From an uncultured Ruminococcus sp. (lineage in GTDB: Bacteria > Bacillota > Clostridia > Oscillospirales > Ruminococcaceae), in the NCBI GenBank assembly GCA_902788785.1, contig CADALT010000002.1, positions 88,668 to 152,667 on the forward strand: a DNA stretch of 64,000 nucleotides, in the 5' to 3' direction. Below, piece by piece: positions 1 to 64,000 of the stretch. Made by a program: the position numbers and the translations under genes. Each line of letters begins with the position of its first letter. The stretch's first letter is position 1. Below the pieces are notes generated by a model, which ran no database searches, was not told the origin of the DNA, and saw only the letters and a list, made by a program, of their open reading frames with translations.

Positions 1-56
1 CCAATGACGGAGGTATAGCTTTGGGTCAGGCGGCTTTCGGGATCCATAATTTTTGA
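1..56 (+). CDS. hypF: HypF C-terminal end (partial)
   Basis: Only the last 17 codons are in the window, read in frame from position 3 to a TGA at 54-56. They translate to a tail with NDGGIALGQA, which matches the conserved C-terminus of the carbamoyltransferase HypF (NDGGxxLGQ). HypF makes the carbamoyl group that becomes the cyanide ligands of the [NiFe]-hydrogenase iron. Its position directly upstream of hypC-hypD-hypE supports the call. The identification rests on a short peptide, so confidence is moderate to good. Confidence 0.8.
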   Translation, partial: NDGGIALGQAAFGIHNF

Positions 57-102
57 TACGGTTTATTAAGATAAGGTTTGATATATAGTTAGGAGGATAA
101 TT

Positions 103-312
103 ATGTGTGTTGGTTTATCTGCAAAGGTAGTAAGTGTTAAGGACGGCACAGCGCTGATAGATGCGCAGGGTGCAAAGCGTGAGGTAAGTGCCGATCTGCT
201 GGAAGAACTCGAGCCCGGCGATTATGTGATGGTACACGCAGGCGTGGCTATCGCAAAGATAACCCAGTCAGACGAGGACGAAACTGTTGATATAATGGAG
301 AATCTCATATGA
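103..312 (+). CDS. hypC: HypC, [NiFe]-hydrogenase maturation chaperone
   Basis: This 69-residue protein starts MCVG; the Cys right after the initiator Met is the invariant HypC residue that holds the Fe(CN)2CO precursor and contacts the hydrogenase large subunit. Length is typical of HypC/HupF. A strong ribosome site (AGGAGG at 91-96) precedes the ATG. The stop overlaps the hypD start (ATGA), implying translational coupling, and HypC and HypD form the complex on which the iron cofactor is assembled. [NiFe] maturation genes imply a [NiFe] hydrogenase elsewhere in the genome; none is in the window. Confidence 0.95.
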   Translation: MCVGLSAKVVSVKDGTALIDAQGAKREVSADLLEELEPGDYVMVHAGVAIAKITQSDEDETVDIMENLI

Positions 313-1355
313 ACGAAAAAATAAAAGCTGCACGAGATATCATAACCAATTACAGCGGCAGACCGCTGCGCATAATGGAGGTCTGCGGCACACACACTCA
401 TGAGATATTCAAGATAGGGCTGAGAAAGCTGCTGCCTGAGAATGTGGAGCTTATCTCGGGACCGGGCTGTCCTGTTTGCGTGACACCTGTGGGCTTTATC
501 GACGAGGCTTGCTGGCTCGCACTTGAAAAGGGCTGTGTGATAACCACCTTTGGTGACCTTATAAGAGTCCCCGGCACAGAGATGAGCCTTGCGGGGGCAA
601 GGGCGAAGGGTGCGCAGGTAAGGCCTGTATATTCGCCGATGGACGCTGTCGAGATGGCAAGGCAGAACCCCGATGAGCAGATAGTATTCCTGGCGGTGGG
701 CTTTGAGACCACAACGCCCTCGGCTTGTCTGGCGGCGGAGACTGCTAAGAAAGAGGGGCTTGAAAACTTCTCACTGCTGACGGCTAACAAGACCATGCCC
801 AATGCCTATGCGGCGCTGGAGGGCAGTGCGGACGCTTTCCTGTATCCCGGACACGTTAATGCCATCACAGGCACAGGCATATGCGAGGAGCTGAAAGCGA
901 AAGGTGTATCGGGTGTAGTAGCAGGCTTTACAGCAAGTGAGCTGTTGACGGCTATGGCGGTGATACTGAAAAATGCCGAAAGCGGCGAGCCTTTCTTTGT
1001 GAACTGCTACCCGAGAGTAGTAAAGGCTGAGGGCAATCCTGCGGCGCAGAAGCTGGTCGCAAAGGTAATGGAGCCCTGCGACAGCGAGTGGAGAGGTCTG
1101 GGCGTTATACCCATGTCGGGCATGAAGCTCAAGGACGAGTATGCTGAATATGATGCAAGGAAGAAATACGCTATGCCCAAGATAACGGGCAAGCCCAATC
1201 CTGCCTGCCGCTGCGGTGACGTATTGCAGGGCAAGTGCAAGCCATCGGACTGCAAGGTGTTCGGCAGAGGCTGTACACCCGAGCATCCTGTGGGAGCGTG
1301 CATGGTCTCGGACGAGGGAGCGTGCTCGGCATACTACCAGTACGGTATGGAATGA
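309..1355 (+). CDS. hypD: HypD, hydrogenase Fe(CN)2CO scaffold
   Basis: 348 residues, full family length. Family signatures are visible: EVCGTHTHEIF near residue 24, GPGCPVCVTP near 52 (redox-active CxxC), GFETTTP near 131, and a Cys-rich C-terminal part (residues about 297-345) that ligates the [4Fe-4S] cluster. HypD works with HypC to carry the iron while CN and CO ligands are attached from HypE/HypF. Starts inside the hypC stop codon, so the two are coupled; hypE follows after 37 bases. Confidence 0.97.
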   Translation: MNEKIKAARDIITNYSGRPLRIMEVCGTHTHEIFKIGLRKLLPENVELISGPGCPVCVTPVGFIDEACWLALEKGCVITTFGDLIRVPGTEMSLAGARAKGAQVRPVYSPMDAVEMARQNPDEQIVFLAVGFETTTPSACLAAETAKKEGLENFSLLTANKTMPNAYAALEGSADAFLYPGHVNAITGTGICEELKAKGVSGVVAGFTASELLTAMAVILKNAESGEPFFVNCYPRVVKAEGNPAAQKLVAKVMEPCDSEWRGLGVIPMSGMKLKDEYAEYDARKKYAMPKITGKPNPACRCGDVLQGKCKPSDCKVFGRGCTPEHPVGACMVSDEGACSAYYQYGME

Positions 1356-1392
1356 TACAATGACAAATCTTTAGGAACGGAGTAAAATAAAA

Positions 1393-2400
1393 ATGGCAGA
1401 AAATACAGTAACACTTGCACACGGTGCAGGCGGAAAGCAGACATCGGAGCTTATATCAAAGGTATTCAAGGCGCACTTCTCGAACCCCGAGTTCACAGCG
1501 GACGATGCGGCGGTGCTGAACATTCCGCAGGACAGGATAGCATTCACGACAGACGGATTCATCGTATCGCCTTTTGAGTTCAACGGCGGAAACATCGGCA
1601 AGCTGAGCATTTGCGGCACGGTCAACGACCTTAGCTGTATGGGTGCGAAGCCCATGTACATGACCTGTGCATTCGTCATCGAGGAAGGATTCCCCATGGA
1701 CAAGCTGGAGGAGATAGCAGCGGCTATGGAAAAGACTGCCAAGGAAGCAGGCGTGAAGATAGTTGCAGGTGATACAAAGGTCGCAGGCAAGGGTCAGGTG
1801 GACAAGGTATTCATCACGACCACAGGCATAGGCTGCATAATGGACAATGCACACACATCGGGCACCTATGCAAAGCCCGGTGATGCAGTTATCGTGACGG
1901 GTGATGTGGGAAGACACGGTTGCACGATACTGCTTGCAAGAGACGAATACGGCATAGATGCTGATGTTGACAGTGACTGCGCACCTCTTTGGGGCACAGT
2001 GGAGAGTTTATACACGGTGACAGATGACATACACGTTATCAGGGACGCTACCCGTGGCGGTGTAGGCACTGTACTTTACGAGATAGCAGAGCAGAGCAAG
2101 GTAGGCATACGGCTCAATGCGGCAGACATACCTGTTGATCCTGCTGTAAAGGGAGTATGCGGAATGCTGGGCTTGGAGCCTTTATATCTTGCCTGCGAGG
2201 GAAGGCTTGTTATTTTCGCACCTCAGGACAAGGCACAGGCGATAGTGGACAAGCTGCATGAGGGCAAGTATTCAAAGAATGCGGCTATCATAGGCACAGT
2301 CACCGAGGACAATGTAGGCAGGGTAGTCATGGAGACCGAGATCGGAGCACAGACTTTGCTGCCCCAGCCGGGCGGTGAGCTTCTGCCTCGTATCTGCTGA
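1393..2400 (+). CDS. hypE: HypE, thiocarbamate dehydratase
   Basis: 335 residues. An AIR-synthase-like ATP-binding fold is shown by AHGAGGKQT near residue 10, DDAAVL near 38 and ATRGGVGTVLYE near 218. The protein ends LLPRIC: the C-terminal PRIC with terminal Cys is the residue HypF carbamoylates and HypE dehydrates to thiocyanate. Because this end is intact, the gene should be functional. Last gene of the hyp cluster; a terminator hairpin follows. Confidence 0.97.
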   Translation: MAENTVTLAHGAGGKQTSELISKVFKAHFSNPEFTADDAAVLNIPQDRIAFTTDGFIVSPFEFNGGNIGKLSICGTVNDLSCMGAKPMYMTCAFVIEEGFPMDKLEEIAAAMEKTAKEAGVKIVAGDTKVAGKGQVDKVFITTTGIGCIMDNAHTSGTYAKPGDAVIVTGDVGRHGCTILLARDEYGIDADVDSDCAPLWGTVESLYTVTDDIHVIRDATRGGVGTVLYEIAEQSKVGIRLNAADIPVDPAVKGVCGMLGLEPLYLACEGRLVIFAPQDKAQAIVDKLHEGKYSKNAAIIGTVTEDNVGRVVMETEIGAQTLLPQPGGELLPRIC

Positions 2401-2430
2401 TCTTTAGAGGCGTTTTTTTGATATAAAAGC

Positions 2431-2466
2431 AAGGAGCTGTTTTGTTATGAACAGCTCCTTTTTATG
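2431..2466 (+). terminator. Terminator after hypE
   Basis: AAGGAGCTGTT (2431-2441) and its reverse complement (2450-2460) form a hairpin followed by a T-run. It closes the hyp cluster and, read on the other strand, could also stop transcripts arriving from dut. The following stretch to 2585 shows only a small hairpin at about 2546-2560. Confidence 0.85.
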
Positions 2467-2585
2467 TTTATTTTGCTTTGCTCTCCTTGTTTGTGGAGAA
2501 CGCTCTTTTTGTGCCTTGAGTTGGAGGGCTCTGCGCTCTCGCAAGACTTTTAGTCTTTAGGCTTCGTTTTGGCGAAAAATATGTT

Positions 2586-3029
2586 TTATCTTTTTCCTGT
2601 TGAGCCAAAGCCGCCTTCGCCTCTTACTGTATCCGAAAGCTCGTCAACCTCGCATATCTCGGGGGTGAGTATCGGTGTGATGACAAGCTGTGCTATTCGG
2701 TCGCCGTCGGCTATGGTATATGCTTTATCCGAGGAATTATGCAGCGCTACTATCAGCTCGCCACGGTAATCCCAGTCTACCACGCCCACGCAGTTTGCAG
2801 GTGCTATGCCGAATTTAGTTGCCAGTGAACTGCGTGCGTAGATGAGCAGCACAGCGTTCTTCTCGCCCTCCAGTTCTGCTGCAAGTCCTGTGGGTATTTT
2901 GACGGTGGTCTGCGGTTCAACGGTCACGGGGTTTTCAAGGCAGGCGCAAAGGTCACAGCCTGCGCTGAATTCGGTTTGGCGTTTTGGTATTATTGCTCCG
3001 TCACGGAGTTTTTTGAAAAGTAATCTCAT
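2586..3029 (-). CDS. dut: dUTP diphosphatase
   Basis: Trimeric dUTPase of 147 residues that hydrolyses dUTP to dUMP and pyrophosphate. The conserved family motifs are present in order: AGCDLCA (motif 1), ARSSLA (motif 2), GVVDWDYRGE (motif 3, with the Asp), RIAQLVI (motif 4) and the C-terminal GEGGFGSTG (motif 5), which closes over the active site. TTAGGAG precedes the ATG. It follows the U32 peptidase gene by 15 bases and is the last gene of the zapA - U32 - dut unit. Confidence 0.97.
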   Translation of the reverse strand: MRLLFKKLRDGAIIPKRQTEFSAGCDLCACLENPVTVEPQTTVKIPTGLAAELEGEKNAVLLIYARSSLATKFGIAPANCVGVVDWDYRGELIVALHNSSDKAYTIADGDRIAQLVITPILTPEICEVDELSDTVRGEGGFGSTGKR

Positions 3030-3044
3030 GGTATTCTCCTAATG

Positions 3045-5096
3045 TTAAAGTATTCCTCTGTAATAAAGTCCACGGGTGAGTTTTTCGGGTTTGCCGTTGA
3101 TGCCGTGGCTTTTATATTCTTCAATTATCCTGCGGACTGCGCCGTGTTTTTCCTCGGTGAAGTACAAAAGCAGGAAATCCGCTTTTCTGAAGTCGTCAAG
3201 CTTATCTGCAAGGTAGAGCACCTCGCTGTTGAGTATCTCCACATAGCCCTCACGTTTTGAGCATTTCACGGGGAAATCTCTGCCTGTGCGGTCGGTGATA
3301 TGGTGGGTGCAGTTTTTACAGCCCACGGACTGTGATACAGGACAGTTCACCGTCAGCATAAGCGGCAGTCTTCCATAGGCGAAAACTCCCACAGGCATAG
3401 GCTTTTTTAGCCTTGCTATCTGTGATGCTTTAAGCTCGAAGGATGCGGTTGCGTCCGCACAGCCGAGGTCCTGTGCTGTTTTAAGGGCGCAGGAATTTGT
3501 CAGGTTCAGCCCGTAGCCGCCGTGTATGGTAAAGCCCAGCGCTCTGCCCATGGGGATATGGGCGAGGTTAGTTGCCAGCATATGGGCAATGCCTGCGTTT
3601 TTGGCGGCTTTCAGTCTTTCGGTCTGGCTGTTCTCGTCAAAGGTGAACCTTGGCATTGCGATGCCGATCTTTTCCTTGGGCAGAACTTTCAGCGCTTTTT
3701 CCGCCAGTGCAAAGGGCACGAAGCAAAGCTCGATACTTTCGGGGTCTACACCTATCAGCTGTTCTTCATTTTCAAGACAGACACGTATGGTCTGTGCATT
3801 TGCGTGGTATTCCTCGAAGTCTGTAAGGGGTGCAGGCGTAAAGGCTGTGCGGCGTGAATTATGTTCTGCACGTTCGTCGTCCAGTGCCTGACAAGCCCTG
3901 CGGCGCAGGTCATTGAGTTCTTTGGGGCTTACGAAAAGTCCATCGTCAATATTCGCCACGACTTCACCCAAGGAATAAATTGTGTCGCCCAGTTTTGAAA
4001 GCTGTCTGGTAACGCTTTCCTCGTCCGCCGCCTTATTTTGTGCAGGTTGGGGCACACCGCCTGTGACCGTTACGGATATATCCTTGCTGTCCGATGCGGT
4101 GAGGGTCATTTCCTTGCCGTTTTTGATGGTTACGGCGAAGTTTACGGTATCACGCTTTTCCTCGCTGCGGTAGAGTTCATGTATCTTAGGCAGAGCCTTT
4201 GCGGCAGCGGCAGCGTCCTCACCTGTGCGCATACCGAACATATCCCTGCCCAGCCTATGGTCAAGATAACCGTCGGTAAAACCTCCACGGGAGAAAACGT
4301 CCTCCAGCGTTTTTTTGTCATAGGGCTGACCAGCGAGGGCTTTTTTGCAGCTGTCCACAGCCATTGCCACATATTCGGGACGTTTCATCCTACCCTCGAT
4401 CTTTAGGGAAGCCACGCCTGCCCGAACTATCTCACCCAGCCTGTCGCAGTACGATAGGTCTTTGAGTGAAAGATCGTAGCGCTCCTTACCCTTGCCGCCG
4501 CCCGAACAGGGAAGTCTGCAAGCCTGTGCGCAAAGACCTCGGTTAGCGCTGCGAGAACCTATTACCGCACTCATGAAGCACTGACCCGAAACTGACATAC
4601 AAAGCGCCCCATGAACAAAGGCTTCTATCTCGATGCCCTGTTCACAGAGCTTGCGTATGATGTCCAGCGGCAGCTCACGGGAGACCACTGTGCGGCGAAA
4701 TCCCAGTTCTTTGGTAAGCTCCACTCCAAGGGGAGTATGTATAGTCATTTGGGTAGATGCATGGATATGCAGCCCCGGACAGCAGCGGCGCACCATTTCG
4801 GTCAGGGCTAAGTCCTGAGTGATGATACCGTCCACGCCCACCTCGGCACAGTGTTTTACAGCAGCCAGACATTCGTCCAGCTGTTCATCGAATATAACTG
4901 TATTTATGGTGCGGTAGAGCTTCACTCCACGCTTATGACATTCGTACACCGCACGGCTTATCTCCTCATCGGAGAAATTAACTGCATTTTGTCTCGCAGA
5001 AAAACCTTGACCCCCAAGGTAGACTGCATCACAGCCTGCCCTGAGGGCTGCTTCGAGAGTTTCATATGAGCCGCAGGGAGCAAGTATCTCTGCCAA
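3045..5096 (-). CDS. U32 family peptidase with C-terminal DUF3656-like region
   Basis: 683 residues. The N-terminal half is a U32 TIM barrel: LAPCGSYETLEAAL at the start, and the U32 signature with its Cys cluster at residues about 161-197 (HGALCMS, SGQCFMS, NRGLC, QACRLPC). These Cys fit the Fe-S cluster used by U32 rRNA/tRNA hydroxylases; RlhA, which hydroxylates 23S rRNA C2501, is the closest characterised kind. The C-terminal half resembles DUF3656. The start is TTG, abutting the zapA stop (TAA|TTG), with AAAGGAGG inside the zapA end, so translation is probably coupled. Whether it is RlhA or another U32 branch is not settled by sequence alone. Confidence 0.88.
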   Translation of the reverse strand: MAEILAPCGSYETLEAALRAGCDAVYLGGQGFSARQNAVNFSDEEISRAVYECHKRGVKLYRTINTVIFDEQLDECLAAVKHCAEVGVDGIITQDLALTEMVRRCCPGLHIHASTQMTIHTPLGVELTKELGFRRTVVSRELPLDIIRKLCEQGIEIEAFVHGALCMSVSGQCFMSAVIGSRSANRGLCAQACRLPCSGGGKGKERYDLSLKDLSYCDRLGEIVRAGVASLKIEGRMKRPEYVAMAVDSCKKALAGQPYDKKTLEDVFSRGGFTDGYLDHRLGRDMFGMRTGEDAAAAAKALPKIHELYRSEEKRDTVNFAVTIKNGKEMTLTASDSKDISVTVTGGVPQPAQNKAADEESVTRQLSKLGDTIYSLGEVVANIDDGLFVSPKELNDLRRRACQALDDERAEHNSRRTAFTPAPLTDFEEYHANAQTIRVCLENEEQLIGVDPESIELCFVPFALAEKALKVLPKEKIGIAMPRFTFDENSQTERLKAAKNAGIAHMLATNLAHIPMGRALGFTIHGGYGLNLTNSCALKTAQDLGCADATASFELKASQIARLKKPMPVGVFAYGRLPLMLTVNCPVSQSVGCKNCTHHITDRTGRDFPVKCSKREGYVEILNSEVLYLADKLDDFRKADFLLLYFTEEKHGAVRRIIEEYKSHGINGKPEKLTRGLYYRGIL

Positions 5097-5672
5097 TTAT
5101 CTGTTTCCTCCTTTATTGCCGTACCAGACGCTGCCCACTACTCCGTCAACGGGACGGTTGTCCTGCTGCATAGCATTCTTTACAGCCTCGGCAGCTTCTT
5201 CGGGCGACTCGGAAACAGCAGCTGATGTTTCATCTTCCGTATCACCGAGAGCCTCTTTTATATCACGGCTGAGCATAGCTTCGGCACTTATGGACTCGCC
5301 TACGTTATCGGTGCTGCTGAAATTAGTGCGTTCACGCAGTTCACGTTCAAGCTGCTCAACACGTTCTCTGAGCATTTTATTTTCACGCTGAACAGAATTA
5401 GCCTGTGTCCTTGCTCTGCCTGCGTCGTCAACATAATCCTTGATCTGGGTGCGTATATTATCTATATTGCGGTTAGACTGACCCAGTTCATCCATACAGT
5501 CCAGGGCGATGAGCACAGCGCAGTCTGTGATAGAGAGGCTTGTGAACTTATTGCGCATATCTCTTATACGCTTATCGAGATTAGCGGCGAGTTTTTCGGT
5601 ATATTCTTTATTATCCTCACTGGTGAGGACATACTCCTTACCCATTATCATCACCTTATACGTATTAGCCAT
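5097..5672 (-). CDS. zapA: ZapA-like cell division protein
   Basis: 191 residues. The N-terminal part has the ZapA layout: VMIMGKEYVLTS, then YTEKLAANLDKRI, then the helix with DCAVLIALDCMDEL, followed by a long coiled coil (residues about 75-125). ZapA cross-links FtsZ at the septum. I chose the ATG at 5672 because AAGGAGG sits 8 bases before it; the longer frame to 5705 lacks a site. The tail past the coiled coil (residues about 130-191) is acidic, Ala/Glu-rich and longer than in classical ZapA (about 85-110 residues). Confidence 0.88.
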   Translation of the reverse strand: MANTYKVMIMGKEYVLTSEDNKEYTEKLAANLDKRIRDMRNKFTSLSITDCAVLIALDCMDELGQSNRNIDNIRTQIKDYVDDAGRARTQANSVQRENKMLRERVEQLERELRERTNFSSTDNVGESISAEAMLSRDIKEALGDTEDETSAAVSESPEEAAEAVKNAMQQDNRPVDGVVGSVWYGNKGGNR

Positions 5673-5796
5673 GTTCTGATCCTCCTTAATATCTGATGAG
5701 TTCATCAGGTAATATATAATATAAATACATTATACTACATATTCTCGGAAAAATAAAGACCTTTTGCAAAATTTTTTATTGGTATTTCCAAATAAA

Positions 5797-5822
5797 AAAG
5801 ACGGAGCCGTAACTCCGTCTTT
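5797..5822 (-). terminator. Terminator after the GH25 gene
   Basis: AAGACGGAG / CTCCGTCTT stem; on the minus strand it runs into TTTTTTATTTGG. It lies 10 bases past the stop of the GH25 gene. Confidence 0.88.
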
Positions 5823-5831
5823 GATCTATTA

Positions 5832-8054
5832 TCAGATCTCTGTTTCGGTATCAGCGGGACGGCTGTTCTCATCGCCGATGAGGAAGAGCTCGTTCGAGTA
5901 GAAACCGCAGCTCAGCAGTTCCTCGCTGCCCGAATATGCCTTTATCCTTATGCTTGCGTAGGGAGCATCTGCGATGCCGCCTATCATAGCCATATTGCCC
6001 TTTACTGTGGTGTAAAGCTCATAACCTTCGCCCTTATCGAGGTAAACCATGTACTCTTCGCAGCCGTTTACCTCGTCCCAGCTTACGACTGCTGCGGCAT
6101 CGGTCAGGCTTTCAAGCTTAGCCTTTGTTACGACGGGCAGTGAGATCCTCAGATGGTTGGAGTCTTCCGAATAGAACTCCTCACCGTTTTTGGCATTGAA
6201 TGCTCTTACGAAATAAACAGCGCCCTTGAGGTCGGGAGCATCGTAGCGGCATTCCCTGGTTCTTGCGATCTCCTGTGCTTCGCCATTGGCATCGAGCTTG
6301 AAGATTATATAGCCTGCGGCATCGCTCAGTCTGTTCCATACAAGACCTGCGTCGTCCGCATCGAGTATTATCTCGCCCTCTGGAGGATAGCGCACGCCCT
6401 TGACAGTCACCTTAGCGGAGCTGTCGCCGTAATACTTCTTATTTCCGTCGGTAACGTATGCAGCCACATGATAAGTGCCTTTTTCGCTGCCGTCAACATC
6501 ATAGTAAATATCGGTGGTATCAGCTGCAAAGCCGTTGTCGCCGAAGATGGTATAGCCTTGTGCACCATCTATCTTACCCCAGCAGATACGTGAGCCGTAG
6601 ACGCTGAGCTCGGGCACATCATAGGGGGCATTCTGCACCAGATCGAGTGCATCGGACATAACGCCCTCATAGCCTTCCTTGCTGTAAGCTTTTACCTTGA
6701 TATGGCAGCCCTTCAGGTCGTCCTTGCCCGATACCTTATAGGTGGTGTCGGTCTGGGTGGATACCAGCTTGTAAGAGCCCGAGAGGTCACTGTAGACCTC
6801 ATATTTCACAGCACCGGGGACTTTCGCCCAGGTAACCGTATTCTTGCCCAGTGCGGTCAGTTCAGCAGTAAGCTCGCTGATTATGCCCTTGAAAGAATTT
6901 ATCAGGGGCGTTCTCTTGCCGAAATATCTGTCGCCGCCTATATCCTTATAGGGGGTCAGGCAGACCTTGACGGGAGGAGGTGTGGGCAGCTTGAACTCTG
7001 TGCCCTTTACATCTGCCACCTCATAAAGGTCCTTATCGTTATCGCAGCCGTAAACTATATAGCCGTCCGCACCATCGACCTTGTTCCAGAACATTTTGTC
7101 GTGGTCATTATCCACGTCAGCCGAAGGAGTATCCTTTGGTGCGAAATCCATATCGTATCTTACGTTTGTATCGACTGTGCCTTTGATGCCGGGTATCTCT
7201 GCCAGACTTGTGTACTGCCAGGTATCATATGTATTGGTATAAGAGGTTATATCGCTCATATATGCAGCTATCCAGATATGATATTTCTGTCCCAGCGAGT
7301 AGCCGTTTATCATATAGGTCAGCCAGTTCTTGTTGGCATAAACGCCCGAGCTGTAGCCATAGCTCTGTATCCTGTCGCAGAAAGCCTCACAGAGAGCTGT
7401 CTTTTCATCAAAACTAAGATCAGCGCTGTCAAGTCTGCCCGTATCGTAGTCAACGCTCTCTATATCGTAGTAAACGGGGAGGTCAATGTTATAGGGTTTC
7501 AATTCCCTTGCGCAAAGGTCAGCCTCAGCCCTTGCCTCTTCCGCATTTACTGCCTGAGTATAGAAATATGCGCCGACTTTGAGTCCGTGGGCGATGGCGT
7601 TGGTGATATTCTCATGGAAACATGGGTCAACTCTGAGTTCACCTGTCGAACCGTAGCAGCGGTAGCCCACACGCAGTATAACGTACTCGACACCGTCCTC
7701 TTTAACGGCGTCCCAGTCTATATCCGTGGTCTGCCACTGTGAGATATCTATGCCGTAATGCCTGCCCATGCCGTTGAAGCGTACATCGTGAGTAAGATAA
7801 GAGCCGTATTCGCTCTTGCACATATCCAGATCATTGCGCATTCTGCCTACGGGAGTTTTATCCAGCAGCATTTTCCTCATCATGTTGTTTTTGTATTTCA
7901 GATAACCTCCGTCCTCGGAAGCATCTGCATCTGCTGCGATGAGCGCAGTGCTATCGGTCTGTTCGTCCGTTGTCTGCGCATAGGCGGGTATCATCATGCC
8001 GATGCACATAAGACCTGCGATAGAAGCCGCTGCCGCAGCTTTCAGAAATTTCAT
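5832..8054 (-). CDS. Secreted GH25 muramidase with fibronectin-III-like repeats
   Basis: 740 residues. Signal peptide at 1-26 (hydrophobic core, cut after AYA). A GH25 lysozyme domain spans about residues 98-300: YGIDISQWQ carries the catalytic Asp, and YYDIESVD near residue 197 carries the catalytic Glu. GH25 enzymes cut the MurNAc-GlcNAc bond of peptidoglycan. The rest (about 310-725) is four or more fibronectin-III-like modules with recurring W-x-x-V-x-G-A-x-x-Y patterns, likely for wall or polysaccharide attachment. AGGAGG precedes the ATG; a consensus promoter and about 120-base leader lie upstream. It stands alone, with its own terminator. Confidence 0.92.
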   Translation of the reverse strand: MKFLKAAAAASIAGLMCIGMMIPAYAQTTDEQTDSTALIAADADASEDGGYLKYKNNMMRKMLLDKTPVGRMRNDLDMCKSEYGSYLTHDVRFNGMGRHYGIDISQWQTTDIDWDAVKEDGVEYVILRVGYRCYGSTGELRVDPCFHENITNAIAHGLKVGAYFYTQAVNAEEARAEADLCARELKPYNIDLPVYYDIESVDYDTGRLDSADLSFDEKTALCEAFCDRIQSYGYSSGVYANKNWLTYMINGYSLGQKYHIWIAAYMSDITSYTNTYDTWQYTSLAEIPGIKGTVDTNVRYDMDFAPKDTPSADVDNDHDKMFWNKVDGADGYIVYGCDNDKDLYEVADVKGTEFKLPTPPPVKVCLTPYKDIGGDRYFGKRTPLINSFKGIISELTAELTALGKNTVTWAKVPGAVKYEVYSDLSGSYKLVSTQTDTTYKVSGKDDLKGCHIKVKAYSKEGYEGVMSDALDLVQNAPYDVPELSVYGSRICWGKIDGAQGYTIFGDNGFAADTTDIYYDVDGSEKGTYHVAAYVTDGNKKYYGDSSAKVTVKGVRYPPEGEIILDADDAGLVWNRLSDAAGYIIFKLDANGEAQEIARTRECRYDAPDLKGAVYFVRAFNAKNGEEFYSEDSNHLRISLPVVTKAKLESLTDAAAVVSWDEVNGCEEYMVYLDKGEGYELYTTVKGNMAMIGGIADAPYASIRIKAYSGSEELLSCGFYSNELFLIGDENSRPADTETEI

Positions 8055-8180
8055 TTATATAGTCCTCCTAAAATGTATCATATAGTAAAAGACGCAGGAT
8101 CTCGTGTATCCCGATAACTTTTACCATACATCTGTTTGCAGCCATCAATTATTACACAATGGTTACACTCTATCTTGAAT

Positions 8181-8209
8181 ATTATACAAGAAAATTACAA
8201 AAATGTCAA
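8181..8209 (-). promoter_or_regulatory. Promoter for the GH25 gene
   Basis: On the minus strand TTGACA (8209-8204), a 17-base spacer and TATAAT (8186-8181) form a perfect sigma-A promoter. The transcript would have a leader of about 120 bases, in which GTAAAAG / CTTTTAC (about 8086-8127) can fold with an inner GGAT/ATCC stem. Confidence 0.88.
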
Positions 8210-8238
8210 TGTGCATTTTATACCAAATAAAACAAAAG

Positions 8239-8277
8239 ACCCCCGAAAAACCGTCAGTTCACAGTTTTTCGGAGGTT
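8239..8277 (-). terminator. Terminator after rpiB
   Basis: CCGAAAAAC / GTTTTTCGG stem; on the minus strand it is followed by GGTCTTTTGTTTTATTT. It ends the fhs-to-rpiB operon. Confidence 0.85.
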
Positions 8278-8343
8278 TTGATGTGCATTACTCACAATTC
8301 TGCCAAAAATGACAGACCGAATTTCTATAGCCGCAGATCTTTC

Positions 8344-8781
8344 TCAGCCTTCTATAGCGTGTATCTTATCGACTCTGCGCTGATGTCTGCCGCCCTCAAA
8401 GGGGGTATCTATGAACACCTTGATGAGTTCGCAGGCAAGACCTGCACCCACAACTCTTGCGCCGATGCACAGCACATTTGCGTCGTTATGCGCTCTTGTA
8501 AACTTAGCTGAGAAGTAGTCCGAGCAGCAGGCAGCCCTGATGCCCTTGACCTTATTAGCCGCCATGGACATACCTATGCCCGTGCCGCATATGAGCACAG
8601 CAAGCTCACATTCACCGCTCGTTACCTTGGTACAGACTTCCTGCGCCTTGTCGGGGTAGTCGCATTTTTCGCCTTTCTGTACGCCGAGATCAACGTACTC
8701 TACACCGATGCTGTCAAGATATTCCAGCACCTCTTCTTTCAGTTCGGGACCTGCGTGGTCGCAGCCTATTGCGATCTTCAT
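8344..8781 (-). CDS. rpiB: Ribose-5-phosphate isomerase B
   Basis: 145 residues, normal RpiB length. IGCDHAG at the start binds phosphate, CDYPDKA lies near residue 40, and CGTGIGMSMAANK near 65 has the catalytic Cys and the anion-hole loop. HNDANVLCIGARVVG is the conserved C-terminal segment. The enzyme interconverts ribose-5-phosphate and ribulose-5-phosphate in the non-oxidative pentose phosphate pathway. Last gene of the operon. RpiB-fold sugar isomerases such as LacAB share motifs, but no galactose genes are nearby. Confidence 0.93.
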   Translation of the reverse strand: MKIAIGCDHAGPELKEEVLEYLDSIGVEYVDLGVQKGEKCDYPDKAQEVCTKVTSGECELAVLICGTGIGMSMAANKVKGIRAACCSDYFSAKFTRAHNDANVLCIGARVVGAGLACELIKVFIDTPFEGGRHQRRVDKIHAIEG

Positions 8782-8820
8782 GGGAAAATACCTCCTTATT
8801 ATTATAGCTTTATCATAATG

Positions 8821-9312
8821 TTATGTTTTTGATCTTTCAAGAAATCCGTCCGCTTCTTCGCGGCTTTTGAAGATATATATATCCTTGTCTTTACATTCTT
8901 CGAGCAGCGCCATGATGCGCGGTCTGCTCTCGGTATCATACTCGTTAACAAAACGTATGAACTCTTCGTCCTCCTCGGCTTCGACCCACGGCATATCGCT
9001 TCGCGCCTTACCGCGTCTTGCCCTTATCCCCTCGAGGCAGACCTCTGTGGGATAGTCGAGGAATATCACCGTATCGCAAGCCTTTAGTCTCAGCCCGATG
9101 GTAGAATTATAGTTCCCGTCGATGAGCCATTCATCCTGCACGATGACGTCATTCAGCTGCTTTCTGAACACTTCTTTCGGCACTTTCGTCTTGTCGCTGT
9201 TCCAGTACATCATGTCCAGATGATAAAGCGGCAGCCCCGTTATCTTGCCGAGTTTTTTTGAAAAAGTGCTCTTGCCGCTGCCCGGGCAGCCTATGACCAT
9301 CACCCTTTTCAT
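8821..9312 (-). CDS. Small P-loop kinase, FlaR / adenylate-kinase-like
   Basis: 163 residues. Walker A GCPGSGKSTF at residues 8-17, then LPLYHLDMMYW, DGNY and a basic segment (RARRGKARSDMP), the pattern of the group often labelled 'DNA topology modulation protein FlaR' or adenylate-kinase-like. The substrate is unknown. The start overlaps the tsaB stop by four bases (ATGA), so it is coupled to tsaB. In many Firmicutes rimI follows tsaB; here this kinase takes that place. Confidence 0.8.
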   Translation of the reverse strand: MKRVMVIGCPGSGKSTFSKKLGKITGLPLYHLDMMYWNSDKTKVPKEVFRKQLNDVIVQDEWLIDGNYNSTIGLRLKACDTVIFLDYPTEVCLEGIRARRGKARSDMPWVEAEEDEEFIRFVNEYDTESRPRIMALLEECKDKDIYIFKSREEADGFLERSKT

Positions 9313-10019
9313 GGTATATCCCTATGAGCCTTATCCTTTTCGGCTTTTGTAGCCTGAAGGTAGGAAACTTCCAGCACATCGGCTTCGCAGAGAAGTTCCG
9401 TGTTGTCATTCACCGCCATGCACAGTGATGATGCACGCTGCAATACTGCATTTGCCGGGGCTGTGATGACCTCATCGTTATCAGCGAAGCGTGCCGCCTT
9501 GATCTCATATGCGCAGTCGCCCACAAGCATTATCCTGCCTGTGAAAAAGTCCTGCGAGAAAAACTCCTCCTCACCGCAGACCTTGTCTTCGGTTACTCTC
9601 GTTATCCTGCCGCCCTTGCACTCGAACACCGCACCGTAGATTATCTTCGGTCTTGCACGCATGACAGCGGCTATTTTTCCCTCATAGGCAGAAACATTGT
9701 AAGCCAGCGCCATCAGAGTGGAAACGCCTGCCGCTTTTATGTGTGGCGCACCCATGCATATGCCCTTGACAGCGCCCACGCCTATCCTGAGCCCTGTATA
9801 GGAGCCCGGACCCTTTGCGGCGGCAATGCAGTCGATGTCGGGGTAGTCGAGCCCTGTTTCTTCCAGCGCTTTACTTACCATAGGCAGTATCACCTGCGAA
9901 TGGGTGAGCTTTGTGAACACTGTTTTTTCCCAGAGCAGTTTGTCTGCGTCGGTTATCGCCACAGAGGCTATTTTGCCGCTGGTATCAATAGCTAATATCT
10001 TCAAATCGGTCATCTCCAT
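9309..10019 (-). CDS. tsaB: TsaB, t6A synthesis subunit
   Basis: Inactive paralogue-type subunit that partners TsaD and TsaE in making N6-threonylcarbamoyladenosine at tRNA position 37. Motifs: ILAIDTSG at the start, THSQVILPM, and GPGSYTGLRIG near residue 70, the TsaB signature. Length about 236 residues. I place the start at the ATG at 10019, with GGAG 7 bases upstream; the ATG six bases further in is also possible. It overlaps tsaE by about 35 bases. tsaD is not in the window. Confidence 0.93.
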   Translation of the reverse strand: MEMTDLKILAIDTSGKIASVAITDADKLLWEKTVFTKLTHSQVILPMVSKALEETGLDYPDIDCIAAAKGPGSYTGLRIGVGAVKGICMGAPHIKAAGVSTLMALAYNVSAYEGKIAAVMRARPKIIYGAVFECKGGRITRVTEDKVCGEEEFFSQDFFTGRIMLVGDCAYEIKAARFADNDEVITAPANAVLQRASSLCMAVNDNTELLCEADVLEVSYLQATKAEKDKAHRDIP

Positions 10020-10446
10020 CGGCAGTCTCCAGGATAAGCTCACGCTCGTCCTCGGAGAGCCTGTTTATCGTAAGTCTTATGCAGTTTTCGGGGAGCTCAT
10101 CATCGATGTTCTCCGACCACTCCACCGCAAGCACCGCATCTTCGTCCATATGGTCATAGAAGCCTGTGGTCTCCAGATCTTCGGCGGAGGTTATGCGGTA
10201 CATATCAAAATGAATGAGACTGATATTACAGTCCCGTTTTCTGTACTCGTTCACCAGAGCAAAGGTCGGTGAGGTCACTTCGTCACCAAGTCCCAGACCT
10301 GTGGAAATGCCCCTGGTTATGGTAGTCTTGCCCACGCCCAGACCTCCACGGTAGGCAATGACATCGCCGCCGTGCAGCCTTTTTCCTATCTCCTCGCCCA
10401 GCCTGATAGTCTGTTCGGGTGAGGCAGTTTTGTATGTATGCTTCAA
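9985..10446 (-). CDS. tsaE: TsaE, t6A synthesis ATPase
   Basis: 153 residues. Walker A GGLGVGKTTITRG at about residues 34-46, then TSPTFALVNEY and the conserved EWSEN near 113. TsaE hydrolyses ATP to reset the TsaBD complex during t6A37 formation. The start is a TTG (10446-10444), with AGGA upstream, 15 bases after the DUF3810 stop. Overlap with tsaB shows tight coupling. Confidence 0.93.
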   Translation of the reverse strand: MKHTYKTASPEQTIRLGEEIGKRLHGGDVIAYRGGLGVGKTTITRGISTGLGLGDEVTSPTFALVNEYRKRDCNISLIHFDMYRITSAEDLETTGFYDHMDEDAVLAVEWSENIDDELPENCIRLTINRLSEDERELILETADGDDRFEDISY

Positions 10447-10461
10447 TCTATCACGTTCCTG

Positions 10462-11670
10462 TCAGTTTTCGCCTTCAAATTTATGTGTGCCGTAGTAATT
10501 AAGCATCAGATCCACCATCCTGCCGTAGGAAAGCTTGCCGTCGGCAACGCCGTTCATGTGCAGGGAAGCTTCCATGGCTTTATCGGATACCTCGCTGACT
10601 GTTTCGCTGTCAAAGACCGTATCTTCCGCCGCTTTTACACTGTCCCAGTAATCACGGTTAGCCTCGATGTCCGTCCAGACTTCATCGCAGATAAGGCTGT
10701 CAAGCTCGTACTTTGTCTCATCATCGGCGTACTCGAACACCTTGTTGCGTACATAAGAAAGTGCAGAAAGATAGCCCGAGTAGCGCAGGTCGGCATCACC
10801 CGATCTGTCGCAGGCAACGAAAGCTATGAAGTTCGCTTCTTCCTCACGCATGAAACCTTTTGTGTGCGCCAGTTCATGGCAGGCAGTATTCGGGACCTTC
10901 GCCTTGTACATATCGTTATTGTAATTGGCTTCCATAGAAAACGGGAAGTATATGCCCATAAGATCCATCTGACTCATGAAAAACGAGCAGTATATGGGCT
11001 TTGGATGAACATAATATCCGCCGAAGCAGACAAACTCATCCCCGAGGGCTTCCACGGCTTTGCGTGGGGCTTTTGTGACATCGCTCGTTGGTACGAACCT
11101 GCCGTCGGCATCACGGCTAACCTCGGAGGCGGCATCATTTACCTGATAAGCTATGCGGAAAGCCAGGTCTTCCAGCTCAGCCACCGTATGCTTGCCTGAG
11201 GGCAGACCATTGAGCTGTTCAAAGGTCGAGGTATGGTACAGCACGAAGCAGTTGAGCGTTTCAGTACCCAGTATGAACACGATGATCCATGCATAGATAA
11301 AGCCGAACACCTTGCCGACCTTTTTGCGCCTGCCTTTTTTCACGATGAGAAGTATCACCATGACTATCAGCGAAAGCGGTATGCCGAATACCGCAACGGC
11401 TATCAGCAGTTCTCCGAAGGAGAAGGGCAGCAGGGAAGTCAGCCGCCCGTAGGTATGTCCCCATATGGGGAAAACATACCGCTGGTAGGCATCGCAGAAA
11501 GCTGTGCTTATCTGCGATATGCCGTTTAACAGCAGAAAGACCGCTGTCAGTATGAGCAGGGCTTTGAGCTGTATATGTTTGTGCTTTTTTGTGTTAGTGT
11601 CCGATATAACGGACTCGTTTGCGTCAGTTTCCTCAGCTGTCACCTTTTGGGGCTTCACCTTGGTTTTCAT
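10462..11670 (-). CDS. DUF3810 family membrane metalloprotease-like protein
   Basis: 402 residues. A Lys/Thr-rich cytoplasmic N-terminus (1-30) is followed by three membrane segments (about 33-52, 72-98, 108-128) and a large extracytoplasmic domain. That domain has CHELAHTKGF near residue 268 with a downstream EEEANF, the HExxH...E zinc-protease pattern seen in DUF3810. No substrate is known. GAGGAG precedes the ATG. It lies 11 bases after fhs and 15 before tsaE, inside the fhs-rpiB operon. Confidence 0.82.
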   Translation of the reverse strand: MKTKVKPQKVTAEETDANESVISDTNTKKHKHIQLKALLILTAVFLLLNGISQISTAFCDAYQRYVFPIWGHTYGRLTSLLPFSFGELLIAVAVFGIPLSLIVMVILLIVKKGRRKKVGKVFGFIYAWIIVFILGTETLNCFVLYHTSTFEQLNGLPSGKHTVAELEDLAFRIAYQVNDAASEVSRDADGRFVPTSDVTKAPRKAVEALGDEFVCFGGYYVHPKPIYCSFFMSQMDLMGIYFPFSMEANYNNDMYKAKVPNTACHELAHTKGFMREEEANFIAFVACDRSGDADLRYSGYLSALSYVRNKVFEYADDETKYELDSLICDEVWTDIEANRDYWDSVKAAEDTVFDSETVSEVSDKAMEASLHMNGVADGKLSYGRMVDLMLNYYGTHKFEGEN

Positions 11671-11681
11671 TATTTAACTCC

Positions 11682-13352
11682 TCAGAACAATCCGTAGATA
11701 TTGCCTTCGTTATCGCAGTCGATATTGTTTGCGGCAGGTACCTTGGGCAGTCCGGGCATGGTCATAATATCGCCTGTGTATGCCACAACGAAGCCTGCGC
11801 CTGCGGAAACTCTCAGGTCACGGACGGTGATCTCGAAATTCTCGGGCTTGCCGAGCTTTGTGGGATCGTCAGACAGAGAATACTGGGTCTTAGCTACGCA
11901 AACGGGGATATTATCGTAGCCAAGCTCGTTTATCTCTTTGAGCGCCTTTTCAGCCTGTGCGGTGTAGATAACGCCGTCTGCACGGTATATCTCCTTTGCG
12001 ATAATGCCGAGCTTCTCCTTGATGGGGAGCTTTTCATCGTACAGGGGCTTGAAATCGCTCTTGTTATTTTCGATGGTGGAAACCACCTTATTAGCCAGGT
12101 CTGTGCCGCCTTCGCCGCCCTTGGCGAATATCTCGGCAAGTGATACCTCAACGCCCATTTCGGCGCAGAAGTCCTTTATCACCTGTATCTCAGCCTCGGT
12201 ATCGGTGTGGAAACGGTTTATAGCCACTACTACGGGCACGCCGAATTTACGCATATTCTCGATATGTGTCCTGAGATTGACTATACCGTTTTTCAGCGCA
12301 TCTACGTTCTCGGTGGTCAGCTCTGCACGGGGCACGCCGCCGTTGTATTTCAGCGCCCTGATGGTAGCCACGAGAACTACGCAGGCAGGTTTAAGACCTG
12401 CGAAACGGCACTTGATATCGAAGAATTTCTCAGCACCCAGGTCAGAGCCGAAGCCTGCCTCGGTGATGGTATAATCAGCCAGCTTCAGTGCCAGCTTTGT
12501 AGCTCTTACAGAGTTGCAGCCGTGGGCGATATTCGCAAAAGGACCGCCGTGTATCAGTGCAGGGTTGTTTTCCAGCGTCTGCACCAGGTTAGGCTTCAGA
12601 GCGTCCTTCAGCAGTGCTACCATAGCGCCGCAGCCGCCTATATCCTTAGCGAAAACGGGCTTGCCGTCGGTGGTGTAAGCCACAAGTATACGCTCGATAC
12701 GCTTCTTGAGGTCTTCAAGGTCAGCCGCAAGGCAGAGTATAGCCATTATCTCGGATGCAACGGTTATCTGGAAAGAGTCCTCTCTTGGGATACCGTTTAC
12801 CTTGGAGCCCAGACCGATGATGATATCTCTGAGGGCTCTGTCGTTCATATCGAGACATCTCTTGAAGAGTATCCTTCTCTGGTCGATGTGCAGAGGGTTG
12901 CCCTGCTGCATACTGTTATCTATCAGGGCGCACAGCAGGTTATTTGCCGCAGTTATAGCGTGCATATCACCTGTAAAGTGGAGATTTATATCCTCCATAG
13001 GTACGACCTGAGCATATCCGCCGCCTGCAGCGCCGCCCTTGATGCCGAAAACGGGACCGAGGGAAGGTTCTCTCAAAGCGAGGATAGACTTTTTGCCTAT
13101 CTTATTCATAGCTTCGTTAAGACCCACCGAGATAGTGGTCTTGCCCTCACCTGCGGGGGTGGGGTTTATAGCGGTGACGAGTATAAGCTTGCCATCGGGC
13201 TTATCCTTGGTCTTTGTGTAGAGCGACTCTGAGAGTTTAGCCTTATAGTGGCCATAGGGTTCAAATTCATCCTCGGAGATGCCGAGCTTTTCGGCGATCT
13301 TGGAGATCTTCAGCATTTTAGCCTGTTTAGCGATCTCGATATCTGACAGCAT
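11682..13352 (-). CDS. fhs: Formate-tetrahydrofolate ligase
   Basis: 556 residues. It makes 10-formyl-THF from formate, THF and ATP. The nucleotide-binding loop TPAGEGKTT and GLNEAMN are near residue 60; [20 protein letters not shown] and the FTHFS segments follow in order. The start is the ATG at 13352 (AAAGGA upstream), which gives the standard family length; the frame extends 41 codons further upstream but runs through the promoter. First gene of the operon. Formate would come from the pyruvate formate-lyase locus in this window. Confidence 0.97.
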
Positions 13353-13388
13353 TGGATCAAATCCTTTCCGTAATAAAAATACACATTC

Positions 13389-13417
13389 ATTATAGCACAG
13401 TTGCTCACGTTTTGCAA
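13389..13417 (-). promoter_or_regulatory. Promoter of the fhs operon
   Basis: Minus strand TTGCAA (13417-13412), 17-base spacer, TATAAT (13394-13389). It overlaps the upstream part of the open fhs reading frame, which fixes the fhs start at 13352. Confidence 0.85.
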
Positions 13418-13507
13418 GAGGAAAGTAAGCGGTAATATTTAAAAATATAGTTAGGAAAGAACAACTGACGTTCACAGAAAATTAACATATGACTTTTTCA
13501 AAACCTA

Positions 13508-13536
13508 TTGACAAACTCCGGAAAATGTAATATACT
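13508..13536 (+). promoter_or_regulatory. trp operon promoter
   Basis: TTGACA (13508-13513), 17 bases, TATACT (13531-13536). Transcription would start near 13543, just before the T-box leader. Confidence 0.9.
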
Positions 13537-13542
13537 AGCAAC

Positions 13543-13857
13543 AGAAAATTTCATATGAGAAATCCTGTGAGCAAAAGTAAGTAGCTGTATGAGGGCGTTT
13601 CAGAGAGCTGTCGGTCGGTGTGAGACAGTACAAGGGCATATGGTGAATGGGTTTGTGAGGAGCGGAGCGAAAAGTCATAAGGTATGGCTGAGTATCTCTC
13701 GCCGTGTTCCCTACGTTAGTGCGGAGGGGTATTGATCCTGAGGGTTGTCCCAAGGGTGCGTACCTTGTCGAGCCGACTTTTTATGTCGGGAATATGGGTG
13801 GCACCACGGTCTATCGTCCCATAACCAGTAGGTTATGTGATGATGGGCTTTTTTTAT
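13543..13857 (+). ncRNA. T-box leader, tRNA-Trp specific
   Basis: The leader carries the T-box core GGGTGGCACCACG (about 13795-13807) and stem I features: AGTAAGTAG near 13577, AGAGAG near 13602 and GGTGTGA near 13617. The specifier loop GAA-TGG-G places a TGG codon at 13648-13650, which would pair with the CCA anticodon of tRNA-Trp. The antiterminator bulge reads TGGC, which fits the G73 discriminator of bacterial tRNA-Trp. Two independent sites therefore agree on Trp. Uncharged tRNA-Trp would favour the antiterminator and allow transcription of trpE onward. Confidence 0.95.
13816..13856 (+). terminator. T-box regulated terminator
   Basis: CATAACC / GGTTATG stem (13820-13837) with a CCC/GGG extension and a run of seven T. 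Its 5' strand (TCCCATA) can alternatively pair with the T-box TATGGG at about 13792-13797 to form the antiterminator. Confidence 0.9.
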
Positions 13858-13897
13858 TGCTAAAATCGAGTCGAATGTATTCAGGAGGTCGAATGCT

Positions 13898-15373
13898 ATG
13901 CTGTATCCTAAAATCGAGGAAGTTAAAAAATATCTGGAAAGCTATAAGACAGTTCCCGTGTTCTACGAACTGCTGATGGATAATTATACACCCATTCAGC
14001 TTTTCAACTGCCTGCATGAACTTTATGAGGACTGCTTTATACTGGAATCTGTTGATAACAAAGATAAGTGGGGCAGGTATTCATATGTCGGCATCGACCC
14101 CAAGGCTGAATATGAACTGCGTGACCATGTGATGACCATACGCCGTCCGGGTAAAGCCCCTGTGGAGGAAAGGGTCGATGATCCCATCGCTTTTCTTTCG
14201 GAGATAGTCGAGGCGCACAAGTCACCAAGATTTAATAACTACCCTAAACTTACAGGCGGACTTATGGGCTATTTTGCTTACGATATGGTGAGATATTTCG
14301 AGAAGACCCTGACAAATGTGCCTGCGGACGATCTTGATATGCCCGATGCCGATCTGTTCATGTTCGAGAAGCTGGTGGCTTACGACCACCTGAGCAATAA
14401 GGCGGTCATAATCCTCAATATCAACAGCGATGATGATGTGGCAGAAAAGTACGCTGCCTGCGAGCAGACTGCACTTGATATAGTGGTGGCTCTCAAAAGC
14501 TACCAGCCCGAGCAGAAGCGCCGCAAGCCCATGCCCGAGGATTTCGAGGTAAGGTCGAATATCTCAAAGGCACAGTACCTTGCAAATGTGGAGAAAGCCA
14601 AGGAGTATATCATGGACGGCGATATCTTCCAGATAGTACCTTCACAAAGGTTCGAGATAGATAGTCCTCCCGACAGCTTTGATGTGTACAGGATGCTGCG
14701 TTCGACAAATCCCTCGCCTTACCTGTTCTATTTCAAGCATAAGGATTATGCTTTTGCAGGTGCGTCTCCCGAGATGCTGGTGAGCGTGGAGAACGGTACC
14801 GTGGTAACAAGACCTATAGCAGGTACTATCCGCCGTGGAGAGACTCATGACGAGGATATCGCCAATGAACAGCAGCTGTTGAGTGACCCCAAGGAAAGGG
14901 CTGAACACACTATGCTCGTTGACCTGGGCAGGAACGATATCGGCAAGGTGTCTGAGTTCGGTACGGTGGAAGTCACCGACCTTATGGTCATCGAAAGATA
15001 TTCGAGAGTAATGCACATCGTCTCAAACGTAAAAGGAAAACTCAAAGAAGACAAAAAGCCGCTGGACGCACTGATGGCTGTACTGCCCGCAGGTACTCTC
15101 TCGGGTGCGCCGAAGGTAAGGGCTATGGAGATAATCGACGAGCTGGAGACTACCAAAAGATGTCTTTACGGCGGAACAGTGGGTTATCTTGCATTCGATG
15201 GTTCGCTGGATACCTGCATAGCCATCAGGACAGTGCTTTTCCGCAACGGCAAGGCTTATATACAGGCAGGCGGCGGAGTGGTCGCTGACTCGGTCCCCGA
15301 AAAGGAATACGAGGAAAGCTGCACCAAGGCTTCTGCGGTGATAAATGCCGTCAAGGAAGCCGCTAGACTTTGA
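13898..15373 (+). CDS. trpE: Anthranilate synthase component I
   Basis: 491 residues. Converts chorismate and ammonia/glutamine to anthranilate. N-terminal regulatory segment with ILESVD (the L-E-S tryptophan-binding element) near residue 48, and the chorismate-binding domain with IFQIVPSQRF, PEMLV, RPIAGTIRRG, DLGRNDIG and AGTLSGAPK, all catalytic-site signatures. AGGAGG lies just before the ATG, shortly after the T-box terminator. Followed after 19 bases by trpGD. Confidence 0.97.
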   Translation: MLYPKIEEVKKYLESYKTVPVFYELLMDNYTPIQLFNCLHELYEDCFILESVDNKDKWGRYSYVGIDPKAEYELRDHVMTIRRPGKAPVEERVDDPIAFLSEIVEAHKSPRFNNYPKLTGGLMGYFAYDMVRYFEKTLTNVPADDLDMPDADLFMFEKLVAYDHLSNKAVIILNINSDDDVAEKYAACEQTALDIVVALKSYQPEQKRRKPMPEDFEVRSNISKAQYLANVEKAKEYIMDGDIFQIVPSQRFEIDSPPDSFDVYRMLRSTNPSPYLFYFKHKDYAFAGASPEMLVSVENGTVVTRPIAGTIRRGETHDEDIANEQQLLSDPKERAEHTMLVDLGRNDIGKVSEFGTVEVTDLMVIERYSRVMHIVSNVKGKLKEDKKPLDALMAVLPAGTLSGAPKVRAMEIIDELETTKRCLYGGTVGYLAFDGSLDTCIAIRTVLFRNGKAYIQAGGGVVADSVPEKEYEESCTKASAVINAVKEAARL

Positions 15374-15392
15374 TTTAGGGAGGGCTTGAAAA

Positions 15393-17027
15393 ATGATACT
15401 TCTCATAGATAATTACGACAGCTTCACCTACAACCTCTATCAGGCGATAGGTGTACTATATAAAGATATAAAAGTAGTCAGGAACGATGAGATAACTCCT
15501 GACGAGATAGAAAAGCTCGCACCAAGGGCGATAATTGTTTCTCCCGGTCCCTGCTATCCTAAGGACGCAGGCATCTCGGTGGAAGCAGTAAAGCGTTTCA
15601 GCGGCAAGATACCGATATTGGGCGTTTGTCTGGGTCATCAGTCCATTGCCGAGGCTTTCGGCGGAAAGGTAGTCCATGCAGCTGAACCTCTCCACGGCAG
15701 ACAGACCGAGATATGCATAGATAATCAGGTACCGCTGTTCAAGGGCTTGCGTGACAAGCTGGAGGCTGCACGCTATCATTCGCTGATAGTTGAAAAGGAG
15801 AGCCTGCCCGATTGTCTGGAAGTTATAGGTACTGATGACAAGGGTCAGATAATGGCGCTCAGACACAAGGAGCACAATACCTACGGCGTACAGTTCCATC
15901 CCGAGAGCATACTCACAGAGGCAGGCGATATGATAATAGCAAACTTCCTGAGAAATGCAGGCATCGAGGTGGCTTCCGCACCTGTAAATCTTCTGCCCGA
16001 TGCGGAGAGGACAGAGCTGAAACCCTATATCTCAAAGGCTGTTGATGGTAAGCACCTGACCCGTGAGGAAGCAAGACAGGCGATAGACATTATCATGGGC
16101 GACAGAGCTACCAATGCACAGACCGCAGCACTGCTCACCGCCATGAGGATGAATGTGGAGACCATCGACGAGATAACAGGCTGTGCTGAGGGTATGAGAG
16201 ATAAGATGGCTACTGTACCCCATAACAGCGAGGTGCTGGAGATAGTCGGCACAGGCGGAGACATGGCGCAGAGCTTCAATATATCCACCACATCATCTTT
16301 CGTTATCTCAGCCTGCGGTCAGGCGGTGGCAAAGCACGGCAACAGGAGCGTGTCCTCACGCAGCGGTGCGGCGGACGTTCTGGAAGCGCTGGGCGTTAAG
16401 ATAGCTTCCACCCCCGAAAAGGCAGCTGCCTGCATAGATGAGGTCGGCGTATGCTTCCTGTTTGCTCAGAGCTATCACAAGGCTATGCGTTTTGTGGGAC
16501 CCGTCAGAGCACAGAGCGGTATACGCACAGTGTTCAACATCCTAGGACCCCTTGCAAACCCTGCAAATGCTGAGTATAACGTCATAGGCGTGTACGAGGA
16601 AAGGCTTATAGATATTGTGGCAAATGTGCTGAAAAATCTGGGAGTAAAACATTCGCTGGTAGTTTATGGCAGTGACGGGCTGGACGAGATATCCATATCC
16701 GCACCGACCCATATCGCAGAGATAATAGACGGCAGGATAAACCGCTTTACTCTTACACCCGAAGATGTGGGACTTACCACCGCAAAGAAAAAGGATATAG
16801 TTGGCGGCGATGCGCTGGAAAATGCAGCCATTACCCTCGGCATACTGAAAGGCGAGATACACGGTGCAAAGCGTGATATAGTGCTGTTCAACTCGGGTGC
16901 GGCACTTTATGTCAGCGGCAAGGCTGATAATATCGAAGCAGGTGTAAGACTTGCAAGAGAGGCAATAGACAGCGGTGCAGCCCTCGAACAGCTCAACAAG
17001 CTGATCGAGTACACCAACAGAGGATAA
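15393..17027 (+). CDS. trpGD: TrpGD fusion: glutamine amidotransferase / anthranilate phosphoribosyltransferase
   Basis: 544 residues, two fused enzymes. Residues about 1-195 are a class I glutamine amidotransferase: DNYDSFTYN at the start, nucleophile Cys in GVCLGHQ near residue 78, and VQFHPES with His and Glu near 170. Residues about 210-540 are TrpD: GTGGDMAQSFNIST and KHGNRSVSSRSGAADVLEALG bind PRPP, and GPLANPA follows. The first domain gives ammonia to TrpE; the second joins anthranilate to PRPP. The fusion is known from enterobacteria and various Firmicutes. trpC follows after 5 bases. Confidence 0.97.
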   Translation: MILLIDNYDSFTYNLYQAIGVLYKDIKVVRNDEITPDEIEKLAPRAIIVSPGPCYPKDAGISVEAVKRFSGKIPILGVCLGHQSIAEAFGGKVVHAAEPLHGRQTEICIDNQVPLFKGLRDKLEAARYHSLIVEKESLPDCLEVIGTDDKGQIMALRHKEHNTYGVQFHPESILTEAGDMIIANFLRNAGIEVASAPVNLLPDAERTELKPYISKAVDGKHLTREEARQAIDIIMGDRATNAQTAALLTAMRMNVETIDEITGCAEGMRDKMATVPHNSEVLEIVGTGGDMAQSFNISTTSSFVISACGQAVAKHGNRSVSSRSGAADVLEALGVKIASTPEKAAACIDEVGVCFLFAQSYHKAMRFVGPVRAQSGIRTVFNILGPLANPANAEYNVIGVYEERLIDIVANVLKNLGVKHSLVVYGSDGLDEISISAPTHIAEIIDGRINRFTLTPEDVGLTTAKKKDIVGGDALENAAITLGILKGEIHGAKRDIVLFNSGAALYVSGKADNIEAGVRLAREAIDSGAALEQLNKLIEYTNRG

Positions 17028-17032
17028 TTATT

Positions 17033-17821
17033 ATGATACTTGATGATATAGTAGCACAGCGCAGGATACAGCTGCTAAACGAGATGAAGCGCACATCACT
17101 TAAAGAAATGCAGCGCAAAGCTGAGATACAGCTTTGTCAGCGTGCGCCGCTCTCACTGGAAAAGGCACTGAAAAAGGATACGCTTTCCTGTATTTGCGAG
17201 GTCAAGAAAGCCTCACCCTCAAAGGGACTGATCTGTGAGGATTTCCGCCCTGTGGACTTTGCGAAAGAGTACGAGGCAGCAGGTGCGAATGCCATAAGCT
17301 GCCTGACGGAGGAGCATTATTTTCAGGGCAGCTCGCAGTTCCTGGCAGACATTCGCAAGGCGGTGAATATCCCGATACTGCGCAAGGATTTTATTTTCGA
17401 TGAGTATCAGATATTCGAGGCTGCGGCACTGGGAGCTGATGCGGTGCTGCTGATAGCGGCGGTGCTGGAGCTTACTGATTTTGATAGGCTGTACAAATTA
17501 GCGGACAGTTTGGGACTGAGCGTCCTCGGTGAGATGCACACCGTCGAGGAGATGCAGGAATACGCTCTCGACCGTGAAGGCATGGTCATAGGGGTGAACA
17601 ACCGTAATTTAAAGACCTTTGAGGTCAGCCTTGATACGGTGCAGAAGTTAAGACCCTATGCTCCCGAGGGTGCGGTGTTCGTATCCGAAAGCGGTATAAA
17701 GACCAATGATGATATGAAAATGGTCAGAAGCCTTGGGGCTGATGCGGTGCTCATCGGTGAGACGCTGATGAGAAGCGGTAATATCACCGATACGCTGCAC
17801 AGCCTGAGAGAGGGCGTTTGA
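17033..17821 (+). CDS. trpC: Indole-3-glycerol-phosphate synthase
   Basis: 262 residues, one TIM barrel. Motifs: EVKKASPSKG near residue 55 with the catalytic Lys, LRKDFIFDEYQI near 112, GVNNRNLKTF near 183 and SESGIK near 213. It turns CdRP into indole-3-glycerol phosphate. It is monofunctional: no TrpF domain follows. Its stop is one base from the ATG of the broken chorismate mutase gene. Confidence 0.97.
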   Translation: MILDDIVAQRRIQLLNEMKRTSLKEMQRKAEIQLCQRAPLSLEKALKKDTLSCICEVKKASPSKGLICEDFRPVDFAKEYEAAGANAISCLTEEHYFQGSSQFLADIRKAVNIPILRKDFIFDEYQIFEAAALGADAVLLIAAVLELTDFDRLYKLADSLGLSVLGEMHTVEEMQEYALDREGMVIGVNNRNLKTFEVSLDTVQKLRPYAPEGAVFVSESGIKTNDDMKMVRSLGADAVLIGETLMRSGNITDTLHSLREGV

Positions 17822-17822
17822 G

Positions 17823-18124
17823 ATGGGTGCGAAGATATGCCGTGACTTGCAGGAGGTAAGGGACGAGATCGACCGTATCGACAGCGGCATGATAAGGCTG
17901 CCGGATGAACGTGGCGAATATGTCAGACAGGCGGCAGCTTTCAAGAAAAATATGAGCGATGTAAAAGCCCCGACAGAGTGGCGCAGGTGATAGAAAAAGT
18001 CAGGCAGAAGGCTGATGAGATCGGTGCAGATGCAGGCATCGCAGAGGCTGTTTACCGCACGATGACAGAATGTTTTATAAATGCAGAAATGAATGAATTT
18101 AACGGAAAGAAGGAAATAGAATGA
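17823..18124 (+). pseudogene. AroQ-type chorismate mutase, frameshifted
   Basis: The first frame (17823-17990) reads LQEVRDEIDRID, then ERGEYVRQAAAFKKN and DVKAP, and stops at TGA 17988-17990. Moving by one base at 17972 continues the same family pattern: DRVAQVIEKVRQKADE, AVYRTMTECFI, to a TGA at 18122-18124. Together this is a monofunctional AroQ chorismate mutase of about 100 residues with a one-base deletion after GCCCC (17967-17971). The reading frame after the shift ends in an ATGA overlap with trpB, so the intact gene was an operon member. LPDERG also puts a Pro in the first helix. A sequencing error or programmed shift cannot be excluded. Chorismate mutase feeds Phe/Tyr, not Trp. Confidence 0.85.
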
Positions 18125-19311
18125 GTAAGATCGGACGTTTCGGTGAATTCGGCGGACAGTATGTTCCCGAGACCGTTATGACGGCTGTGCATGAGCTGGA
18201 GGCAGCTTATGATAAATATAAGGACGATGCTCAGTTCAAGGAGGAGCTGAAAGCCCTCTACAGAGATTATGCAAACAGACCGTCCATGCTTTATTACGCA
18301 GAAAAAATGACCAAGGACTTAGGCGGCGCTAAGGTATATATCAAGCGTGAGGACTTGAACCACACGGGCGCTCATAAGATAAACAACGTGCTGGGTCAGC
18401 TGCTGCTTGCCAAGAAAATGGGCAAAAAGCGCATAATCGCCGAAACGGGCGCAGGTCAGCACGGTGTGGCTACGGCTACGGTATGTGCGCTGATGGGACT
18501 GGAGTGCGAGGTCTACATGGGCTCGACCGATATGAAAAGGCAGTCACTCAACGTATACAGAATGAACCTGTTAGGCGCAAAGGTAACAGGTGTAGACAGC
18601 GGCACAGCTACCCTTAAAGACGCTATAAACGAGGCTTTCCGTGACTGGTGCTCAAATATAGATACCACATTCTACTGCATAGGCTCTGTTATGGGACCTC
18701 ACCCCTATCCCACCATGGTAAGGGATTTCCAGAAGATCATCAGTGAGGAGATCAGGGAACAGCTGATGGAGAAAGAGGGCAGACTGCCCGATGCGGTCAT
18801 AGCTTGTGTCGGCGGCGGCTCGAATGCCATGGGCGCATTTTATGATTTCATAGGCGAGAAGGACGTTCGCCTTATCGGTGCGGAAGCCGCAGGACGTGGT
18901 GTTGATACCAACGAGCACGCTGCTACTGTTGCCAAGGGCGATATGGGTATATTCCACGGTATGAAATCGCTGTTCTTGCAGAATGAATATGGTCAGATAG
19001 ATGAGGTGTATTCCATTTCCGCAGGTCTTGACTACCCGGGCATAGGTCCCGAGCACGCTTATCTTCATTCCACGGGAAGAGCCGAGTATCTCAGCATCAC
19101 AGATGAAGAGGCAGTACAGGCTTTTGAGTATCTCTCAAAGACCGAGGGCGTTATACCTGCCATAGAGTCAGCCCATGCGGTGGCTGCGGCTATGAAGATA
19201 ATACCCACCATGGGCAAGGATAAGATAGTTGTGATAAATCTCTCGGGCAGAGGCGACAAGGACGTTTATTCAATAGCGTCATACAGAGGAGTGAAGTTAA
19301 ATGAAGAATAG
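18121..19311 (+). CDS. trpB: Tryptophan synthase beta chain
   Basis: 396 residues, TrpB1 length. PLP Lys in HTGAHKINN near residue 84, [13 protein letters not shown] near 109, GGGSNAMG near 238 (phosphate-binding loop). Joins indole and serine to make tryptophan, with indole tunnelled from TrpA. The start ATG overlaps the stop of the frameshifted chorismate mutase; GAAAGAAGGAA precedes it. The 3' end overlaps trpA by 11 bases. Confidence 0.98.
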
Positions 19312-20092
19312 GATAGATATCTGCTTTGAACAGCTGAAAGCCCAGGGTAAGAAGGCTCTCGTGACCTTTGTTACCGCAGGCGACCCCGACTTGACACTGA
19401 CGGAGGAACTTGTACCCGAGATGTTCGCACATGGCTCGGATATCGTTGAGATAGGCGTGCCTTTCTCCGACCCAATCGCAGAGGGCGGCACCATACAGCG
19501 TGCATCGCTCAGGTCGCTCAAAAACAATACCAACCTCGATCAGATATTCGATATGGTCAGCAGGATAAGGGACGTTACCGATAAGCCGATACTGCTGATG
19601 ATGTACGTAAATACGCTGTTCCGCTATGGTACGGAGCGTTTCTTCAAGAAGTGCAGAGCCACACAGATAGATGGTGTTATCATCCCCGACCTGCCCTTTG
19701 AGGAACGTGATGAGGTCAAGGAACAGGCTGATGCAGAGGGCATATACACCGTTTATCTTGCAGCACCCACCTCGGGCGAGAGGGTAAGGATGATAGCCGA
19801 GGAGTCAAAGGGCTTTCTGTACGTGGTATCATCTCTTGGCGTAACAGGTACACGCAAAGAGATAAGCACCGATTTCGATAAGCTGTTAGCCCCCCTCAAA
19901 GAGTGCGGCCATGTGCCTGCCTGCATAGGTTTCGGTATCTCAAACGGCGCACAGGCAAAGAAGATGGCATCATACTGCGACGGCTGTATAATAGGTTCGG
20001 CGATAGTAAACCTGGTCGAGCAGTACGACCAGGACTGCATACCATATGTCAGCGAGTTCATACAAAACGTTAGAACAGCGCTGGACAGTTAG
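19301..20092 (+). CDS. trpA: Tryptophan synthase alpha chain
   Basis: 263 residues. FVTAGDPDL near residue 22 and [14 protein letters not shown] near 49 hold the catalytic Glu and Asp; GFGIS near 212 binds phosphate. It splits indole-3-glycerol phosphate into indole and glyceraldehyde-3-phosphate. Last gene of the trp operon, coupled to trpB by an 11-base overlap, followed by a strong terminator. Confidence 0.98.
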
Positions 20093-20112
20093 AGTCTGCT
20101 TATGAAAGATAT

Positions 20113-20144
20113 TCCCGGGAGCGTTTTTGTTCCCGGGATTTTTT
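20113..20144 (+). terminator. Terminator after trpA
   Basis: TCCCGGGA ... TCCCGGGA stem (20113-20120 / 20131-20138) followed by six T. Confidence 0.93.
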
Positions 20145-20148
20145 GCCC

Positions 20149-20177
20149 TTGCAAAGTGGGAGAAAATGGTGTATAAT
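20149..20177 (+). promoter_or_regulatory. Promoter of the 20219 gene
   Basis: TTGCAA (20149-20154), 17 bases, TATAAT (20172-20177). Confidence 0.82.
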
Positions 20178-20218
20178 ATATAACGAAACTTTCATGAACG
20201 ACAAACAAGGGTGATAAC

Positions 20219-20728
20219 ATGAAAAAGAAAAAGCTTTTGGTCATTGGTTCGTTGGTTTTGCTGGCAGCAGTGTTCTGTATTATCTGCAAGCCGATATTCT
20301 ATCGTTTTTATCCCTTTGACAGGATAAAGGGAACAGTCAGCCTGAACGTGGACGGAGAGAAGATCGTACTGACGCAGGATGATATAGTTTTTTATGATAA
20401 AAAGTACGATAAGTATGAGGACGGCAGTGCAAAAGATATTTCAGATGGCAGGGTCAAGATATACATGGATGGCACAGGATATGGCGGACATTGTTTTCAG
20501 ATAGATACAGATAAACTCGAAGAGCCCATAACGGTATGTTGCTATCAACATAACTGGTGGAACGTAATGGATTTTGATATTGATATATCTGTGAACGGAG
20601 GATATATGAACTGCTCAGGCAAATATTCATTTATTGTGGATAACGGCAGCAAACATTACGATGAGATAGGTGATCCGCCATCGACTGCGCCGACGAAGAA
20701 GGACAGATATATATCTTTTGGAATTTAA
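20219..20728 (+). CDS. Small membrane-anchored protein of unknown function
   Basis: 169 residues, not recognised. MKKKKLL followed by a hydrophobic stretch (about 6-28) is a signal anchor or uncleaved signal peptide. The rest is a polar, aromatic-rich extracytoplasmic domain with DGEKIVLTQDDIVFYD and a WWNVMDFDIDISVNGGY segment, suggesting a beta-rich fold. It has its own promoter just after the trp terminator; GGGTG lies 5' of the ATG. rnhA follows 24 bases later and may be co-transcribed. Confidence 0.65.
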   Translation: MKKKKLLVIGSLVLLAAVFCIICKPIFYRFYPFDRIKGTVSLNVDGEKIVLTQDDIVFYDKKYDKYEDGSAKDISDGRVKIYMDGTGYGGHCFQIDTDKLEEPITVCCYQHNWWNVMDFDIDISVNGGYMNCSGKYSFIVDNGSKHYDEIGDPPSTAPTKKDRYISFGI

Positions 20729-20752
20729 ACAGTAAAGTAAAGGAATGATATA

Positions 20753-21220
20753 ATGAAAAAGATAGAGATCTTTACGGACGGCGCTTGCTCGGGCAACCCG
20801 GGACCGGGCGGCTACGGCACTATACTGCGCTATGGGAAGACACAGAAGGAACTCTTCGGCGGCGACCCCTCGACTACTAACAACCGCATGGAGATGACAG
20901 CGGTGATACGTGGTTTGCAGGCACTTAAAGAACCCTGCGAGGTGACATTGTACAGCGATTCGCAGTACGTCATAAACGCCATAACCAAGGGCTGGGCTGT
21001 GGGCTGGAAGAAGCGTGGCTGGGTCAAGGCGGACAAAAAGCCTGCACTCAACAGCGATCTGTGGGAGATAATTTTGCAGCTGCTGGAAGTCCACAAGGTA
21101 AGCTTAATCTGGGTGAAGGGTCACGCAGGACATCCCGAGAACGAGCGCTGTGACGAACTGGCGGTAAGCGGTTCGCAGAAGGCTAAAGCACTGGGCAAAT
21201 GCTTTGATGAGGTGGTCTGA
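20753..21220 (+). CDS. rnhA: Ribonuclease HI
   Basis: 155 residues. [14 protein letters not shown] (first catalytic Asp), TNNRMEM (Glu), YSDSQYV (Asp) and [17 protein letters not shown] (His, Asp) give the full D-E-D-D site, and the basic segment [14 protein letters not shown] is the substrate handle. Degrades RNA in RNA-DNA hybrids. Its TGA shares one base with the ATG of the next gene. Confidence 0.97.
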
Positions 21221-22431
21221 TGGAAAAGCGTTTCGTTTATGCGGATAATGCAGCGACCACTAAGGTCTCTGATAAAGCCTTTGAAGCTATGCTGCCCTAT
21301 TTAAAGGAAAGCTACGGCAATCCTTCGGGGGTGTATTCGCTGGGTATGGAGGCTTCCCGTGGGGTGCTGGGTGCAAGACAGCAGGTGCAGAAAGCCATAG
21401 GTGCGGCAAAGGTCGGTGAGATATTTTTCACTTCCTGCGGTTCTGAGGCGGATAACTGGGCGATAAGAGGTGCGGCGAAACTGGGCGAACGCTCGGGCAA
21501 GCGCCATATCATAACCACTGCCATCGAACACCATGCGGTGATAAACACCTGTAAAGACCTTGAAAAAAACGGCTTTGAGGTAACTTATTTAAAGCCCGAT
21601 GAGCAGGGCTTTATAACTGCCCGTCAGGTGGAGGACGCTATCCGTGAGGACACTGCACTGGTCAGCGTTATGGCGGTCAATAATGAGATAGGCACGATAC
21701 AGCCCATTGCGGAGATAGGTAAGGTCTGCCGTGAGAAAAAGGTGCTGTTCCACACTGATGCTGTACAAGCAATCGGACACATCCCCGTGGACGTTAAAGC
21801 TATGAATGTTGATATGCTGTCGCTTTCGGGACATAAGTTCCATGCGCCAAAGGGCGTAGGTGCGCTGTATATTAAGGGCGGCACTGATATTGCGCCGCTG
21901 ATATTCGGAGGTTCTCAGGAGCGTGGCAGGCGTGCGGGCACGGAGAATGTCCCTGCGATCGCAGCAATGGGTGAAGCCATCACAGAAGCGGTCAGCGGTA
22001 TCGAGGAGAAAAACGCAGCGGTAAAGGCGCTGTGTGAGCCTATCATCGACGGCATTCTTTCGCAGATACCCTGTTCAAGGCTGAACGGCAGCCGTGAGAA
22101 CAGGGTCAGTGGAAATCTCAATTTTTCGTTCCGTGGCATAGAGGGCGAGAGCCTGCTATTGCTGCTGGATATGCACGGTATCTGCGCATCTTCGGGGTCT
22201 GCCTGTGCTGTGGGCTCCAGCGAGCCGTCCCATGTGCTGACGGCTATCGGGCTTGAAAAAGCAACTGCCCACGGTTCGGTGCGGCTTACTCTTAACGAAG
22301 AGAATACCGCCGATGATGCGGAGTACATACTGAAAGTTCTGCCCGAAGCGGTCAAAGAACTGCGCAGACGTTCGCCGTTGTGGCAGCGCATCTGCGAGAA
22401 TGAGGGCATTGAGGATTATACTAAGGAATAG
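21220..22431 (+). CDS. Cysteine desulfurase (IscS/NifS family)
   Basis: 403 residues, class V aminotransferase fold. Start YADNAATTKVS; HHAVIN near residue 106; FHTDAVQAIG near 183; PLP Lys in LSGHKFHAPKG near 208; nucleophile Cys in CASSGSACAVGSS near 328. It releases sulfur from cysteine as an enzyme persulfide. No scaffold gene (iscU/sufU) is adjacent; mnmA follows after 25 bases, so the likely job is sulfur supply for tRNA 2-thiouridine, as with YrvO-MnmA in Bacillus. The start overlaps the rnhA stop by one base. Confidence 0.93.
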   Translation: MEKRFVYADNAATTKVSDKAFEAMLPYLKESYGNPSGVYSLGMEASRGVLGARQQVQKAIGAAKVGEIFFTSCGSEADNWAIRGAAKLGERSGKRHIITTAIEHHAVINTCKDLEKNGFEVTYLKPDEQGFITARQVEDAIREDTALVSVMAVNNEIGTIQPIAEIGKVCREKKVLFHTDAVQAIGHIPVDVKAMNVDMLSLSGHKFHAPKGVGALYIKGGTDIAPLIFGGSQERGRRAGTENVPAIAAMGEAITEAVSGIEEKNAAVKALCEPIIDGILSQIPCSRLNGSRENRVSGNLNFSFRGIEGESLLLLLDMHGICASSGSACAVGSSEPSHVLTAIGLEKATAHGSVRLTLNEENTADDAEYILKVLPEAVKELRRRSPLWQRICENEGIEDYTKE

Positions 22432-22456
22432 TACATAAAATTGTACAGGAGGAAAG

Positions 22457-23533
22457 ATGAGCAAGGGAAGAGTTCTGGCTGCCATGAGCGGCGGCGTTGA
22501 CAGTTCGGTGGCGGTGAAGCTGCTGCTGGATATGGGCTATGAGGTCTCGGGTGCGACGATGCACCTTTATAATAATGAGGATATAGGGCTTGAACGCACA
22601 AAGACCTGCTGTTCGCTGAGCGATGTGGAGGATGCCAGACTTGTGGCGCTGAAGCTTGGGATAGATTTCCATGTGTTCGGCTTTGTAGACGAGTTCCGTG
22701 AGTGGGTCATCGACGATTTCGTGAACACCTACCTGAACGGCGGCACGCCTAACCCCTGTATCGAATGCAATAAGCATCTGAAATTCGGAAGTTTCCTTGA
22801 AAGGGCGGAGCTGCTGGGCTTTGACTATATCGCCACGGGGCATTATGTCACCAAGGAATATAATGAGGAAACAGGCAGGTGGCTGCTGAAACGTTCGGGC
22901 GACAGGGCTAAAGACCAGAGCTATGTGCTGTACGGGCTGACTCAGCACCAGCTGGCGCACACGCTTTTCCCGGTGGGTGATATGAACAAGAACGAGATAC
23001 GTGCCATTGCCGAGGAAAATTCTCTGGTGAATGCCGAAAAGCCCGATTCGCAGGACATCTGTTTTATTCCCGACGGGGACTATGCGCACTTTATCACCGA
23101 GCGCTGCGGCAAACAGCCCGAGGGCGATATAATCCTCTCGGACGGAACGGTCCTCGGCAGACATAAGGGCTTGATACACTATACCATCGGTCAGCGCAGG
23201 GGAGTGGGCGTTTCTTACAGCGAGCCGCTTTTCGTTACGGGCAAAGACCTTGGGCGCAACTGCCTTATCATGGGTACGGCGCAGGAGGTCTGCCGCACCT
23301 CTCTGACTGCGGATAACGTCAACTTCATATCCTTTGACGAATTGACCGAGCCTCTCAGATGTACCTGCCAGACCAGGTATCATCAGAAAGACGCAGCGTG
23401 TACGGTCTATCCGCTGACTGACGGTAAAGTCAGGGTGGAATTTGATGAGCCCCACAAAGCCATTTCAAAGGGACAGGCAGTGGTGTTCTACGACGGCGAA
23501 TATGTTCTCGGCGGAGGAGTCATCGCAGATTGA
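22457..23533 (+). CDS. mnmA: tRNA 2-thiouridylase MnmA
   Basis: 358 residues. PP-loop AAMSGGVDSSVA at residues 9-20, first catalytic Cys in NPCIECNKHLKFG near 100, second Cys in SQDICFIPDGDY near 198, then IGQRRGVGV. It activates U34 of Lys, Glu and Gln tRNAs with ATP and inserts sulfur. AGGAGG precedes the ATG. The upstream desulfurase is the probable sulfur donor. Confidence 0.97.
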   Translation: MSKGRVLAAMSGGVDSSVAVKLLLDMGYEVSGATMHLYNNEDIGLERTKTCCSLSDVEDARLVALKLGIDFHVFGFVDEFREWVIDDFVNTYLNGGTPNPCIECNKHLKFGSFLERAELLGFDYIATGHYVTKEYNEETGRWLLKRSGDRAKDQSYVLYGLTQHQLAHTLFPVGDMNKNEIRAIAEENSLVNAEKPDSQDICFIPDGDYAHFITERCGKQPEGDIILSDGTVLGRHKGLIHYTIGQRRGVGVSYSEPLFVTGKDLGRNCLIMGTAQEVCRTSLTADNVNFISFDELTEPLRCTCQTRYHQKDAACTVYPLTDGKVRVEFDEPHKAISKGQAVVFYDGEYVLGGGVIAD

Positions 23534-23572
23534 TGCTCGCCTGAAAGCCGATGCGGGAAAAATTACATACAT

Positions 23573-23611
23573 AAAAGCGGTGCTGCATGATGTTCGTGCA
23601 TCACCGCTTTA
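23573..23611 (+). terminator. Hairpin after mnmA
   Basis: AAAGCGGTG / CACCGCTTT stem with a T-poor tail. Probable terminator of the rnhA-mnmA group. Confidence 0.65.
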
Positions 23612-23650
23612 ACATTTGCACCGATATATCAAAAAAATAGCCCAAGACCC

Positions 23651-23679
23651 TTGCATTTGTAAACAAAATGAGGTATAAT
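23651..23679 (+). promoter_or_regulatory. Promoter of the AI-2E family gene
   Basis: TTGCAT (23651-23656), 17 bases, TATAAT (23674-23679). Confidence 0.83.
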
Positions 23680-23716
23680 ATATTTTGTATACTTAATATT
23701 TGTGAAAGGAAATGCT

Positions 23717-25054
23717 ATGAAATTTTATTCAAATAAAAAATACCAGACTGCTGCTGTATATGCAGCTGTGGTCATAGCAGTTAATGTGCTGCTGGTGCTG
23801 GCGCTGAATAATGTCGGTGAGATATTCAAGTGGTTCGGTAATATATTCAAGGTCATGCAGCCCATAACCTGGGGACTGGTCGTTGCTTTCCTGACTAATC
23901 CCATCATGGAGAAAACTGCGTCGTTCATGCGCAAACGCATATACAAGACCGACGAAGCACGTCAGAAAGCCTCGGGCTTTATCAAGGTGATCTCGGTGCT
24001 GATAACGGAGATAATCTTCCTGGGCATCGTGGTGGGCTTGGTCGCCATAGTAGTCCCTGAGCTGATACGCTCGGTGATGGACATTTTCAATAATGCCTCG
24101 CTCATCATAAATAATGTGCAAAGCTGGATAAATAAGGTCTTCCGCAACTATCCGTCGGTGGAACAAGCGGCTACGAATATGCTGAGCGATTTCAATACCG
24201 ATTTTTCCACTATTATCCAGAAGATACAGCCCATGCTCGAAAACGTGCTGTCGGGCGCATGGGGAATAGTTACAGTGGTCAAGAACTTCCTGCTGGGCTT
24301 TATCGTGTCGGTATATATGCTGTGCTGCAAGGAGACTTTGCTGGCGCAGATAAAGAAGATCATCATCGCCCTCACAAGAAAGCGTACCTGCGAGCGCATA
24401 ATGAACGTTTGCTCACAGGCGAACACAGTGTTCTCGGGGTTTGTTACGGGCAAGATAGTTGACTCGATAATCATTGGTCTTATCTGCTTTATAGGACTCA
24501 AAATAATGGGCGTGCCCTACAGCATCATGATAAGCGTGCTTATCGGTGTTACGAATATAATCCCGTTCTTCGGTCCTATCATCGGTGCGATACCCTCGGC
24601 ACTGCTGATACTGTTGATAGAGCCTAGCAAATGCCTTATCTTCGTGATATTCGTGGTAGTGCTCCAGCAGTTCGACGGAAATATCCTGGGACCCAAGATA
24701 CTGGGCGATTCCACAGGTCTTCCCGGATTCTGGGTGCTTATCTCACTGCTTGTGTTCGGCGGACTTTTCGGCTTCCCCGGAATGGTGCTGGCTGTGCCGA
24801 CCTCGGCGCTTATCTACAGCTTTTTCAGGTCATCGGTGGAAGGAAAGCTCAAAAGGAAAAATCTGCCTACGGCTACTGATTATTACAAGGATGATGTGAC
24901 ACACCTCTACACAAAGCCACCCGAGCGTACTCCGCTTACCAAGGAGGAACTGCTGAAGCTGGATATCCCACCCATCGACGAGGTCAATGAGGTGAAGTTT
25001 AACGGCGAAAGTCTGGAGAGCTTGTCGGAGGAGAGATCGGAGAAGAGTAAATAA
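23717..25054 (+). CDS. AI-2E family transporter / permease
   Basis: 445 residues. Paired N-terminal membrane segments (about 10-28 and 33-55), a large soluble loop, and a C-terminal bundle with GKIVDSIIIGLICFIGL, IPFFGPIIGAIPS, QQFDGNILGPKILG and FGFPGMVLAVP. This is the AI-2E/YdiK/PerM arrangement, and QQ..GN...P.ilG is the family signature. Substrates in this family range from autoinducer-2 to ions, so none is assigned. I chose the ATG at 23717, with AAAGGA upstream, rather than a GTG 15 bases earlier. The tail (about 385-445) is charged and cytoplasmic. Confidence 0.88.
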   Translation: MKFYSNKKYQTAAVYAAVVIAVNVLLVLALNNVGEIFKWFGNIFKVMQPITWGLVVAFLTNPIMEKTASFMRKRIYKTDEARQKASGFIKVISVLITEIIFLGIVVGLVAIVVPELIRSVMDIFNNASLIINNVQSWINKVFRNYPSVEQAATNMLSDFNTDFSTIIQKIQPMLENVLSGAWGIVTVVKNFLLGFIVSVYMLCCKETLLAQIKKIIIALTRKRTCERIMNVCSQANTVFSGFVTGKIVDSIIIGLICFIGLKIMGVPYSIMISVLIGVTNIIPFFGPIIGAIPSALLILLIEPSKCLIFVIFVVVLQQFDGNILGPKILGDSTGLPGFWVLISLLVFGGLFGFPGMVLAVPTSALIYSFFRSSVEGKLKRKNLPTATDYYKDDVTHLYTKPPERTPLTKEELLKLDIPPIDEVNEVKFNGESLESLSEERSEKSK

Positions 25055-25067
25055 ATATGTATATTAT

Positions 25068-25110
25068 AAGTTATAGTATTCCTGATGTGCTGTCGGGAAT
25101 ACTATAACTT
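25068..25110 (+). terminator. 15-bp perfect hairpin after the AI-2E gene
   Basis: AAGTTATAGTATTCC (25068-25082) and its exact reverse complement (25096-25110), followed by TATCT. Long AT-rich stem, probably a terminator. Confidence 0.75.
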
Positions 25111-25135
25111 TATCTATTGACGATAGGAGAACAAA

Positions 25136-26866
25136 ATGAAAATATTATATGGTCTGATATATTTAATGGATCCGGTCATGCATTTTTGGTATATATTTTT
25201 GCCATGCTGCCTGATAGCGGCTGTGGTATCGCATCATTTCATGAAAAAGCATGAGAAGCTGTGGTCGCTGCTGTGTGGTGTGCCAATGCTCGTATATGCG
25301 GTTTTTCTGATAAGAGGGCATTATTCGGGCGATATCGGACGAACGGTCTATCGGTATGCAGCATTCGGGATAGTCGCTTTGCTGATAATGCTTTTGGGGC
25401 TTGCTGTTTATATGAAGCGCTCATTTAAAGCATATACAGTTATGACATCATTGTTTTCTGTGGTAATTCTTTTGCTGAATATCGTTTCCATATGGGCGAT
25501 ATATCTCGAACCGAATGTTACCGACTGCTCGCACCTCGGCTGGACAGAGTCTTTTGAAGGGGCTGTGGATGCTCTTGAAAAATACTATGTACTGAATGAT
25601 TGGAAAGAGATAGATCATGAAAAGATCAGGGAAGAACTGATCCCGAAAGTCAGGGAAGCCGAGAAAAACAATGATGAAGATGCTTATATCTATGCATTAT
25701 ATGAACTGAAATATGAGTTTGCAGACGGTCACGTTGCAGTGCGTGGCGATATCCCTGCCAGACAAAGAGCTTTGGCAAAATATGCAGGAAATGACTACGG
25801 CTTTTCTATGTTCAGGACAAAGGACGGGGAGATAATAGCGATACTTGTAGATGATAACAGTGACTGCTATGCGCAGGGTATCCGCAATGGTACTGTTATC
25901 ACAGGCTGGAATGGTGTCCCGATCGAGGAGGCTGCTGCAGAAGTTAAATGTATTGATTGGCAGTATGAATTTCAGACCATCGAGAATATCCGCATTGCAC
26001 AGCCGATATTCCTTGCAGGGCTTGGCGGTGATAAGGTGTCTGTGACTTGCATAGACGCATCGGGAAAAGAAAAGACCGCAGAGCTTTCATCTGAGGGAGA
26101 TTATATCCACAGACGCACCAAGGCGCTCAGCATACTGTTCGCAACAGATGTGACAGGAACACAAAACTATTCTACATCTATGCTGACCGATAATGTCGGC
26201 TATCTCAGGATAACGGAAGAAGAATATTCCCAGGACCAGTTTTTCATAACAAAGTGTACTCTCAGCGGATATTCCGAGGAAATATACAATGATCTGAACA
26301 CAAGACTCGGTGAGATGAAAGCACAGGGTATGGACAGGCTAATTATCGACGTAAGAAACAACGACGGCGGAAACGGATATGAGTCGAGAACAGTTGCATC
26401 TATGTTCACGGATGATCCTGTACCGTATTATCTGGCACTTCCCGTGAACGGAGAATACAAGGTAGTGACGGGATCAAAAGCGATAGAAACGCAGGGAACA
26501 TGGAAAGATCTTCCTGTGGTCGTTCTTATAAACGGACAAACTTGCAGCGCAGGTGAGGAGATACCCAATTATCTTAAAAACAGTGAAAATGTGACTATCA
26601 TGGGAAATACCACCACATGGGGAGATGTGCAGGGCACAGGCGGAGTAGCTGTGCTAACTGACAGCAAATACGAGATACATTTTCCGATCACGCCGACCGT
26701 GGGAGAAGACGGCTTGCCCACCGTCGATACCAAGGCAGACAGAAAGTCACGTCTTGCCCCCGATTATATGATCGAATACTCCAAAGAAGAGGTGGTAAAA
26801 CTCTTTGATGACCCAAAAGCTGATATGGTTTTGGAAGAAACGATCGATCATATAAACAAGCAGTAA
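25136..26866 (+). CDS. Membrane-anchored S41 (C-terminal processing) peptidase
   Basis: 576 residues. Four hydrophobic segments lie in the first 130 residues, then an extracytoplasmic part. The S41 core shows LIIDVRNNDGGNG near residue 403 and the nucleophile Ser in NGQTCSAGEE near 465, followed by GNTTTWGDVQGTG. DGHVAVRGD near 197 and a degenerate PDZ-like stretch lie between the membrane part and the catalytic core. S41 enzymes are Ser/Lys proteases; the partner Lys is not pinned down by eye. Likely processes envelope proteins. TAGGAGA precedes the ATG; no co-transcribed partner. Confidence 0.85.
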   Translation: MKILYGLIYLMDPVMHFWYIFLPCCLIAAVVSHHFMKKHEKLWSLLCGVPMLVYAVFLIRGHYSGDIGRTVYRYAAFGIVALLIMLLGLAVYMKRSFKAYTVMTSLFSVVILLLNIVSIWAIYLEPNVTDCSHLGWTESFEGAVDALEKYYVLNDWKEIDHEKIREELIPKVREAEKNNDEDAYIYALYELKYEFADGHVAVRGDIPARQRALAKYAGNDYGFSMFRTKDGEIIAILVDDNSDCYAQGIRNGTVITGWNGVPIEEAAAEVKCIDWQYEFQTIENIRIAQPIFLAGLGGDKVSVTCIDASGKEKTAELSSEGDYIHRRTKALSILFATDVTGTQNYSTSMLTDNVGYLRITEEEYSQDQFFITKCTLSGYSEEIYNDLNTRLGEMKAQGMDRLIIDVRNNDGGNGYESRTVASMFTDDPVPYYLALPVNGEYKVVTGSKAIETQGTWKDLPVVVLINGQTCSAGEEIPNYLKNSENVTIMGNTTTWGDVQGTGGVAVLTDSKYEIHFPITPTVGEDGLPTVDTKADRKSRLAPDYMIEYSKEEVVKLFDDPKADMVLEETIDHINKQ

Positions 26867-26900
26867 AAAATTTCCATAATATCTCACATCATACTGTAAC

Positions 26901-26960
26901 ATGATGCCCCCAAGCAGGTTTTTATAATGCTCGGGGGTATCATCGTATATGAGTTTTTTT
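26901..26960 (+). terminator. Hairpin after the S41 gene
   Basis: Near-perfect 16-bp stem (26901-26916 / 26928-26943, one mismatch and one G-T pair), with a T-run starting eight bases later. Confidence 0.7.
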
Positions 26961-27043
26961 GGGTGCTTTTCGGTGAATTGTAGGCTTTGGCGCAAAATAA
27001 GAGAGGATTTTTTGACAATTGTCTGAAATTTAGCAGAGGTCAC

Positions 27044-27072
27044 TTGTAATTTGCAGTACGGTGTGGTATAAT
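27044..27072 (+). promoter_or_regulatory. Promoter of the activase/dehydratase pair
   Basis: TTGTAA (27044-27049), 17 bases, TATAAT (27067-27072). Confidence 0.8.
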
Positions 27073-27116
27073 GTAATTTGATTTGTTATCTATTATGAAT
27101 AATCGGAGGCGTTTTG

Positions 27117-30086
27117 ATGAGCAGGATATTCGATCTTGGCATAGATGTCGGTTCGACAACGGTCAAGACAGTTATCGCCGAGGACGGCGGTATTTTATAT
27201 AATAAGTATGAAAGACATTTTTCCAGAGTGCGTGAGACTGTGGCTGAACAGTTAAGGCTTATCCGTGAACAGTATCCGGAGGATAAGTTCAGGCTGGCTA
27301 TAACGGGTTCGGCAGGACTGGGCATTGCCGAGGCTTGCGGCATACCCTTCGTGCAGGAAGTGTTCTCGGCTTTTGTGGCTGTCAACAAGACATATCCCGA
27401 TGCGGATGTGGTCATCGAACTGGGCGGTGAGGACGCAAAGATAATCTTCCTCACAGGCGGTGTCGAGCAGAGAATGAACGGTTCCTGCGCAGGCGGTACA
27501 GGCGCTTTCATTGACCAGATGGCAGGACTGCTGGGCGTATCTCCCGATGAGATGAACGACCTGGCGCTCAAGGCAGAAAAGACATATCCGATAGCTTCCA
27601 GATGCGGCGTTTTCGCTAAGTCCGATATACAGCCGCTGCTCAATCAGGGCGCTAAGAAAGAGGATATCTCCGCTTCGATCTTCCAGGCTGTGGTGGATCA
27701 GACCATATCGGGTCTGGCACAGGGCAGGAAGATAGCAGGCAAGGTGCTGTTCCTGGGCGGACCTCTCACATACCTGAGCGCTTTGAGGGAAACTTTCAAG
27801 AAGACCCTCGAGCTGGCAGACGACAAGGCGATACTCCCCGAGAAGTCCTCGTGCTATATCGCTTACGGTGCAGCTCTCCATGCGCATGACCTCTCCGAGG
27901 AAATGACCATAGATGAGGCGCTTTGCAAGATCGAGAACGCTAAGACAAGCGACAATATCGTGGTGGGCAGAAGGCTCTTTGAAGATCAGGACGAGTATGC
28001 GAAATTCATCGACCGCCACAAGAAGTCCGACCTGAAATACGAGGATATAGTGACATATAAAGGCGACGCATATCTGGGTATAGATGCAGGCTCGACCACC
28101 ACAAAGCTGGTGCTCATAACCCCCGAGGGCAGACTGCTGTATCAGCACTACTGCTCAAATCAGGGACAGCCGCTGGATATAATCGCTTCAAAGCTGAAAG
28201 ACATCTACAGGCTTTCGGGCGGCAAGATAAATATCAAGGCTTCTGCGGTAACAGGCTATGGCGAGGAACTTATAAAAGCAGGTCTCGGCGTGGACTACGG
28301 TATAGTTGAGACTGTGGCGCATTATAAGGCTGCGGCTTATTTCTGCCCCGAGGTCGATTTCATCATAGATATAGGCGGACAGGATATCAAGTGCTTTAAG
28401 ATAAAGAACAATGCCATCGACAGCATAATGCTCAACGAGGCTTGTTCTTCGGGCTGCGGCTCGTTCATACAGACATTCGCACAGGCTATGGGCTATGATA
28501 TTGCAAGCTTTGCACAGCTGGGACTTTTCGCTAAAGCCCCTGTTGAACTGGGTTCAAGATGTACGGTGTTCATGAATTCCTCCGTCAAGCAGGCTCAGAA
28601 GGACGGTGCGACAGTTGAGGATATTTCCGCAGGACTTTCAGCCTCCATCATCAAAAATGCGGTGTATAAGGTAATAAGAGCAAAGTCTGTTGATGAACTG
28701 GGTACCAACATCGTGGTACAGGGCGGTACTTTCCTGAACGATGCGGTGCTGCGTTCATTCGAGCAGGAACTTGGCAGAAATGTTATCAGACCCGCCATAG
28801 CAGGACTTATGGGTGCGCTGGGCTGTGCGCTGTTTGCCAAGGAAAAGTGCGCAGGTACAGCAAAGACATCTTCACTCATATCTGCCGAGGCGCTGGAAGA
28901 ATTCAGCTATACCTCAAAGGCGATACAGTGCGGCGGCTGCGGCGCACACTGCAACCTTACCGTTATACGTTTCGGTGACGGACACCGTTTTATCTCGGGC
29001 AACCGCTGTGAGAAAGGCGCAGGTATCAAGATAACCGACCGCACCGAGAATATGATAGAGTATAAGTATGATTACATAAAGGGGCTGGGTGATAAGCGTC
29101 CCAAGACCACGCCTATAGCTAAGGTGGGGCTGCCGCTGGCACTTTCTTACTATGACCTGATGCCTTTCTTTACACAGCTTTTCACCGACCTGGGATTTGA
29201 TGTGGTGCTGTCGGAAGAGTCCACAAGGGAGACCTACTATAAGGGTCAGCAGACCATACCTTCGGATACTGTCTGCTATCCTGCAAAGCTCACACACGGT
29301 CATATCGAGAGTTTGCTTGAAAAGGGCGCAGACTTCATATTCTACCCCTGCATGAGCTATAATATAGACGAGGGCGGTTCTGATAACCATTATAACTGTC
29401 CCGTGGTGGCTTATTATCCCGAGCTTCTTAAAGCCAACAATGATAAGCTCAACGAGAAGAATTTCATTGCACCTTATATCGACCTGAATAACAAGACCCA
29501 CGTTGCAAAGGCAATGGCAAGGGCACTGGGTGATTATAATATCACCGCCAAGCAGGTGCTGGCTCTTCTGAACCGTGCTTACTCCGCACAGATGAATTAC
29601 CGCCGTGATATAAAGGCAAAGGCGCAGGAGATAATCAGGGAGGCAAGGCGCAAGGGTCAGAAGATAATCGTAGTGGCAGGCAGACCCTATCACATCGACC
29701 CCGAGATAAACCACGGCATACATAAGCTCATAGCATCGCTGGGCTTTGCGGTCATCACCGAGGACAGCGTGGCAGGACTGGTGGAAACACCTGCGCTTGA
29801 CGTGCTCAATCAGTGGACCTACCATTCAAGGCTTTACCGTGCGGCAAGATATGTCTGCGAGAACGATGATATGCAGCTTGTACAGCTGGTAAGCTTCGGC
29901 TGCGGTATCGACGCTGTTACCACAGATGAGGTCAGGGCGATACTGGAGGAGCAGGGTAAGCTCTATACACAGCTTAAAATTGACGAGATAACCAACCTGG
30001 GTGCTGCCAAGATAAGACTGCGTTCGCTGGCTGCGGCACTGGAGGAGAAGGACGCACAGCGTGAGGCAAAACGCTTACACGCCTGA
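27117..30086 (+). CDS. Acyl-CoA dehydratase activase, double ASKHA domain plus DUF2229
   Basis: 989 residues. Two BadF/HgdC-type ATPase domains in tandem: residues about 3-265 (GIDVGSTTVKTV, SCAGGTGAFIDQMA, GGPL) and about 317-580 (GIDAGSTTTKLV, SSGCGSFIQTFAQAMG). The Cys in SCAGGTG and SSGCG are the bridging [4Fe-4S] ligands of archerases. A Cys motif (CGGCGAHC) follows near 605, then a DUF2229 domain (about 665-900) with IPSDTVCYPAKLTHGH. Archerases drive ATP-dependent one-electron transfer to 2-hydroxyacyl-CoA dehydratases. I use the ATG at 27117 (GGAGG seven bases upstream). The next gene encodes the dehydratase-like partner. No acyl-CoA substrate is indicated. Confidence 0.88.
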   Translation: MSRIFDLGIDVGSTTVKTVIAEDGGILYNKYERHFSRVRETVAEQLRLIREQYPEDKFRLAITGSAGLGIAEACGIPFVQEVFSAFVAVNKTYPDADVVIELGGEDAKIIFLTGGVEQRMNGSCAGGTGAFIDQMAGLLGVSPDEMNDLALKAEKTYPIASRCGVFAKSDIQPLLNQGAKKEDISASIFQAVVDQTISGLAQGRKIAGKVLFLGGPLTYLSALRETFKKTLELADDKAILPEKSSCYIAYGAALHAHDLSEEMTIDEALCKIENAKTSDNIVVGRRLFEDQDEYAKFIDRHKKSDLKYEDIVTYKGDAYLGIDAGSTTTKLVLITPEGRLLYQHYCSNQGQPLDIIASKLKDIYRLSGGKINIKASAVTGYGEELIKAGLGVDYGIVETVAHYKAAAYFCPEVDFIIDIGGQDIKCFKIKNNAIDSIMLNEACSSGCGSFIQTFAQAMGYDIASFAQLGLFAKAPVELGSRCTVFMNSSVKQAQKDGATVEDISAGLSASIIKNAVYKVIRAKSVDELGTNIVVQGGTFLNDAVLRSFEQELGRNVIRPAIAGLMGALGCALFAKEKCAGTAKTSSLISAEALEEFSYTSKAIQCGGCGAHCNLTVIRFGDGHRFISGNRCEKGAGIKITDRTENMIEYKYDYIKGLGDKRPKTTPIAKVGLPLALSYYDLMPFFTQLFTDLGFDVVLSEESTRETYYKGQQTIPSDTVCYPAKLTHGHIESLLEKGADFIFYPCMSYNIDEGGSDNHYNCPVVAYYPELLKANNDKLNEKNFIAPYIDLNNKTHVAKAMARALGDYNITAKQVLALLNRAYSAQMNYRRDIKAKAQEIIREARRKGQKIIVVAGRPYHIDPEINHGIHKLIASLGFAVITEDSVAGLVETPALDVLNQWTYHSRLYRAARYVCENDDMQLVQLVSFGCGIDAVTTDEVRAILEEQGKLYTQLKIDEITNLGAAKIRLRSLAAALEEKDAQREAKRLHA

Positions 30087-30114
30087 TTTTCGGGATAGTT
30101 TCGGAGGAATATAA

Positions 30115-31386
30115 ATGTCACAGACTAATAAAAGCAGTATACCGCATTCGGGGTCTGACAGGGTACACAAGTCCTATTTCGATAAGTCTAAAAAGGATCA
30201 GTACACTGTGCTCATACCCGATATGCTGCCTATACATTTCAAGCTGATAATGGCGATATATGAACAGTACGGCTACAAGATGGAGCTGTTGGAGACTTCC
30301 ACAAGAAGCGTTATCGACGAGGGACTCAAAAACGTCCACAATGATACCTGTTATCCTGCGCTGCTGGTAATAGGTCAGTTCATGGACGCACTCAACAGCG
30401 GCAAGTATGATCCCGACCACACCGCACTGCTCATCTCACAGACGGGCGGCGGATGCAGAGCATCGAACTATATCCATCTGCTGAGAAAGGCGCTGTCGAA
30501 CACCTATCCGCAGGTGCCCGTGCTTTCGCTGAACTTCAGCGGACTGGAGAAGGACGCTTCCATCGAGGTAAGCCCCGCCATTGCACTGAAGCTCATCTAT
30601 GCGGTGCTTTACGGCGATATGCTGATGCTTTTGTACAACCAGTGCAAGCCCTATGAGATAGAGGAAAATTCCACTGATGAGCTGCTTGCAAGGTGGCAGG
30701 CAAAGCTTGGCAAGATCTTCCATACTAAGAGGGACTTCATGGCGACGGGCAAATACTATAAGGCTATGCTCAACGATTTTGCGGCACTTCCCAGAACCAA
30801 GGAGAAAAAGCCCAAGGTCGGCATAGTGGGCGAGATATACGTTAAGTATTCGCCGCTGGCTAACAACCACCTGAACGAATTTCTGCTCAGTGAGGGTTGT
30901 GAGCCTAATGTGCCGGGACTGCTGGATTTCGTAATGTACTGCGCATCCGATGCGATAAACGATAAGAAACTCTACGATACGACCACCAAGAAGACCATGC
31001 TTTTCGGCATAGGCTACGATGTGCTGTATAAGTTCCAGAAACAGCAGATCAAGCTGATAAAAGAACATGGCGTGTTCCAGCCGCCCCACGATTTCGAGCA
31101 CCTGAGAGATTGTGCTGACAAGTACATCCATCAGGGCGTAAAGATGGGCGAAGGCTGGCTGATAACCGCAGAAATGGCGGCTCTTGCAGAGACAGGCACG
31201 AAGAACATCATCTGCACACAGCCCTTCGGCTGCCTGCCTAACCATATAGTGGCAAAGGGCAGTGCCCGTGTCATCAAGCAGGCTTATCCCGAGGCGAATA
31301 TAGTTGCCATCGACTATGACCCCGGTGCGACTAAAGTCAATCAGGAGAACCGTATCAAGCTGATGCTGGCAAATGCTGTGCTTTAA
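30115..31386 (+). CDS. 2-hydroxyacyl-CoA dehydratase-like protein (D-component family)
   Basis: 423 residues. HNDTCYPALLVIGQFMDAL near residue 78, SQTGGGCRASNY near 104 and TQPFGCLPNHI near 365 are the conserved Cys stretches of the HgdB/FldBC-like dehydratase fold used in the activase-linked family. It follows the activase gene by 28 bases with TTCGGAGG before the ATG. In many Firmicutes I recall the same segments as the C-terminal third of one protein of about 1,400 residues; 989 + 423 fits that, so this pair looks like the split form. Physiological reaction unknown. Confidence 0.8.
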   Translation: MSQTNKSSIPHSGSDRVHKSYFDKSKKDQYTVLIPDMLPIHFKLIMAIYEQYGYKMELLETSTRSVIDEGLKNVHNDTCYPALLVIGQFMDALNSGKYDPDHTALLISQTGGGCRASNYIHLLRKALSNTYPQVPVLSLNFSGLEKDASIEVSPAIALKLIYAVLYGDMLMLLYNQCKPYEIEENSTDELLARWQAKLGKIFHTKRDFMATGKYYKAMLNDFAALPRTKEKKPKVGIVGEIYVKYSPLANNHLNEFLLSEGCEPNVPGLLDFVMYCASDAINDKKLYDTTTKKTMLFGIGYDVLYKFQKQQIKLIKEHGVFQPPHDFEHLRDCADKYIHQGVKMGEGWLITAEMAALAETGTKNIICTQPFGCLPNHIVAKGSARVIKQAYPEANIVAIDYDPGATKVNQENRIKLMLANAVL

Positions 31387-31395
31387 GAATATCAG

Positions 31396-31427
31396 GACGG
31401 ATAGCAACTGCGCTGTCCGTCTTTTTT
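31396..31427 (+). terminator. Terminator after the dehydratase-like gene
   Basis: GACGGATAGC / GCTGTCCGTC stem with one G-T pair and a run of six T. Confidence 0.92.
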
Positions 31428-31449
31428 ATGGGAAATATTTCCTGCACAC

Positions 31450-31478
31450 TTGAAAATTTATGGCGCATGGTGTATAAT
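31450..31478 (+). promoter_or_regulatory. Promoter of the lipoprotein gene
   Basis: TTGAAA (31450-31455), 17 bases, TATAAT (31473-31478). Confidence 0.82.
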
Positions 31479-31536
31479 ATATTATCGATAGAATGCGATG
31501 TTGATAGCTGAGAAGAGACTAGCGTGGAGGTATGCC

Positions 31537-31965
31537 ATGATGAAAATGATATTTCTGACAGCAGCGGTGATGCTGTGTCTGGTATCCTGCGGTGCAGAGG
31601 TCGAAAACAACAGCCTGCCATCGTCGCAGGTACAGAGTTCTGCCGATGTGGAAAGTCTCAGGGAAAAGTATCCCGAGTATTTTGAACTTGGCGATTTCAA
31701 GGGTATAGAGGTCTATGTTTGGCAGATGGCGGAGGACTCTTATCAATGCGGACTTATGAGCGGTACCAACCGCAACAAGACAGAGGAAGAGATAACGGCA
31801 TTGGCGCAAAAGCCGCTGACCGTAGATGAAGCTAAGCTGATACTGGACGAGCTGGGCGTAAAAGGCAGCGACATCATCGTTATTCCCGTGATACAGCCGT
31901 ATTCAAGCTATCATTATGAGATAGACGATGAGTACCGGGAACGGGTGGAAAAATTATTTAAATAG
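31537..31965 (+). CDS. Small putative lipoprotein, unknown function
   Basis: 142 residues. Signal peptide with lipobox LVSC near residue 18, so probably a lipid-anchored surface protein. The mature part is acidic and short, with no recognised domain. The ATG at 31537 has GGAGG six bases upstream; an earlier in-frame start at 31498 lacks one. The next gene starts 14 bases after the stop and is probably co-transcribed. Confidence 0.68.
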   Translation: MMKMIFLTAAVMLCLVSCGAEVENNSLPSSQVQSSADVESLREKYPEYFELGDFKGIEVYVWQMAEDSYQCGLMSGTNRNKTEEEITALAQKPLTVDEAKLILDELGVKGSDIIVIPVIQPYSSYHYEIDDEYRERVEKLFK

Positions 31966-31978
31966 TACAGGAGTTTTT

Positions 31979-33190
31979 ATGGGAAGATCACTAACATCAA
32001 ATCACATTTTTAATGCGGAAAAGCTTACAAAAGCGCAGTTCAAGAAGAAGTTCACGGACATGATGAAGGCTAAGGGCTACACTACTGCAAAAGCGGACGA
32101 TGGCGAGCTTTGCTATGCTTTAGCTTTTTCGGGGGATAGAAGCTGGGTAACAGTGCTGACGGAAGAAAGCACTGACAAACGCAAAGAGGCTGCCGGGCTT
32201 GCTAAGAACCTCGGTTTGCAGGTGTTAAGCGTGGAACTTGTGGACAGCGATTTTGCGGAACTTACGCTTTATGAAAAATCAGGCGCAGCGGCTGACACTA
32301 TGTTTTTAGGAGAACCTTATTTCGAGGAGTACCCCGAACCCTCGCCGTTAAAATGGCAGACTTTGCTGAACATCGACTGGGCGAAAGTCGAGGAAATTCA
32401 GTCAAAAGATCACACTTTTGCAGATGATGCACTGTGCGAATTCGGTGAAGTCATCGGGTGTGAGAATATGCTGTTGGAATTTGACGGTGCTGACGATGGT
32501 GCAGTCAGGTTGTATTTCAAGAAAGCCGGAGAGAAAAAGCTTACATATAAAACAGCGTACAATAAAGTTTTCAGCGAAGTTCTTGAACCGCTTGGCTTTG
32601 TGAAAACCAAAACATCACTTCTTTACATGAGATCAAGGGGTGATATCATAGATCTTATTAAGATTGAGGAAGAAAGAAAAGATGCGTTTCTTTCAGGAGA
32701 AGATACAAAGCTAAATAGGCATATCGATGTTTGCTTTGTGGCATCAACGCTCTATGAGAGCTCGTTGGAACGTTTTTTCACTTCCGAGAAAAAATCAGGA
32801 TTGTTGGTCGATACAAGGCAGTTCTCTGTGGAAATATACAGAGAAAAAGGAATAAAAGAAAACTTTAAATTTGTATATGATAAAGAAGATCCCGAAACCC
32901 TGAAAACAGCCGTTGAACAGTCGGTAGATTACATACTGAAATATGTGATACCTGTTTTTGATGAGATTGTTGATCTTAATTCTTTTCTTGAATTTGCACG
33001 TAAGTATATGTATTCGGGAGATCGTCTTCCATTATATGTAAAACTGAATATAAGGGCTAGAATCTCGGACTATTATACTCAAAAGCTAAAAGAAATAGAT
33101 GAAGATGAGGAAAAACTCAAGGAAATCCTGAAAATGACTGATGAGATTATAAAGAAAAACAAAGAGTATCTTAAAAGTATAACTCGATAA
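31979..33190 (+). CDS. Two-part protein; C-terminal half resembles DUF4304-like domains
   Basis: 403 residues, not firmly identified. Residues about 1-110 form a small alpha/beta part (LTKAQFKKKFTDMMKAKGY...SWVTVLTEES). From about 185, FSEVLEPLGFVKTKTSLLYMRS...IIDLIKIE resembles the start of DUF4304-type domains, often found among toxin-immunity proteins. The last 200 codons are visibly more AT-rich than the first, which suggests a join of two histories. AGGAG lies before the ATG at 31979. No toxin gene is seen beside it. Function is a guess only. Confidence 0.6.
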   Translation: MGRSLTSNHIFNAEKLTKAQFKKKFTDMMKAKGYTTAKADDGELCYALAFSGDRSWVTVLTEESTDKRKEAAGLAKNLGLQVLSVELVDSDFAELTLYEKSGAAADTMFLGEPYFEEYPEPSPLKWQTLLNIDWAKVEEIQSKDHTFADDALCEFGEVIGCENMLLEFDGADDGAVRLYFKKAGEKKLTYKTAYNKVFSEVLEPLGFVKTKTSLLYMRSRGDIIDLIKIEEERKDAFLSGEDTKLNRHIDVCFVASTLYESSLERFFTSEKKSGLLVDTRQFSVEIYREKGIKENFKFVYDKEDPETLKTAVEQSVDYILKYVIPVFDEIVDLNSFLEFARKYMYSGDRLPLYVKLNIRARISDYYTQKLKEIDEDEEKLKEILKMTDEIIKKNKEYLKSITR

Positions 33191-33201
33191 GGAGGATAAT
33201 C

Positions 33202-33738
33202 ATGGAATTTAAAACACTTACAGAGGCAAGAAGAAGCGTGCGCAAGTACGCTGACAAGCAGGTGACAAGGGAACAGGTGGAGGAGCTGATAAAGGCGGCA
33301 CAGGAAGCGCCCTCGTGGAAAAATCAGCAGACCTCACGCTATTACTGCGTGCTTGATAAGGATATGTGCGCTAAAGTCAGGGAGAACTGCCTGCCCGAGT
33401 TCAATCAGAAACGCTCGGAGAATGCGGCGCTCATCGTGACAACATTTGAGAAGGACAACGTGGGATTTGACGATAAGGGTCAGCCTATAAACGAGCTGGG
33501 CAACGGCTGGGGCTGCTACGACCTGGGCTTGCAGAACGCATATTTCATGCTCAAAGCCAAGGAAATAGGGCTCGATACGCTGGTGATGGGCATACGTGAC
33601 GCAGACAAGCTGAGGGAAATGCTCAATATCCCCGATACGGAGACCGTTGGCGCAGTGCTGGCGCTGGGCTATGGCGATGAAAGCCCTAAAAAGCCTAACA
33701 GAAAGTCTCTGGAAGAAATAGCGCATTTTGATTTTTAA
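33202..33738 (+). CDS. Nitroreductase family protein
   Basis: 178 residues. Flavin-binding nitroreductase fold: EARRSVRKYADKQVTREQVEELIKAAQEAPSWKNQQ at the start (FMN phosphate contacts by R and S), then WGCYDLGLQNAYFMLKAKEIGLDT and a C-terminal GYGDESPKKP. FMN-dependent NAD(P)H oxidoreductase; the substrate cannot be told. AAGGAGG precedes the ATG, 11 bases after the upstream stop; a terminator follows. Confidence 0.9.
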   Translation: MEFKTLTEARRSVRKYADKQVTREQVEELIKAAQEAPSWKNQQTSRYYCVLDKDMCAKVRENCLPEFNQKRSENAALIVTTFEKDNVGFDDKGQPINELGNGWGCYDLGLQNAYFMLKAKEIGLDTLVMGIRDADKLREMLNIPDTETVGAVLALGYGDESPKKPNRKSLEEIAHFDF

Positions 33739-33752
33739 ACTATAATGAAATT

Positions 33753-33795
33753 CTCCGAGTGAAAGTTACGAAACTGCGCTCGGAGCTTTCTTTTA
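33753..33795 (+). terminator. Terminator after the nitroreductase gene
   Basis: CTCCGAGTG / CGCTCGGAG nine-pair stem, tail CTTTCTTTTATACTT. Confidence 0.82.
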
Positions 33796-33825
33796 TACTT
33801 TAAAATGAAAAAAAGGTGAAAATCC

Positions 33826-33854
33826 TTGCATTGACGGGGAGTCTGTGGTATAAT
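33826..33854 (+). promoter_or_regulatory. Promoter of the wall-repeat gene
   Basis: TTGCAT (33826-33831), 17 bases, TATAAT (33849-33854). Confidence 0.82.
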
Positions 33855-33887
33855 TAAGATTATGCTAAAAGGAAAGGACAAGTTGTA

Positions 33888-36047
33888 ATGAGGACCAAGG
33901 GAATGGGCAGAATGAAAAAAAGATATGTCCCCGACCGCACTATCAGGATCGCAAGAGAACGCTCGGCTAAAAATACACTGGCAGCTTTCATTTGTACTGC
34001 CGTGGTGGGCGCAGGCTTCTCGGGCTATCTCTATTATCAGTCTTACTATGCCGCAGGCTGGCATACCCACGCTGATGGTACTTATTATATATCTAAGGAA
34101 ACAGGCGAGAAAGTCACGGGCTATCAGATGATAGACAATATGTGCTATCTCTTTGATGATAAGGGCTATATACTTCCGCCGGGCTGGCAGGACTTCCGTG
34201 GCGACACTTATTATCTGGGCAAAAACGGCGTTATACAGAGAGGTACCATCGAGGTCGATGGTGAAAAGTATTATTTCTCCACCGAGTCGGGCGTGTTCAG
34301 GAAAGGACTCGTCAGGATAAACGGCGATGAGTATTATTTCGATGACCACGGCTTCCCGGGCTCGGGCTTTTCGGGAAATTCATATTTCGATGAGAACGGC
34401 AAGCAGTACCGTGGCTGGGTCGAAGTGGGCGGCAAGCAGTATTATTTCAAGAATGACGGCACCATGGCAGTAGGATTTCTGGAAATAGAGAATAAGGTCT
34501 ATTACTTCGATGACGAGGGCAAAATGATGACCGACTGGCAGGTGATAGGCGGCGAAAGATATATGTTCTCGGACAGCGGCGTGCTGCATCATGGCTGGAT
34601 AGAACGTGACGGCAAGTATTATTATGCCGATGAAAAAACAGGTATGTGCGCCCGTGGCTTCAAGGAGATAGAGGGCAAGACCTACTATTTCGATGATAAG
34701 GGCGAGATGGTAAGGCGCTGGCGTGAGATCAAGGGTCAGCTTTACCATTTTCAGGATGACGGCGTGATGGATACAGGTTGGTACGAGGACGGTCCCGAAA
34801 GATATTATCTGAGAGATACGGGCGAGGCTGCACGAGGCATCACCAAGATAGGCGATGAGATATACGGCTTCGATAAGGAAGACGGCAGACTTCTCACAGG
34901 CTGGCAGGAGATAGGCAATTCCAGATACTTCTTCGGTTCGGACGGAACGGTGCAAAGCGGCTGGCAGCAGATGGACGGGCTGGATTATTACTTCGACCCC
35001 GAGACCTATGCGGCAGCTTACGGCTGGACAAGCATCGGTGCTGAGTCCTCCGAAACAGTCCAGTTCGCACAGGATATGGAGAAGGGCACCAATTCCGATA
35101 AGTACAAAAAGGGCACTCTGGGCGAGTATCAGATGCAGGCATATAAGCGTCTGGGTGAAGAGGTGCTGGGAAATTATTATTTCTATGATGATAACAGCAT
35201 GGCAACGGGCTGGATAAAGGTGGGCGAATACCGTTTCCACTTCGATGAGGAGACAGGCAAAAAGACCACAGGCTGGGCTACCATTGGCGGCAACAGGTAT
35301 TACTTCGGTGAGACAGGTGCAGCTGCGGTGGGCGAGTTCAAAAACGGCAGCGAGAACTATATGTTCGCAGCGGACGGCGCAATGTCCGAGGGACTTGTCA
35401 AGACCGAGGGTCAGATAAAGTTCCGTGACAAGAATGGCAGCTGGATAAAGGGCGATTTCCACACCGAGGGCGGCAAGACCTACTATTTCGATGAGAGCGG
35501 AAATGCGGCTACGGGCTGGACGACCATTGCAGGCGAAAAATATTATTTCGACGAATACGGTGTCATGGCGAGCGGAATATTCACCGACGGTACAGACACT
35601 TACTATATGGGCAAAAAGGGTCTTGAAACAGGCAAATGGGTCAATGTGGAAACGGGCACTTACTATTTCGGGGCTGACGGCAAGGCTTATACGGGGCTCA
35701 ATAAGGTCGGAAACACGGAGTTCTATTTCCTTGAAAACGGCTTGCTGGCTGAAGGCTGGCTGAATGTCGGCGATAAGAGGTGCTACTACGAGAACGGTGT
35801 GGCGCTGAGAGGACCTGTTTATATTAGCGGAGATTATTTCAATCTGGGCGAAGGCGGATATATCACCGCAGGCTGGGTGAACTGGAGCGGCGAGAGGTAT
35901 TATAACCTTGAGGGCGGCTACATGGCTACAGGCTGGCAGTATATCGACGGCGAGCAGTATTATTTCGACAGCGAAGGCGTTATGCAGTTCGATACGGTCA
36001 TAGACGGTATTGAACTTGGTGCTGACGGGACCGCAATTTATGACTAA
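33888..36047 (+). CDS. Cell-wall/choline-binding-repeat protein with N-terminal membrane anchor
   Basis: 719 residues. A basic N-terminus and one membrane segment (about residues 28-47) are followed by some thirty degenerate repeats of about 20 residues with the pattern G-W-x-x-I-x-G-x-x-Y-Y-F-D-x-x-G-x-M, the CW_binding (PF01473-like) repeat. These beta-solenoids bind wall teichoic polymers or glucans. No catalytic domain is seen, so it probably serves as an adhesin or scaffold. Two gaps in the repeats (about residues 380-435 and 505-520) may be spacers. AAAGGA precedes the ATG. Own promoter and terminator. Confidence 0.9.
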   Translation: MRTKGMGRMKKRYVPDRTIRIARERSAKNTLAAFICTAVVGAGFSGYLYYQSYYAAGWHTHADGTYYISKETGEKVTGYQMIDNMCYLFDDKGYILPPGWQDFRGDTYYLGKNGVIQRGTIEVDGEKYYFSTESGVFRKGLVRINGDEYYFDDHGFPGSGFSGNSYFDENGKQYRGWVEVGGKQYYFKNDGTMAVGFLEIENKVYYFDDEGKMMTDWQVIGGERYMFSDSGVLHHGWIERDGKYYYADEKTGMCARGFKEIEGKTYYFDDKGEMVRRWREIKGQLYHFQDDGVMDTGWYEDGPERYYLRDTGEAARGITKIGDEIYGFDKEDGRLLTGWQEIGNSRYFFGSDGTVQSGWQQMDGLDYYFDPETYAAAYGWTSIGAESSETVQFAQDMEKGTNSDKYKKGTLGEYQMQAYKRLGEEVLGNYYFYDDNSMATGWIKVGEYRFHFDEETGKKTTGWATIGGNRYYFGETGAAAVGEFKNGSENYMFAADGAMSEGLVKTEGQIKFRDKNGSWIKGDFHTEGGKTYYFDESGNAATGWTTIAGEKYYFDEYGVMASGIFTDGTDTYYMGKKGLETGKWVNVETGTYYFGADGKAYTGLNKVGNTEFYFLENGLLAEGWLNVGDKRCYYENGVALRGPVYISGDYFNLGEGGYITAGWVNWSGERYYNLEGGYMATGWQYIDGEQYYFDSEGVMQFDTVIDGIELGADGTAIYD

Positions 36048-36067
36048 AATTATGTTATAAAAATACA

Positions 36068-36098
36068 AAAAAGACCCTTGCTCAGCATGGGTCTTTTT
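36068..36098 (+). terminator. Terminator after the wall-repeat gene
   Basis: AAAAAGACCC / GGGTCTTTTT ten-pair stem (36068-36077 / 36089-36098). Confidence 0.92.
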
Positions 36099-36183
36099 AC
36101 TGTTTGTTCATATATAAATATTAAAGTAGTTAATAAATATAATATTTTTATATATAAACACGAAAGATACAACGTCATAAAAC

Positions 36184-36264
36184 GAAAAAAGCAGCTAAAA
36201 GCTGCTTCTTCGCCAAATCACCTAAACATTCATAATTCGCAAGAAAATCAATACTTTTCTCACC
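36184..36264 (-). ncRNA. Candidate small RNA in the gap before tyrA
   Basis: A consensus minus-strand promoter (36271-36299) would start a transcript near 36264. About 75 bases later it meets a strong terminator: stem AAGCAGCT / AGCTGCTT (36189-36207) followed by six T on the minus strand (36190-36185). No good reading frame lies between; a GTG-started 13-codon frame exists but has no convincing ribosome site. The genes on both sides read the other way. This is an inferred small RNA. Confidence 0.6.
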
Positions 36265-36270
36265 TTCGAT

Positions 36271-36299
36271 ATTATACTACATTATGAAACATTTGTCAA
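36271..36299 (-). promoter_or_regulatory. Minus-strand promoter of the candidate small RNA
   Basis: On the minus strand TTGACA (36299-36294), 17-base spacer, TATAAT (36276-36271): both hexamers perfect. Confidence 0.8.
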
Positions 36300-36375
36300 T
36301 AGTAAAATAAAAATTTTTTTAAAAATTTTGAAATTTATTTTGCAGATATTGGAAGTGTCCATTTTTTGTTACTGC

Positions 36376-36404
36376 TTGACAATTATTGCGGTTGATGATA
36401 TAAT
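36376..36404 (+). promoter_or_regulatory. tyrA promoter
   Basis: TTGACA (36376-36381), 17 bases, TATAAT (36399-36404). Confidence 0.9.
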
Positions 36405-36467
36405 CTATAAGGTATGATGAACGGCTGCGGGCGTTTGTCTATTATGGTTTTTGAAAGGACGAGAGTC

Positions 36468-37316
36468 ATGAGGATTGGTATAGTGGGATTGGGTCTTATC
36501 GGCGGCTCGCTGGCTAAGGCTATAAAGAAGAATACTGCGCACAGCTGTTATGCGCTGGATATAGACAGGGCTGCCCTGGCAGGTGCAATGGCGCAGGAGG
36601 CGATAGACGGTGAGATCACTGCGCAGGAGCTTAGCAGCTGCGATGTGGTGATAGTCTGCCTGCACCCCAGGCAGACCATCAGTTTTATTACCGAGAACCG
36701 CAAGAACTTCCGCAAGGGCGGTATAGTGGCGGACAGCTGCGGTGTCAAGAGCGCCATCGTCGAGGCGGTGGAGGGTGTGCTTGCCGAAGAGGGCGTGGAG
36801 TTTTTGGGCTGTCACCCCATGGCAGGAAGAGAGTTCTCGGGCTTTGCCTATGCGGTGGATAACCTGTTCGAGAACGCAAGCTTCATAATGACCCCCACAC
36901 AGCGCACTCCGGAAGAGGTAGTGGAGAAGATAGCTGCCCTTGCAAGAGAGATAGGCTTTGCCAAGACTGTCAGGGCGACGGTCGAAGAGCATGACAGAGT
37001 TATCGCCTTTACTTCGCAGCTGGCGCACGTTGTATCCAGCGCTTACGTCAAGAGCCCCAGTCTCATGAAACAGGCAGGATTTTCCGCAGGCTCGTTCAAG
37101 GATCTGACAAGAGTGGCAAAGCTCAATGAGGATATGTGGACAGATCTGTTTTTGATGAACGCAGGTCCATTGACAGATGAGCTTGACTGTATCATAGCAA
37201 GGCTCACCGAGTACCGTGATGCTATCTCGTCTGGCGAGACCGAGGTGCTGCATGATCTGCTGAAAGAGGGCAGGGAACTTAAAGAGCTTTCCAATAACGC
37301 ATCTGCGAACTTATAA
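36468..37316 (+). CDS. tyrA: Prephenate dehydrogenase
   Basis: 282 residues. Rossmann motif GIVGLGLIGGSLAKAI at the start, ADSCGVKS near 95, GCHPMAGRE near 119 (substrate His), and SFKDLTRVA near 215. It converts prephenate to 4-hydroxyphenylpyruvate with NAD. No ACT domain at the C-terminus, so feedback by tyrosine would have to act elsewhere. The ATG at 36468 has AAAGGA upstream; the open frame further 5' runs into the leader. Confidence 0.95.
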   Translation: MRIGIVGLGLIGGSLAKAIKKNTAHSCYALDIDRAALAGAMAQEAIDGEITAQELSSCDVVIVCLHPRQTISFITENRKNFRKGGIVADSCGVKSAIVEAVEGVLAEEGVEFLGCHPMAGREFSGFAYAVDNLFENASFIMTPTQRTPEEVVEKIAALAREIGFAKTVRATVEEHDRVIAFTSQLAHVVSSAYVKSPSLMKQAGFSAGSFKDLTRVAKLNEDMWTDLFLMNAGPLTDELDCIIARLTEYRDAISSGETEVLHDLLKEGRELKELSNNASANL

Positions 37317-37329
37317 GCTTATCCATGCG

Positions 37330-37370
37330 GACGCTTTCCCTTGTGAATGGGAGAGCGTCTTATTTTTATC
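37330..37370 (+). terminator. Terminator after tyrA
   Basis: GACGCTTTCCC / GGGAGAGCGTC stem (37330-37340 / 37349-37359), tail TTATTTTTATC. The remaining stretch to 37603 has no gene; it holds the palindrome at 37429 and a small GTACA/TGTAC hairpin near 37459. Confidence 0.88.
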
Positions 37371-37428
37371 GGGAAATAAAAGTATACCCAAAAGGTAGAT
37401 TTATCGGGATAAAACTACCGATGGTATA

Positions 37429-37444
37429 TGTTAAAAAATTAACA
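37429..37444. promoter_or_regulatory. Rex-like palindrome upstream of pflB
   Basis: TGTTAA-AAAA-TTAACA is a perfect inverted repeat and matches the core of the clostridial Rex operator (TTGTTAANNNNTTAACAA) at all 12 defined inner positions. Rex senses NADH/NAD+ and controls fermentation genes. The site is about 160 bases upstream of the pflB -35 box, further than usual, and AT-rich sequence can produce such palindromes by chance. Confidence 0.4.
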
Positions 37445-37603
37445 GTCTCGGGTCAAAAGTACAGAAAAATGTACTCAAAATCACATCCGAGCCATGCACT
37501 AATCTAAATGCCCCATATAAAAACTGCGAAAAATCGGGCATTTTGTGACCTGTGTGAACATATGAAGTAAATGTTAAGACATAGTAATATTTTTGTTGTT
37601 AGC

Positions 37604-37632
37604 TTGACATAAAGGGGTAAATGTGGTATCCT
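37604..37632 (+). promoter_or_regulatory. pflB promoter
   Basis: TTGACA (37604-37609), 17 bases, TATCCT (37627-37632). Gives a leader of about 180 bases before pflB. Confidence 0.82.
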
Positions 37633-37638
37633 TTTAAC

Positions 37639-37821
37639 AGAAAGATGATCTATATATTGTGTTTGCCCGACGGCGGATGAAATATCGCCGAGCGAAAACA
37701 GTAAGGTTCGCATGGGCAGGGTCGTCCTCACAAAAAACAGCAAAGATGATTAAGCTCCCGTCAGGACACTGTGGGGAGCCTGTCGTATTGTCTTTGACTG
37801 CACAGACAGGGAGAGATTTGA
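37639..37821 (+). ncRNA. Structured pflB leader RNA (candidate cis-regulator)
   Basis: GCCC/GGGC (37665-37668 / 37714-37717) encloses CGGCG/CGCCG (37671-37675 / 37686-37690) and GCGAA/TTCGC (37692-37696 / 37707-37711), a compact three-way junction. GTCCT (37724-37728) can pair with AGGAC (37763-37767) in the loop of GCTCCC/GGGAGC (37754-37759 / 37774-37779), giving a pseudoknot. CTCCC (37755-37759) can instead pair with GGGAG (37809-37813), part of the pflB ribosome site. I recognise no known riboswitch class; folding is by eye. Confidence 0.5.
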
Positions 37822-39942
37822 ATGGAAAGAACATGGTATGATGAAGAATGGAAAGGCTTTAAGCCCGGCAGATGGTCGAGCACTTCCGTTAACCTGAGAG
37901 ATTTCATCCAGAAGAACTTCACACCTTATGATGGTGACGAGAGCTTTCTGGAAGGCCCTACAGAGGCTACAAAGCAGCTGTGGGATCAGGTTCTGGAACT
38001 GAGCCAGAAGGAGAGAGAAGCAGGCGGCGTGCTGGATATGGATACAAAGATCGTTTCCACCATCACAAGCCACGATGCAGGTTATCTCAATAAGGATCTT
38101 GAGAAGATAGTAGGCTTCCAGACAGATAAGCCTTTCAAGCGTTCTCTGCAGCCTTTCGGCGGACTGAGAATGGCACAGGCTGCCTGCAAGCAGTACGGTT
38201 ATGAGGTAGATCCCGAGGTCGTAAAGATCTTCACAGATTACAGAAAGACACATAACCAGGGCGTTTTCGATGCTTACACTCCCGAGATGAAGCTGGCAAG
38301 ACACGCAGCTATACTCACAGGTCTGCCCGATGCTTACGGCAGAGGCCGTATCATAGGCGACTACAGAAGAGTTGCACTGTACGGTATCGATTACCTCATT
38401 GAAGATAAGAAGGATCAGCTGGCTAATTCACTGGTCAGAATGACTTCCAAGAATATCAGACTCAGAGAAGAGCTGGCTGAGCAGATCAGAGCTCTGGGCG
38501 AACTGAAGAAGCTGGGCGCTATCTACGGCTGCGATATCTCCAAGCCTGCAAAGAACGCCCAGGAAGCTATCCAGTGGCTGTATTTCGGCTACCTGGCTGC
38601 TGTTAAGGAGCAGAACGGTGCGGCTATGTCTCTGGGCAGAACTTCCACATTCATTGATATATATATCCAGAGAGATATACAGAACGGCGTACTGACCGAA
38701 GTTGAGGCTCAGGAGCTGGTAGACCACTTCATCATGAAGCTGCGTCTTGTTAAGTTCGCAAGAACACCCGAGTATAACTCCCTGTTCTCGGGCGACCCCA
38801 CATGGGTAACAGAGTCCATCGGCGGTGTTTCCATCGACGGTACACCTATGGTAACAAAGACTTCGTTCAGATACCTCAATACTCTGAACAACCTGGGTCC
38901 TGCACCCGAGCCTAATATGACAGTTCTGTGGTCACAGAAGCTGCCTCTGAACTTCAAGAAGTTCTGCGCTAAGATGTCTATCAGAACTTCCGCTATACAG
39001 TACGAAAACGACGACCTGATGAGAGTTACTCACGGCGATGACTACGCTATAGCTTGCTGCGTATCCTCCATGGTAGTTGGTAAGGAGATGCAGTTCTTCG
39101 GCGCAAGAGCTAACCTGGCTAAGTGCCTGCTGTACGCTATAAACGGCGGTATCGACGAGAGACTCGGCGTTCAGGTAGGTCCTAAGTACAGACCTGTTGA
39201 GGGCGAGTACTTGGACTATGATGATGTTATGAGCAAGTACGATGATATGATGGAATGGCTGGCAGGTCTGTATGTAAATACACTGAACGTTATCCACTAT
39301 ATGCACGATAAGTACAGCTATGAGAGACTGCAGATGGCTCTGCACGACAGAGATGTAAAGAGATACTTCGCAACAGGTATCGCAGGTCTTTCCGTTGTTG
39401 CTGACTCCCTGAGCGCTATCAAGTATGCTAAGGTTAAGCCTATCCGCAAGGATATCGAGATCAAGGACAAGGAAGGCAATGTTATCGACATCGCAAGAAA
39501 CGTTGTTGTTGATTACGTAGTTGAGGGTGACTTCCCCAAGTACGGCAACAATGATGACAGAGTTGATAAGATCGCTGTAAATATCGTTAAGACATTCATG
39601 AACAAGATCAGGAAGCACCACACATATCGTGACGGCGTACCTACCATGTCTATCCTGACCATCACATCCAACGTGGTATATGGTAAGAAGACAGGTTCGA
39701 CACCTGACGGCAGAAAGATCGGCGTGCCTCTGGCTCCCGGTGCTAACCCCATGCACGGCAGAGATACTCACGGTGCAGCTTCCTCACTGTCCAGCGTAGC
39801 TAAGCTGCCTTTCAGACACGCACAGGACGGTATCTCCAATACATTCTCCATCATTCCCGGCGCACTGGGTAAGGATGATGAGGTATTCGCTGGCGATATC
39901 GACATAGAGAGCATTGCTCGGGAGATGGAAAATGGCAATTAA
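37822..39942 (+). CDS. pflB: Pyruvate formate-lyase core lacking the glycyl-radical domain
   Basis: 706 residues, clearly PflB along its length. The adjacent active-site cysteines are C412-C413 in AIACCVS (E. coli C418/C419), and GALGKDD appears near the end as in canonical PflB. The protein then stops after a short unrelated tail (MENGN), where normal PflB continues for about 70 residues to the RVSGYA radical glycine. No glycyl-radical motif occurs in it. Alone it should be unable to hold the radical; the 40185 gene supplies that domain. PFL converts pyruvate and CoA to acetyl-CoA and formate. GGGAGAG precedes the ATG. Confidence 0.93.
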
Positions 39943-40168
39943 GGCTTCACTCGATGATGACGGCAAGGTAAATGAACTTGTCGAAATGATAGATAAGCTC
40001 ATGGCAAGCGGCGAAGGTCATATCAATATCGACGCCGATGCCCTGCTTAAAGCCAAAAAAGAAGGTCAGGACGACGTTGAACTCAACGTTCAGACTTTCA
40101 GAACAAACGACTGCGGCACAGGCGCTTGCTGTCAGCCAAATGAAAAAGCGCCCGATGAAGACGATTAA
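39932..40168 (+). CDS. Degenerate glycyl-radical-domain-like small protein
   Basis: 78 residues, starting inside the pflB end (11-base overlap; GGAG eight bases upstream). [11 protein letters not shown]...GHINI...ALLKA aligns with [11 protein letters not shown]...HHLNVN...MLLDA of the true radical domain in the 40185 gene, with a three-residue gap. Where that domain has RVSGYA this protein has QTFRTN, so the radical glycine is missing. It ends with a Cys-bearing acidic tail ([13 protein letters not shown]). It lies in a third reading frame relative to its neighbours, each with its own ribosome site. Role unknown; a stabiliser, plug or chaperone of the core is a guess. Confidence 0.7.
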
Positions 40169-40184
40169 GAAAGGATGGTCTTTT

Positions 40185-40436
40185 ATGGCAAATTTTGAAC
40201 CTACAGACACACAGGTCGATAATCTTATAGGACTGCTTGACGGCTATGCAGAGAAGGGCGGTCATCACCTTAATGTAAACGTACTCAACAGAGAGATGCT
40301 GCTGGATGCTCAGGCACACCCTGAGAAGTATCCTCAGCTGACAATCAGAGTTTCGGGTTATGCAGTTAACTTCGTTAAGCTGACAAAAGAGCAGCAGGAC
40401 GACGTTATCTCCAGAACATTCCACGATAAGCTCTAA
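40185..40436 (+). CDS. grcA: Stand-alone glycyl-radical domain (GrcA/YfiD-like)
   Basis: 83 residues. Almost all of it is the C-terminal domain of [47 protein letters not shown] with the radical Gly at residue 58, and [15 protein letters not shown]. In E. coli the similar GrcA is a spare part that rescues oxygen-cleaved PFL. Here pflB itself has no such domain, so this protein is probably an obligate subunit, activated by PflA. AAAGGA precedes the ATG; 16 bases separate it from the previous gene; a strong terminator follows. Confidence 0.93.
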
Positions 40437-40449
40437 TAAGGATTTTTCA

Positions 40450-40482
40450 AAGTCCTGTCCCGTACATGGGGCAGGACTTTTC
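40450..40482 (+). terminator. Terminator after the glycyl-radical-domain gene
   Basis: AGTCCTG-CCC / GGGGCAGGACT stem followed by TTTT. Ends the pflB unit. Confidence 0.92.
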
Positions 40483-40490
40483 TGTGTGTC

Positions 40491-40519
40491 TTTACAATTG
40501 AAAGGTTTTGTGGTATAAT
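40491..40519 (+). promoter_or_regulatory. Promoter of the repeat protein - pflA unit
   Basis: TTTACA (40491-40496), 17 bases, TATAAT (40514-40519). A 130-base leader with small hairpins (CAGGGAATATCCCTG near 40527, GGCAGACTCAACTGCC near 40614) follows. Confidence 0.78.
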
Positions 40520-40654
40520 ATTTTTTCAGGGAATATCCCTGTGCTGTATAAACGATGATGTGCTTTTTGAACGCCATAAGTTTGATACAGCCTCGCAGAA
40601 AGATATAGCGGAAGGCAGACTCAACTGCCCTCTTAATAAAAAGGAGATCATATT

Positions 40655-41725
40655 ATGCAGGACAACAGACAAAACTATGGAAATATAAACGGGCAATACC
40701 AGCCTTACGGAAACGGTCAGCCTACCATGCAGCAGAACGGGCAATACCAGCCTTATGGCAATGGTCAGCCTACAATGCAGCAGAATGGGCAGTATCAGCC
40801 TTATGGAAACGGTCAGCCCACCATGCAGCAGAATGGGCAGTACCAGCCTTATGGAAACGGTCAGCCTACCATGCAGCAGAACGGGCAGTATCAGCCTTAC
40901 GGAAACGGTCAGCCCATGATGGGTCAGCCGCAGGTCATGCCTAAAAACAGCCAGTTTCCCCCCTATGCAAATGGTCAGCATATGGGGAACGGACAGTATC
41001 AGGACTTTACAGCTGAACAGTTGAGAAGAAGTTCCCTTGATCCCAATGACCCTGTACTGAAAATGACCAGGGCACGCAACAGGCAGCAAAATCCCGACCT
41101 CAGGACCAAGTCGCTGATACCTGCCATCGCAGGTGTGCTGATAGCTGTGTTCACCTGCTCAAATTTCCCGAAATTAGCGCTCTTTATCGCCTGTCTCAGC
41201 CTGATGATAACTTTTATTCTGGCGCAGAAGGATGTCAGACCTTTCAAGAAAGAAAGCAAGTTCAGCAGGGCTATGTATGCGGCGGCATCGGGAGTGGGCG
41301 CTCTTGGTGCGTTCATATCAATGGTGATGCCCGGTGCAGGCAAACTTGCAGCAGGTGCGGCGCTGCTGCTGGGAATTATCGTTGCGGTAACACCCCATGT
41401 TGCCAGAAGTCTGAAGAAAAAACGCTGCACTGAAAGGACAAAAGCGGTCTGCATCGGCAACGATTCGCATATGTCGGGCAGCGGCAGGAACCGTAAAATG
41501 GTCTTTGCGCCGATCTGGCAGTATACTCTGGGCGGCAGAGCGTACACTCATGGCGAGACTGTTTATAAAAGCCCGCAGGAATTTCAGAACGGCGAGGGTA
41601 CCGAACTTCTCGTGAACCCCAATGACCCTATGGACTTCCTCCGTGAGAGCGACCATACTAATCTGATACCTACGGTGATAGGTGCTGTAATTGCTCTTAT
41701 TTCCATCATTAATATGCTGAAATAA
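40655..41725 (+). CDS. Gln/Asn-rich repeat membrane protein with DUF3592-like domain
   Basis: 356 residues. Residues about 12-91 are five tandem 16-residue repeats (NGQYQPYGNGQPTMQQ), then more Gln/Pro/Asn-rich sequence to about 125. Two or three membrane segments follow (about 150-190 and 210-250). The domain WQYTLGGRAYTHGETVYKSP...LLVNPNDPMDF resembles DUF3592, and a last membrane segment ends the protein. The N-terminus is probably cytoplasmic and disordered. It lies 14 bases before pflA and shares its promoter, but no functional tie to PFL is evident. AAGGAG precedes the ATG. Confidence 0.75.
   Translation: MQDNRQNYGNINGQYQPYGNGQPTMQQNGQYQPYGNGQPTMQQNGQYQPYGNGQPTMQQNGQYQPYGNGQPTMQQNGQYQPYGNGQPMMGQPQVMPKNSQFPPYANGQHMGNGQYQDFTAEQLRRSSLDPNDPVLKMTRARNRQQNPDLRTKSLIPAIAGVLIAVFTCSNFPKLALFIACLSLMITFILAQKDVRPFKKESKFSRAMYAAASGVGALGAFISMVMPGAGKLAAGAALLLGIIVAVTPHVARSLKKKRCTERTKAVCIGNDSHMSGSGRNRKMVFAPIWQYTLGGRAYTHGETVYKSPQEFQNGEGTELLVNPNDPMDFLRESDHTNLIPTVIGAVIALISIINMLK
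40688..40927 (+). repeat. Five tandem 48-bp coding repeats
   Basis: Units start at 40688, 40736, 40784, 40832 and 40880, each coding for 16 residues (NGQYQPYGNGQPTMQQ; the fifth is altered at its end). Differences between units are mostly synonymous third-base changes, so they arose by duplication and are kept in frame. Confidence 0.93.
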
Positions 41726-41739
41726 AAGGATAATGAATA

Positions 41740-42519
41740 ATGAATGATAATACAAACACTGTCCTGAAAGGACATATACATTCCACTGAAAGCTTTGGTA
41801 CCGTGGACGGTCCCGGCATAAGGTTCGTCATATTTTTTCAGGGATGTCCCATGAGATGCCTCTACTGCCATAACCCCGATACCTGGTCTGTGGGCGGCGG
41901 CAGGGAGGTCACGACAGATGAACTGCTGGCGGAGTATGAGTCGGTGAAAGAATTTATGAGGGGCGGCGGAATTACCTGCACGGGCGGCGAACCTACCCTA
42001 CAGATGGATTTTCTCACCGAGCTTTTCGAGAAAGCCCACGAAAAAGGCATACACACCTGCCTTGACAGCTGCGGCGTGACATTCAATAAGTCGCACCCGG
42101 AAAAGTTTGAGCGCCTTATACGCTCCACCGACCTTGTTATGCTGGATATAAAGCATATCGATCCCGAGGAGCATAAGAAGCTTACAGGGCATGATAATAA
42201 GAATATACTGGATTTTGCTGACTTTTTAAGCGACCATGATGTGCCCGTGTGGATAAGGCACGTTGTTGTCCCCGGTATCACAGATAATAAGGAGTACCTG
42301 TACAAGCTGGGCAGAAGGCTCGCACATATCCATACCATGAAAGCGCTTGATGTACTGCCTTATCATACCATGGGCAAGGCTAAATATGAACAGCTGGGAT
42401 TGGAATATCCTTTGGGCGATACCGAGCCTATGTCCCACGAAGGCGCTAAGGCTGCACGGGATGAGATAATGCGTGGGCTCAAAGATGAGCTGGCGGAGAT
42501 CATCAGAAATAAAAAATAA
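41740..42519 (+). CDS. pflA: Pyruvate formate-lyase activating enzyme
   Basis: 259 residues, radical SAM. GTVDGPGIRFVIFFQGCPMRCLYCHNPDTW holds the CxxxCxxC [4Fe-4S] motif near residue 36; GGGITCTGGEP near 73 binds SAM; MLDIKH near 142 and ARIRHVVVPGI-like IRHVVVPGITD near 173 complete the PflA pattern. It places the glycyl radical on PFL; here the target should be Gly58 of the separate 83-residue protein. AAAGGA precedes the ATG. Confidence 0.96.
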   Translation: MNDNTNTVLKGHIHSTESFGTVDGPGIRFVIFFQGCPMRCLYCHNPDTWSVGGGREVTTDELLAEYESVKEFMRGGGITCTGGEPTLQMDFLTELFEKAHEKGIHTCLDSCGVTFNKSHPEKFERLIRSTDLVMLDIKHIDPEEHKKLTGHDNKNILDFADFLSDHDVPVWIRHVVVPGITDNKEYLYKLGRRLAHIHTMKALDVLPYHTMGKAKYEQLGLEYPLGDTEPMSHEGAKAARDEIMRGLKDELAEIIRNKK

Positions 42520-42527
42520 TACTTTCC

Positions 42528-42565
42528 GCAGGGCAGCACACTCAGAATGTCTGCCCTGCTTTGTT
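42528..42565 (+). terminator. Terminator after pflA
   Basis: GCAGGGCAG / CTGCCCTGC nine-pair stem, tail TTTGTT. The gap to 42759 has no gene; CATTCTAAA occurs twice (42698 and 42725). Confidence 0.85.
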
Positions 42566-42759
42566 ATGGGATAGATACAACATTTTTAACAAAATGTAAA
42601 ACTTGCTATGATGGTTAAATCATAATCTATAGTTCACATTAGGTTAATAATTATCTGATATAATCAATTAGGAAGTTAATATGGAATAACACTTGAGCAT
42701 TCTAAATGAAAAGTCAAATTACTACATTCTAAAATTCATTATTCGGAGGAAAGTTTATT

Positions 42760-44004
42760 ATGGAGCAGCATGGTATCAGTAAGCTGGACCTTAAAAGGCG
42801 CAACAGGATGCAGGTCCTGAAAATACTCAAGCAGAGAGGACCTACATCGAGGATCGACATTGCAGGTACATTGGAACTTACAAGGGCAGCTGTAACTATC
42901 ATCACCAATGAGATGATCGAGCAGGGTATCATTCAGGAGATCGGTGAGTATAAGCACGTTACAGAGAAAGCCCCCAGAGGCAGAAAGAAGATACTTATAG
43001 ATATCAACCACCACTATAAGTTCGTCATCGGTGTTACTCTTGAAGAGGATATCGTGAGCGTGGGTCTGTCCACACTGGCAGGCGCTGTGCTCGATAAGAG
43101 GAACCTCTCCATCGACCACACCATCGAGTATAATGCAATATTCGATTTTGTTAAGAAATCCATAAAAGAGGTACTGGCAGATAACTGCCTGGATAAGAAT
43201 TCCATACTGGGCATAGGCTTCGGCGTATTCCCCACAATGTATGAGAAGCTCGGCATCGAGGTAAAGGACGGTATTCCAGATTACTCTAAGGTAAAGAGCA
43301 TAATCAGGGGCTATACAGATCTGCCGCTGGTATTCGATAACTCCGTAAAGGGTACGGCTATGGCGAATATCGACTTCCTCAAGACCAAGGACGCCAACAG
43401 GCAGAACATAGCATTTTTGCAGTACGGCAATAACATGAACTTCGTCGTAACTAATCTTAACGAACCTATCTTCTCCTATGATAACAGAACAGGCTTCGTT
43501 GATAAGATGATAATCAACCCTTACAGTGAGAGAGTCTGTGAGAAGTGCGGCAGACGTGGCTGTGTCGAGAACGAGATAACTCCTGCGGCTACACTGGTCA
43601 AGCTGTCTGAGGTTTATTCGCCCGATAATACACCTTATCTCTATGAGGTATCCAAGGGCAATTTCAAGAACGTTAATATGGATATGGTAGTTGCAGCTTA
43701 CGACAAGGAGGATCCCAAGGTCGTTGAGGTCATCAACAGCGAGATCAAGCTGACCGCTGTGCTGATAAACAACCTGTATTTCTCCACAAATCCCCAGAAG
43801 ATAGTGCTGCACCACTTCACCAACCATACCAATAACGAGAATGACTTCAACCGTATCAGGAACGCCCTCAATGAGATAGGCGGACCTCTGGTGGCAGGCA
43901 AGATCGAGACCTCCATCATTGAGGATAAGCACCGTTTCCTGTCGGGCTGTGCGCTGGCTATCAGAGAACTGTTCTTCAACAGAGGCGGTTTTGACGCAAA
44001 CTGA
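42760..44004 (+). CDS. ROK family transcriptional regulator
   Basis: 414 residues. N-terminal winged helix (about 12-65: QVLKILKQRGPTSRIDIAGTLELTRAAVTIITNEMIEQG), then a ROK sugar-kinase-like domain with a zinc motif CEKCGRRGCVE near residue 262. Members such as NagC and XylR bind sugars and repress transport or glycan genes. The glycine-rich ATP loop of true kinases is not obvious, so a regulator is likely. No sugar genes are adjacent. CGGAGGAAAG precedes the ATG. Confidence 0.88.
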   Translation: MEQHGISKLDLKRRNRMQVLKILKQRGPTSRIDIAGTLELTRAAVTIITNEMIEQGIIQEIGEYKHVTEKAPRGRKKILIDINHHYKFVIGVTLEEDIVSVGLSTLAGAVLDKRNLSIDHTIEYNAIFDFVKKSIKEVLADNCLDKNSILGIGFGVFPTMYEKLGIEVKDGIPDYSKVKSIIRGYTDLPLVFDNSVKGTAMANIDFLKTKDANRQNIAFLQYGNNMNFVVTNLNEPIFSYDNRTGFVDKMIINPYSERVCEKCGRRGCVENEITPAATLVKLSEVYSPDNTPYLYEVSKGNFKNVNMDMVVAAYDKEDPKVVEVINSEIKLTAVLINNLYFSTNPQKIVLHHFTNHTNNENDFNRIRNALNEIGGPLVAGKIETSIIEDKHRFLSGCALAIRELFFNRGGFDAN

Positions 44005-44038
44005 TAACTGCGGACTGAAAGTCAATGCAGGATATTAT

Positions 44039-44071
44039 TCCCCGGGGAAGCTTTTCCTCGGGGATTTTTTT
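44039..44071 (+). terminator. Terminator between the ROK gene and folC
   Basis: TCCCCGGGG / CCTCGGGGA stem and seven T. The T-run runs straight into GGAGG (44072-44076), the ribosome site of folC. Confidence 0.88.
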
Positions 44072-44081
44072 GGAGGCACTT

Positions 44082-45353
44082 ATGTTTGAATACAGTAACG
44101 AACCTGCTCTGGAGTATGTTAATTCATTCTCACACTCGGGGAGTCCAGTTAGAGATCTGAGCCGTATAAAAAAGCTGATGAAAGCCGTGGGCGATCCCCA
44201 GGACAGGCTGAGATTCGTGCATATCGCAGGCACAAACGGCAAGGGCAGCGTGGCGAGTATGTTCGCCGAGGTCTTTCGGAGGGCAGGGCTCAAAACAGGA
44301 CTTTTTACCTCGCCTTTTATAATCGAGTACGCCGACAGGATACGTGTGAACGGTGAGAATATTCCCTATGAGACCATAGCTGAGCTTTCCCAAAAGGTAA
44401 AGGCAGCGGTGGACAGCATGGAGGAGAAGGAACAGTTCTCGCAGTTTGAAGTCACACAGGCGATCGCTTTTTTGTACTTTGAACTTGTGGGCTGTGACAT
44501 CGTCGTGCTGGAAACGGGTCTTGGGGGACTGCTTGACTGCACCAATGTCATCAGGACACCTATGCTGACCGTTATTACCTCGGTAGACCTTGACCATACC
44601 GCCATACTGGGTGATACAGTGGAGAAGATCGCAGCACAGAAAGCGGGCATAATCAAAGAGGGTGTGCCCTGCATACTCAGTGCGGAAAACTGCGCTGATA
44701 CGGTCAGGGTGGTATCCGATAAGGCAAATGAAATGGGTTCACAGCTTACCATACCCGAGATAAATGCTCTTGATATACACCTTATGTCGCCCGAGGGCAG
44801 CCGTTTCAGGTACAGGGATAAGGAGTACAGCACCTCAATGTGGGGCAGGCATCAAGTCATAAATGCGCTTTCGGTCATCGAGGGCTGCGGTGTGCTTAAA
44901 GAAGAATTAAAGCTTGAAGATAAGGCTGTCATCGAGGGCATAGCTGCGGCGAAACTCTGCGGCAGAACAGAGGTCATAAGCCGTGCGCCGCTGACGATAC
45001 TTGACGGCGGACATAATCCCGACGGTATCAGGGCGCTTACTGCGGTCATAAGCGGCAGACGACCCTGCCATGCTATCATCGGTATGTGCATGGATAAGAA
45101 TATCAGCGAGGCGCTGAGGACGCTTATACCCTATGTGGACAGCTTTGTTGCGGTGGACGGTTTCTCTGACAGGGCTGAAAATGCGCAGGAACTGGCTGAG
45201 CTGATAAATTCGCTGGGCGGCTGTGCAAGGGCTGCACGAGAGAGTCTTGCGCAGGAGATAGCCGAGCTGGAAAGGCGCAGCACCGAGGGGCTTGCGCTGA
45301 TATGCGGTTCGCTTTATCTGGTGAGCGCAGTACATGAGATCATCGACGAATGA
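44082..45353 (+). CDS. folC: Folylpolyglutamate synthase
   Basis: 423 residues. Adds glutamates to folates. Motifs: HIAGTNGKGSVASMFAEVF (P-loop) near residue 47, TSPFIIEYADRIRVNGE near 75, LETGLGGLLDCTN, SVDLDHTAILGDTVEKIAAQKAGIIK near 165, and DGGHNPDG near 310. A domain for dihydrofolate synthesis is not separable by eye. ATG at 44082 with GGAGG six bases upstream; an in-frame start at 44025 lies upstream of the terminator. yfcE-like gene follows after 12 bases. Confidence 0.95.
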   Translation: MFEYSNEPALEYVNSFSHSGSPVRDLSRIKKLMKAVGDPQDRLRFVHIAGTNGKGSVASMFAEVFRRAGLKTGLFTSPFIIEYADRIRVNGENIPYETIAELSQKVKAAVDSMEEKEQFSQFEVTQAIAFLYFELVGCDIVVLETGLGGLLDCTNVIRTPMLTVITSVDLDHTAILGDTVEKIAAQKAGIIKEGVPCILSAENCADTVRVVSDKANEMGSQLTIPEINALDIHLMSPEGSRFRYRDKEYSTSMWGRHQVINALSVIEGCGVLKEELKLEDKAVIEGIAAAKLCGRTEVISRAPLTILDGGHNPDGIRALTAVISGRRPCHAIIGMCMDKNISEALRTLIPYVDSFVAVDGFSDRAENAQELAELINSLGGCARAARESLAQEIAELERRSTEGLALICGSLYLVSAVHEIIDE

Positions 45354-45365
45354 AAGGAATACGAT

Positions 45366-45878
45366 ATGAAACTCTTTATTGCATCTGACATACACGGTTC
45401 AGCCTTTTGGTGTGAAAAAATGCTGGAGGCTTTTGAGGCAAGCGGTGCTGAAAAACTTCTGCTGCTGGGGGATATACTCTATCACGGTCCCAGGAACGAC
45501 CTGCCCGATGACTATGCCCCAAAGAAGGTCATTTCCATGCTCAATCCCCTGAAAGAGCGTATTCTCTGTGTACGTGGCAACTGCGATACCGAGGTCGATC
45601 AGATGGTGCTGGATTTTCCGATAATGGCGGAATATGCACTTATCTGCGCCGATGGTGTGACTATCTTCGCCACACACGGACATAATTTCAACTGCGAACA
45701 CCTGCCGCCGCTTTGCAAAGGCGATATCCTTCTGCACGGTCATACCCATGTACCCGTTATCAAGGATATGGGAGATTATACCTATATAAACCCGGGTTCG
45801 GTCTCAATTCCGAAAGAGGGCAGCGATCACAGCTATCTCATTTTTGAGAACGGAAAATTCACTTTTGGTAAGCTGTAA
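45366..45878 (+). CDS. YfcE / MJ0936 family phosphodiesterase
   Basis: 170 residues. Calcineurin-type metal sites: SDIHG at residue 7, GDILYHGPRN near 38, GNCDTEVD near 76, THGHNFN near 104 and HGHTHVP near 123. This is a two-metal phosphodiesterase; the biological substrate is unknown. AAAGGAA before the ATG; likely co-transcribed with folC. Confidence 0.92.
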   Translation: MKLFIASDIHGSAFWCEKMLEAFEASGAEKLLLLGDILYHGPRNDLPDDYAPKKVISMLNPLKERILCVRGNCDTEVDQMVLDFPIMAEYALICADGVTIFATHGHNFNCEHLPPLCKGDILLHGHTHVPVIKDMGDYTYINPGSVSIPKEGSDHSYLIFENGKFTFGKL

Positions 45879-45926
45879 AAAAATCCTATGACCAATTGTG
45901 CATTTTGCTAAAAATGTGAATTACTA

Positions 45927-45955
45927 TTGAAAAATTTAAGTGTATATGATATAAT
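45927..45955 (+). promoter_or_regulatory. Promoter of the EAL-domain gene
   Basis: TTGAAA (45927-45932), 17 bases, TATAAT (45950-45955). It overlaps the 5' extension of the open frame, which rules out an upstream start. Confidence 0.83.
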
Positions 45956-46010
45956 ATCAGTGGTGAGAGTGATCTTGCCGCTGTTATTTTTTATAGAGGT
46001 GGTGACAGAC

Positions 46011-48104
46011 ATGGACGAGAATATCAGACTCGATGCAGGTATCTGCTATATCGACCCTGAACGGAATGGTATCCTGTTGGAGTGTGAAGAAGAGTTTTTC
46101 CACATCACAGGCTACTGCAATGATGATGTGAAAGAGAACGGGATAACTCTGCCTATGCTGTTTACCGAAAATAACCGCAAAGTTGCCGCTGAAATAATGA
46201 CTGAGACCTCTATGAGGGGAAAAGCTTTCTGTGTGAGAGTGCCGCTGCTGCGTAAGGATGGCAGTGAGGTCTTCGTACACTGTACGGCAGATATGCGTGA
46301 TAAGAGCAGGGTCAGGGTCATCGTCTGTGAGTGCGGATGCCGCAGCGTGGTGGATCATGCCCACAGTACACTGCTTCGCAAGATCTCCGAGCAGGAACAG
46401 AAATTGCAGATGATAGCGGAAAATACCAATGATGTGTACTATGATTATGATATCGAGAACGATGTCATGCACCTGACTGTCAGCATAACACGCTATAATG
46501 TGGATTATGACAACTGCATCTACGGATATATGAAAGAGAAGATGTACAAGGAATTCATTCATCCCGATGATCTTGAGAACGTAGTCAAGGAGTTCCATAA
46601 GGCGAGCACTATGCCGTGCAAGGGCAAGGTGGAGTTCCGCACCATGGCATACGATGATGATTATTGCTGGTATCAGTGCGCATATATAAGCTTTGCTGAT
46701 GAGAACGGAAAGGTCAATAAGTTCTTCGGCAGACTATCGAGCATACAGAACCTGAAAAATCTCAATACCAAGGTGGACAGCGATTCGGAGTACATCAGCT
46801 ACCTGCTTGCTACAGACCAGCTTACGGGGCTTTTGAACCGCAAGGGCTTCAATCGGCGTGCGGAGAGCGAGCTGAGCACAAGGGACGAAAAGAGCGTCTA
46901 TTGTCTGGTGTATTCGGATATCAACGACTTCTCGTATGTCAATGAGAATTTCGGCTACGAGGCAGGCAACAAGATGCTTAAAGACTTCGCTGTGTGTCTT
47001 GAAAAGGGTAGTACCTTTGTAATTGGATGCAGGATATATTCGGACTTTTTCATCACCCTCTGTAAAGCTGACACAAGGGACGAGCTTATAAAGAGCGTGG
47101 AAAAGCAGAACGTAAGCTTTACCGAGCTCCAGAAAAAACGCTATCCTGCCAGTGATATAAGGATAAGCTGCGGAATGTACGTTATCCCCCCGACGGGTGA
47201 TGTGGAGATAAACACCGCCATCGACAATGCAAATCTTGCAAGGCGCAGCGTAAAACATTCCAGCAGTATACTCTGCGGCATATACTCCCAGCGAATGAGG
47301 ATGCAGAAGCTTTATGAGCAGTCCATCTGCAATGAGCTCCATGCAGCCATCGCCAACAGGAAGATAGAGATGTTCTTGCAGCCGAAATTCCATCTGGAAA
47401 CACGTACCATCATCGGTGCGGAAGCGCTGGCGAGATGGCGCAATGATAACGGCACCTATAAGATGCCCTTCGAGTTTATACCTGTGCTTGAAAAGGTGGG
47501 CTATATCGACGAGCTGGATTTCTTCATCTACGGCGAGGTGCTCAGTACGCTGGAAAAATGGAAGCATGACGGGCTTGACCTGATACCGCTCTCGGTGAAT
47601 TTCAGCCAGCACCATATCACTCAGCCCAGATTTGTTGAGAATATCATCAGGACGGCTGAACACTATGATGTGGATAATTCAAATATTGAGATAGAGATAA
47701 CCGAGTCGAGTTTCTCGGGCGATACCCAGATGCTGTTCAGCGTTATGGAGAAACTGCGTAGCAGCGGCTTCAAGGTCAGCATAGACGATTTCGGTATAGG
47801 CTATTCGACGCTTAGCGTGCTGATGAATGCACCTGTTGATATCGTGAAGATAGACAAGTCCTTCATCGATAATATCGAAAAGAACAAGAACGACCGTGAT
47901 TTCGTGGCGACCATGTGCAGCCTTATCGACACCGCCAAGAAAGATGTTATCTTCGAGGGCGTTGAGACCGATGCGCAGGCAGCTATACTCTGCCAGAGCG
48001 GCTACACCAAAGCGCAGGGTTGGCTTTTCGATAAAGCCATACCGCTTGCAGAATTTGAAAAGAAGTATATGTACAAAAATAAGGACAATAAAAATAATGC
48101 ATAA
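46011..48104 (+). CDS. PAS - degenerate GGDEF - EAL cyclic-di-GMP phosphodiesterase
   Basis: 697 residues. Two PAS-like regions (about 1-110 and 125-245) are followed by a GGDEF domain (about 265-420) in which the signature is RIYSDFF, so diguanylate cyclase activity should be lost. The EAL domain (about 430-690) keeps AEALARW, VNFSQHH, EITES, IDDFGIGYSTL, KIDKSF, EGVET and QGWLFDKAIP, the metal and catalytic set, and should degrade c-di-GMP. The degenerate GGDEF may act as a GTP sensor, as in similar proteins. The ATG at 46011 is preceded by GAGGTGGTGA. No membrane segment. Confidence 0.9.
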   Translation: MDENIRLDAGICYIDPERNGILLECEEEFFHITGYCNDDVKENGITLPMLFTENNRKVAAEIMTETSMRGKAFCVRVPLLRKDGSEVFVHCTADMRDKSRVRVIVCECGCRSVVDHAHSTLLRKISEQEQKLQMIAENTNDVYYDYDIENDVMHLTVSITRYNVDYDNCIYGYMKEKMYKEFIHPDDLENVVKEFHKASTMPCKGKVEFRTMAYDDDYCWYQCAYISFADENGKVNKFFGRLSSIQNLKNLNTKVDSDSEYISYLLATDQLTGLLNRKGFNRRAESELSTRDEKSVYCLVYSDINDFSYVNENFGYEAGNKMLKDFAVCLEKGSTFVIGCRIYSDFFITLCKADTRDELIKSVEKQNVSFTELQKKRYPASDIRISCGMYVIPPTGDVEINTAIDNANLARRSVKHSSSILCGIYSQRMRMQKLYEQSICNELHAAIANRKIEMFLQPKFHLETRTIIGAEALARWRNDNGTYKMPFEFIPVLEKVGYIDELDFFIYGEVLSTLEKWKHDGLDLIPLSVNFSQHHITQPRFVENIIRTAEHYDVDNSNIEIEITESSFSGDTQMLFSVMEKLRSSGFKVSIDDFGIGYSTLSVLMNAPVDIVKIDKSFIDNIEKNKNDRDFVATMCSLIDTAKKDVIFEGVETDAQAAILCQSGYTKAQGWLFDKAIPLAEFEKKYMYKNKDNKNNA

Positions 48105-48108
48105 TAAT

Positions 48109-48145
48109 ATCCCCGTATCACATAAGATACGGGGATAAGTTTTAT
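48109..48145 (+). terminator. Terminator between EAL gene and argS
   Basis: TATCCCCGTATC / GATACGGGGATA perfect 12-bp stem, tail AAGTTTTATG. Convergent genes. Confidence 0.8.
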
Positions 48146-48165
48146 GTTTGATGTAATTAACAGCC

Positions 48166-49926
48166 TTACATACTCTCGGGGCAGTTTATTTTCAGCATAT
48201 CGAGGATGTTGGAGATTATCTGCTTAACTGCCAGAGACAGCGACAGTCTTGCCTGCATAACGTTCTCTTCCTCGCCCTTAATGCGGCAGGCATTGTAGAA
48301 CTTATGGTACAGTGTAGCGATGTCAACCACGTACTTTGTCACCTTAGCAGGATCATATGCCTTAGCAGCTTCTGTAACTACGGTAGGCAGAGTTGCTGCG
48401 AGCTTTATAAGCTCCAGCTCCTCGGGAGTGCTGAAAGCTTCTGCCATATCAGCACTGAAAGCCTTAGCCTCAACGCCCTCTTCTTTCAGCTTTTTGATGA
48501 CCGAGCAGATACGTGCGTGGGCATACTGTACATAGTATACGGGGTTCTGGCTGGAGTTGGAGATAGCCAGGTCAAGATCAAAATCGAACTGCGAATTAGG
48601 CTCACGCAGGTTGAAGAAAAATCTTGCTGCATCTATCGGGATCTCTTCCAGCAGAGTGTTCAGTGTTATAGCCTTGCCCGAACGCTTTGAGAGCTTGTAT
48701 GTCTCGCCGTCCTTTACGAGCCTTACCATCTGCATGATAACGATATCCAGCTTCTTTTCGTCCACACCGAGCGCTGTCATAGCAGCTTTCAGTCTGGGGA
48801 TATAGCCGTGGTGGTCTGCACCGAAAATATCTATCGCCTTATCGAATTTACGTACTGCCAGCTTGTTGTAGTGGTAAGCTATATCGGGCACGAAGTAGGT
48901 AGGTATGCCGTTGTCACGTACAAGTACCCTGTCCTTTTCGTCGCCGAAATCAGTTGTCCTGAACCACAGTGCACCGTCCTGCTCGTAGGTGTAGCCGCCT
49001 GCTTTCAGCTTCTCGATAACTTCCTGTACCGAGCCGTCGTTATGCAGTGTGCTCTCCCTGAACCAGGTATCGTAGCTGATACGGTACTTTGCAAGGTCCT
49101 TGTGCAGTCCGTCGATGTTCTTTGGCAGAGCGTAGTCTACCAGTGCCTGCTTGCACTCGTCCTCAGGCTGTGCGCTGGCAATCATGCCGTACTCGTCAAA
49201 GAAACTCTTTGCGTGGGCGATTATATCCATGCCAAGATAAACATCATCGGGCATAGGGAAGTCTGCTGTATTCTCGTAAATGGTCTTTGTAAACTCATCC
49301 ATGTTCATATTTTTGGACACAAGCTCCTGCCCCTTATCGCTGCATATCTGCATATAGCGCAGTCTCAGGGACTTACCGAACTTCTCGATCTGGTTGCCTG
49401 CATCGTTTATGTAGAACTCACGCTCTACCTCGTAGCCTGCATACTCCATAACAGCAGCGAGACAGTCACCGATAGCGCCGCCTCTTGCATTGCCTATGTG
49501 CATAGGACCTGTGGGGTTGGCGGAAACGAATTCCACCAGCGCACGCTTGCCCTTGCCGAACTCGGTCTTGCCGTAGTCCTTGCCGTCATCGAGCACAGCC
49601 TTAACGACAGAAGCATACCAGCTCTTATCATAGAAAAAGTTTATAAATCCGGGGCCTGCTATCTCCACCTTGGAAAAACAGCTGCCTGTAACGTCCAGCT
49701 TAGTCAGCAGTGCCTCGGCTATCTTTCTGGGAGCGCTCCTGAAAGGCTTAGCGCATACCATAGCCGCATTTGTGGAGATGTCGCCGTTCTTGGGGTCGGC
49801 AGGTATCTCTATATTGAAAGAGGGAACAGCCTCGGCAGGGAAAGTCCCGTCAGCCACCAGCTGACCCATAGCATTCATCACAAGCTCCCTTGCCTGCGAG
49901 AAAGCTTCGTTGATCAGATCGTTCAT
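48166..49926 (-). CDS. argS: Arginyl-tRNA synthetase
   Basis: 586 residues. HIGH motif PTGPMHIGNARGGA near residue 132 and KMSKS-like YKLSKRSGK near 392; DALRFF-like DAARFFFNLREPNSQFDFDLDL near 415; DALR anticodon-binding tail to the C-terminus. Class I enzyme charging tRNA-Arg. AAGGAGG precedes the ATG. Adjacent DUF1934 gene is a familiar neighbour of argS in Firmicutes (ywiB-argS). Confidence 0.98.
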   Translation of the reverse strand: MNDLINEAFSQARELVMNAMGQLVADGTFPAEAVPSFNIEIPADPKNGDISTNAAMVCAKPFRSAPRKIAEALLTKLDVTGSCFSKVEIAGPGFINFFYDKSWYASVVKAVLDDGKDYGKTEFGKGKRALVEFVSANPTGPMHIGNARGGAIGDCLAAVMEYAGYEVEREFYINDAGNQIEKFGKSLRLRYMQICSDKGQELVSKNMNMDEFTKTIYENTADFPMPDDVYLGMDIIAHAKSFFDEYGMIASAQPEDECKQALVDYALPKNIDGLHKDLAKYRISYDTWFRESTLHNDGSVQEVIEKLKAGGYTYEQDGALWFRTTDFGDEKDRVLVRDNGIPTYFVPDIAYHYNKLAVRKFDKAIDIFGADHHGYIPRLKAAMTALGVDEKKLDIVIMQMVRLVKDGETYKLSKRSGKAITLNTLLEEIPIDAARFFFNLREPNSQFDFDLDLAISNSSQNPVYYVQYAHARICSVIKKLKEEGVEAKAFSADMAEAFSTPEELELIKLAATLPTVVTEAAKAYDPAKVTKYVVDIATLYHKFYNACRIKGEEENVMQARLSLSLAVKQIISNILDMLKINCPESM

Positions 49927-50020
49927 ATTTACTTCCTCCTTATGAAACTTCGTATAAGTATATGGAAAAAAGCGCTCGCTCTTTGTAAAGACAGCTGCCC
50001 TTTCATCCGCTGCCCGATAT

Positions 50021-50449
50021 TCAGGCTCTCGGCTTTACTTCCACCGAGATCTCAAAATCGCCGATGTAGCTGGAATTAACATCCACCACATAGCTGAAAT
50101 ACAGTGTGCCGCCGTTGTCATCAAGCTTCACATTTATCTTCTTTGCCGCAACGCCGACCTCGAAATTACCAAAAAGCGTGCCGTATACGCAGTGGTGCTT
50201 TTCGCCCAGCTGTACGGTCATGTTAGAGGTGACACTGCCCGATCTCGACATGGTGACTTTGTCAGTGCCGAAATTTTCGAGCCTTGTGGTGCTGCCCTCG
50301 TAACCTGTGGCTTCGCTCTCCTCATATTCGATGAAATAGCCCTCGTCCGTCACACCGAACCTGCCCTGCGAAAGAACCTCGGTCTCCTCGGTGGTCTCGC
50401 CGTCAAACTGTCGGCTGATGAGCTTTATATCAACATCCTTAGCTTCCAA
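50021..50449 (-). CDS. DUF1934 (YwiB-like) protein
   Basis: 142 residues. A lipocalin-like small beta barrel: VDIKLISRQ...GETTEETEVLSQGRFG, YFIEYEESEATG, TTRLENFGTDKVTMSRSG, SNMTVQLGEKHHCVYGTLFG, GTLYFSYVVDVN. This matches DUF1934, function unknown. The start is TTG (50449) with AAAGGA about ten bases upstream. It lies between murI (34 bases) and argS (94 bases), the same context as Bacillus ywiB. Confidence 0.85.
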   Translation of the reverse strand: MEAKDVDIKLISRQFDGETTEETEVLSQGRFGVTDEGYFIEYEESEATGYEGSTTRLENFGTDKVTMSRSGSVTSNMTVQLGEKHHCVYGTLFGNFEVGVAAKKINVKLDDNGGTLYFSYVVDVNSSYIGDFEISVEVKPRA

Positions 50450-50483
50450 ATCAATTATCCTTTCTGTCGGTAAGATCGACTGT

Positions 50484-51299
50484 TCAGGTCAGCGAGCATT
50501 TCTCTATCGTGCTCTCAAAGCCCTCGCCCAGAAATCTCTCAACGTTCTCGGAAAACAGCTCCACACTGTCGGTGCAGTAAAGCTTTATCCTGCCGTTTTC
50601 CTCACGTTCAGCCAGTTCATCGTTGAAGGTCAGTGTTTTTACTGCGAACCTAGCCAGCTCAGCGCTGGAGGAAATGAGCTTGACTTCACTGCCCATTATA
50701 TCGGATATTATTTCCGAGAGATGAGGGTAGTGGGTGCAGCCCAGTATCAGTGTATCCACCTTTTCACGCTTCATACACTCCAGATATTCTTCTGCGAAAT
50801 ATCTTGTGGGAGCGCAGTCGGGCGCAACATATCCGTTCTCGACCAGCGGCACGAACATGGGGCACGCCTTGCCGATGACCTTAGCCGAAGGATTTATGCT
50901 GCGTATCACCTTGCCGTAGCTGCCGCTCTTGATAGTGGCACTGGTGGCGATAACGCCTATCCTGCCGCTTTTGGTGGCAGCGCAGGCGGCGTGTGCCGCA
51001 GGCTTTACCACTCCGCTGAAAACAGGCTCGCTGTTCTCCGAAAAGCTTGAATTCGACATTATTATGGACGAAGCTGTGCCGCAGGCGACCAGTATCATCT
51101 TGACATTGTGCCCACGCAGAAAAGCCATATCCTGCTCGGTATAGCCTGCTATGGTCTCTTTGCTTCGTGTGCCGTAGGGGACTCTCGCCGTATCACCCAG
51201 ATAGACGATATCTTCATGGGGCAGCAGCTTTGCCAGCTCCTTGACGCAGGTGAGTCCCCCTACACCCGAGTCGAATACCCCTATAGGTGCATTATTCAT
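50484..51299 (-). CDS. murI: Glutamate racemase
   Basis: 271 residues. GVFDSGVGGLT at the start, GDTARVPYGT near 38, first catalytic Cys in VACGTASS near 75, second in LGCTHYPHL near 187. It supplies D-glutamate for peptidoglycan. The usual first motif is ACNTA; here Gly replaces the Asn. The ATG at 51299 overlaps the end of ddl by 8 bases with GGAAGTGG upstream; a further start at 51326 would lie well inside ddl. Co-transcribed with ddl, another wall-precursor gene. Confidence 0.93.
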   Translation of the reverse strand: MNNAPIGVFDSGVGGLTCVKELAKLLPHEDIVYLGDTARVPYGTRSKETIAGYTEQDMAFLRGHNVKMILVACGTASSIIMSNSSFSENSEPVFSGVVKPAAHAACAATKSGRIGVIATSATIKSGSYGKVIRSINPSAKVIGKACPMFVPLVENGYVAPDCAPTRYFAEEYLECMKREKVDTLILGCTHYPHLSEIISDIMGSEVKLISSSAELARFAVKTLTFNDELAEREENGRIKLYCTDSVELFSENVERFLGEGFESTIEKCSLT

Positions 51300-52386
51300 A
51301 ATCCACTTCCGATCTGTCCAGTGCAAGCTTTATTAGCCTGTCTTCCTGCTCGGCAAAGGATATGCCGTCATGTTCCATAAGCATGGGGAACATACTTATC
51401 TTAGTGTGTCCGGGCAGAGTGTTTATCTCGTTGAGGATTATGCTGCCGTCTTCCTTCATGAAAAAGTCTGCTCTTGAAAGTCCGCCGCAGCCCATGGCTT
51501 TGTAAGCCTTAACAGCAGTCTCACGAACGTTCTTTGCCACATCATCGGGTATCCTTGCAGGTACGTATACCAGCGAACCCTCGTCGTTGTACTTGGCATC
51601 ATAATCATAGAACTCATTGGCAGGGGATATCTCGCCGACGGTCGATGCGAAAGGCTCTTCATTGCCCATAACAGCACATTCAAGCTCGATACCCTTGACT
51701 TCCTGCTCGATGATGACTTTCTGGTCGTGTACGAAAGCAGACTTTACACCTGCTTTGAGCTCATCGAAATCGTGAGCCTTTGTGATGCCAACGGATGAAC
51801 CGCAGTTTGCGGGCTTGACGTACATCGGGTAGCCAAGCTCCTTTTCGGCAGCCACGCACTTTTCCTGAAGCTTTGCAGAGTCACGGCAGTCGCTGTATTT
51901 GAGGGGTATCCACTTGGCAGTCTTTACGCCGTTTGCCTCGAGGATAGTGTGTGTGACATCCTTATCCATGCAGCAGGCAGAGGAGATAAGGTCGCAGCCC
52001 ACGAATGGTATCTCAGCCATTGTGAAAATGCCCTGTATTGTGCCGTCCTCACCGTTCTTTCCGTGGAGCACGGGGAATATGACATCGACCTTGAGGTTGC
52101 TGTATGTACCATCGTCATCAAGCACGATGAAACCTCTGTGAACAGGGTCGGGACTCATTATGCAGGGGGTGTTGTCGGGGTGTTCAGCCCATTTGCCGTT
52201 CTGTATATCCTCCACACCGCCGATGTATTTCAGCCAGTGACCTTTCTTGGTGATGCCTATGCATACGACCTCATATCTGTCGGAGTTCTCACTGATGCTT
52301 TTTATAACATGAGAAGCGGATACTACCGATACATCATGTTCATTGGATTTACCGCCGAAAATAACAGCTACCTTTATCTTAGCCAT
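51292..52386 (-). CDS. ddl: D-alanine-D-alanine ligase
   Basis: 364 residues. ATP-grasp: GGKSNEHDVSVVSA at the start, PVLHGKNGEDGTIQG near 110, YVKPANCGSSVGI near 190, IIEQEVKGIELECAVMG near 220, and EINTLPGHT near 325. DYDAKY in the omega loop has the Tyr typical of D-Ala-D-Ala, not D-lactate, ligases. Long for Ddl (about 300-360), as in other Gram-positive forms. First gene of ddl-murI-DUF1934-argS. Confidence 0.96.
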   Translation of the reverse strand: MAKIKVAVIFGGKSNEHDVSVVSASHVIKSISENSDRYEVVCIGITKKGHWLKYIGGVEDIQNGKWAEHPDNTPCIMSPDPVHRGFIVLDDDGTYSNLKVDVIFPVLHGKNGEDGTIQGIFTMAEIPFVGCDLISSACCMDKDVTHTILEANGVKTAKWIPLKYSDCRDSAKLQEKCVAAEKELGYPMYVKPANCGSSVGITKAHDFDELKAGVKSAFVHDQKVIIEQEVKGIELECAVMGNEEPFASTVGEISPANEFYDYDAKYNDEGSLVYVPARIPDDVAKNVRETAVKAYKAMGCGGLSRADFFMKEDGSIILNEINTLPGHTKISMFPMLMEHDGISFAEQEDRLIKLALDRSEVDYE

Positions 52387-52461
52387 AATAAAAACGTTCC
52401 TTTCGCAAGAAGATTATGATAAGTACATTGCCCATCCCGGGCAATACCATGTCAATTTAAT

Positions 52462-52490
52462 ATTATACCACACATTTACGATAAATGCAA
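52462..52490 (-). promoter_or_regulatory. Promoter of the ddl operon
   Basis: Minus strand TTGCAT (52490-52485), 17 bases, TATAAT (52467-52462). Confidence 0.83.
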
Positions 52491-52580
52491 ACATTTATCA
52501 CAAAACACAAAAAATTTACAAATTACACTGTCGGCTAAAGCGCTCACCAAGAGGTCGTAAGGTGTGAAGGCGTTGATTTG

Positions 52581-52609
52581 TTGACAATTTTGTTAATTTG
52601 TGGTATGAT
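52581..52609 (+). promoter_or_regulatory. Promoter of the MoxR operon
   Basis: TTGACA (52581-52586), 17 bases, TATGAT (52604-52609). Divergent from the ddl promoter; nothing else is clear between them. Confidence 0.84.
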
Positions 52610-52675
52610 TATAATGTTAAAATATGCCCGATAATGCGATACGGGCGCTAAAAATTTTCCGGGAGGAATAATCTG

Positions 52676-53611
52676 ATGAATAGTAAGATAGAAGCTCTGG
52701 TCTCAAATATTGAAAAGGTCATAGTCGGCAAGCAGGAATGTGTGCTGAAGATCGTCACAGCGATGCTTTGCGGCGGCCATGTGCTTATAGAGGACGTGCC
52801 CGGTGTGGGAAAGACACAGCTTGTTTCCGCACTGGCAAGGTCGGTGGCAGGCAAGTTCAACCGTATACAGCTCACACCCGATGTAATGCCCTCGGACATC
52901 GTGGGCTTTTCCATGATAAATCAGGTGACCAGAGAGCTGGAATATAAGGAGGGTGCTGCGATGTGCAACTTCCTGCTGGCGGACGAGATAAACCGTGCCT
53001 CGCCTAAGTCACAGTCCTCACTGCTGGAGATAATGGAGGAACACCAGATATCCATTGACGGTGTCACCCATATCCTTCCGACACCTTTCATGACACTGGC
53101 AACCCAGAACCCCGTGGAGACCTATGGTACCTACCATCTTCCCGAGGCGCAGATGGACAGATTTATTATGAAGATATCCATGGGCTATCCCGCTTATGAG
53201 GACGAGCTGAAGATAATGAACAACGGTGAGAATGAGATCTCTGCAAAGGATCTTAAAGCGGTGATGACCACCGACGATATCGCCGCACTGATGGACGAAG
53301 CTCAGAAGGTGGGCACTGCACCGAGCATCAGGAAGTATATACTCAATATAGTAACAGCCACAAGAAATTCCGAGAATATCCGTCTGGGCGTATCACCCAG
53401 AGGTTCCATAGCACTGCTGAGGGCATCAAAGTCCTACGCTTTCGTTATGGGCAGGAACTATGTGGTGCCCGATGATGTTAAGGCTGTCATGGGCGAAGTG
53501 CTGGCACACAGGCTCATACTTTCACCCAAGGGCAAATCTGCTTTTGAGACTAACGAGGCTGCACTTGCGGCAATAGCTATGACAGTTGAGAGCCCTACTA
53601 CAGCGGAGTGA
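52676..53611 (+). CDS. MoxR family AAA+ ATPase
   Basis: 311 residues. Walker A EDVPGVGKTQL near residue 40, Walker B LLADEINRASP near 101, sensor 1 ATQNP near 142, then the MoxR segments LPEAQMDRF and SPRGSIALLRASKSYAFVMGR near 250. Chaperone-like ATPase. CGGGAGGA precedes the ATG. The next two genes encode DUF58 and a transglutaminase membrane protein, the standard MoxR operon. Confidence 0.95.
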   Translation: MNSKIEALVSNIEKVIVGKQECVLKIVTAMLCGGHVLIEDVPGVGKTQLVSALARSVAGKFNRIQLTPDVMPSDIVGFSMINQVTRELEYKEGAAMCNFLLADEINRASPKSQSSLLEIMEEHQISIDGVTHILPTPFMTLATQNPVETYGTYHLPEAQMDRFIMKISMGYPAYEDELKIMNNGENEISAKDLKAVMTTDDIAALMDEAQKVGTAPSIRKYILNIVTATRNSENIRLGVSPRGSIALLRASKSYAFVMGRNYVVPDDVKAVMGEVLAHRLILSPKGKSAFETNEAALAAIAMTVESPTTAE

Positions 53612-53615
53612 TGGG

Positions 53616-54776
53616 ATGAAGAATTTATTTAGTTTTTTGCTGTGCCTGTTCGTGGCGGTGGTGCTGGCTTACCAGATAAGCGGCAGGGGCGGCATATTTG
53701 TACTTTTCCTGCTGGGGGGAGCGCTGCTGTTCTCGCTGGCTATGCTTATCATTTCGGTAAAAAGCGTCAGGACCGAGCTTTCGCTGTCATCGGGCATAGT
53801 GAATAAGGGCGAGGGCTTCACGGCACATCTTGATGTGAACAAGAGCACATTACTGCCCACCAGCTTTATCGAGGTGACTTTTGCTTCCACACCGAATATC
53901 GGCATAAAGGACGAGGGCATGACCTATAAGTTCATCTGCTCCAAGCCTTACGGTGAAACTCTCGATGTTGAACTTGATGCGCAGCTTTGCGGTCTGGGCG
54001 AGGTCTTTGTGGAGAAGATAGTGCTGTGCGACTATCTGGGGCTGTTCAGGAAAAAACTCAATAAACTGCCCGAGAAGTGTACCATAAAGATATTGCCGAG
54101 GATACCCGACACCGGTTCACAGACCGAGGTCATAAGATCAGCCTCGGATAATGTGGTATTCGATGACAGCGATGAGGAGAGCGATGAGATCTCGCTGGTG
54201 CTTACAGGTGTGCCGGGTTACGAACACAGGGACTATGTCCCGGGTGATCCTCTAAAAAGGATAAACTGGAAGCTTTCTTCAAAGAAAGATCAGCTTATGG
54301 TAAGGCTGGATGAAAAGGTATCATCTTCCAGTCAGGTCATGCGTCTTGACCTTGTGCTTCCCGAGAAGCCCGAAAGGCGGCATTATGAGATATCCGATAA
54401 TATCATCGAGGCATCGCTGGCACTGCTTTCGATGCTGGTGATGTCGGGCTATGAGAGCGAGTTCAACTTCTGCCTTGACGGTGCATGGATAATGCAGCAG
54501 GTCAGTGATGAACAGACCCTGATACAGCTTCAGGATATGCTGGGCGGCATATCACCTTATAAGGACAGTGAGCGTGAACCCGACCACGAGATAAATCTCA
54601 AGGGCAAAGCGATGATGTGCCTGACCTCATGTACAGCCGATACTTCTGGAAAGTTCGCAGCACTGTGCGAAAGCCTGAACGGTTCTGTGATCGTCGCAAG
54701 GGACAGCGGACTTACTGCGGTGCGTCCCGATATGTGGATGGTCAGCAAGGAGTTTGAATTTACTAAACTAAGTTAA
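53616..54776 (+). CDS. DUF58 domain membrane protein
   Basis: 386 residues. Two membrane segments (about 4-22 and 27-46), an extracytoplasmic beta-rich part, then the DUF58 core: PGYEHRDYVPGDPLKRINWKLSSKKDQLMVRLDE near residue 200, the family signature. A partner of MoxR ATPases; precise activity unknown. Start is the ATG at 53616, four bases after the MoxR stop, with GGAGTG upstream. Followed after 13 bases by the transglutaminase gene. Confidence 0.92.
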   Translation: MKNLFSFLLCLFVAVVLAYQISGRGGIFVLFLLGGALLFSLAMLIISVKSVRTELSLSSGIVNKGEGFTAHLDVNKSTLLPTSFIEVTFASTPNIGIKDEGMTYKFICSKPYGETLDVELDAQLCGLGEVFVEKIVLCDYLGLFRKKLNKLPEKCTIKILPRIPDTGSQTEVIRSASDNVVFDDSDEESDEISLVLTGVPGYEHRDYVPGDPLKRINWKLSSKKDQLMVRLDEKVSSSSQVMRLDLVLPEKPERRHYEISDNIIEASLALLSMLVMSGYESEFNFCLDGAWIMQQVSDEQTLIQLQDMLGGISPYKDSEREPDHEINLKGKAMMCLTSCTADTSGKFAALCESLNGSVIVARDSGLTAVRPDMWMVSKEFEFTKLS

Positions 54777-54789
54777 GGGGGCGTGCGCC

Positions 54790-57093
54790 TTGAAAATCGA
54801 TAATATCAAGCTGGGAAACAAGGTCAGCGCTCTGCTTGAAAAATATTTCCTGCCGCTGCTGCTGGGCGCAGTGGTGATGAATGTTATATTCCAGACATAC
54901 TACAGATATTTCGTAGGTGTAGTGACTATAGGTTTCGCATTATATGAGATGTTTCTGTTCTGGTTTTTTGAAAAGCTTAAAAAGTGGAAGATACTGCGTT
55001 TCTTCGTGTACTGTGCCTTGGGTTTCGCAGTGCTTATGGGTTCATTTTACCTGATAGGCTACGGCTGGGCGAATACGGGTGTAAGCTTCATAGACTGGTT
55101 CTACGTCAACTCGCAGGAAGTCGGCTCGGTCTGGTACTATAATGTTTTCCTGTTCGTGGGACTGGGCTTCTTTATAATCTCGGTGCTGTACTACTTTACA
55201 GTCTATCGTTTCAGGATATTCGGTGTCATGCTGGTGACGATGTTCCCGTTCGTTATCTACGGCAAACGTTCGGATAATATATCCACCCTCAACCTGACTA
55301 TCATGATGACCACGTTCTTGGCGATGATGGTGCACCAGCATCTTGTGACTGATGATGCCAAGCGTACATCAAAGCTTAGAATAAATACGTCCTATACCAT
55401 TGCGGTGGCGCTGTTCGTCACCTTTGTGGGCGCAGTTACCATGGTGCTGCCAAAGCCCGACTATAGATCTGCCCTGGAAGAGGACAGGGGCATATTCAGA
55501 TTTCAGATGGGTTCCAACCGAACGGATTACGATGACCTCAACGATGTGTCATCGCCAAGATTCGGCGCTGATTCCACAGGTGAGATACTTTTCTATGCGA
55601 GATCGTCAAAGGATGAAGATGTGATATATCTCAGGCGTCAGTCCTTCGATGTGTTCCGCAACGATCAGTGGGAAAACGATGATGAGTATTACAGGTGGTA
55701 CGAGATGGGCGAAGACGGAGCGCAGCTGAGAGAATACCCTCGCCGCCCCGACAGAAGAAATGAGGAAAGCCTGGAAAAGTTTGTGGATAACGAGGTCAAT
55801 TCGCCGATGTATATCTACAAGCTCATCAAAAGGCTGGCTGAAACAGGCTACTACAAGGCTTATGGGCTGACAGAGGATATGTTCGGCAAGTACGGCGAGT
55901 ACAGCGACCATGCTTATCTGTCTCTCAGCGGCAATTACAATCCGAGCTATATCCCCGCACCGCTTATGGTAAATACTGACAGCCATGTATATGCCACAAA
56001 AATGGTACACGGCGAGGTCTACTATTCGGGCGGATATACACCCTCTCCGATGTCAGGCTACGGCGAGCTGGGCGTAAGCTACAGCTATTACGGAGAAAAT
56101 GTACCTGAGATCAGATATATCCGTGATATGCCGCTGAACTGGTATACTTTCAGGGAGCTCATGCAGGAAGCAGCGCATTACGGAGATATAAGCGAAAGCG
56201 AATACCAAAACGTGTGCAGGATCTATGATCTGTATACCAATACCGAGGGCGTTACCGAGGGCATCGAACAGCTTGCCCACGAGATAACCGACCCGTATGA
56301 CAATGATTTCGATAAAGCCAATGCTATAGTCGATTATTTTATGACCAACGGCTATATCTACGATATTGATTATATCCCCGAGGATGAGTCCATCGACTAT
56401 TTCCTGTTCGAGAGCAAAACGGGCATCTGTACAAGCTATGCATCTTCGATGGTGCTGATGGCAAGGGCGGTCGGACTGCCTGCACGCTATGTGGAAGGTT
56501 TTGCGGTCTTTGAAAAAAATGAGGAAGAGGAGCGCTCTTTCATCGTAAGAGACAGCCACGCTCATGCTTTTGTGGAGGTCTTTATCCCCGGCGTGGGCTG
56601 GGTAACTTTCGACCCTACTGTCCCCGATTATAAAGATCAGCAGATGAGACAGGGCGGCGGAAATGCCGCAGCTATCAGGACTTTCATCGACTATTTCAGC
56701 AGGATAGTTCTGTTTTTGGGCGTAGTGTTCGTGCTGGTGTTCATCGTCTTCCTTGACAGGATAGTTGAGCTGATATTCCGCATACGCTACAGGTTCACCA
56801 AGAAAAATTCCGATAGGGCACAGCTGATGTACCGACGCATACTGCGTCTGCTGGAAGTTTCTGCCGGAAGAAGTGTGAGAGTCAGGGGCATGACACCTTA
56901 CGAGGTGCTTGAACTGGCTAAGTCCCGTGGGGCAGAGATAAGCCGTGCGGTGGAGATCTTCGAGAAGGCGGCATTCGGCGGCTACGAGCCTGCTGATGTT
57001 GAGACCGAGGCGGCATACAGCTGTTACAAGCAAAGCTGGAAAGCCCTTGCAGGCAAGCTCAAAAAGCAAAAAGCAAAGCTTGGCACTGCATAA
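54790..57093 (+). CDS. Transglutaminase-like membrane protein (TgpA-like)
   Basis: 767 residues. Five to six N-terminal membrane segments (to about residue 220), an extracytoplasmic region with a transglutaminase core at about 470-610: KTGICTSYASSMVLMARAVGLPARYVEGF (Cys), SHAHAFVEVFIPGVGW (His) and TFDPT (Asp). One more membrane segment (about 635-660) is followed by a cytoplasmic DUF4129-like tail with YRRILRLLE and RGMTPYEVLELA. Start is TTG (54790-54792) with AAGGGGGC before it. Completes the MoxR-DUF58-transglutaminase set; a strong terminator follows. Confidence 0.92.
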   Translation: MKIDNIKLGNKVSALLEKYFLPLLLGAVVMNVIFQTYYRYFVGVVTIGFALYEMFLFWFFEKLKKWKILRFFVYCALGFAVLMGSFYLIGYGWANTGVSFIDWFYVNSQEVGSVWYYNVFLFVGLGFFIISVLYYFTVYRFRIFGVMLVTMFPFVIYGKRSDNISTLNLTIMMTTFLAMMVHQHLVTDDAKRTSKLRINTSYTIAVALFVTFVGAVTMVLPKPDYRSALEEDRGIFRFQMGSNRTDYDDLNDVSSPRFGADSTGEILFYARSSKDEDVIYLRRQSFDVFRNDQWENDDEYYRWYEMGEDGAQLREYPRRPDRRNEESLEKFVDNEVNSPMYIYKLIKRLAETGYYKAYGLTEDMFGKYGEYSDHAYLSLSGNYNPSYIPAPLMVNTDSHVYATKMVHGEVYYSGGYTPSPMSGYGELGVSYSYYGENVPEIRYIRDMPLNWYTFRELMQEAAHYGDISESEYQNVCRIYDLYTNTEGVTEGIEQLAHEITDPYDNDFDKANAIVDYFMTNGYIYDIDYIPEDESIDYFLFESKTGICTSYASSMVLMARAVGLPARYVEGFAVFEKNEEEERSFIVRDSHAHAFVEVFIPGVGWVTFDPTVPDYKDQQMRQGGGNAAAIRTFIDYFSRIVLFLGVVFVLVFIVFLDRIVELIFRIRYRFTKKNSDRAQLMYRRILRLLEVSAGRSVRVRGMTPYEVLELAKSRGAEISRAVEIFEKAAFGGYEPADVETEAAYSCYKQSWKALAGKLKKQKAKLGTA

Positions 57094-57103
57094 TAAGAGT
57101 AAA

Positions 57104-57135
57104 AAAACGGACAGTTTCACCTGTCCGTTTTCTTT
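57104..57135. terminator. Bidirectional terminator between the transglutaminase and rRNA methyltransferase genes
   Basis: AAAACGGACAG / CTGTCCGTTTT stem (57104-57114 / 57121-57131), T-rich on both sides; the two genes converge here. Confidence 0.92.
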
Positions 57136-58315
57136 ATGCTTTTTTTATCAGCCCCACAACAGTCTCGATGCCCATGGTGTGCGGAAACATATCGACAGGC
57201 TGTATGTACGTTGCCTTGTAGCCCGATCTTGTCAGTGTTTTAAGGTCACGTTCGAGCGTTTCTATCTTGCAGGAAACATAGACTATCTTTTTCGGTGCGA
57301 GCTTTGCTGTACAGCCCAGAAATTCCCTTGTGGCACCTGCACGGGGAGGATCCATCATCAGTATGTCAAGACCTTCGCCACGGCTTGCCATAGCCTGCAT
57401 GAAACGTCCTGCGTCGTCGTTGAAAAAGCGGATATTCTCCAGCTTGTTGAGTGCGGCATTCTCTGCGGCATCTTTGCAGGCGGACTTGTTAAGCTCCACA
57501 CCTGTGACGCAAGCGCCGTTTTTAGCACAGATGATGCCTATTGTACCCGTGCCGCAGTACGCATCTATGAGAGTATCTCCCTCGGAGATATCTGCCGCCT
57601 TTACTGCACAAGTGTACAATTTTTCGGTCTGTATTGGATTGACCTGATAGAACGAAGCAGGGGATATCCTGAAACGGCAGCCGCAGAGTTCATCTTCGAT
57701 ATGGCCGCTGCCGTAAAGCACCATGCTGCGCTTGCCAAGGGTCAGGGGCATACCGTCGGGACAGACGTTCTGCACTATCGTGGTTATCTCGGGGTGGGCA
57801 GAAAGCAAAGCTTTCACCAGATTTTTCGAGGACGGCAGCATCGCACCCGAGGTCACCAGCACCAGCATTATCTGCCCCGTGGTCGGGGAGGTGCGTATCA
57901 GGGTGTGGCGCAGTATGCCCTTGCCCGTGCGCAGGTCGTATGGCGATATGCGCATATCTTTCATAAGCTTTTTCAGTGTGCGCACTATGGGCGCAGCGTG
58001 GACATCTTCAAGCATACAGTCATCCACCGTGACCATCTTCTGACCCGATGATTGGAATATGCCCGAGATTATACGCTTTGAACGGTCAAGCCCGTAGATG
58101 TTCTGCACCTTGCAGCGATAGTTGTAGGGCTCGTCCATGGGTATTATCTCATTGACCTTGCAGAATTTTGAAAGCATACGTTCAGCCTTTTGCTGTTTTC
58201 TTTCAAGCTGTGCCTTGTAGCTTTCAGAATGCTGACATCCGCCGCAGCGTTTGAAGCATTTGCAGGCTTTTTCGCCTGTTTTGGGGTCAATGTATATCTT
58301 ATTGTGTTCAGACAT
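57134..58315 (-). CDS. 23S rRNA (uracil-5-)-methyltransferase, RlmD/RumA family
   Basis: 393 residues. An N-terminal Cys set (CKCFKRCGGC at about 18-27) for a [4Fe-4S] cluster, SAM site DAYCGTGTIGI near 250, catalytic DPPRAG near 323, and the nucleophile Cys in YVSCKIETLERDL near 348. The usual VSCNP is VSCKI here. Methylates U747 and/or U1939-type positions in 23S rRNA; the family has several members per genome and this one cannot be placed exactly. The TRAM domain is not obvious. Confidence 0.9.
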   Translation of the reverse strand: MSEHNKIYIDPKTGEKACKCFKRCGGCQHSESYKAQLERKQQKAERMLSKFCKVNEIIPMDEPYNYRCKVQNIYGLDRSKRIISGIFQSSGQKMVTVDDCMLEDVHAAPIVRTLKKLMKDMRISPYDLRTGKGILRHTLIRTSPTTGQIMLVLVTSGAMLPSSKNLVKALLSAHPEITTIVQNVCPDGMPLTLGKRSMVLYGSGHIEDELCGCRFRISPASFYQVNPIQTEKLYTCAVKAADISEGDTLIDAYCGTGTIGIICAKNGACVTGVELNKSACKDAAENAALNKLENIRFFNDDAGRFMQAMASRGEGLDILMMDPPRAGATREFLGCTAKLAPKKIVYVSCKIETLERDLKTLTRSGYKATYIQPVDMFPHTMGIETVVGLIKKA

Positions 58316-58348
58316 AGAAACTCCTTGTAATAAATAACGGTGGGCTGT

Positions 58349-59398
58349 TTACACTATCATCATCGAGTCGCCGAATGAGAAGAACCTGTATTTTTCTTCC
58401 ACCGCAGTTTTGTAAGCCGCCATGGTGTTCTCGTAACCTGCGAATGCCGATACCAGCATTATCAGCGTGCTTTCGGGCAGGTGGAAGTTGGTGATAAGTC
58501 CGTCCAGCACCTTGAACTCAAAGCCGGGATATATGAATATCTCCGTGAAACCGTCGCAGGGACGTATGTCGCCGTAAAGCGCAGCTACACTCTCCAGCGT
58601 GCGGCATGATGTGGTGCCCACAGCGATGACCCTGCCGCCCTCGGCTTTCGTGCGGTTTATCAGTTCAGCTGTTTTTGCAGGCAGCTCATAGTGTTCACGG
58701 TGCATTTTGTGATCGAGGACCTTATCTTCCTTTACGGGACGGAAAGTGCCCAGACCCACATGGAGGGTCACATAGGCGATATTCACGCCCCTTGCCTCCA
58801 GATCCTTCAGCTGCTCTTTTGTAAAGTGCAGACCTGCCGTGGGCGCAGCCGATGAGCCGATCTCGTTGGAATATACGGTCTGATAACGCTCCTTGTCATT
58901 GAGCTTTTCGGTGATGTACGGAGGCAGCGGCATCTGACCTATCTCATCAAGGGCAGCAAAGAAATTCGTATCCCCGTTTACCTCGAAACGTGCGATACGG
59001 TTGCCGTCTTCCAGTACCTCGGTTATCTCCGCCGTCAATAGACCCTCACCGAACACAAAGCGCCTGCCGACCCTTGCTTTCTTGCCTGGGCGGCAGAGTA
59101 TCTCCCATTCGAGATTTCCTCTCTGCTCCACCAGCAGAAATTCGATGAACGAGTGAGTATCCTCTGTTTCACCGTAGATACGTGCAGGCAGCACCCTCGA
59201 ATCGTTGAGCACCAGCAGGTCACCTTTTTTCAGGTGGTCGCATAGATTGTAGAAGTGATCGTGGCTGACCTCGCCCGTTTTGCGGTCAAGGCACAAAAGT
59301 CTGGAGGCATTTCTGGGCTCTATTGGGGTCTGTGCGATCAGCTCTTGCGGAAGATCGTACCAGAAATCTGATTTTTTCATGTTGTTAAGATCAAGCAT
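58349..59398 (-). CDS. queA: S-adenosylmethionine:tRNA ribosyltransferase-isomerase
   Basis: 349 residues. FWYDLPQELIAQTPIEPR near the start, LLVLNDSRVLPARIYG, EFLLVE, APTAGLHFT near 205, YVTLHVGLGTFRPV near 226, and a C-terminal TNFHLPESTLIMLVSAFAG. It builds the epoxyqueuosine ring on tRNA wobble G34. The start at 59398 has AGGAG eight bases upstream. tgt is not adjacent. Confidence 0.97.
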   Translation of the reverse strand: MLDLNNMKKSDFWYDLPQELIAQTPIEPRNASRLLCLDRKTGEVSHDHFYNLCDHLKKGDLLVLNDSRVLPARIYGETEDTHSFIEFLLVEQRGNLEWEILCRPGKKARVGRRFVFGEGLLTAEITEVLEDGNRIARFEVNGDTNFFAALDEIGQMPLPPYITEKLNDKERYQTVYSNEIGSSAAPTAGLHFTKEQLKDLEARGVNIAYVTLHVGLGTFRPVKEDKVLDHKMHREHYELPAKTAELINRTKAEGGRVIAVGTTSCRTLESVAALYGDIRPCDGFTEIFIYPGFEFKVLDGLITNFHLPESTLIMLVSAFAGYENTMAAYKTAVEEKYRFFSFGDSMMIV

Positions 59399-59438
59399 CT
59401 TTACATCTCCTATATCAATAAACAAAAATAAACAAAAT

Positions 59439-59975
59439 TTATTCGGAAGTGCCGAATATCATCATGAGAGCATAATCATGATGTTTGAATGTAATAAAAT
59501 AAGCGCCGAAAATGATGCCCATATATGCTCCTGAAACAGCCCGGTTGGTATTGAAGGCAACATCGGAGTTATCATCGAGCAAATATATGCTGTCCGGCTC
59601 ACCCAGATACCGGCTGATATCTCTTAAAAACTTATCGGCAGCTGCCCGGGCTTTCTCAGAGGATGTATATGAGGAGTCGATACTGTCACGGAGATACTGC
59701 CTGATGTCGCAGTCATGGCGTTTGAGCCCCAGTCTCAGGCTGTTCACATCATCGGCGGTATAATAAGAATAGCATCTCATATAGCTTAACAGCCGTTTTT
59801 TGAAGGACTCTTCAAGTTTCGAGATATCGCCGTCCTCTATAAAGAAAATATCTGCATCCAGAGTGGTGAATCCACGGCAGGAAAGTGACAGCTCGTCCGA
59901 AAGGACATCAACGACACCTGCCAGAAAACCCGTCTGTTCCTTTTCGGTATCAAAACCCCAGTATTCTTTGCTCAT
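59439..59975 (-). CDS. Orphan cytoplasmic protein
   Basis: 178 residues, not recognised. Acidic, helix-rich, with WGFDTEKEQTGFLAGVVDVLSDELSLSCRG near the start and GAYMGIIFGAYFITFKHHDYALMMIFG at the end, where a hydrophobic patch could be a buried strand pair. The ATG at 59975 has AAGGAG eight bases upstream; a longer frame reaches 60026 but its start lacks a site. Divergent from the lysine riboswitch. queA lies 40 bases downstream and could share the transcript. Confidence 0.6.
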   Translation of the reverse strand: MSKEYWGFDTEKEQTGFLAGVVDVLSDELSLSCRGFTTLDADIFFIEDGDISKLEESFKKRLLSYMRCYSYYTADDVNSLRLGLKRHDCDIRQYLRDSIDSSYTSSEKARAAADKFLRDISRYLGEPDSIYLLDDNSDVAFNTNRAVSGAYMGIIFGAYFITFKHHDYALMMIFGTSE

Positions 59976-60032
59976 GGGCATATCTCCTTCTTGATAATTT
60001 ACAAAATAGTAATAATTTTCTTCCATAGGCTA

Positions 60033-60061
60033 TTGACAAGTCGGAAAATATCTGTTATTAT
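60033..60061 (+). promoter_or_regulatory. Promoter of the lysine riboswitch / asd
   Basis: TTGACA (60033-60038), 17 bases, TATTAT (60056-60061). Confidence 0.83.
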
Positions 60062-60072
60062 ATGTTTCAGAA

Positions 60073-60254
60073 CAGATAGAGGTGCGGTAAAGATCAGTAG
60101 CACCGTCCGACTCACTCAAGGGTCAAGGCTTCCACAGCTGATGGGCGATGCGAAAGGCGATACTGCCGAAGCTCTGGACGTGGGATGTCCTCTGCTGACT
60201 GATGGTTCAACAGATCATCGGTTGTCATCATGCTTTATGATGGAGTGCTATCGG
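60073..60254 (+). ncRNA. Lysine riboswitch (L-box)
   Basis: AGATAGAGGTGCGG near 60074, GTAGCACCG near 60098, CAAGGGTCAAGGC near 60117, GATGCGAAAGGCGATACTGCCGAAG near 60147-60171 and GGAGTGCTATC near 60242 match the lysine-riboswitch core; GATAG (60075-60079) pairs with CTATC (60248-60252) to close P1. The unit ahead of asd (lysine/diaminopimelate synthesis) fits its use. Lysine binding is expected to cut expression of asd; a terminator follows. Confidence 0.93.
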
Positions 60255-60298
60255 CGAGTTTTTTATTTTGCCAACATTCTTAATTATAATGTATGATG

Positions 60299-60323
60299 CG
60301 CCGGTTTTCAACCGGTTTTTTTG
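60299..60323 (+). terminator. Terminator of the lysine riboswitch platform
   Basis: CCGGTT / AACCGG stem (60301-60306 / 60310-60315) with a three-base loop and seven T. Confidence 0.8.
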
Positions 60324-60425
60324 TTATTTGTCAAATTTTTATGTTTTGCGCAAATCTATCGCATATACAAAATGTATTATTGTCGGATATGACGGCTTGC
60401 GTGAAAGGAAAAGGAGTTTTTTAGT

Positions 60426-61511
60426 ATGGAAAAGAAGTTCAAGGTCGGTATCATCGGTGCAACAGGTATGGTTGGTCAGAGATTTTCTCTGATACTCGAT
60501 AAGCATCCGTGGTTCGATGTAGTATGTCTGGCAGCTTCTCCCAGAAGTGCAGGCAAGACTTATAAGGAAGCAGCAGGCAGCAAGTGGAAGCTGGCTGACC
60601 CAATGCCCAAGTCCATGGAAGATATGGTAATAATGAACGCAGAAGAGGATGTTGAGAAGATCGCATCTATGGTCGATTTCGTATTCTGCGCAGTTGATAT
60701 GAAGAAGGATGAGATCAGAGCACTGGAGGAGAAGTATGCAAAGGCTGAGTGCCCCGTAGTTTCCAACAACTCTGCTCACAGACACACTGATGATGTTCCT
60801 ATGGTGATCCCCGAGATCAACCCCGAGCACATCGAGATCATCCCTTCACAGAGAAAGAGACTCGGCACAAAGAGAGGCTTTATCGCTGTTAAATCCAACT
60901 GCTCACTGCAGAGCTATGTACCTGCACTGGCACCTCTGCACGACAAGTTCAAGGTAACAAAGGCTCTTGCCTGCACATATCAGGCTATCAGCGGCGCAGG
61001 CAGAACTTTCGAGACATGGCCCGAGATACTGGATAACGTTATCCCTTATATCGGCGGCGAGGAAGAGAAGAGCGAGCAGGAGCCTATGAAGATCTGGGGT
61101 AAGATCGAAGGCGACAAGATCGTTGACGCTACAACTCCCAACATCACAGCACAGTGCCTGAGAGTGCCCGTTTCCGACGGTCATACTGCTGCTGTATTCG
61201 TAAGCTTCGAGAAGAAGCCTACCAAGGACGAGATACTCAAGGCTTGGAAGGAGTTCGCAGGTGTTCCTCAGGAGATGCAGCTGCCCAGCGCTCCCAAGCA
61301 GTTCCTCAACTACTTCGAGGAGAATGACAGACCTCAGGCTAAGCTTGACAGAAACCTCGAGGGCGGTATGGCTGTATCCATCGGCAGACTGAGAGAAGAT
61401 TCTCAGTATGACTACAAGTTCGTTTGCCTGTCCCACAACACACTGAGAGGTGCTGCAGGCGGCGCTGTTCTGCTGGCTGAACTGCTGGCTGCAAAGGGCT
61501 ATTTTGACTGA
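60426..61511 (+). CDS. asd: Aspartate-semialdehyde dehydrogenase
   Basis: 361 residues. Rossmann motif GIIGATGMVGQRF at the start, SNNSAHR near 115, active-site Cys in KSNCSLQSY near 157, and GRLRED near the end. Reduces aspartyl phosphate to the semialdehyde, the branch point of lysine, threonine and methionine synthesis. The length and motif spacing fit the archaeal/yeast-like Asd branch. AAAGGAG precedes the ATG. Own terminator; dapA follows as a separate or read-through unit. Confidence 0.96.
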   Translation: MEKKFKVGIIGATGMVGQRFSLILDKHPWFDVVCLAASPRSAGKTYKEAAGSKWKLADPMPKSMEDMVIMNAEEDVEKIASMVDFVFCAVDMKKDEIRALEEKYAKAECPVVSNNSAHRHTDDVPMVIPEINPEHIEIIPSQRKRLGTKRGFIAVKSNCSLQSYVPALAPLHDKFKVTKALACTYQAISGAGRTFETWPEILDNVIPYIGGEEEKSEQEPMKIWGKIEGDKIVDATTPNITAQCLRVPVSDGHTAAVFVSFEKKPTKDEILKAWKEFAGVPQEMQLPSAPKQFLNYFEENDRPQAKLDRNLEGGMAVSIGRLREDSQYDYKFVCLSHNTLRGAAGGAVLLAELLAAKGYFD

Positions 61512-61544
61512 TCTGTCCCTAGGATAAGAAAGCATGGACAGTAT

Positions 61545-61593
61545 AAAGCCCTTTGAGCAGGGGTATCCCTATAAGAGCTTTAAGGGCTTTTCT
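61545..61593 (+). terminator. Hairpin between asd and dapA
   Basis: AAAGCCCTT / AAGGGCTTT stem (61545-61553 / 61582-61590) around an inner small hairpin, tail TCTG. Confidence 0.75.
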
Positions 61594-61674
61594 GTCTGTT
61601 TGATACTATAACACACGATGCCATGTAAAAGCACATGACAATGACGATAATATTCCCGAATAAGGAGAATAATC

Positions 61675-62571
61675 ATGAAGAAGACTATTTTCACAGGCGC
61701 AGGCGTGGCTATCGTCACACCTATGAACGCCGATGGTTCAATTAACTTCGATAAGCTGGGCGAGCTGATCGACTGGCAGATCGAAGAGGGTACCGATGCC
61801 ATCATTATTTGCGGTACCACAGGTGAAAGCGCTACCATGATCGATGAAGAGCATATCGATTGCATAGATTATGCGGTGAAGAGAGTTGCTCACAGAGTAC
61901 CTGTTATAGCAGGTACAGGATCAAACCACACCGATTATGCGGTAGGTCTTTCCAAAAAGGCTCAGCTGCTGGGCGCTGATGCTCTGCTGCTGGTAACACC
62001 TTACTATAACAAGACCTCACAGAAGGGTCTTATCACCCACTATACAACGATCGCTAACGCTGTAGATCTCCCGATAATACTCTACAACGTACCTTCCAGA
62101 ACCGGCGTGAATATCCTTCCCGAGACTCTGAAAGAGCTCTCTAAGATAGATAATATCGTTGCTGTTAAGGAAGCTACAGGCAATATCTCCCAGATCGCAA
62201 GAGTTGCGGCTCTCTGCGGCGACGACCTGGATATCTATTCGGGCAACGATGACCAGATAGTTCCTATCATGGCACTGGGCGGCAAGGGCGTTATCTCGGT
62301 ACTTTCAAACTGTATGCCCAAGGAGACCCACGAGATCACACAGCTGTGTCTGGATAACAAGTTCCCCGAGGCACAGGCAAGAATGAACAAGGTGCTGGAG
62401 TTTGCAAATTCCAACGGACTGTTCTGCGATGTTAACCCTATCCCCGTAAAGGAAGCCCTGAACATCATGGGCTGGGACGTAGGCGAGTGCAGACTGCCAC
62501 TGGTAAGAATGGACGATGATAAGATCGCAAAGCTCAAAGCTAAGATGCAGGAGCTGGGTCTTGTAAAGTAA
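61675..62571 (+). CDS. dapA: 4-hydroxy-tetrahydrodipicolinate synthase
   Basis: 298 residues. GTTGES near residue 46, TPYYNKTSQKG near 110, YNVPSRTGVNI near 140 and the Schiff-base Lys in VAVKEATGN near 168. Condenses pyruvate with aspartate semialdehyde. AAGGAG precedes the ATG. Supplies diaminopimelate and lysine with dapB and asd. Confidence 0.97.
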   Translation: MKKTIFTGAGVAIVTPMNADGSINFDKLGELIDWQIEEGTDAIIICGTTGESATMIDEEHIDCIDYAVKRVAHRVPVIAGTGSNHTDYAVGLSKKAQLLGADALLLVTPYYNKTSQKGLITHYTTIANAVDLPIILYNVPSRTGVNILPETLKELSKIDNIVAVKEATGNISQIARVAALCGDDLDIYSGNDDQIVPIMALGGKGVISVLSNCMPKETHEITQLCLDNKFPEAQARMNKVLEFANSNGLFCDVNPIPVKEALNIMGWDVGECRLPLVRMDDDKIAKLKAKMQELGLVK

Positions 62572-62583
62572 AAGAACAAGTAT

Positions 62584-62612
62584 AAGAGGGCGGAGCGTTC
62601 TGCCCTCTTTTT
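62584..62612 (+). terminator. Terminator after dapA
   Basis: AAGAGGGC / GCCCTCTT stem with TTTTTA tail. Confidence 0.88.
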
Positions 62613-62698
62613 ATAAAGGCTCATCTTCACCCTCACTGAGGATCAGACGATTTTTCGGGCATGATGATAGAGCAATAATACGAAAGGAAGTTTTAAAA

Positions 62699-63457
62699 AT
62701 GACAAATATAGCTATCTGCGGCGCAAGCGGACATATGGGCAAGGTCATTGCTGAGGTCATAAGCGGCCGTGATGACTGCAAGGTAATAGCAGGCATAGAT
62801 AAAGTAACGGCGCAGTACGGAGATTTCCCGATCTTCTCAACAGTGGGCGAGCTTAACGTAAAGCCCGATGTCATCATCGACTTTTCGCACCCTGTTCTGC
62901 TGGACGACCTGCTGAATTACTGCCTGGCAAACGGCACAGCGCTGGTAATAGGTTCAACAGGCTATGATGAAGAGCAGACTGCAAAGATCAAGAAGGCAGC
63001 AGCGCAGATACCGCTGTTTTTCACCTTCAATATGTCACTGGGAATCAACCTGCTTTCAGACCTGGCAAGAAGGGCAACAAAGATACTGGGCGAGCAGTTC
63101 GATATCGAGATAATCGAGAAGCACCATAACCAGAAGCTGGATGCACCCTCGGGTACAGCAATAATGCTGGGAAATGCCATCAACGAGGAGCTTAACAACA
63201 GATGTACCTATACCTATGACAGACATTCTGTCAGGGCAAAGAGGGGCAGAAACGAGATAGGAATGCATTCAGTCAGGGGCGGCACTATCGTAGGCGAGCA
63301 TGAGATAATATTTGCAGGCAGAGATGAAGTAATATCCTTGAAGCATGAAGCGCACTCGAAGTCGGTATTTGCGGTAGGAGCGGTAAATGCGGCAGTATAC
63401 CTGTTTGGAAAGCAGGCAGGGCTTTATACGATGAGCGATCTTATCGAGAATTCATAA
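62699..63457 (+). CDS. dapB: 4-hydroxy-tetrahydrodipicolinate reductase
   Basis: 252 residues. NAD(P) loop GASGHMGKV at the start, DFSHP near 62, GSTGYDEEQ near 83, and the catalytic segment EKHHNQKLDAPSGTA near 141 with the DapB His and Lys. HDAPR-type reduction completes the first steps to diaminopimelate. AAAGGAAG precedes the ATG. Confidence 0.96.
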   Translation: MTNIAICGASGHMGKVIAEVISGRDDCKVIAGIDKVTAQYGDFPIFSTVGELNVKPDVIIDFSHPVLLDDLLNYCLANGTALVIGSTGYDEEQTAKIKKAAAQIPLFFTFNMSLGINLLSDLARRATKILGEQFDIEIIEKHHNQKLDAPSGTAIMLGNAINEELNNRCTYTYDRHSVRAKRGRNEIGMHSVRGGTIVGEHEIIFAGRDEVISLKHEAHSKSVFAVGAVNAAVYLFGKQAGLYTMSDLIENS

Positions 63458-64000
63458 TAAAGGCAATAGATAAAACGGACACTGAACCGCAAAAGCAAAA
63501 GACGTTCCGAGCGCAAAAACGGGCACCAAAGCAAAAAGTGGTGACGAGGCAAAGCGCAGGGTCAAGCCGGGCGCTAGACGGCTTGCAGGGGGTGTGGGGG
63601 ACAGACAAATAACACGGGCGGCGAATAACAAAAATCAGTGCGTGAGCATCTGAACACGTCCCCATAGAACTTCGTGCGGATAAATTCGCCGCCCGATGAC
63701 TTCAAACAGCGATAGCGAATTTGAAGTCATTCGCAGCGTTAGCTGCGACCACTTTCCTTTATCTCCATTTCAAGATAAGAACAACAAAAAATCGACCCCC
63801 ACAGGATAACGCAACTCCTGTGGGGGTTCTTTGTGATTTTGTCCGTTGCTCGGAATTTTGCCATGCTTACCAGAGCGATTTTTTGTTTGGCTTATGGACG
63901 TTTTTGCTTGGGTGGATAGGTCGCTGTCGTCGCCCCTTACGGGTCGAAGAGGTCAAAAGCGTTTCACTGTTTGACCTCTGACGGGCGGCGATGTCACTCG
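63458..64000. other. Hairpin-rich gene-free stretch
   Basis: No supportable gene. It holds perfect inverted repeats: CGGGCGGCGAAT (63615-63626) / its complement (63684-63695); ATGACTTCAAA (63696-63706) / (63720-63730); TCGCAGC / GCTGCGA (63731-63748); ACCCCCACAGGA / TCCTGTGGGGGT (63795-63827), a likely terminator best on the minus strand; GAGGTCAAA / TTTGACCTC (63949-63978). CGGGCGGCGA recurs at 63982. It may be a repeat element or structured RNA; the window end cuts it off. Confidence 0.55.

Follow-up and report, generated by a model that had tools for sequence, protein, structure and literature searches.

Glycyl-radical enzymes are usually seen as single chains that are killed by an oxygen cut, and the spare part found in Escherichia coli as a rescue device. 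That spare part, GrcA (YfiD), is a stand-alone glycyl-radical domain that completes the core of pyruvate formate-lyase (PFL) in trans, as does, we propose, the small protein described below. The available text of one study (PMC8683613) describes GrcA as rescuing the oxygen-cut full-length PFL and as having a disordered N-terminus of 60 amino acids. According to the same part of that source, E. coli PFL reduced to residues 1–695 reaches wild-type-level activity with YfiD once activated; binding between the two is undetectable by ITC, activation is 32-fold lower, residues 696–733 serve as the recognition element, and YfiD on its own shows no detectable activation.

The locus of interest lies in a window of 64,000 nucleotides, the whole stretch of Ruminococcus DNA that was analysed, and its four genes described first are all on the + strand. 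The pflB core (37822–39942) encodes 706 amino acids, with the codons for the catalytic Cys412-Cys413 pair at 39055–39060 and a Shine-Dalgarno-like GGGAG at 37809–37813. It is followed by a 78-amino acid middle protein (MID; 39932–40168), a Cys-tailed open reading frame that lacks the radical glycine motif, with Cys61 encoded at 40112–40114, Cys66 and Cys67 at 40127–40132, and its own GGGAG at 39920–39924. The third gene (40185–40436) encodes a stand-alone glycyl-radical domain of 83 amino acids (GRD; NCBIfam GrcA3), with the codon for the radical Gly58, in the motif RVSGYA, at 40356–40358 and an AAAGGA at 40170–40175. The core and MID genes overlap by 11 nt, and 16 nt separate the MID stop from the GRD start. 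Further right is pflA (41740–42519), encoding a 259-amino acid radical-SAM activase. A sequence-only reading of this DNA had described a core that keeps both cysteines and ends before the radical domain, together with a separate open reading frame carrying Gly58; the coordinates, lengths and residues all hold, the residues having been checked by script. That reading also mentioned the third frame and the near-touching arrangement with individual ribosome sites, which agrees with the overlap and gap given above and with the Shine-Dalgarno-like runs seen by eye, and it left the MID protein itself undescribed. Between the GRD and pflA genes is a 356-amino acid open reading frame (40655–41725) whose N-terminal part is made of 48-bp tandem repeats (4.7 copies, 91% matches), and the length of this GRD-to-pflA stretch varies among relatives. 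To the left, a 719-amino acid repeat open reading frame (33888–36047) has repeats that by eye are like those of cell-wall or glucan-binding proteins.

The core alone passes the TIGR01255 cut-off (1110.2 bits against 994.2) and covers positions 2–665 of the 744 in the model, with the glycyl-radical domain encoded in the separate frame rather than in the same chain. Comparison with PDB sequences shows how the two pieces relate to E. coli PFL: core residues 9–689 correspond to E. coli residues 10–681, and GRD residues 9–81 to residues 680–757, such that core and GRD tile the C-terminal part of the E. coli enzyme without a gap, meeting at 680/681. The core has in addition a C-terminal tail that extends beyond the E. 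coli-equivalent part. The Cys pair, the RVSGYA motif and PflA are common to the two systems; however, E. coli PflB is one chain, and here there are two, plus the core tail and, in this genus, an extra protein similar to that of 78 amino acids. By homology, the split enzyme would catalyze the CoA-dependent cleavage of pyruvate to formate and acetyl-CoA. The solved chains nearest to the core are 38la_A (1143.7 bits) and 38lb_A (1111.1 bits), both labelled 'Formate acetyltransferase' in the PDB, compared to 1030.7 bits for E. coli PFL. From their sequences both look like split cores: the 38la chain ends in GKED, similar to the GKDD end of a natural core in genome G466, and the tail of 38lb contains two cysteines. 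From these chain ends and their closeness to our core, split-type cores have probably already been solved by another group. No GRD or MID chain of the 38la or 38lb entries was matched in the PDB sequence searches, and neither entry is among the matches listed from a fold library ending in April 2026.

The assembly to which the window belongs is 2.95 Mb long and 90.6% complete, and no full-length PflB was found in it. It has one PF02901 match, which is this core. Its glycyl-radical matches number three: two are at the locus, in the GRD and in part of the core, and the third is a 743-amino acid frame elsewhere, whose length and NrdG-like neighbour suggest an anaerobic ribonucleotide reductase. 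Only pflA passes the TIGR02493 (PFLA) cut-off. Among 29 genomes of the same genus, this one included, 27 have a PF02901 match, and a TIGR01255 search of all 29 gives truncated or fragmented cores with separate GRD matches in 27 and a full-length PflB in none of these 27. The core/MID/GRD order, which the sequence-only reading had proposed looking for in related genomes, is present in all 24 same-genus loci that were read (our own included), the three unread loci being those with fragmented matches (G001, G011 and G025). Two apparent exceptions disappear on inspection: the second PF02901 frames in G003 and G026, with TIGR01255 scores of just 93 and 97 bits, belong to other glycyl-radical enzymes, and the core and GRD that the search output joined into one frame in G016 and G021 are separated by stop codons in the loci themselves. 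Two further members of the genus (G008 and G013) have neither a PF02901 nor a TIGR01255 match, one of them being 99% complete, and PFL seems to be dispensable in some Ruminococcus. The MID profile led to 38 named loci, and a GRD is present in all but one of them; a strict script recovers the MID in 30 of the 38, and a loose script in 35 of the 37 that have the GRD.

The split arrangement is shared with other genomes, in Ruminococcus and in some other Clostridia. We used even samples of the order and of the class, both including our own genome. Of the 245 genomes in the order sample, at least 17 carry a GRD that passes the GrcA3 cut-off, those 17 being in frames of 82–152 amino acids, and in the class sample 21 of 391 do so; in a sample of the phylum only two of 398 pass, our own and another from the class. 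The order and class samples together give at least 39 different genomes, including G466 and G476, whose stand-alone GRDs fall just below the cut-off; a 79-amino acid GRD frame of G238 was left out, as it is truncated at the end of a contig and has the look of a fused type. A truncated TIGR01255 core is present in 38 of the 39 GRD-bearing genomes. None was found in G476, where the GRD sits near the start of a contig. The GRD adjoins the truncated core in all 38 pairs read, with gaps of −38 to 432 nt in the 36 that were measured, and 36 of the 38 truncated-core genomes, some of which are only 60–85% complete, yielded no full-length PflB. The earlier proposal of a split PFL with an obligatory radical subunit is thereby supported both within the genus and in this wider sample. 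In a branch of the Clostridia that includes strains of Ruminococcus albus, the only PFL seems to work in separate pieces, and a literature search that reached few subscription journals found no paper on such an arrangement. The remaining two genomes, G526 and G625 (L151 and L172; L148 and L171), carry a full-length PflB together with a split pair, and the split pair lacks the Cys module described below.

The least explained part of the arrangement is a Cys-bearing relative of the GRD, the MID. Its first half is a degenerate relative of the helix and strand of the glycyl-radical domain, as seen from an hhalign comparison with the GRD first half (93%; score 39, where 300 column shuffles gave no more than 17), a narrower earlier comparison having given only 73%, and 15 of 22 MIDs give weak GrcA3 matches. 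The second half is a Cys module, with the pattern roughly D-C-x(2-6)-A-C-x-x-P-T; by eye, this stands in place of the RVSGY radical loop, which is absent from all 19 aligned MIDs. Neither the MID nor the module has a family of its own in Pfam or NCBIfam at their cut-offs, the MID alone matching no Pfam family at its cut-off; the MID profile has no credible match among PDB sequences, and the predicted MID fold, a weak model (pLDDT 60), has none among solved folds in the PDB.

The Cys module usually lies between core and GRD, although not always on a separate protein. By eye, it is at the end of a separate MID in 11 of the 38 GRD-core pairs and on the C-terminal tail of the core in 20; in two more the tail has just a Cys pair, and the last five show nothing of the kind. 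A script finds the module in 28 of 36 pairs, at a chance rate for its motif of 3.3% of 60-amino acid stretches in the open reading frames of the window; inspection by eye adds G366 (MID) and G624 (a variant tail), and the later-read pairs of G332 (MID) and G466 (no module) bring the total to 31 of 38. Comparison shows the modules of MIDs and core tails to be related, with a score of 38.5 where 200 shuffles reached at most 17.7. At fused junctions, the script finds the module in none of 15 rows (13 different genes), and none is seen by eye in seven further fused rows. Because five pairs are without it, the module is not strictly required, and two of the five module-less genomes also hold a full-length PflB. 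The GRD family itself is already known from the NCBI GrcA3 model; what appears to be new, from these alignments, is that the MID combines a GRD relative with a Cys module, and that in many split systems without a MID the module is on the core tail. The module, which mostly accompanies the split, is a testable hint at the requirements of a free radical subunit.

A simpler account of the locus would be a decayed or mis-sequenced pflB, to which we give almost no credence. Among the 19 loci with the motif on the core tail, 12 (L072, L073, L075, L079, L083, L085 and others) have the GRD in the frame of the core, separated from it by one or more stop codons and a spacer of 12–57 nt with a Shine-Dalgarno-like site seen by eye; this speaks for such an account, and the in-frame placement may be either a trace of the origin of the split or the chance of rare read-through. 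It is opposed by the constancy of the gene order in the same-genus loci, which include those of assemblies in only two and five contigs (G015 and G022), by the separate starts and Shine-Dalgarno-like sites seen by eye, and by purifying selection on all three open reading frames: the median dN/dS is 0.034 for the core, 0.17 for the MID and 0.028 for the GRD, and no kept pair reaches 1, in a set of 21 loci restricted to pairs with dS of 0.15–1.2 (61, 35 and 66 of 210 pairs, respectively). The view that this is no sequencing artefact, already put forward in the sequence-only reading, is sustained, and on gene order and selection we reject both artefact and decay. In addition, the available part of a co-culture study of R. 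albus 7 (PMC6776011) reports PFL as highly expressed, although it also reports formate below 1 mM, which counts against the reading preferred below.

The small protein could alternatively be a mere spare part, as GrcA is in E. coli, with a full-length PFL doing the normal work. The NCBI name for GRDs of this type, autonomous glycyl radical cofactor GrcA3, is in keeping with this, as are the two genomes that do hold a full-length PflB. The name comes from NF038360, which the GRD passes (164.3 bits; cut-off 158) and of which it is a member, and whose listing names the small protein alone, as a cofactor. The GRD falls well short of the model for true GrcA (TIGR04365; 98.7 bits, cut-off 170), and it carries a helix (residues 9–24) ahead of the strand, which is missing from the GrcA match. 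Moreover, unlike the GrcA system, the core here is itself without the domain, and the absence of a full-length PflB to rescue, in our own genome, in the same-genus genomes and in nearly all of the sampled genomes with truncated cores, makes the spare-part explanation very improbable; a role restricted to that of a spare is rejected for our own genome as assembled. More weight, though still well short of favour, goes to the idea that the MID is not a docking aid but a separate metal or redox accessory, similar to the small Fe-S subunits that other glycyl-radical enzymes have, that protects or quenches the radical. In its favour, small Cys-bearing subunits exist in other glycyl-radical enzymes, and C61, A65, C66 and P69 are invariant in the 19 aligned MIDs. 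The relationship of the MID first half to the GRD suggests instead a place at the GRD site, not an accessory standing on its own, and we regard the accessory role as rather unlikely.

The reading that we prefer, and consider quite probable, is that of an obligate two-piece PFL in which the radical subunit docks in trans with help from the MID or the Cys tail. The GRD would complete the core barrel with its own strand and glycine loop, PflA would place the radical on Gly58, and the radical would then pass in trans to the active-site cysteines of the core for catalysis. An oxygen cut at Gly58 would leave the GRD as the sole subunit needing replacement, so that the destroyed part could in principle be cheaply renewed. 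Because the natural core ends before the equivalent of E. coli residue 695, something else should supply recognition; the Cys module together with the GRD's own helix may do so in place of the missing 696–733 segment. The module, on the MID or elsewhere on the core tail, may keep or mark the GRD site while it is open, and aid GRD docking or activation. The weakest step is the proposal that its conserved cysteines could form a redox gate or a metal site. An AlphaFold model of a read-through core-GRD chain is poor (pLDDT 55), and we therefore make no claim about docking from it; known glycyl-radical enzymes are among the matches listed by Foldseek with this model. Miller and Wolin, in 1973, reportedly found that R. 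albus makes formate, and that pyruvate-to-formate lyase activity could not be demonstrated in extracts; the missing activity would be accounted for if the core-GRD complex came apart when diluted. As a tentative extension, on balance somewhat doubtful, the enzyme could be a three-part one, with a core, a consumable radical subunit, and a MID that arose from the radical domain, lost its glycine and gained cysteines, and occupies the radical site as a placeholder and redox gate until a fresh GRD arrives; the gate would have moved to the core tail in related lineages and been dropped at re-fusion. The two-piece enzyme is a natural setting for separating activation from radical transfer in trans and from oxygen repair.

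The history of the split was examined in a careful tree of 69 of 89 rows (the 20 left out being mostly near-duplicates), from which the core tail and the GRD were excluded; 10 of the 38 named loci had been entered before this reduction. The split cores form one clade with three fused rows (support 99/92), namely L102, L149 and L150 from genomes G272, G598 and G594. A clade of the split rows alone, as expected from a single clean split, is rejected (p-AU 0.001), because these three fused rows lie inside it. The fewest changes between split and fused states number two, with two to three in bootstrap trees, and the tree is best read as suggesting one split followed by one re-fusion, with caution as to the re-fusion from the long branches of the three fused rows; alternatively, there may have been several independent splits. 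L102, L149 and L150 are thus candidate re-fusions of core and radical domain. No Cys module is present at the junctions of these three nested rows, in which the pieces have seemingly been joined again, and they provide natural controls for the split enzymes around them.
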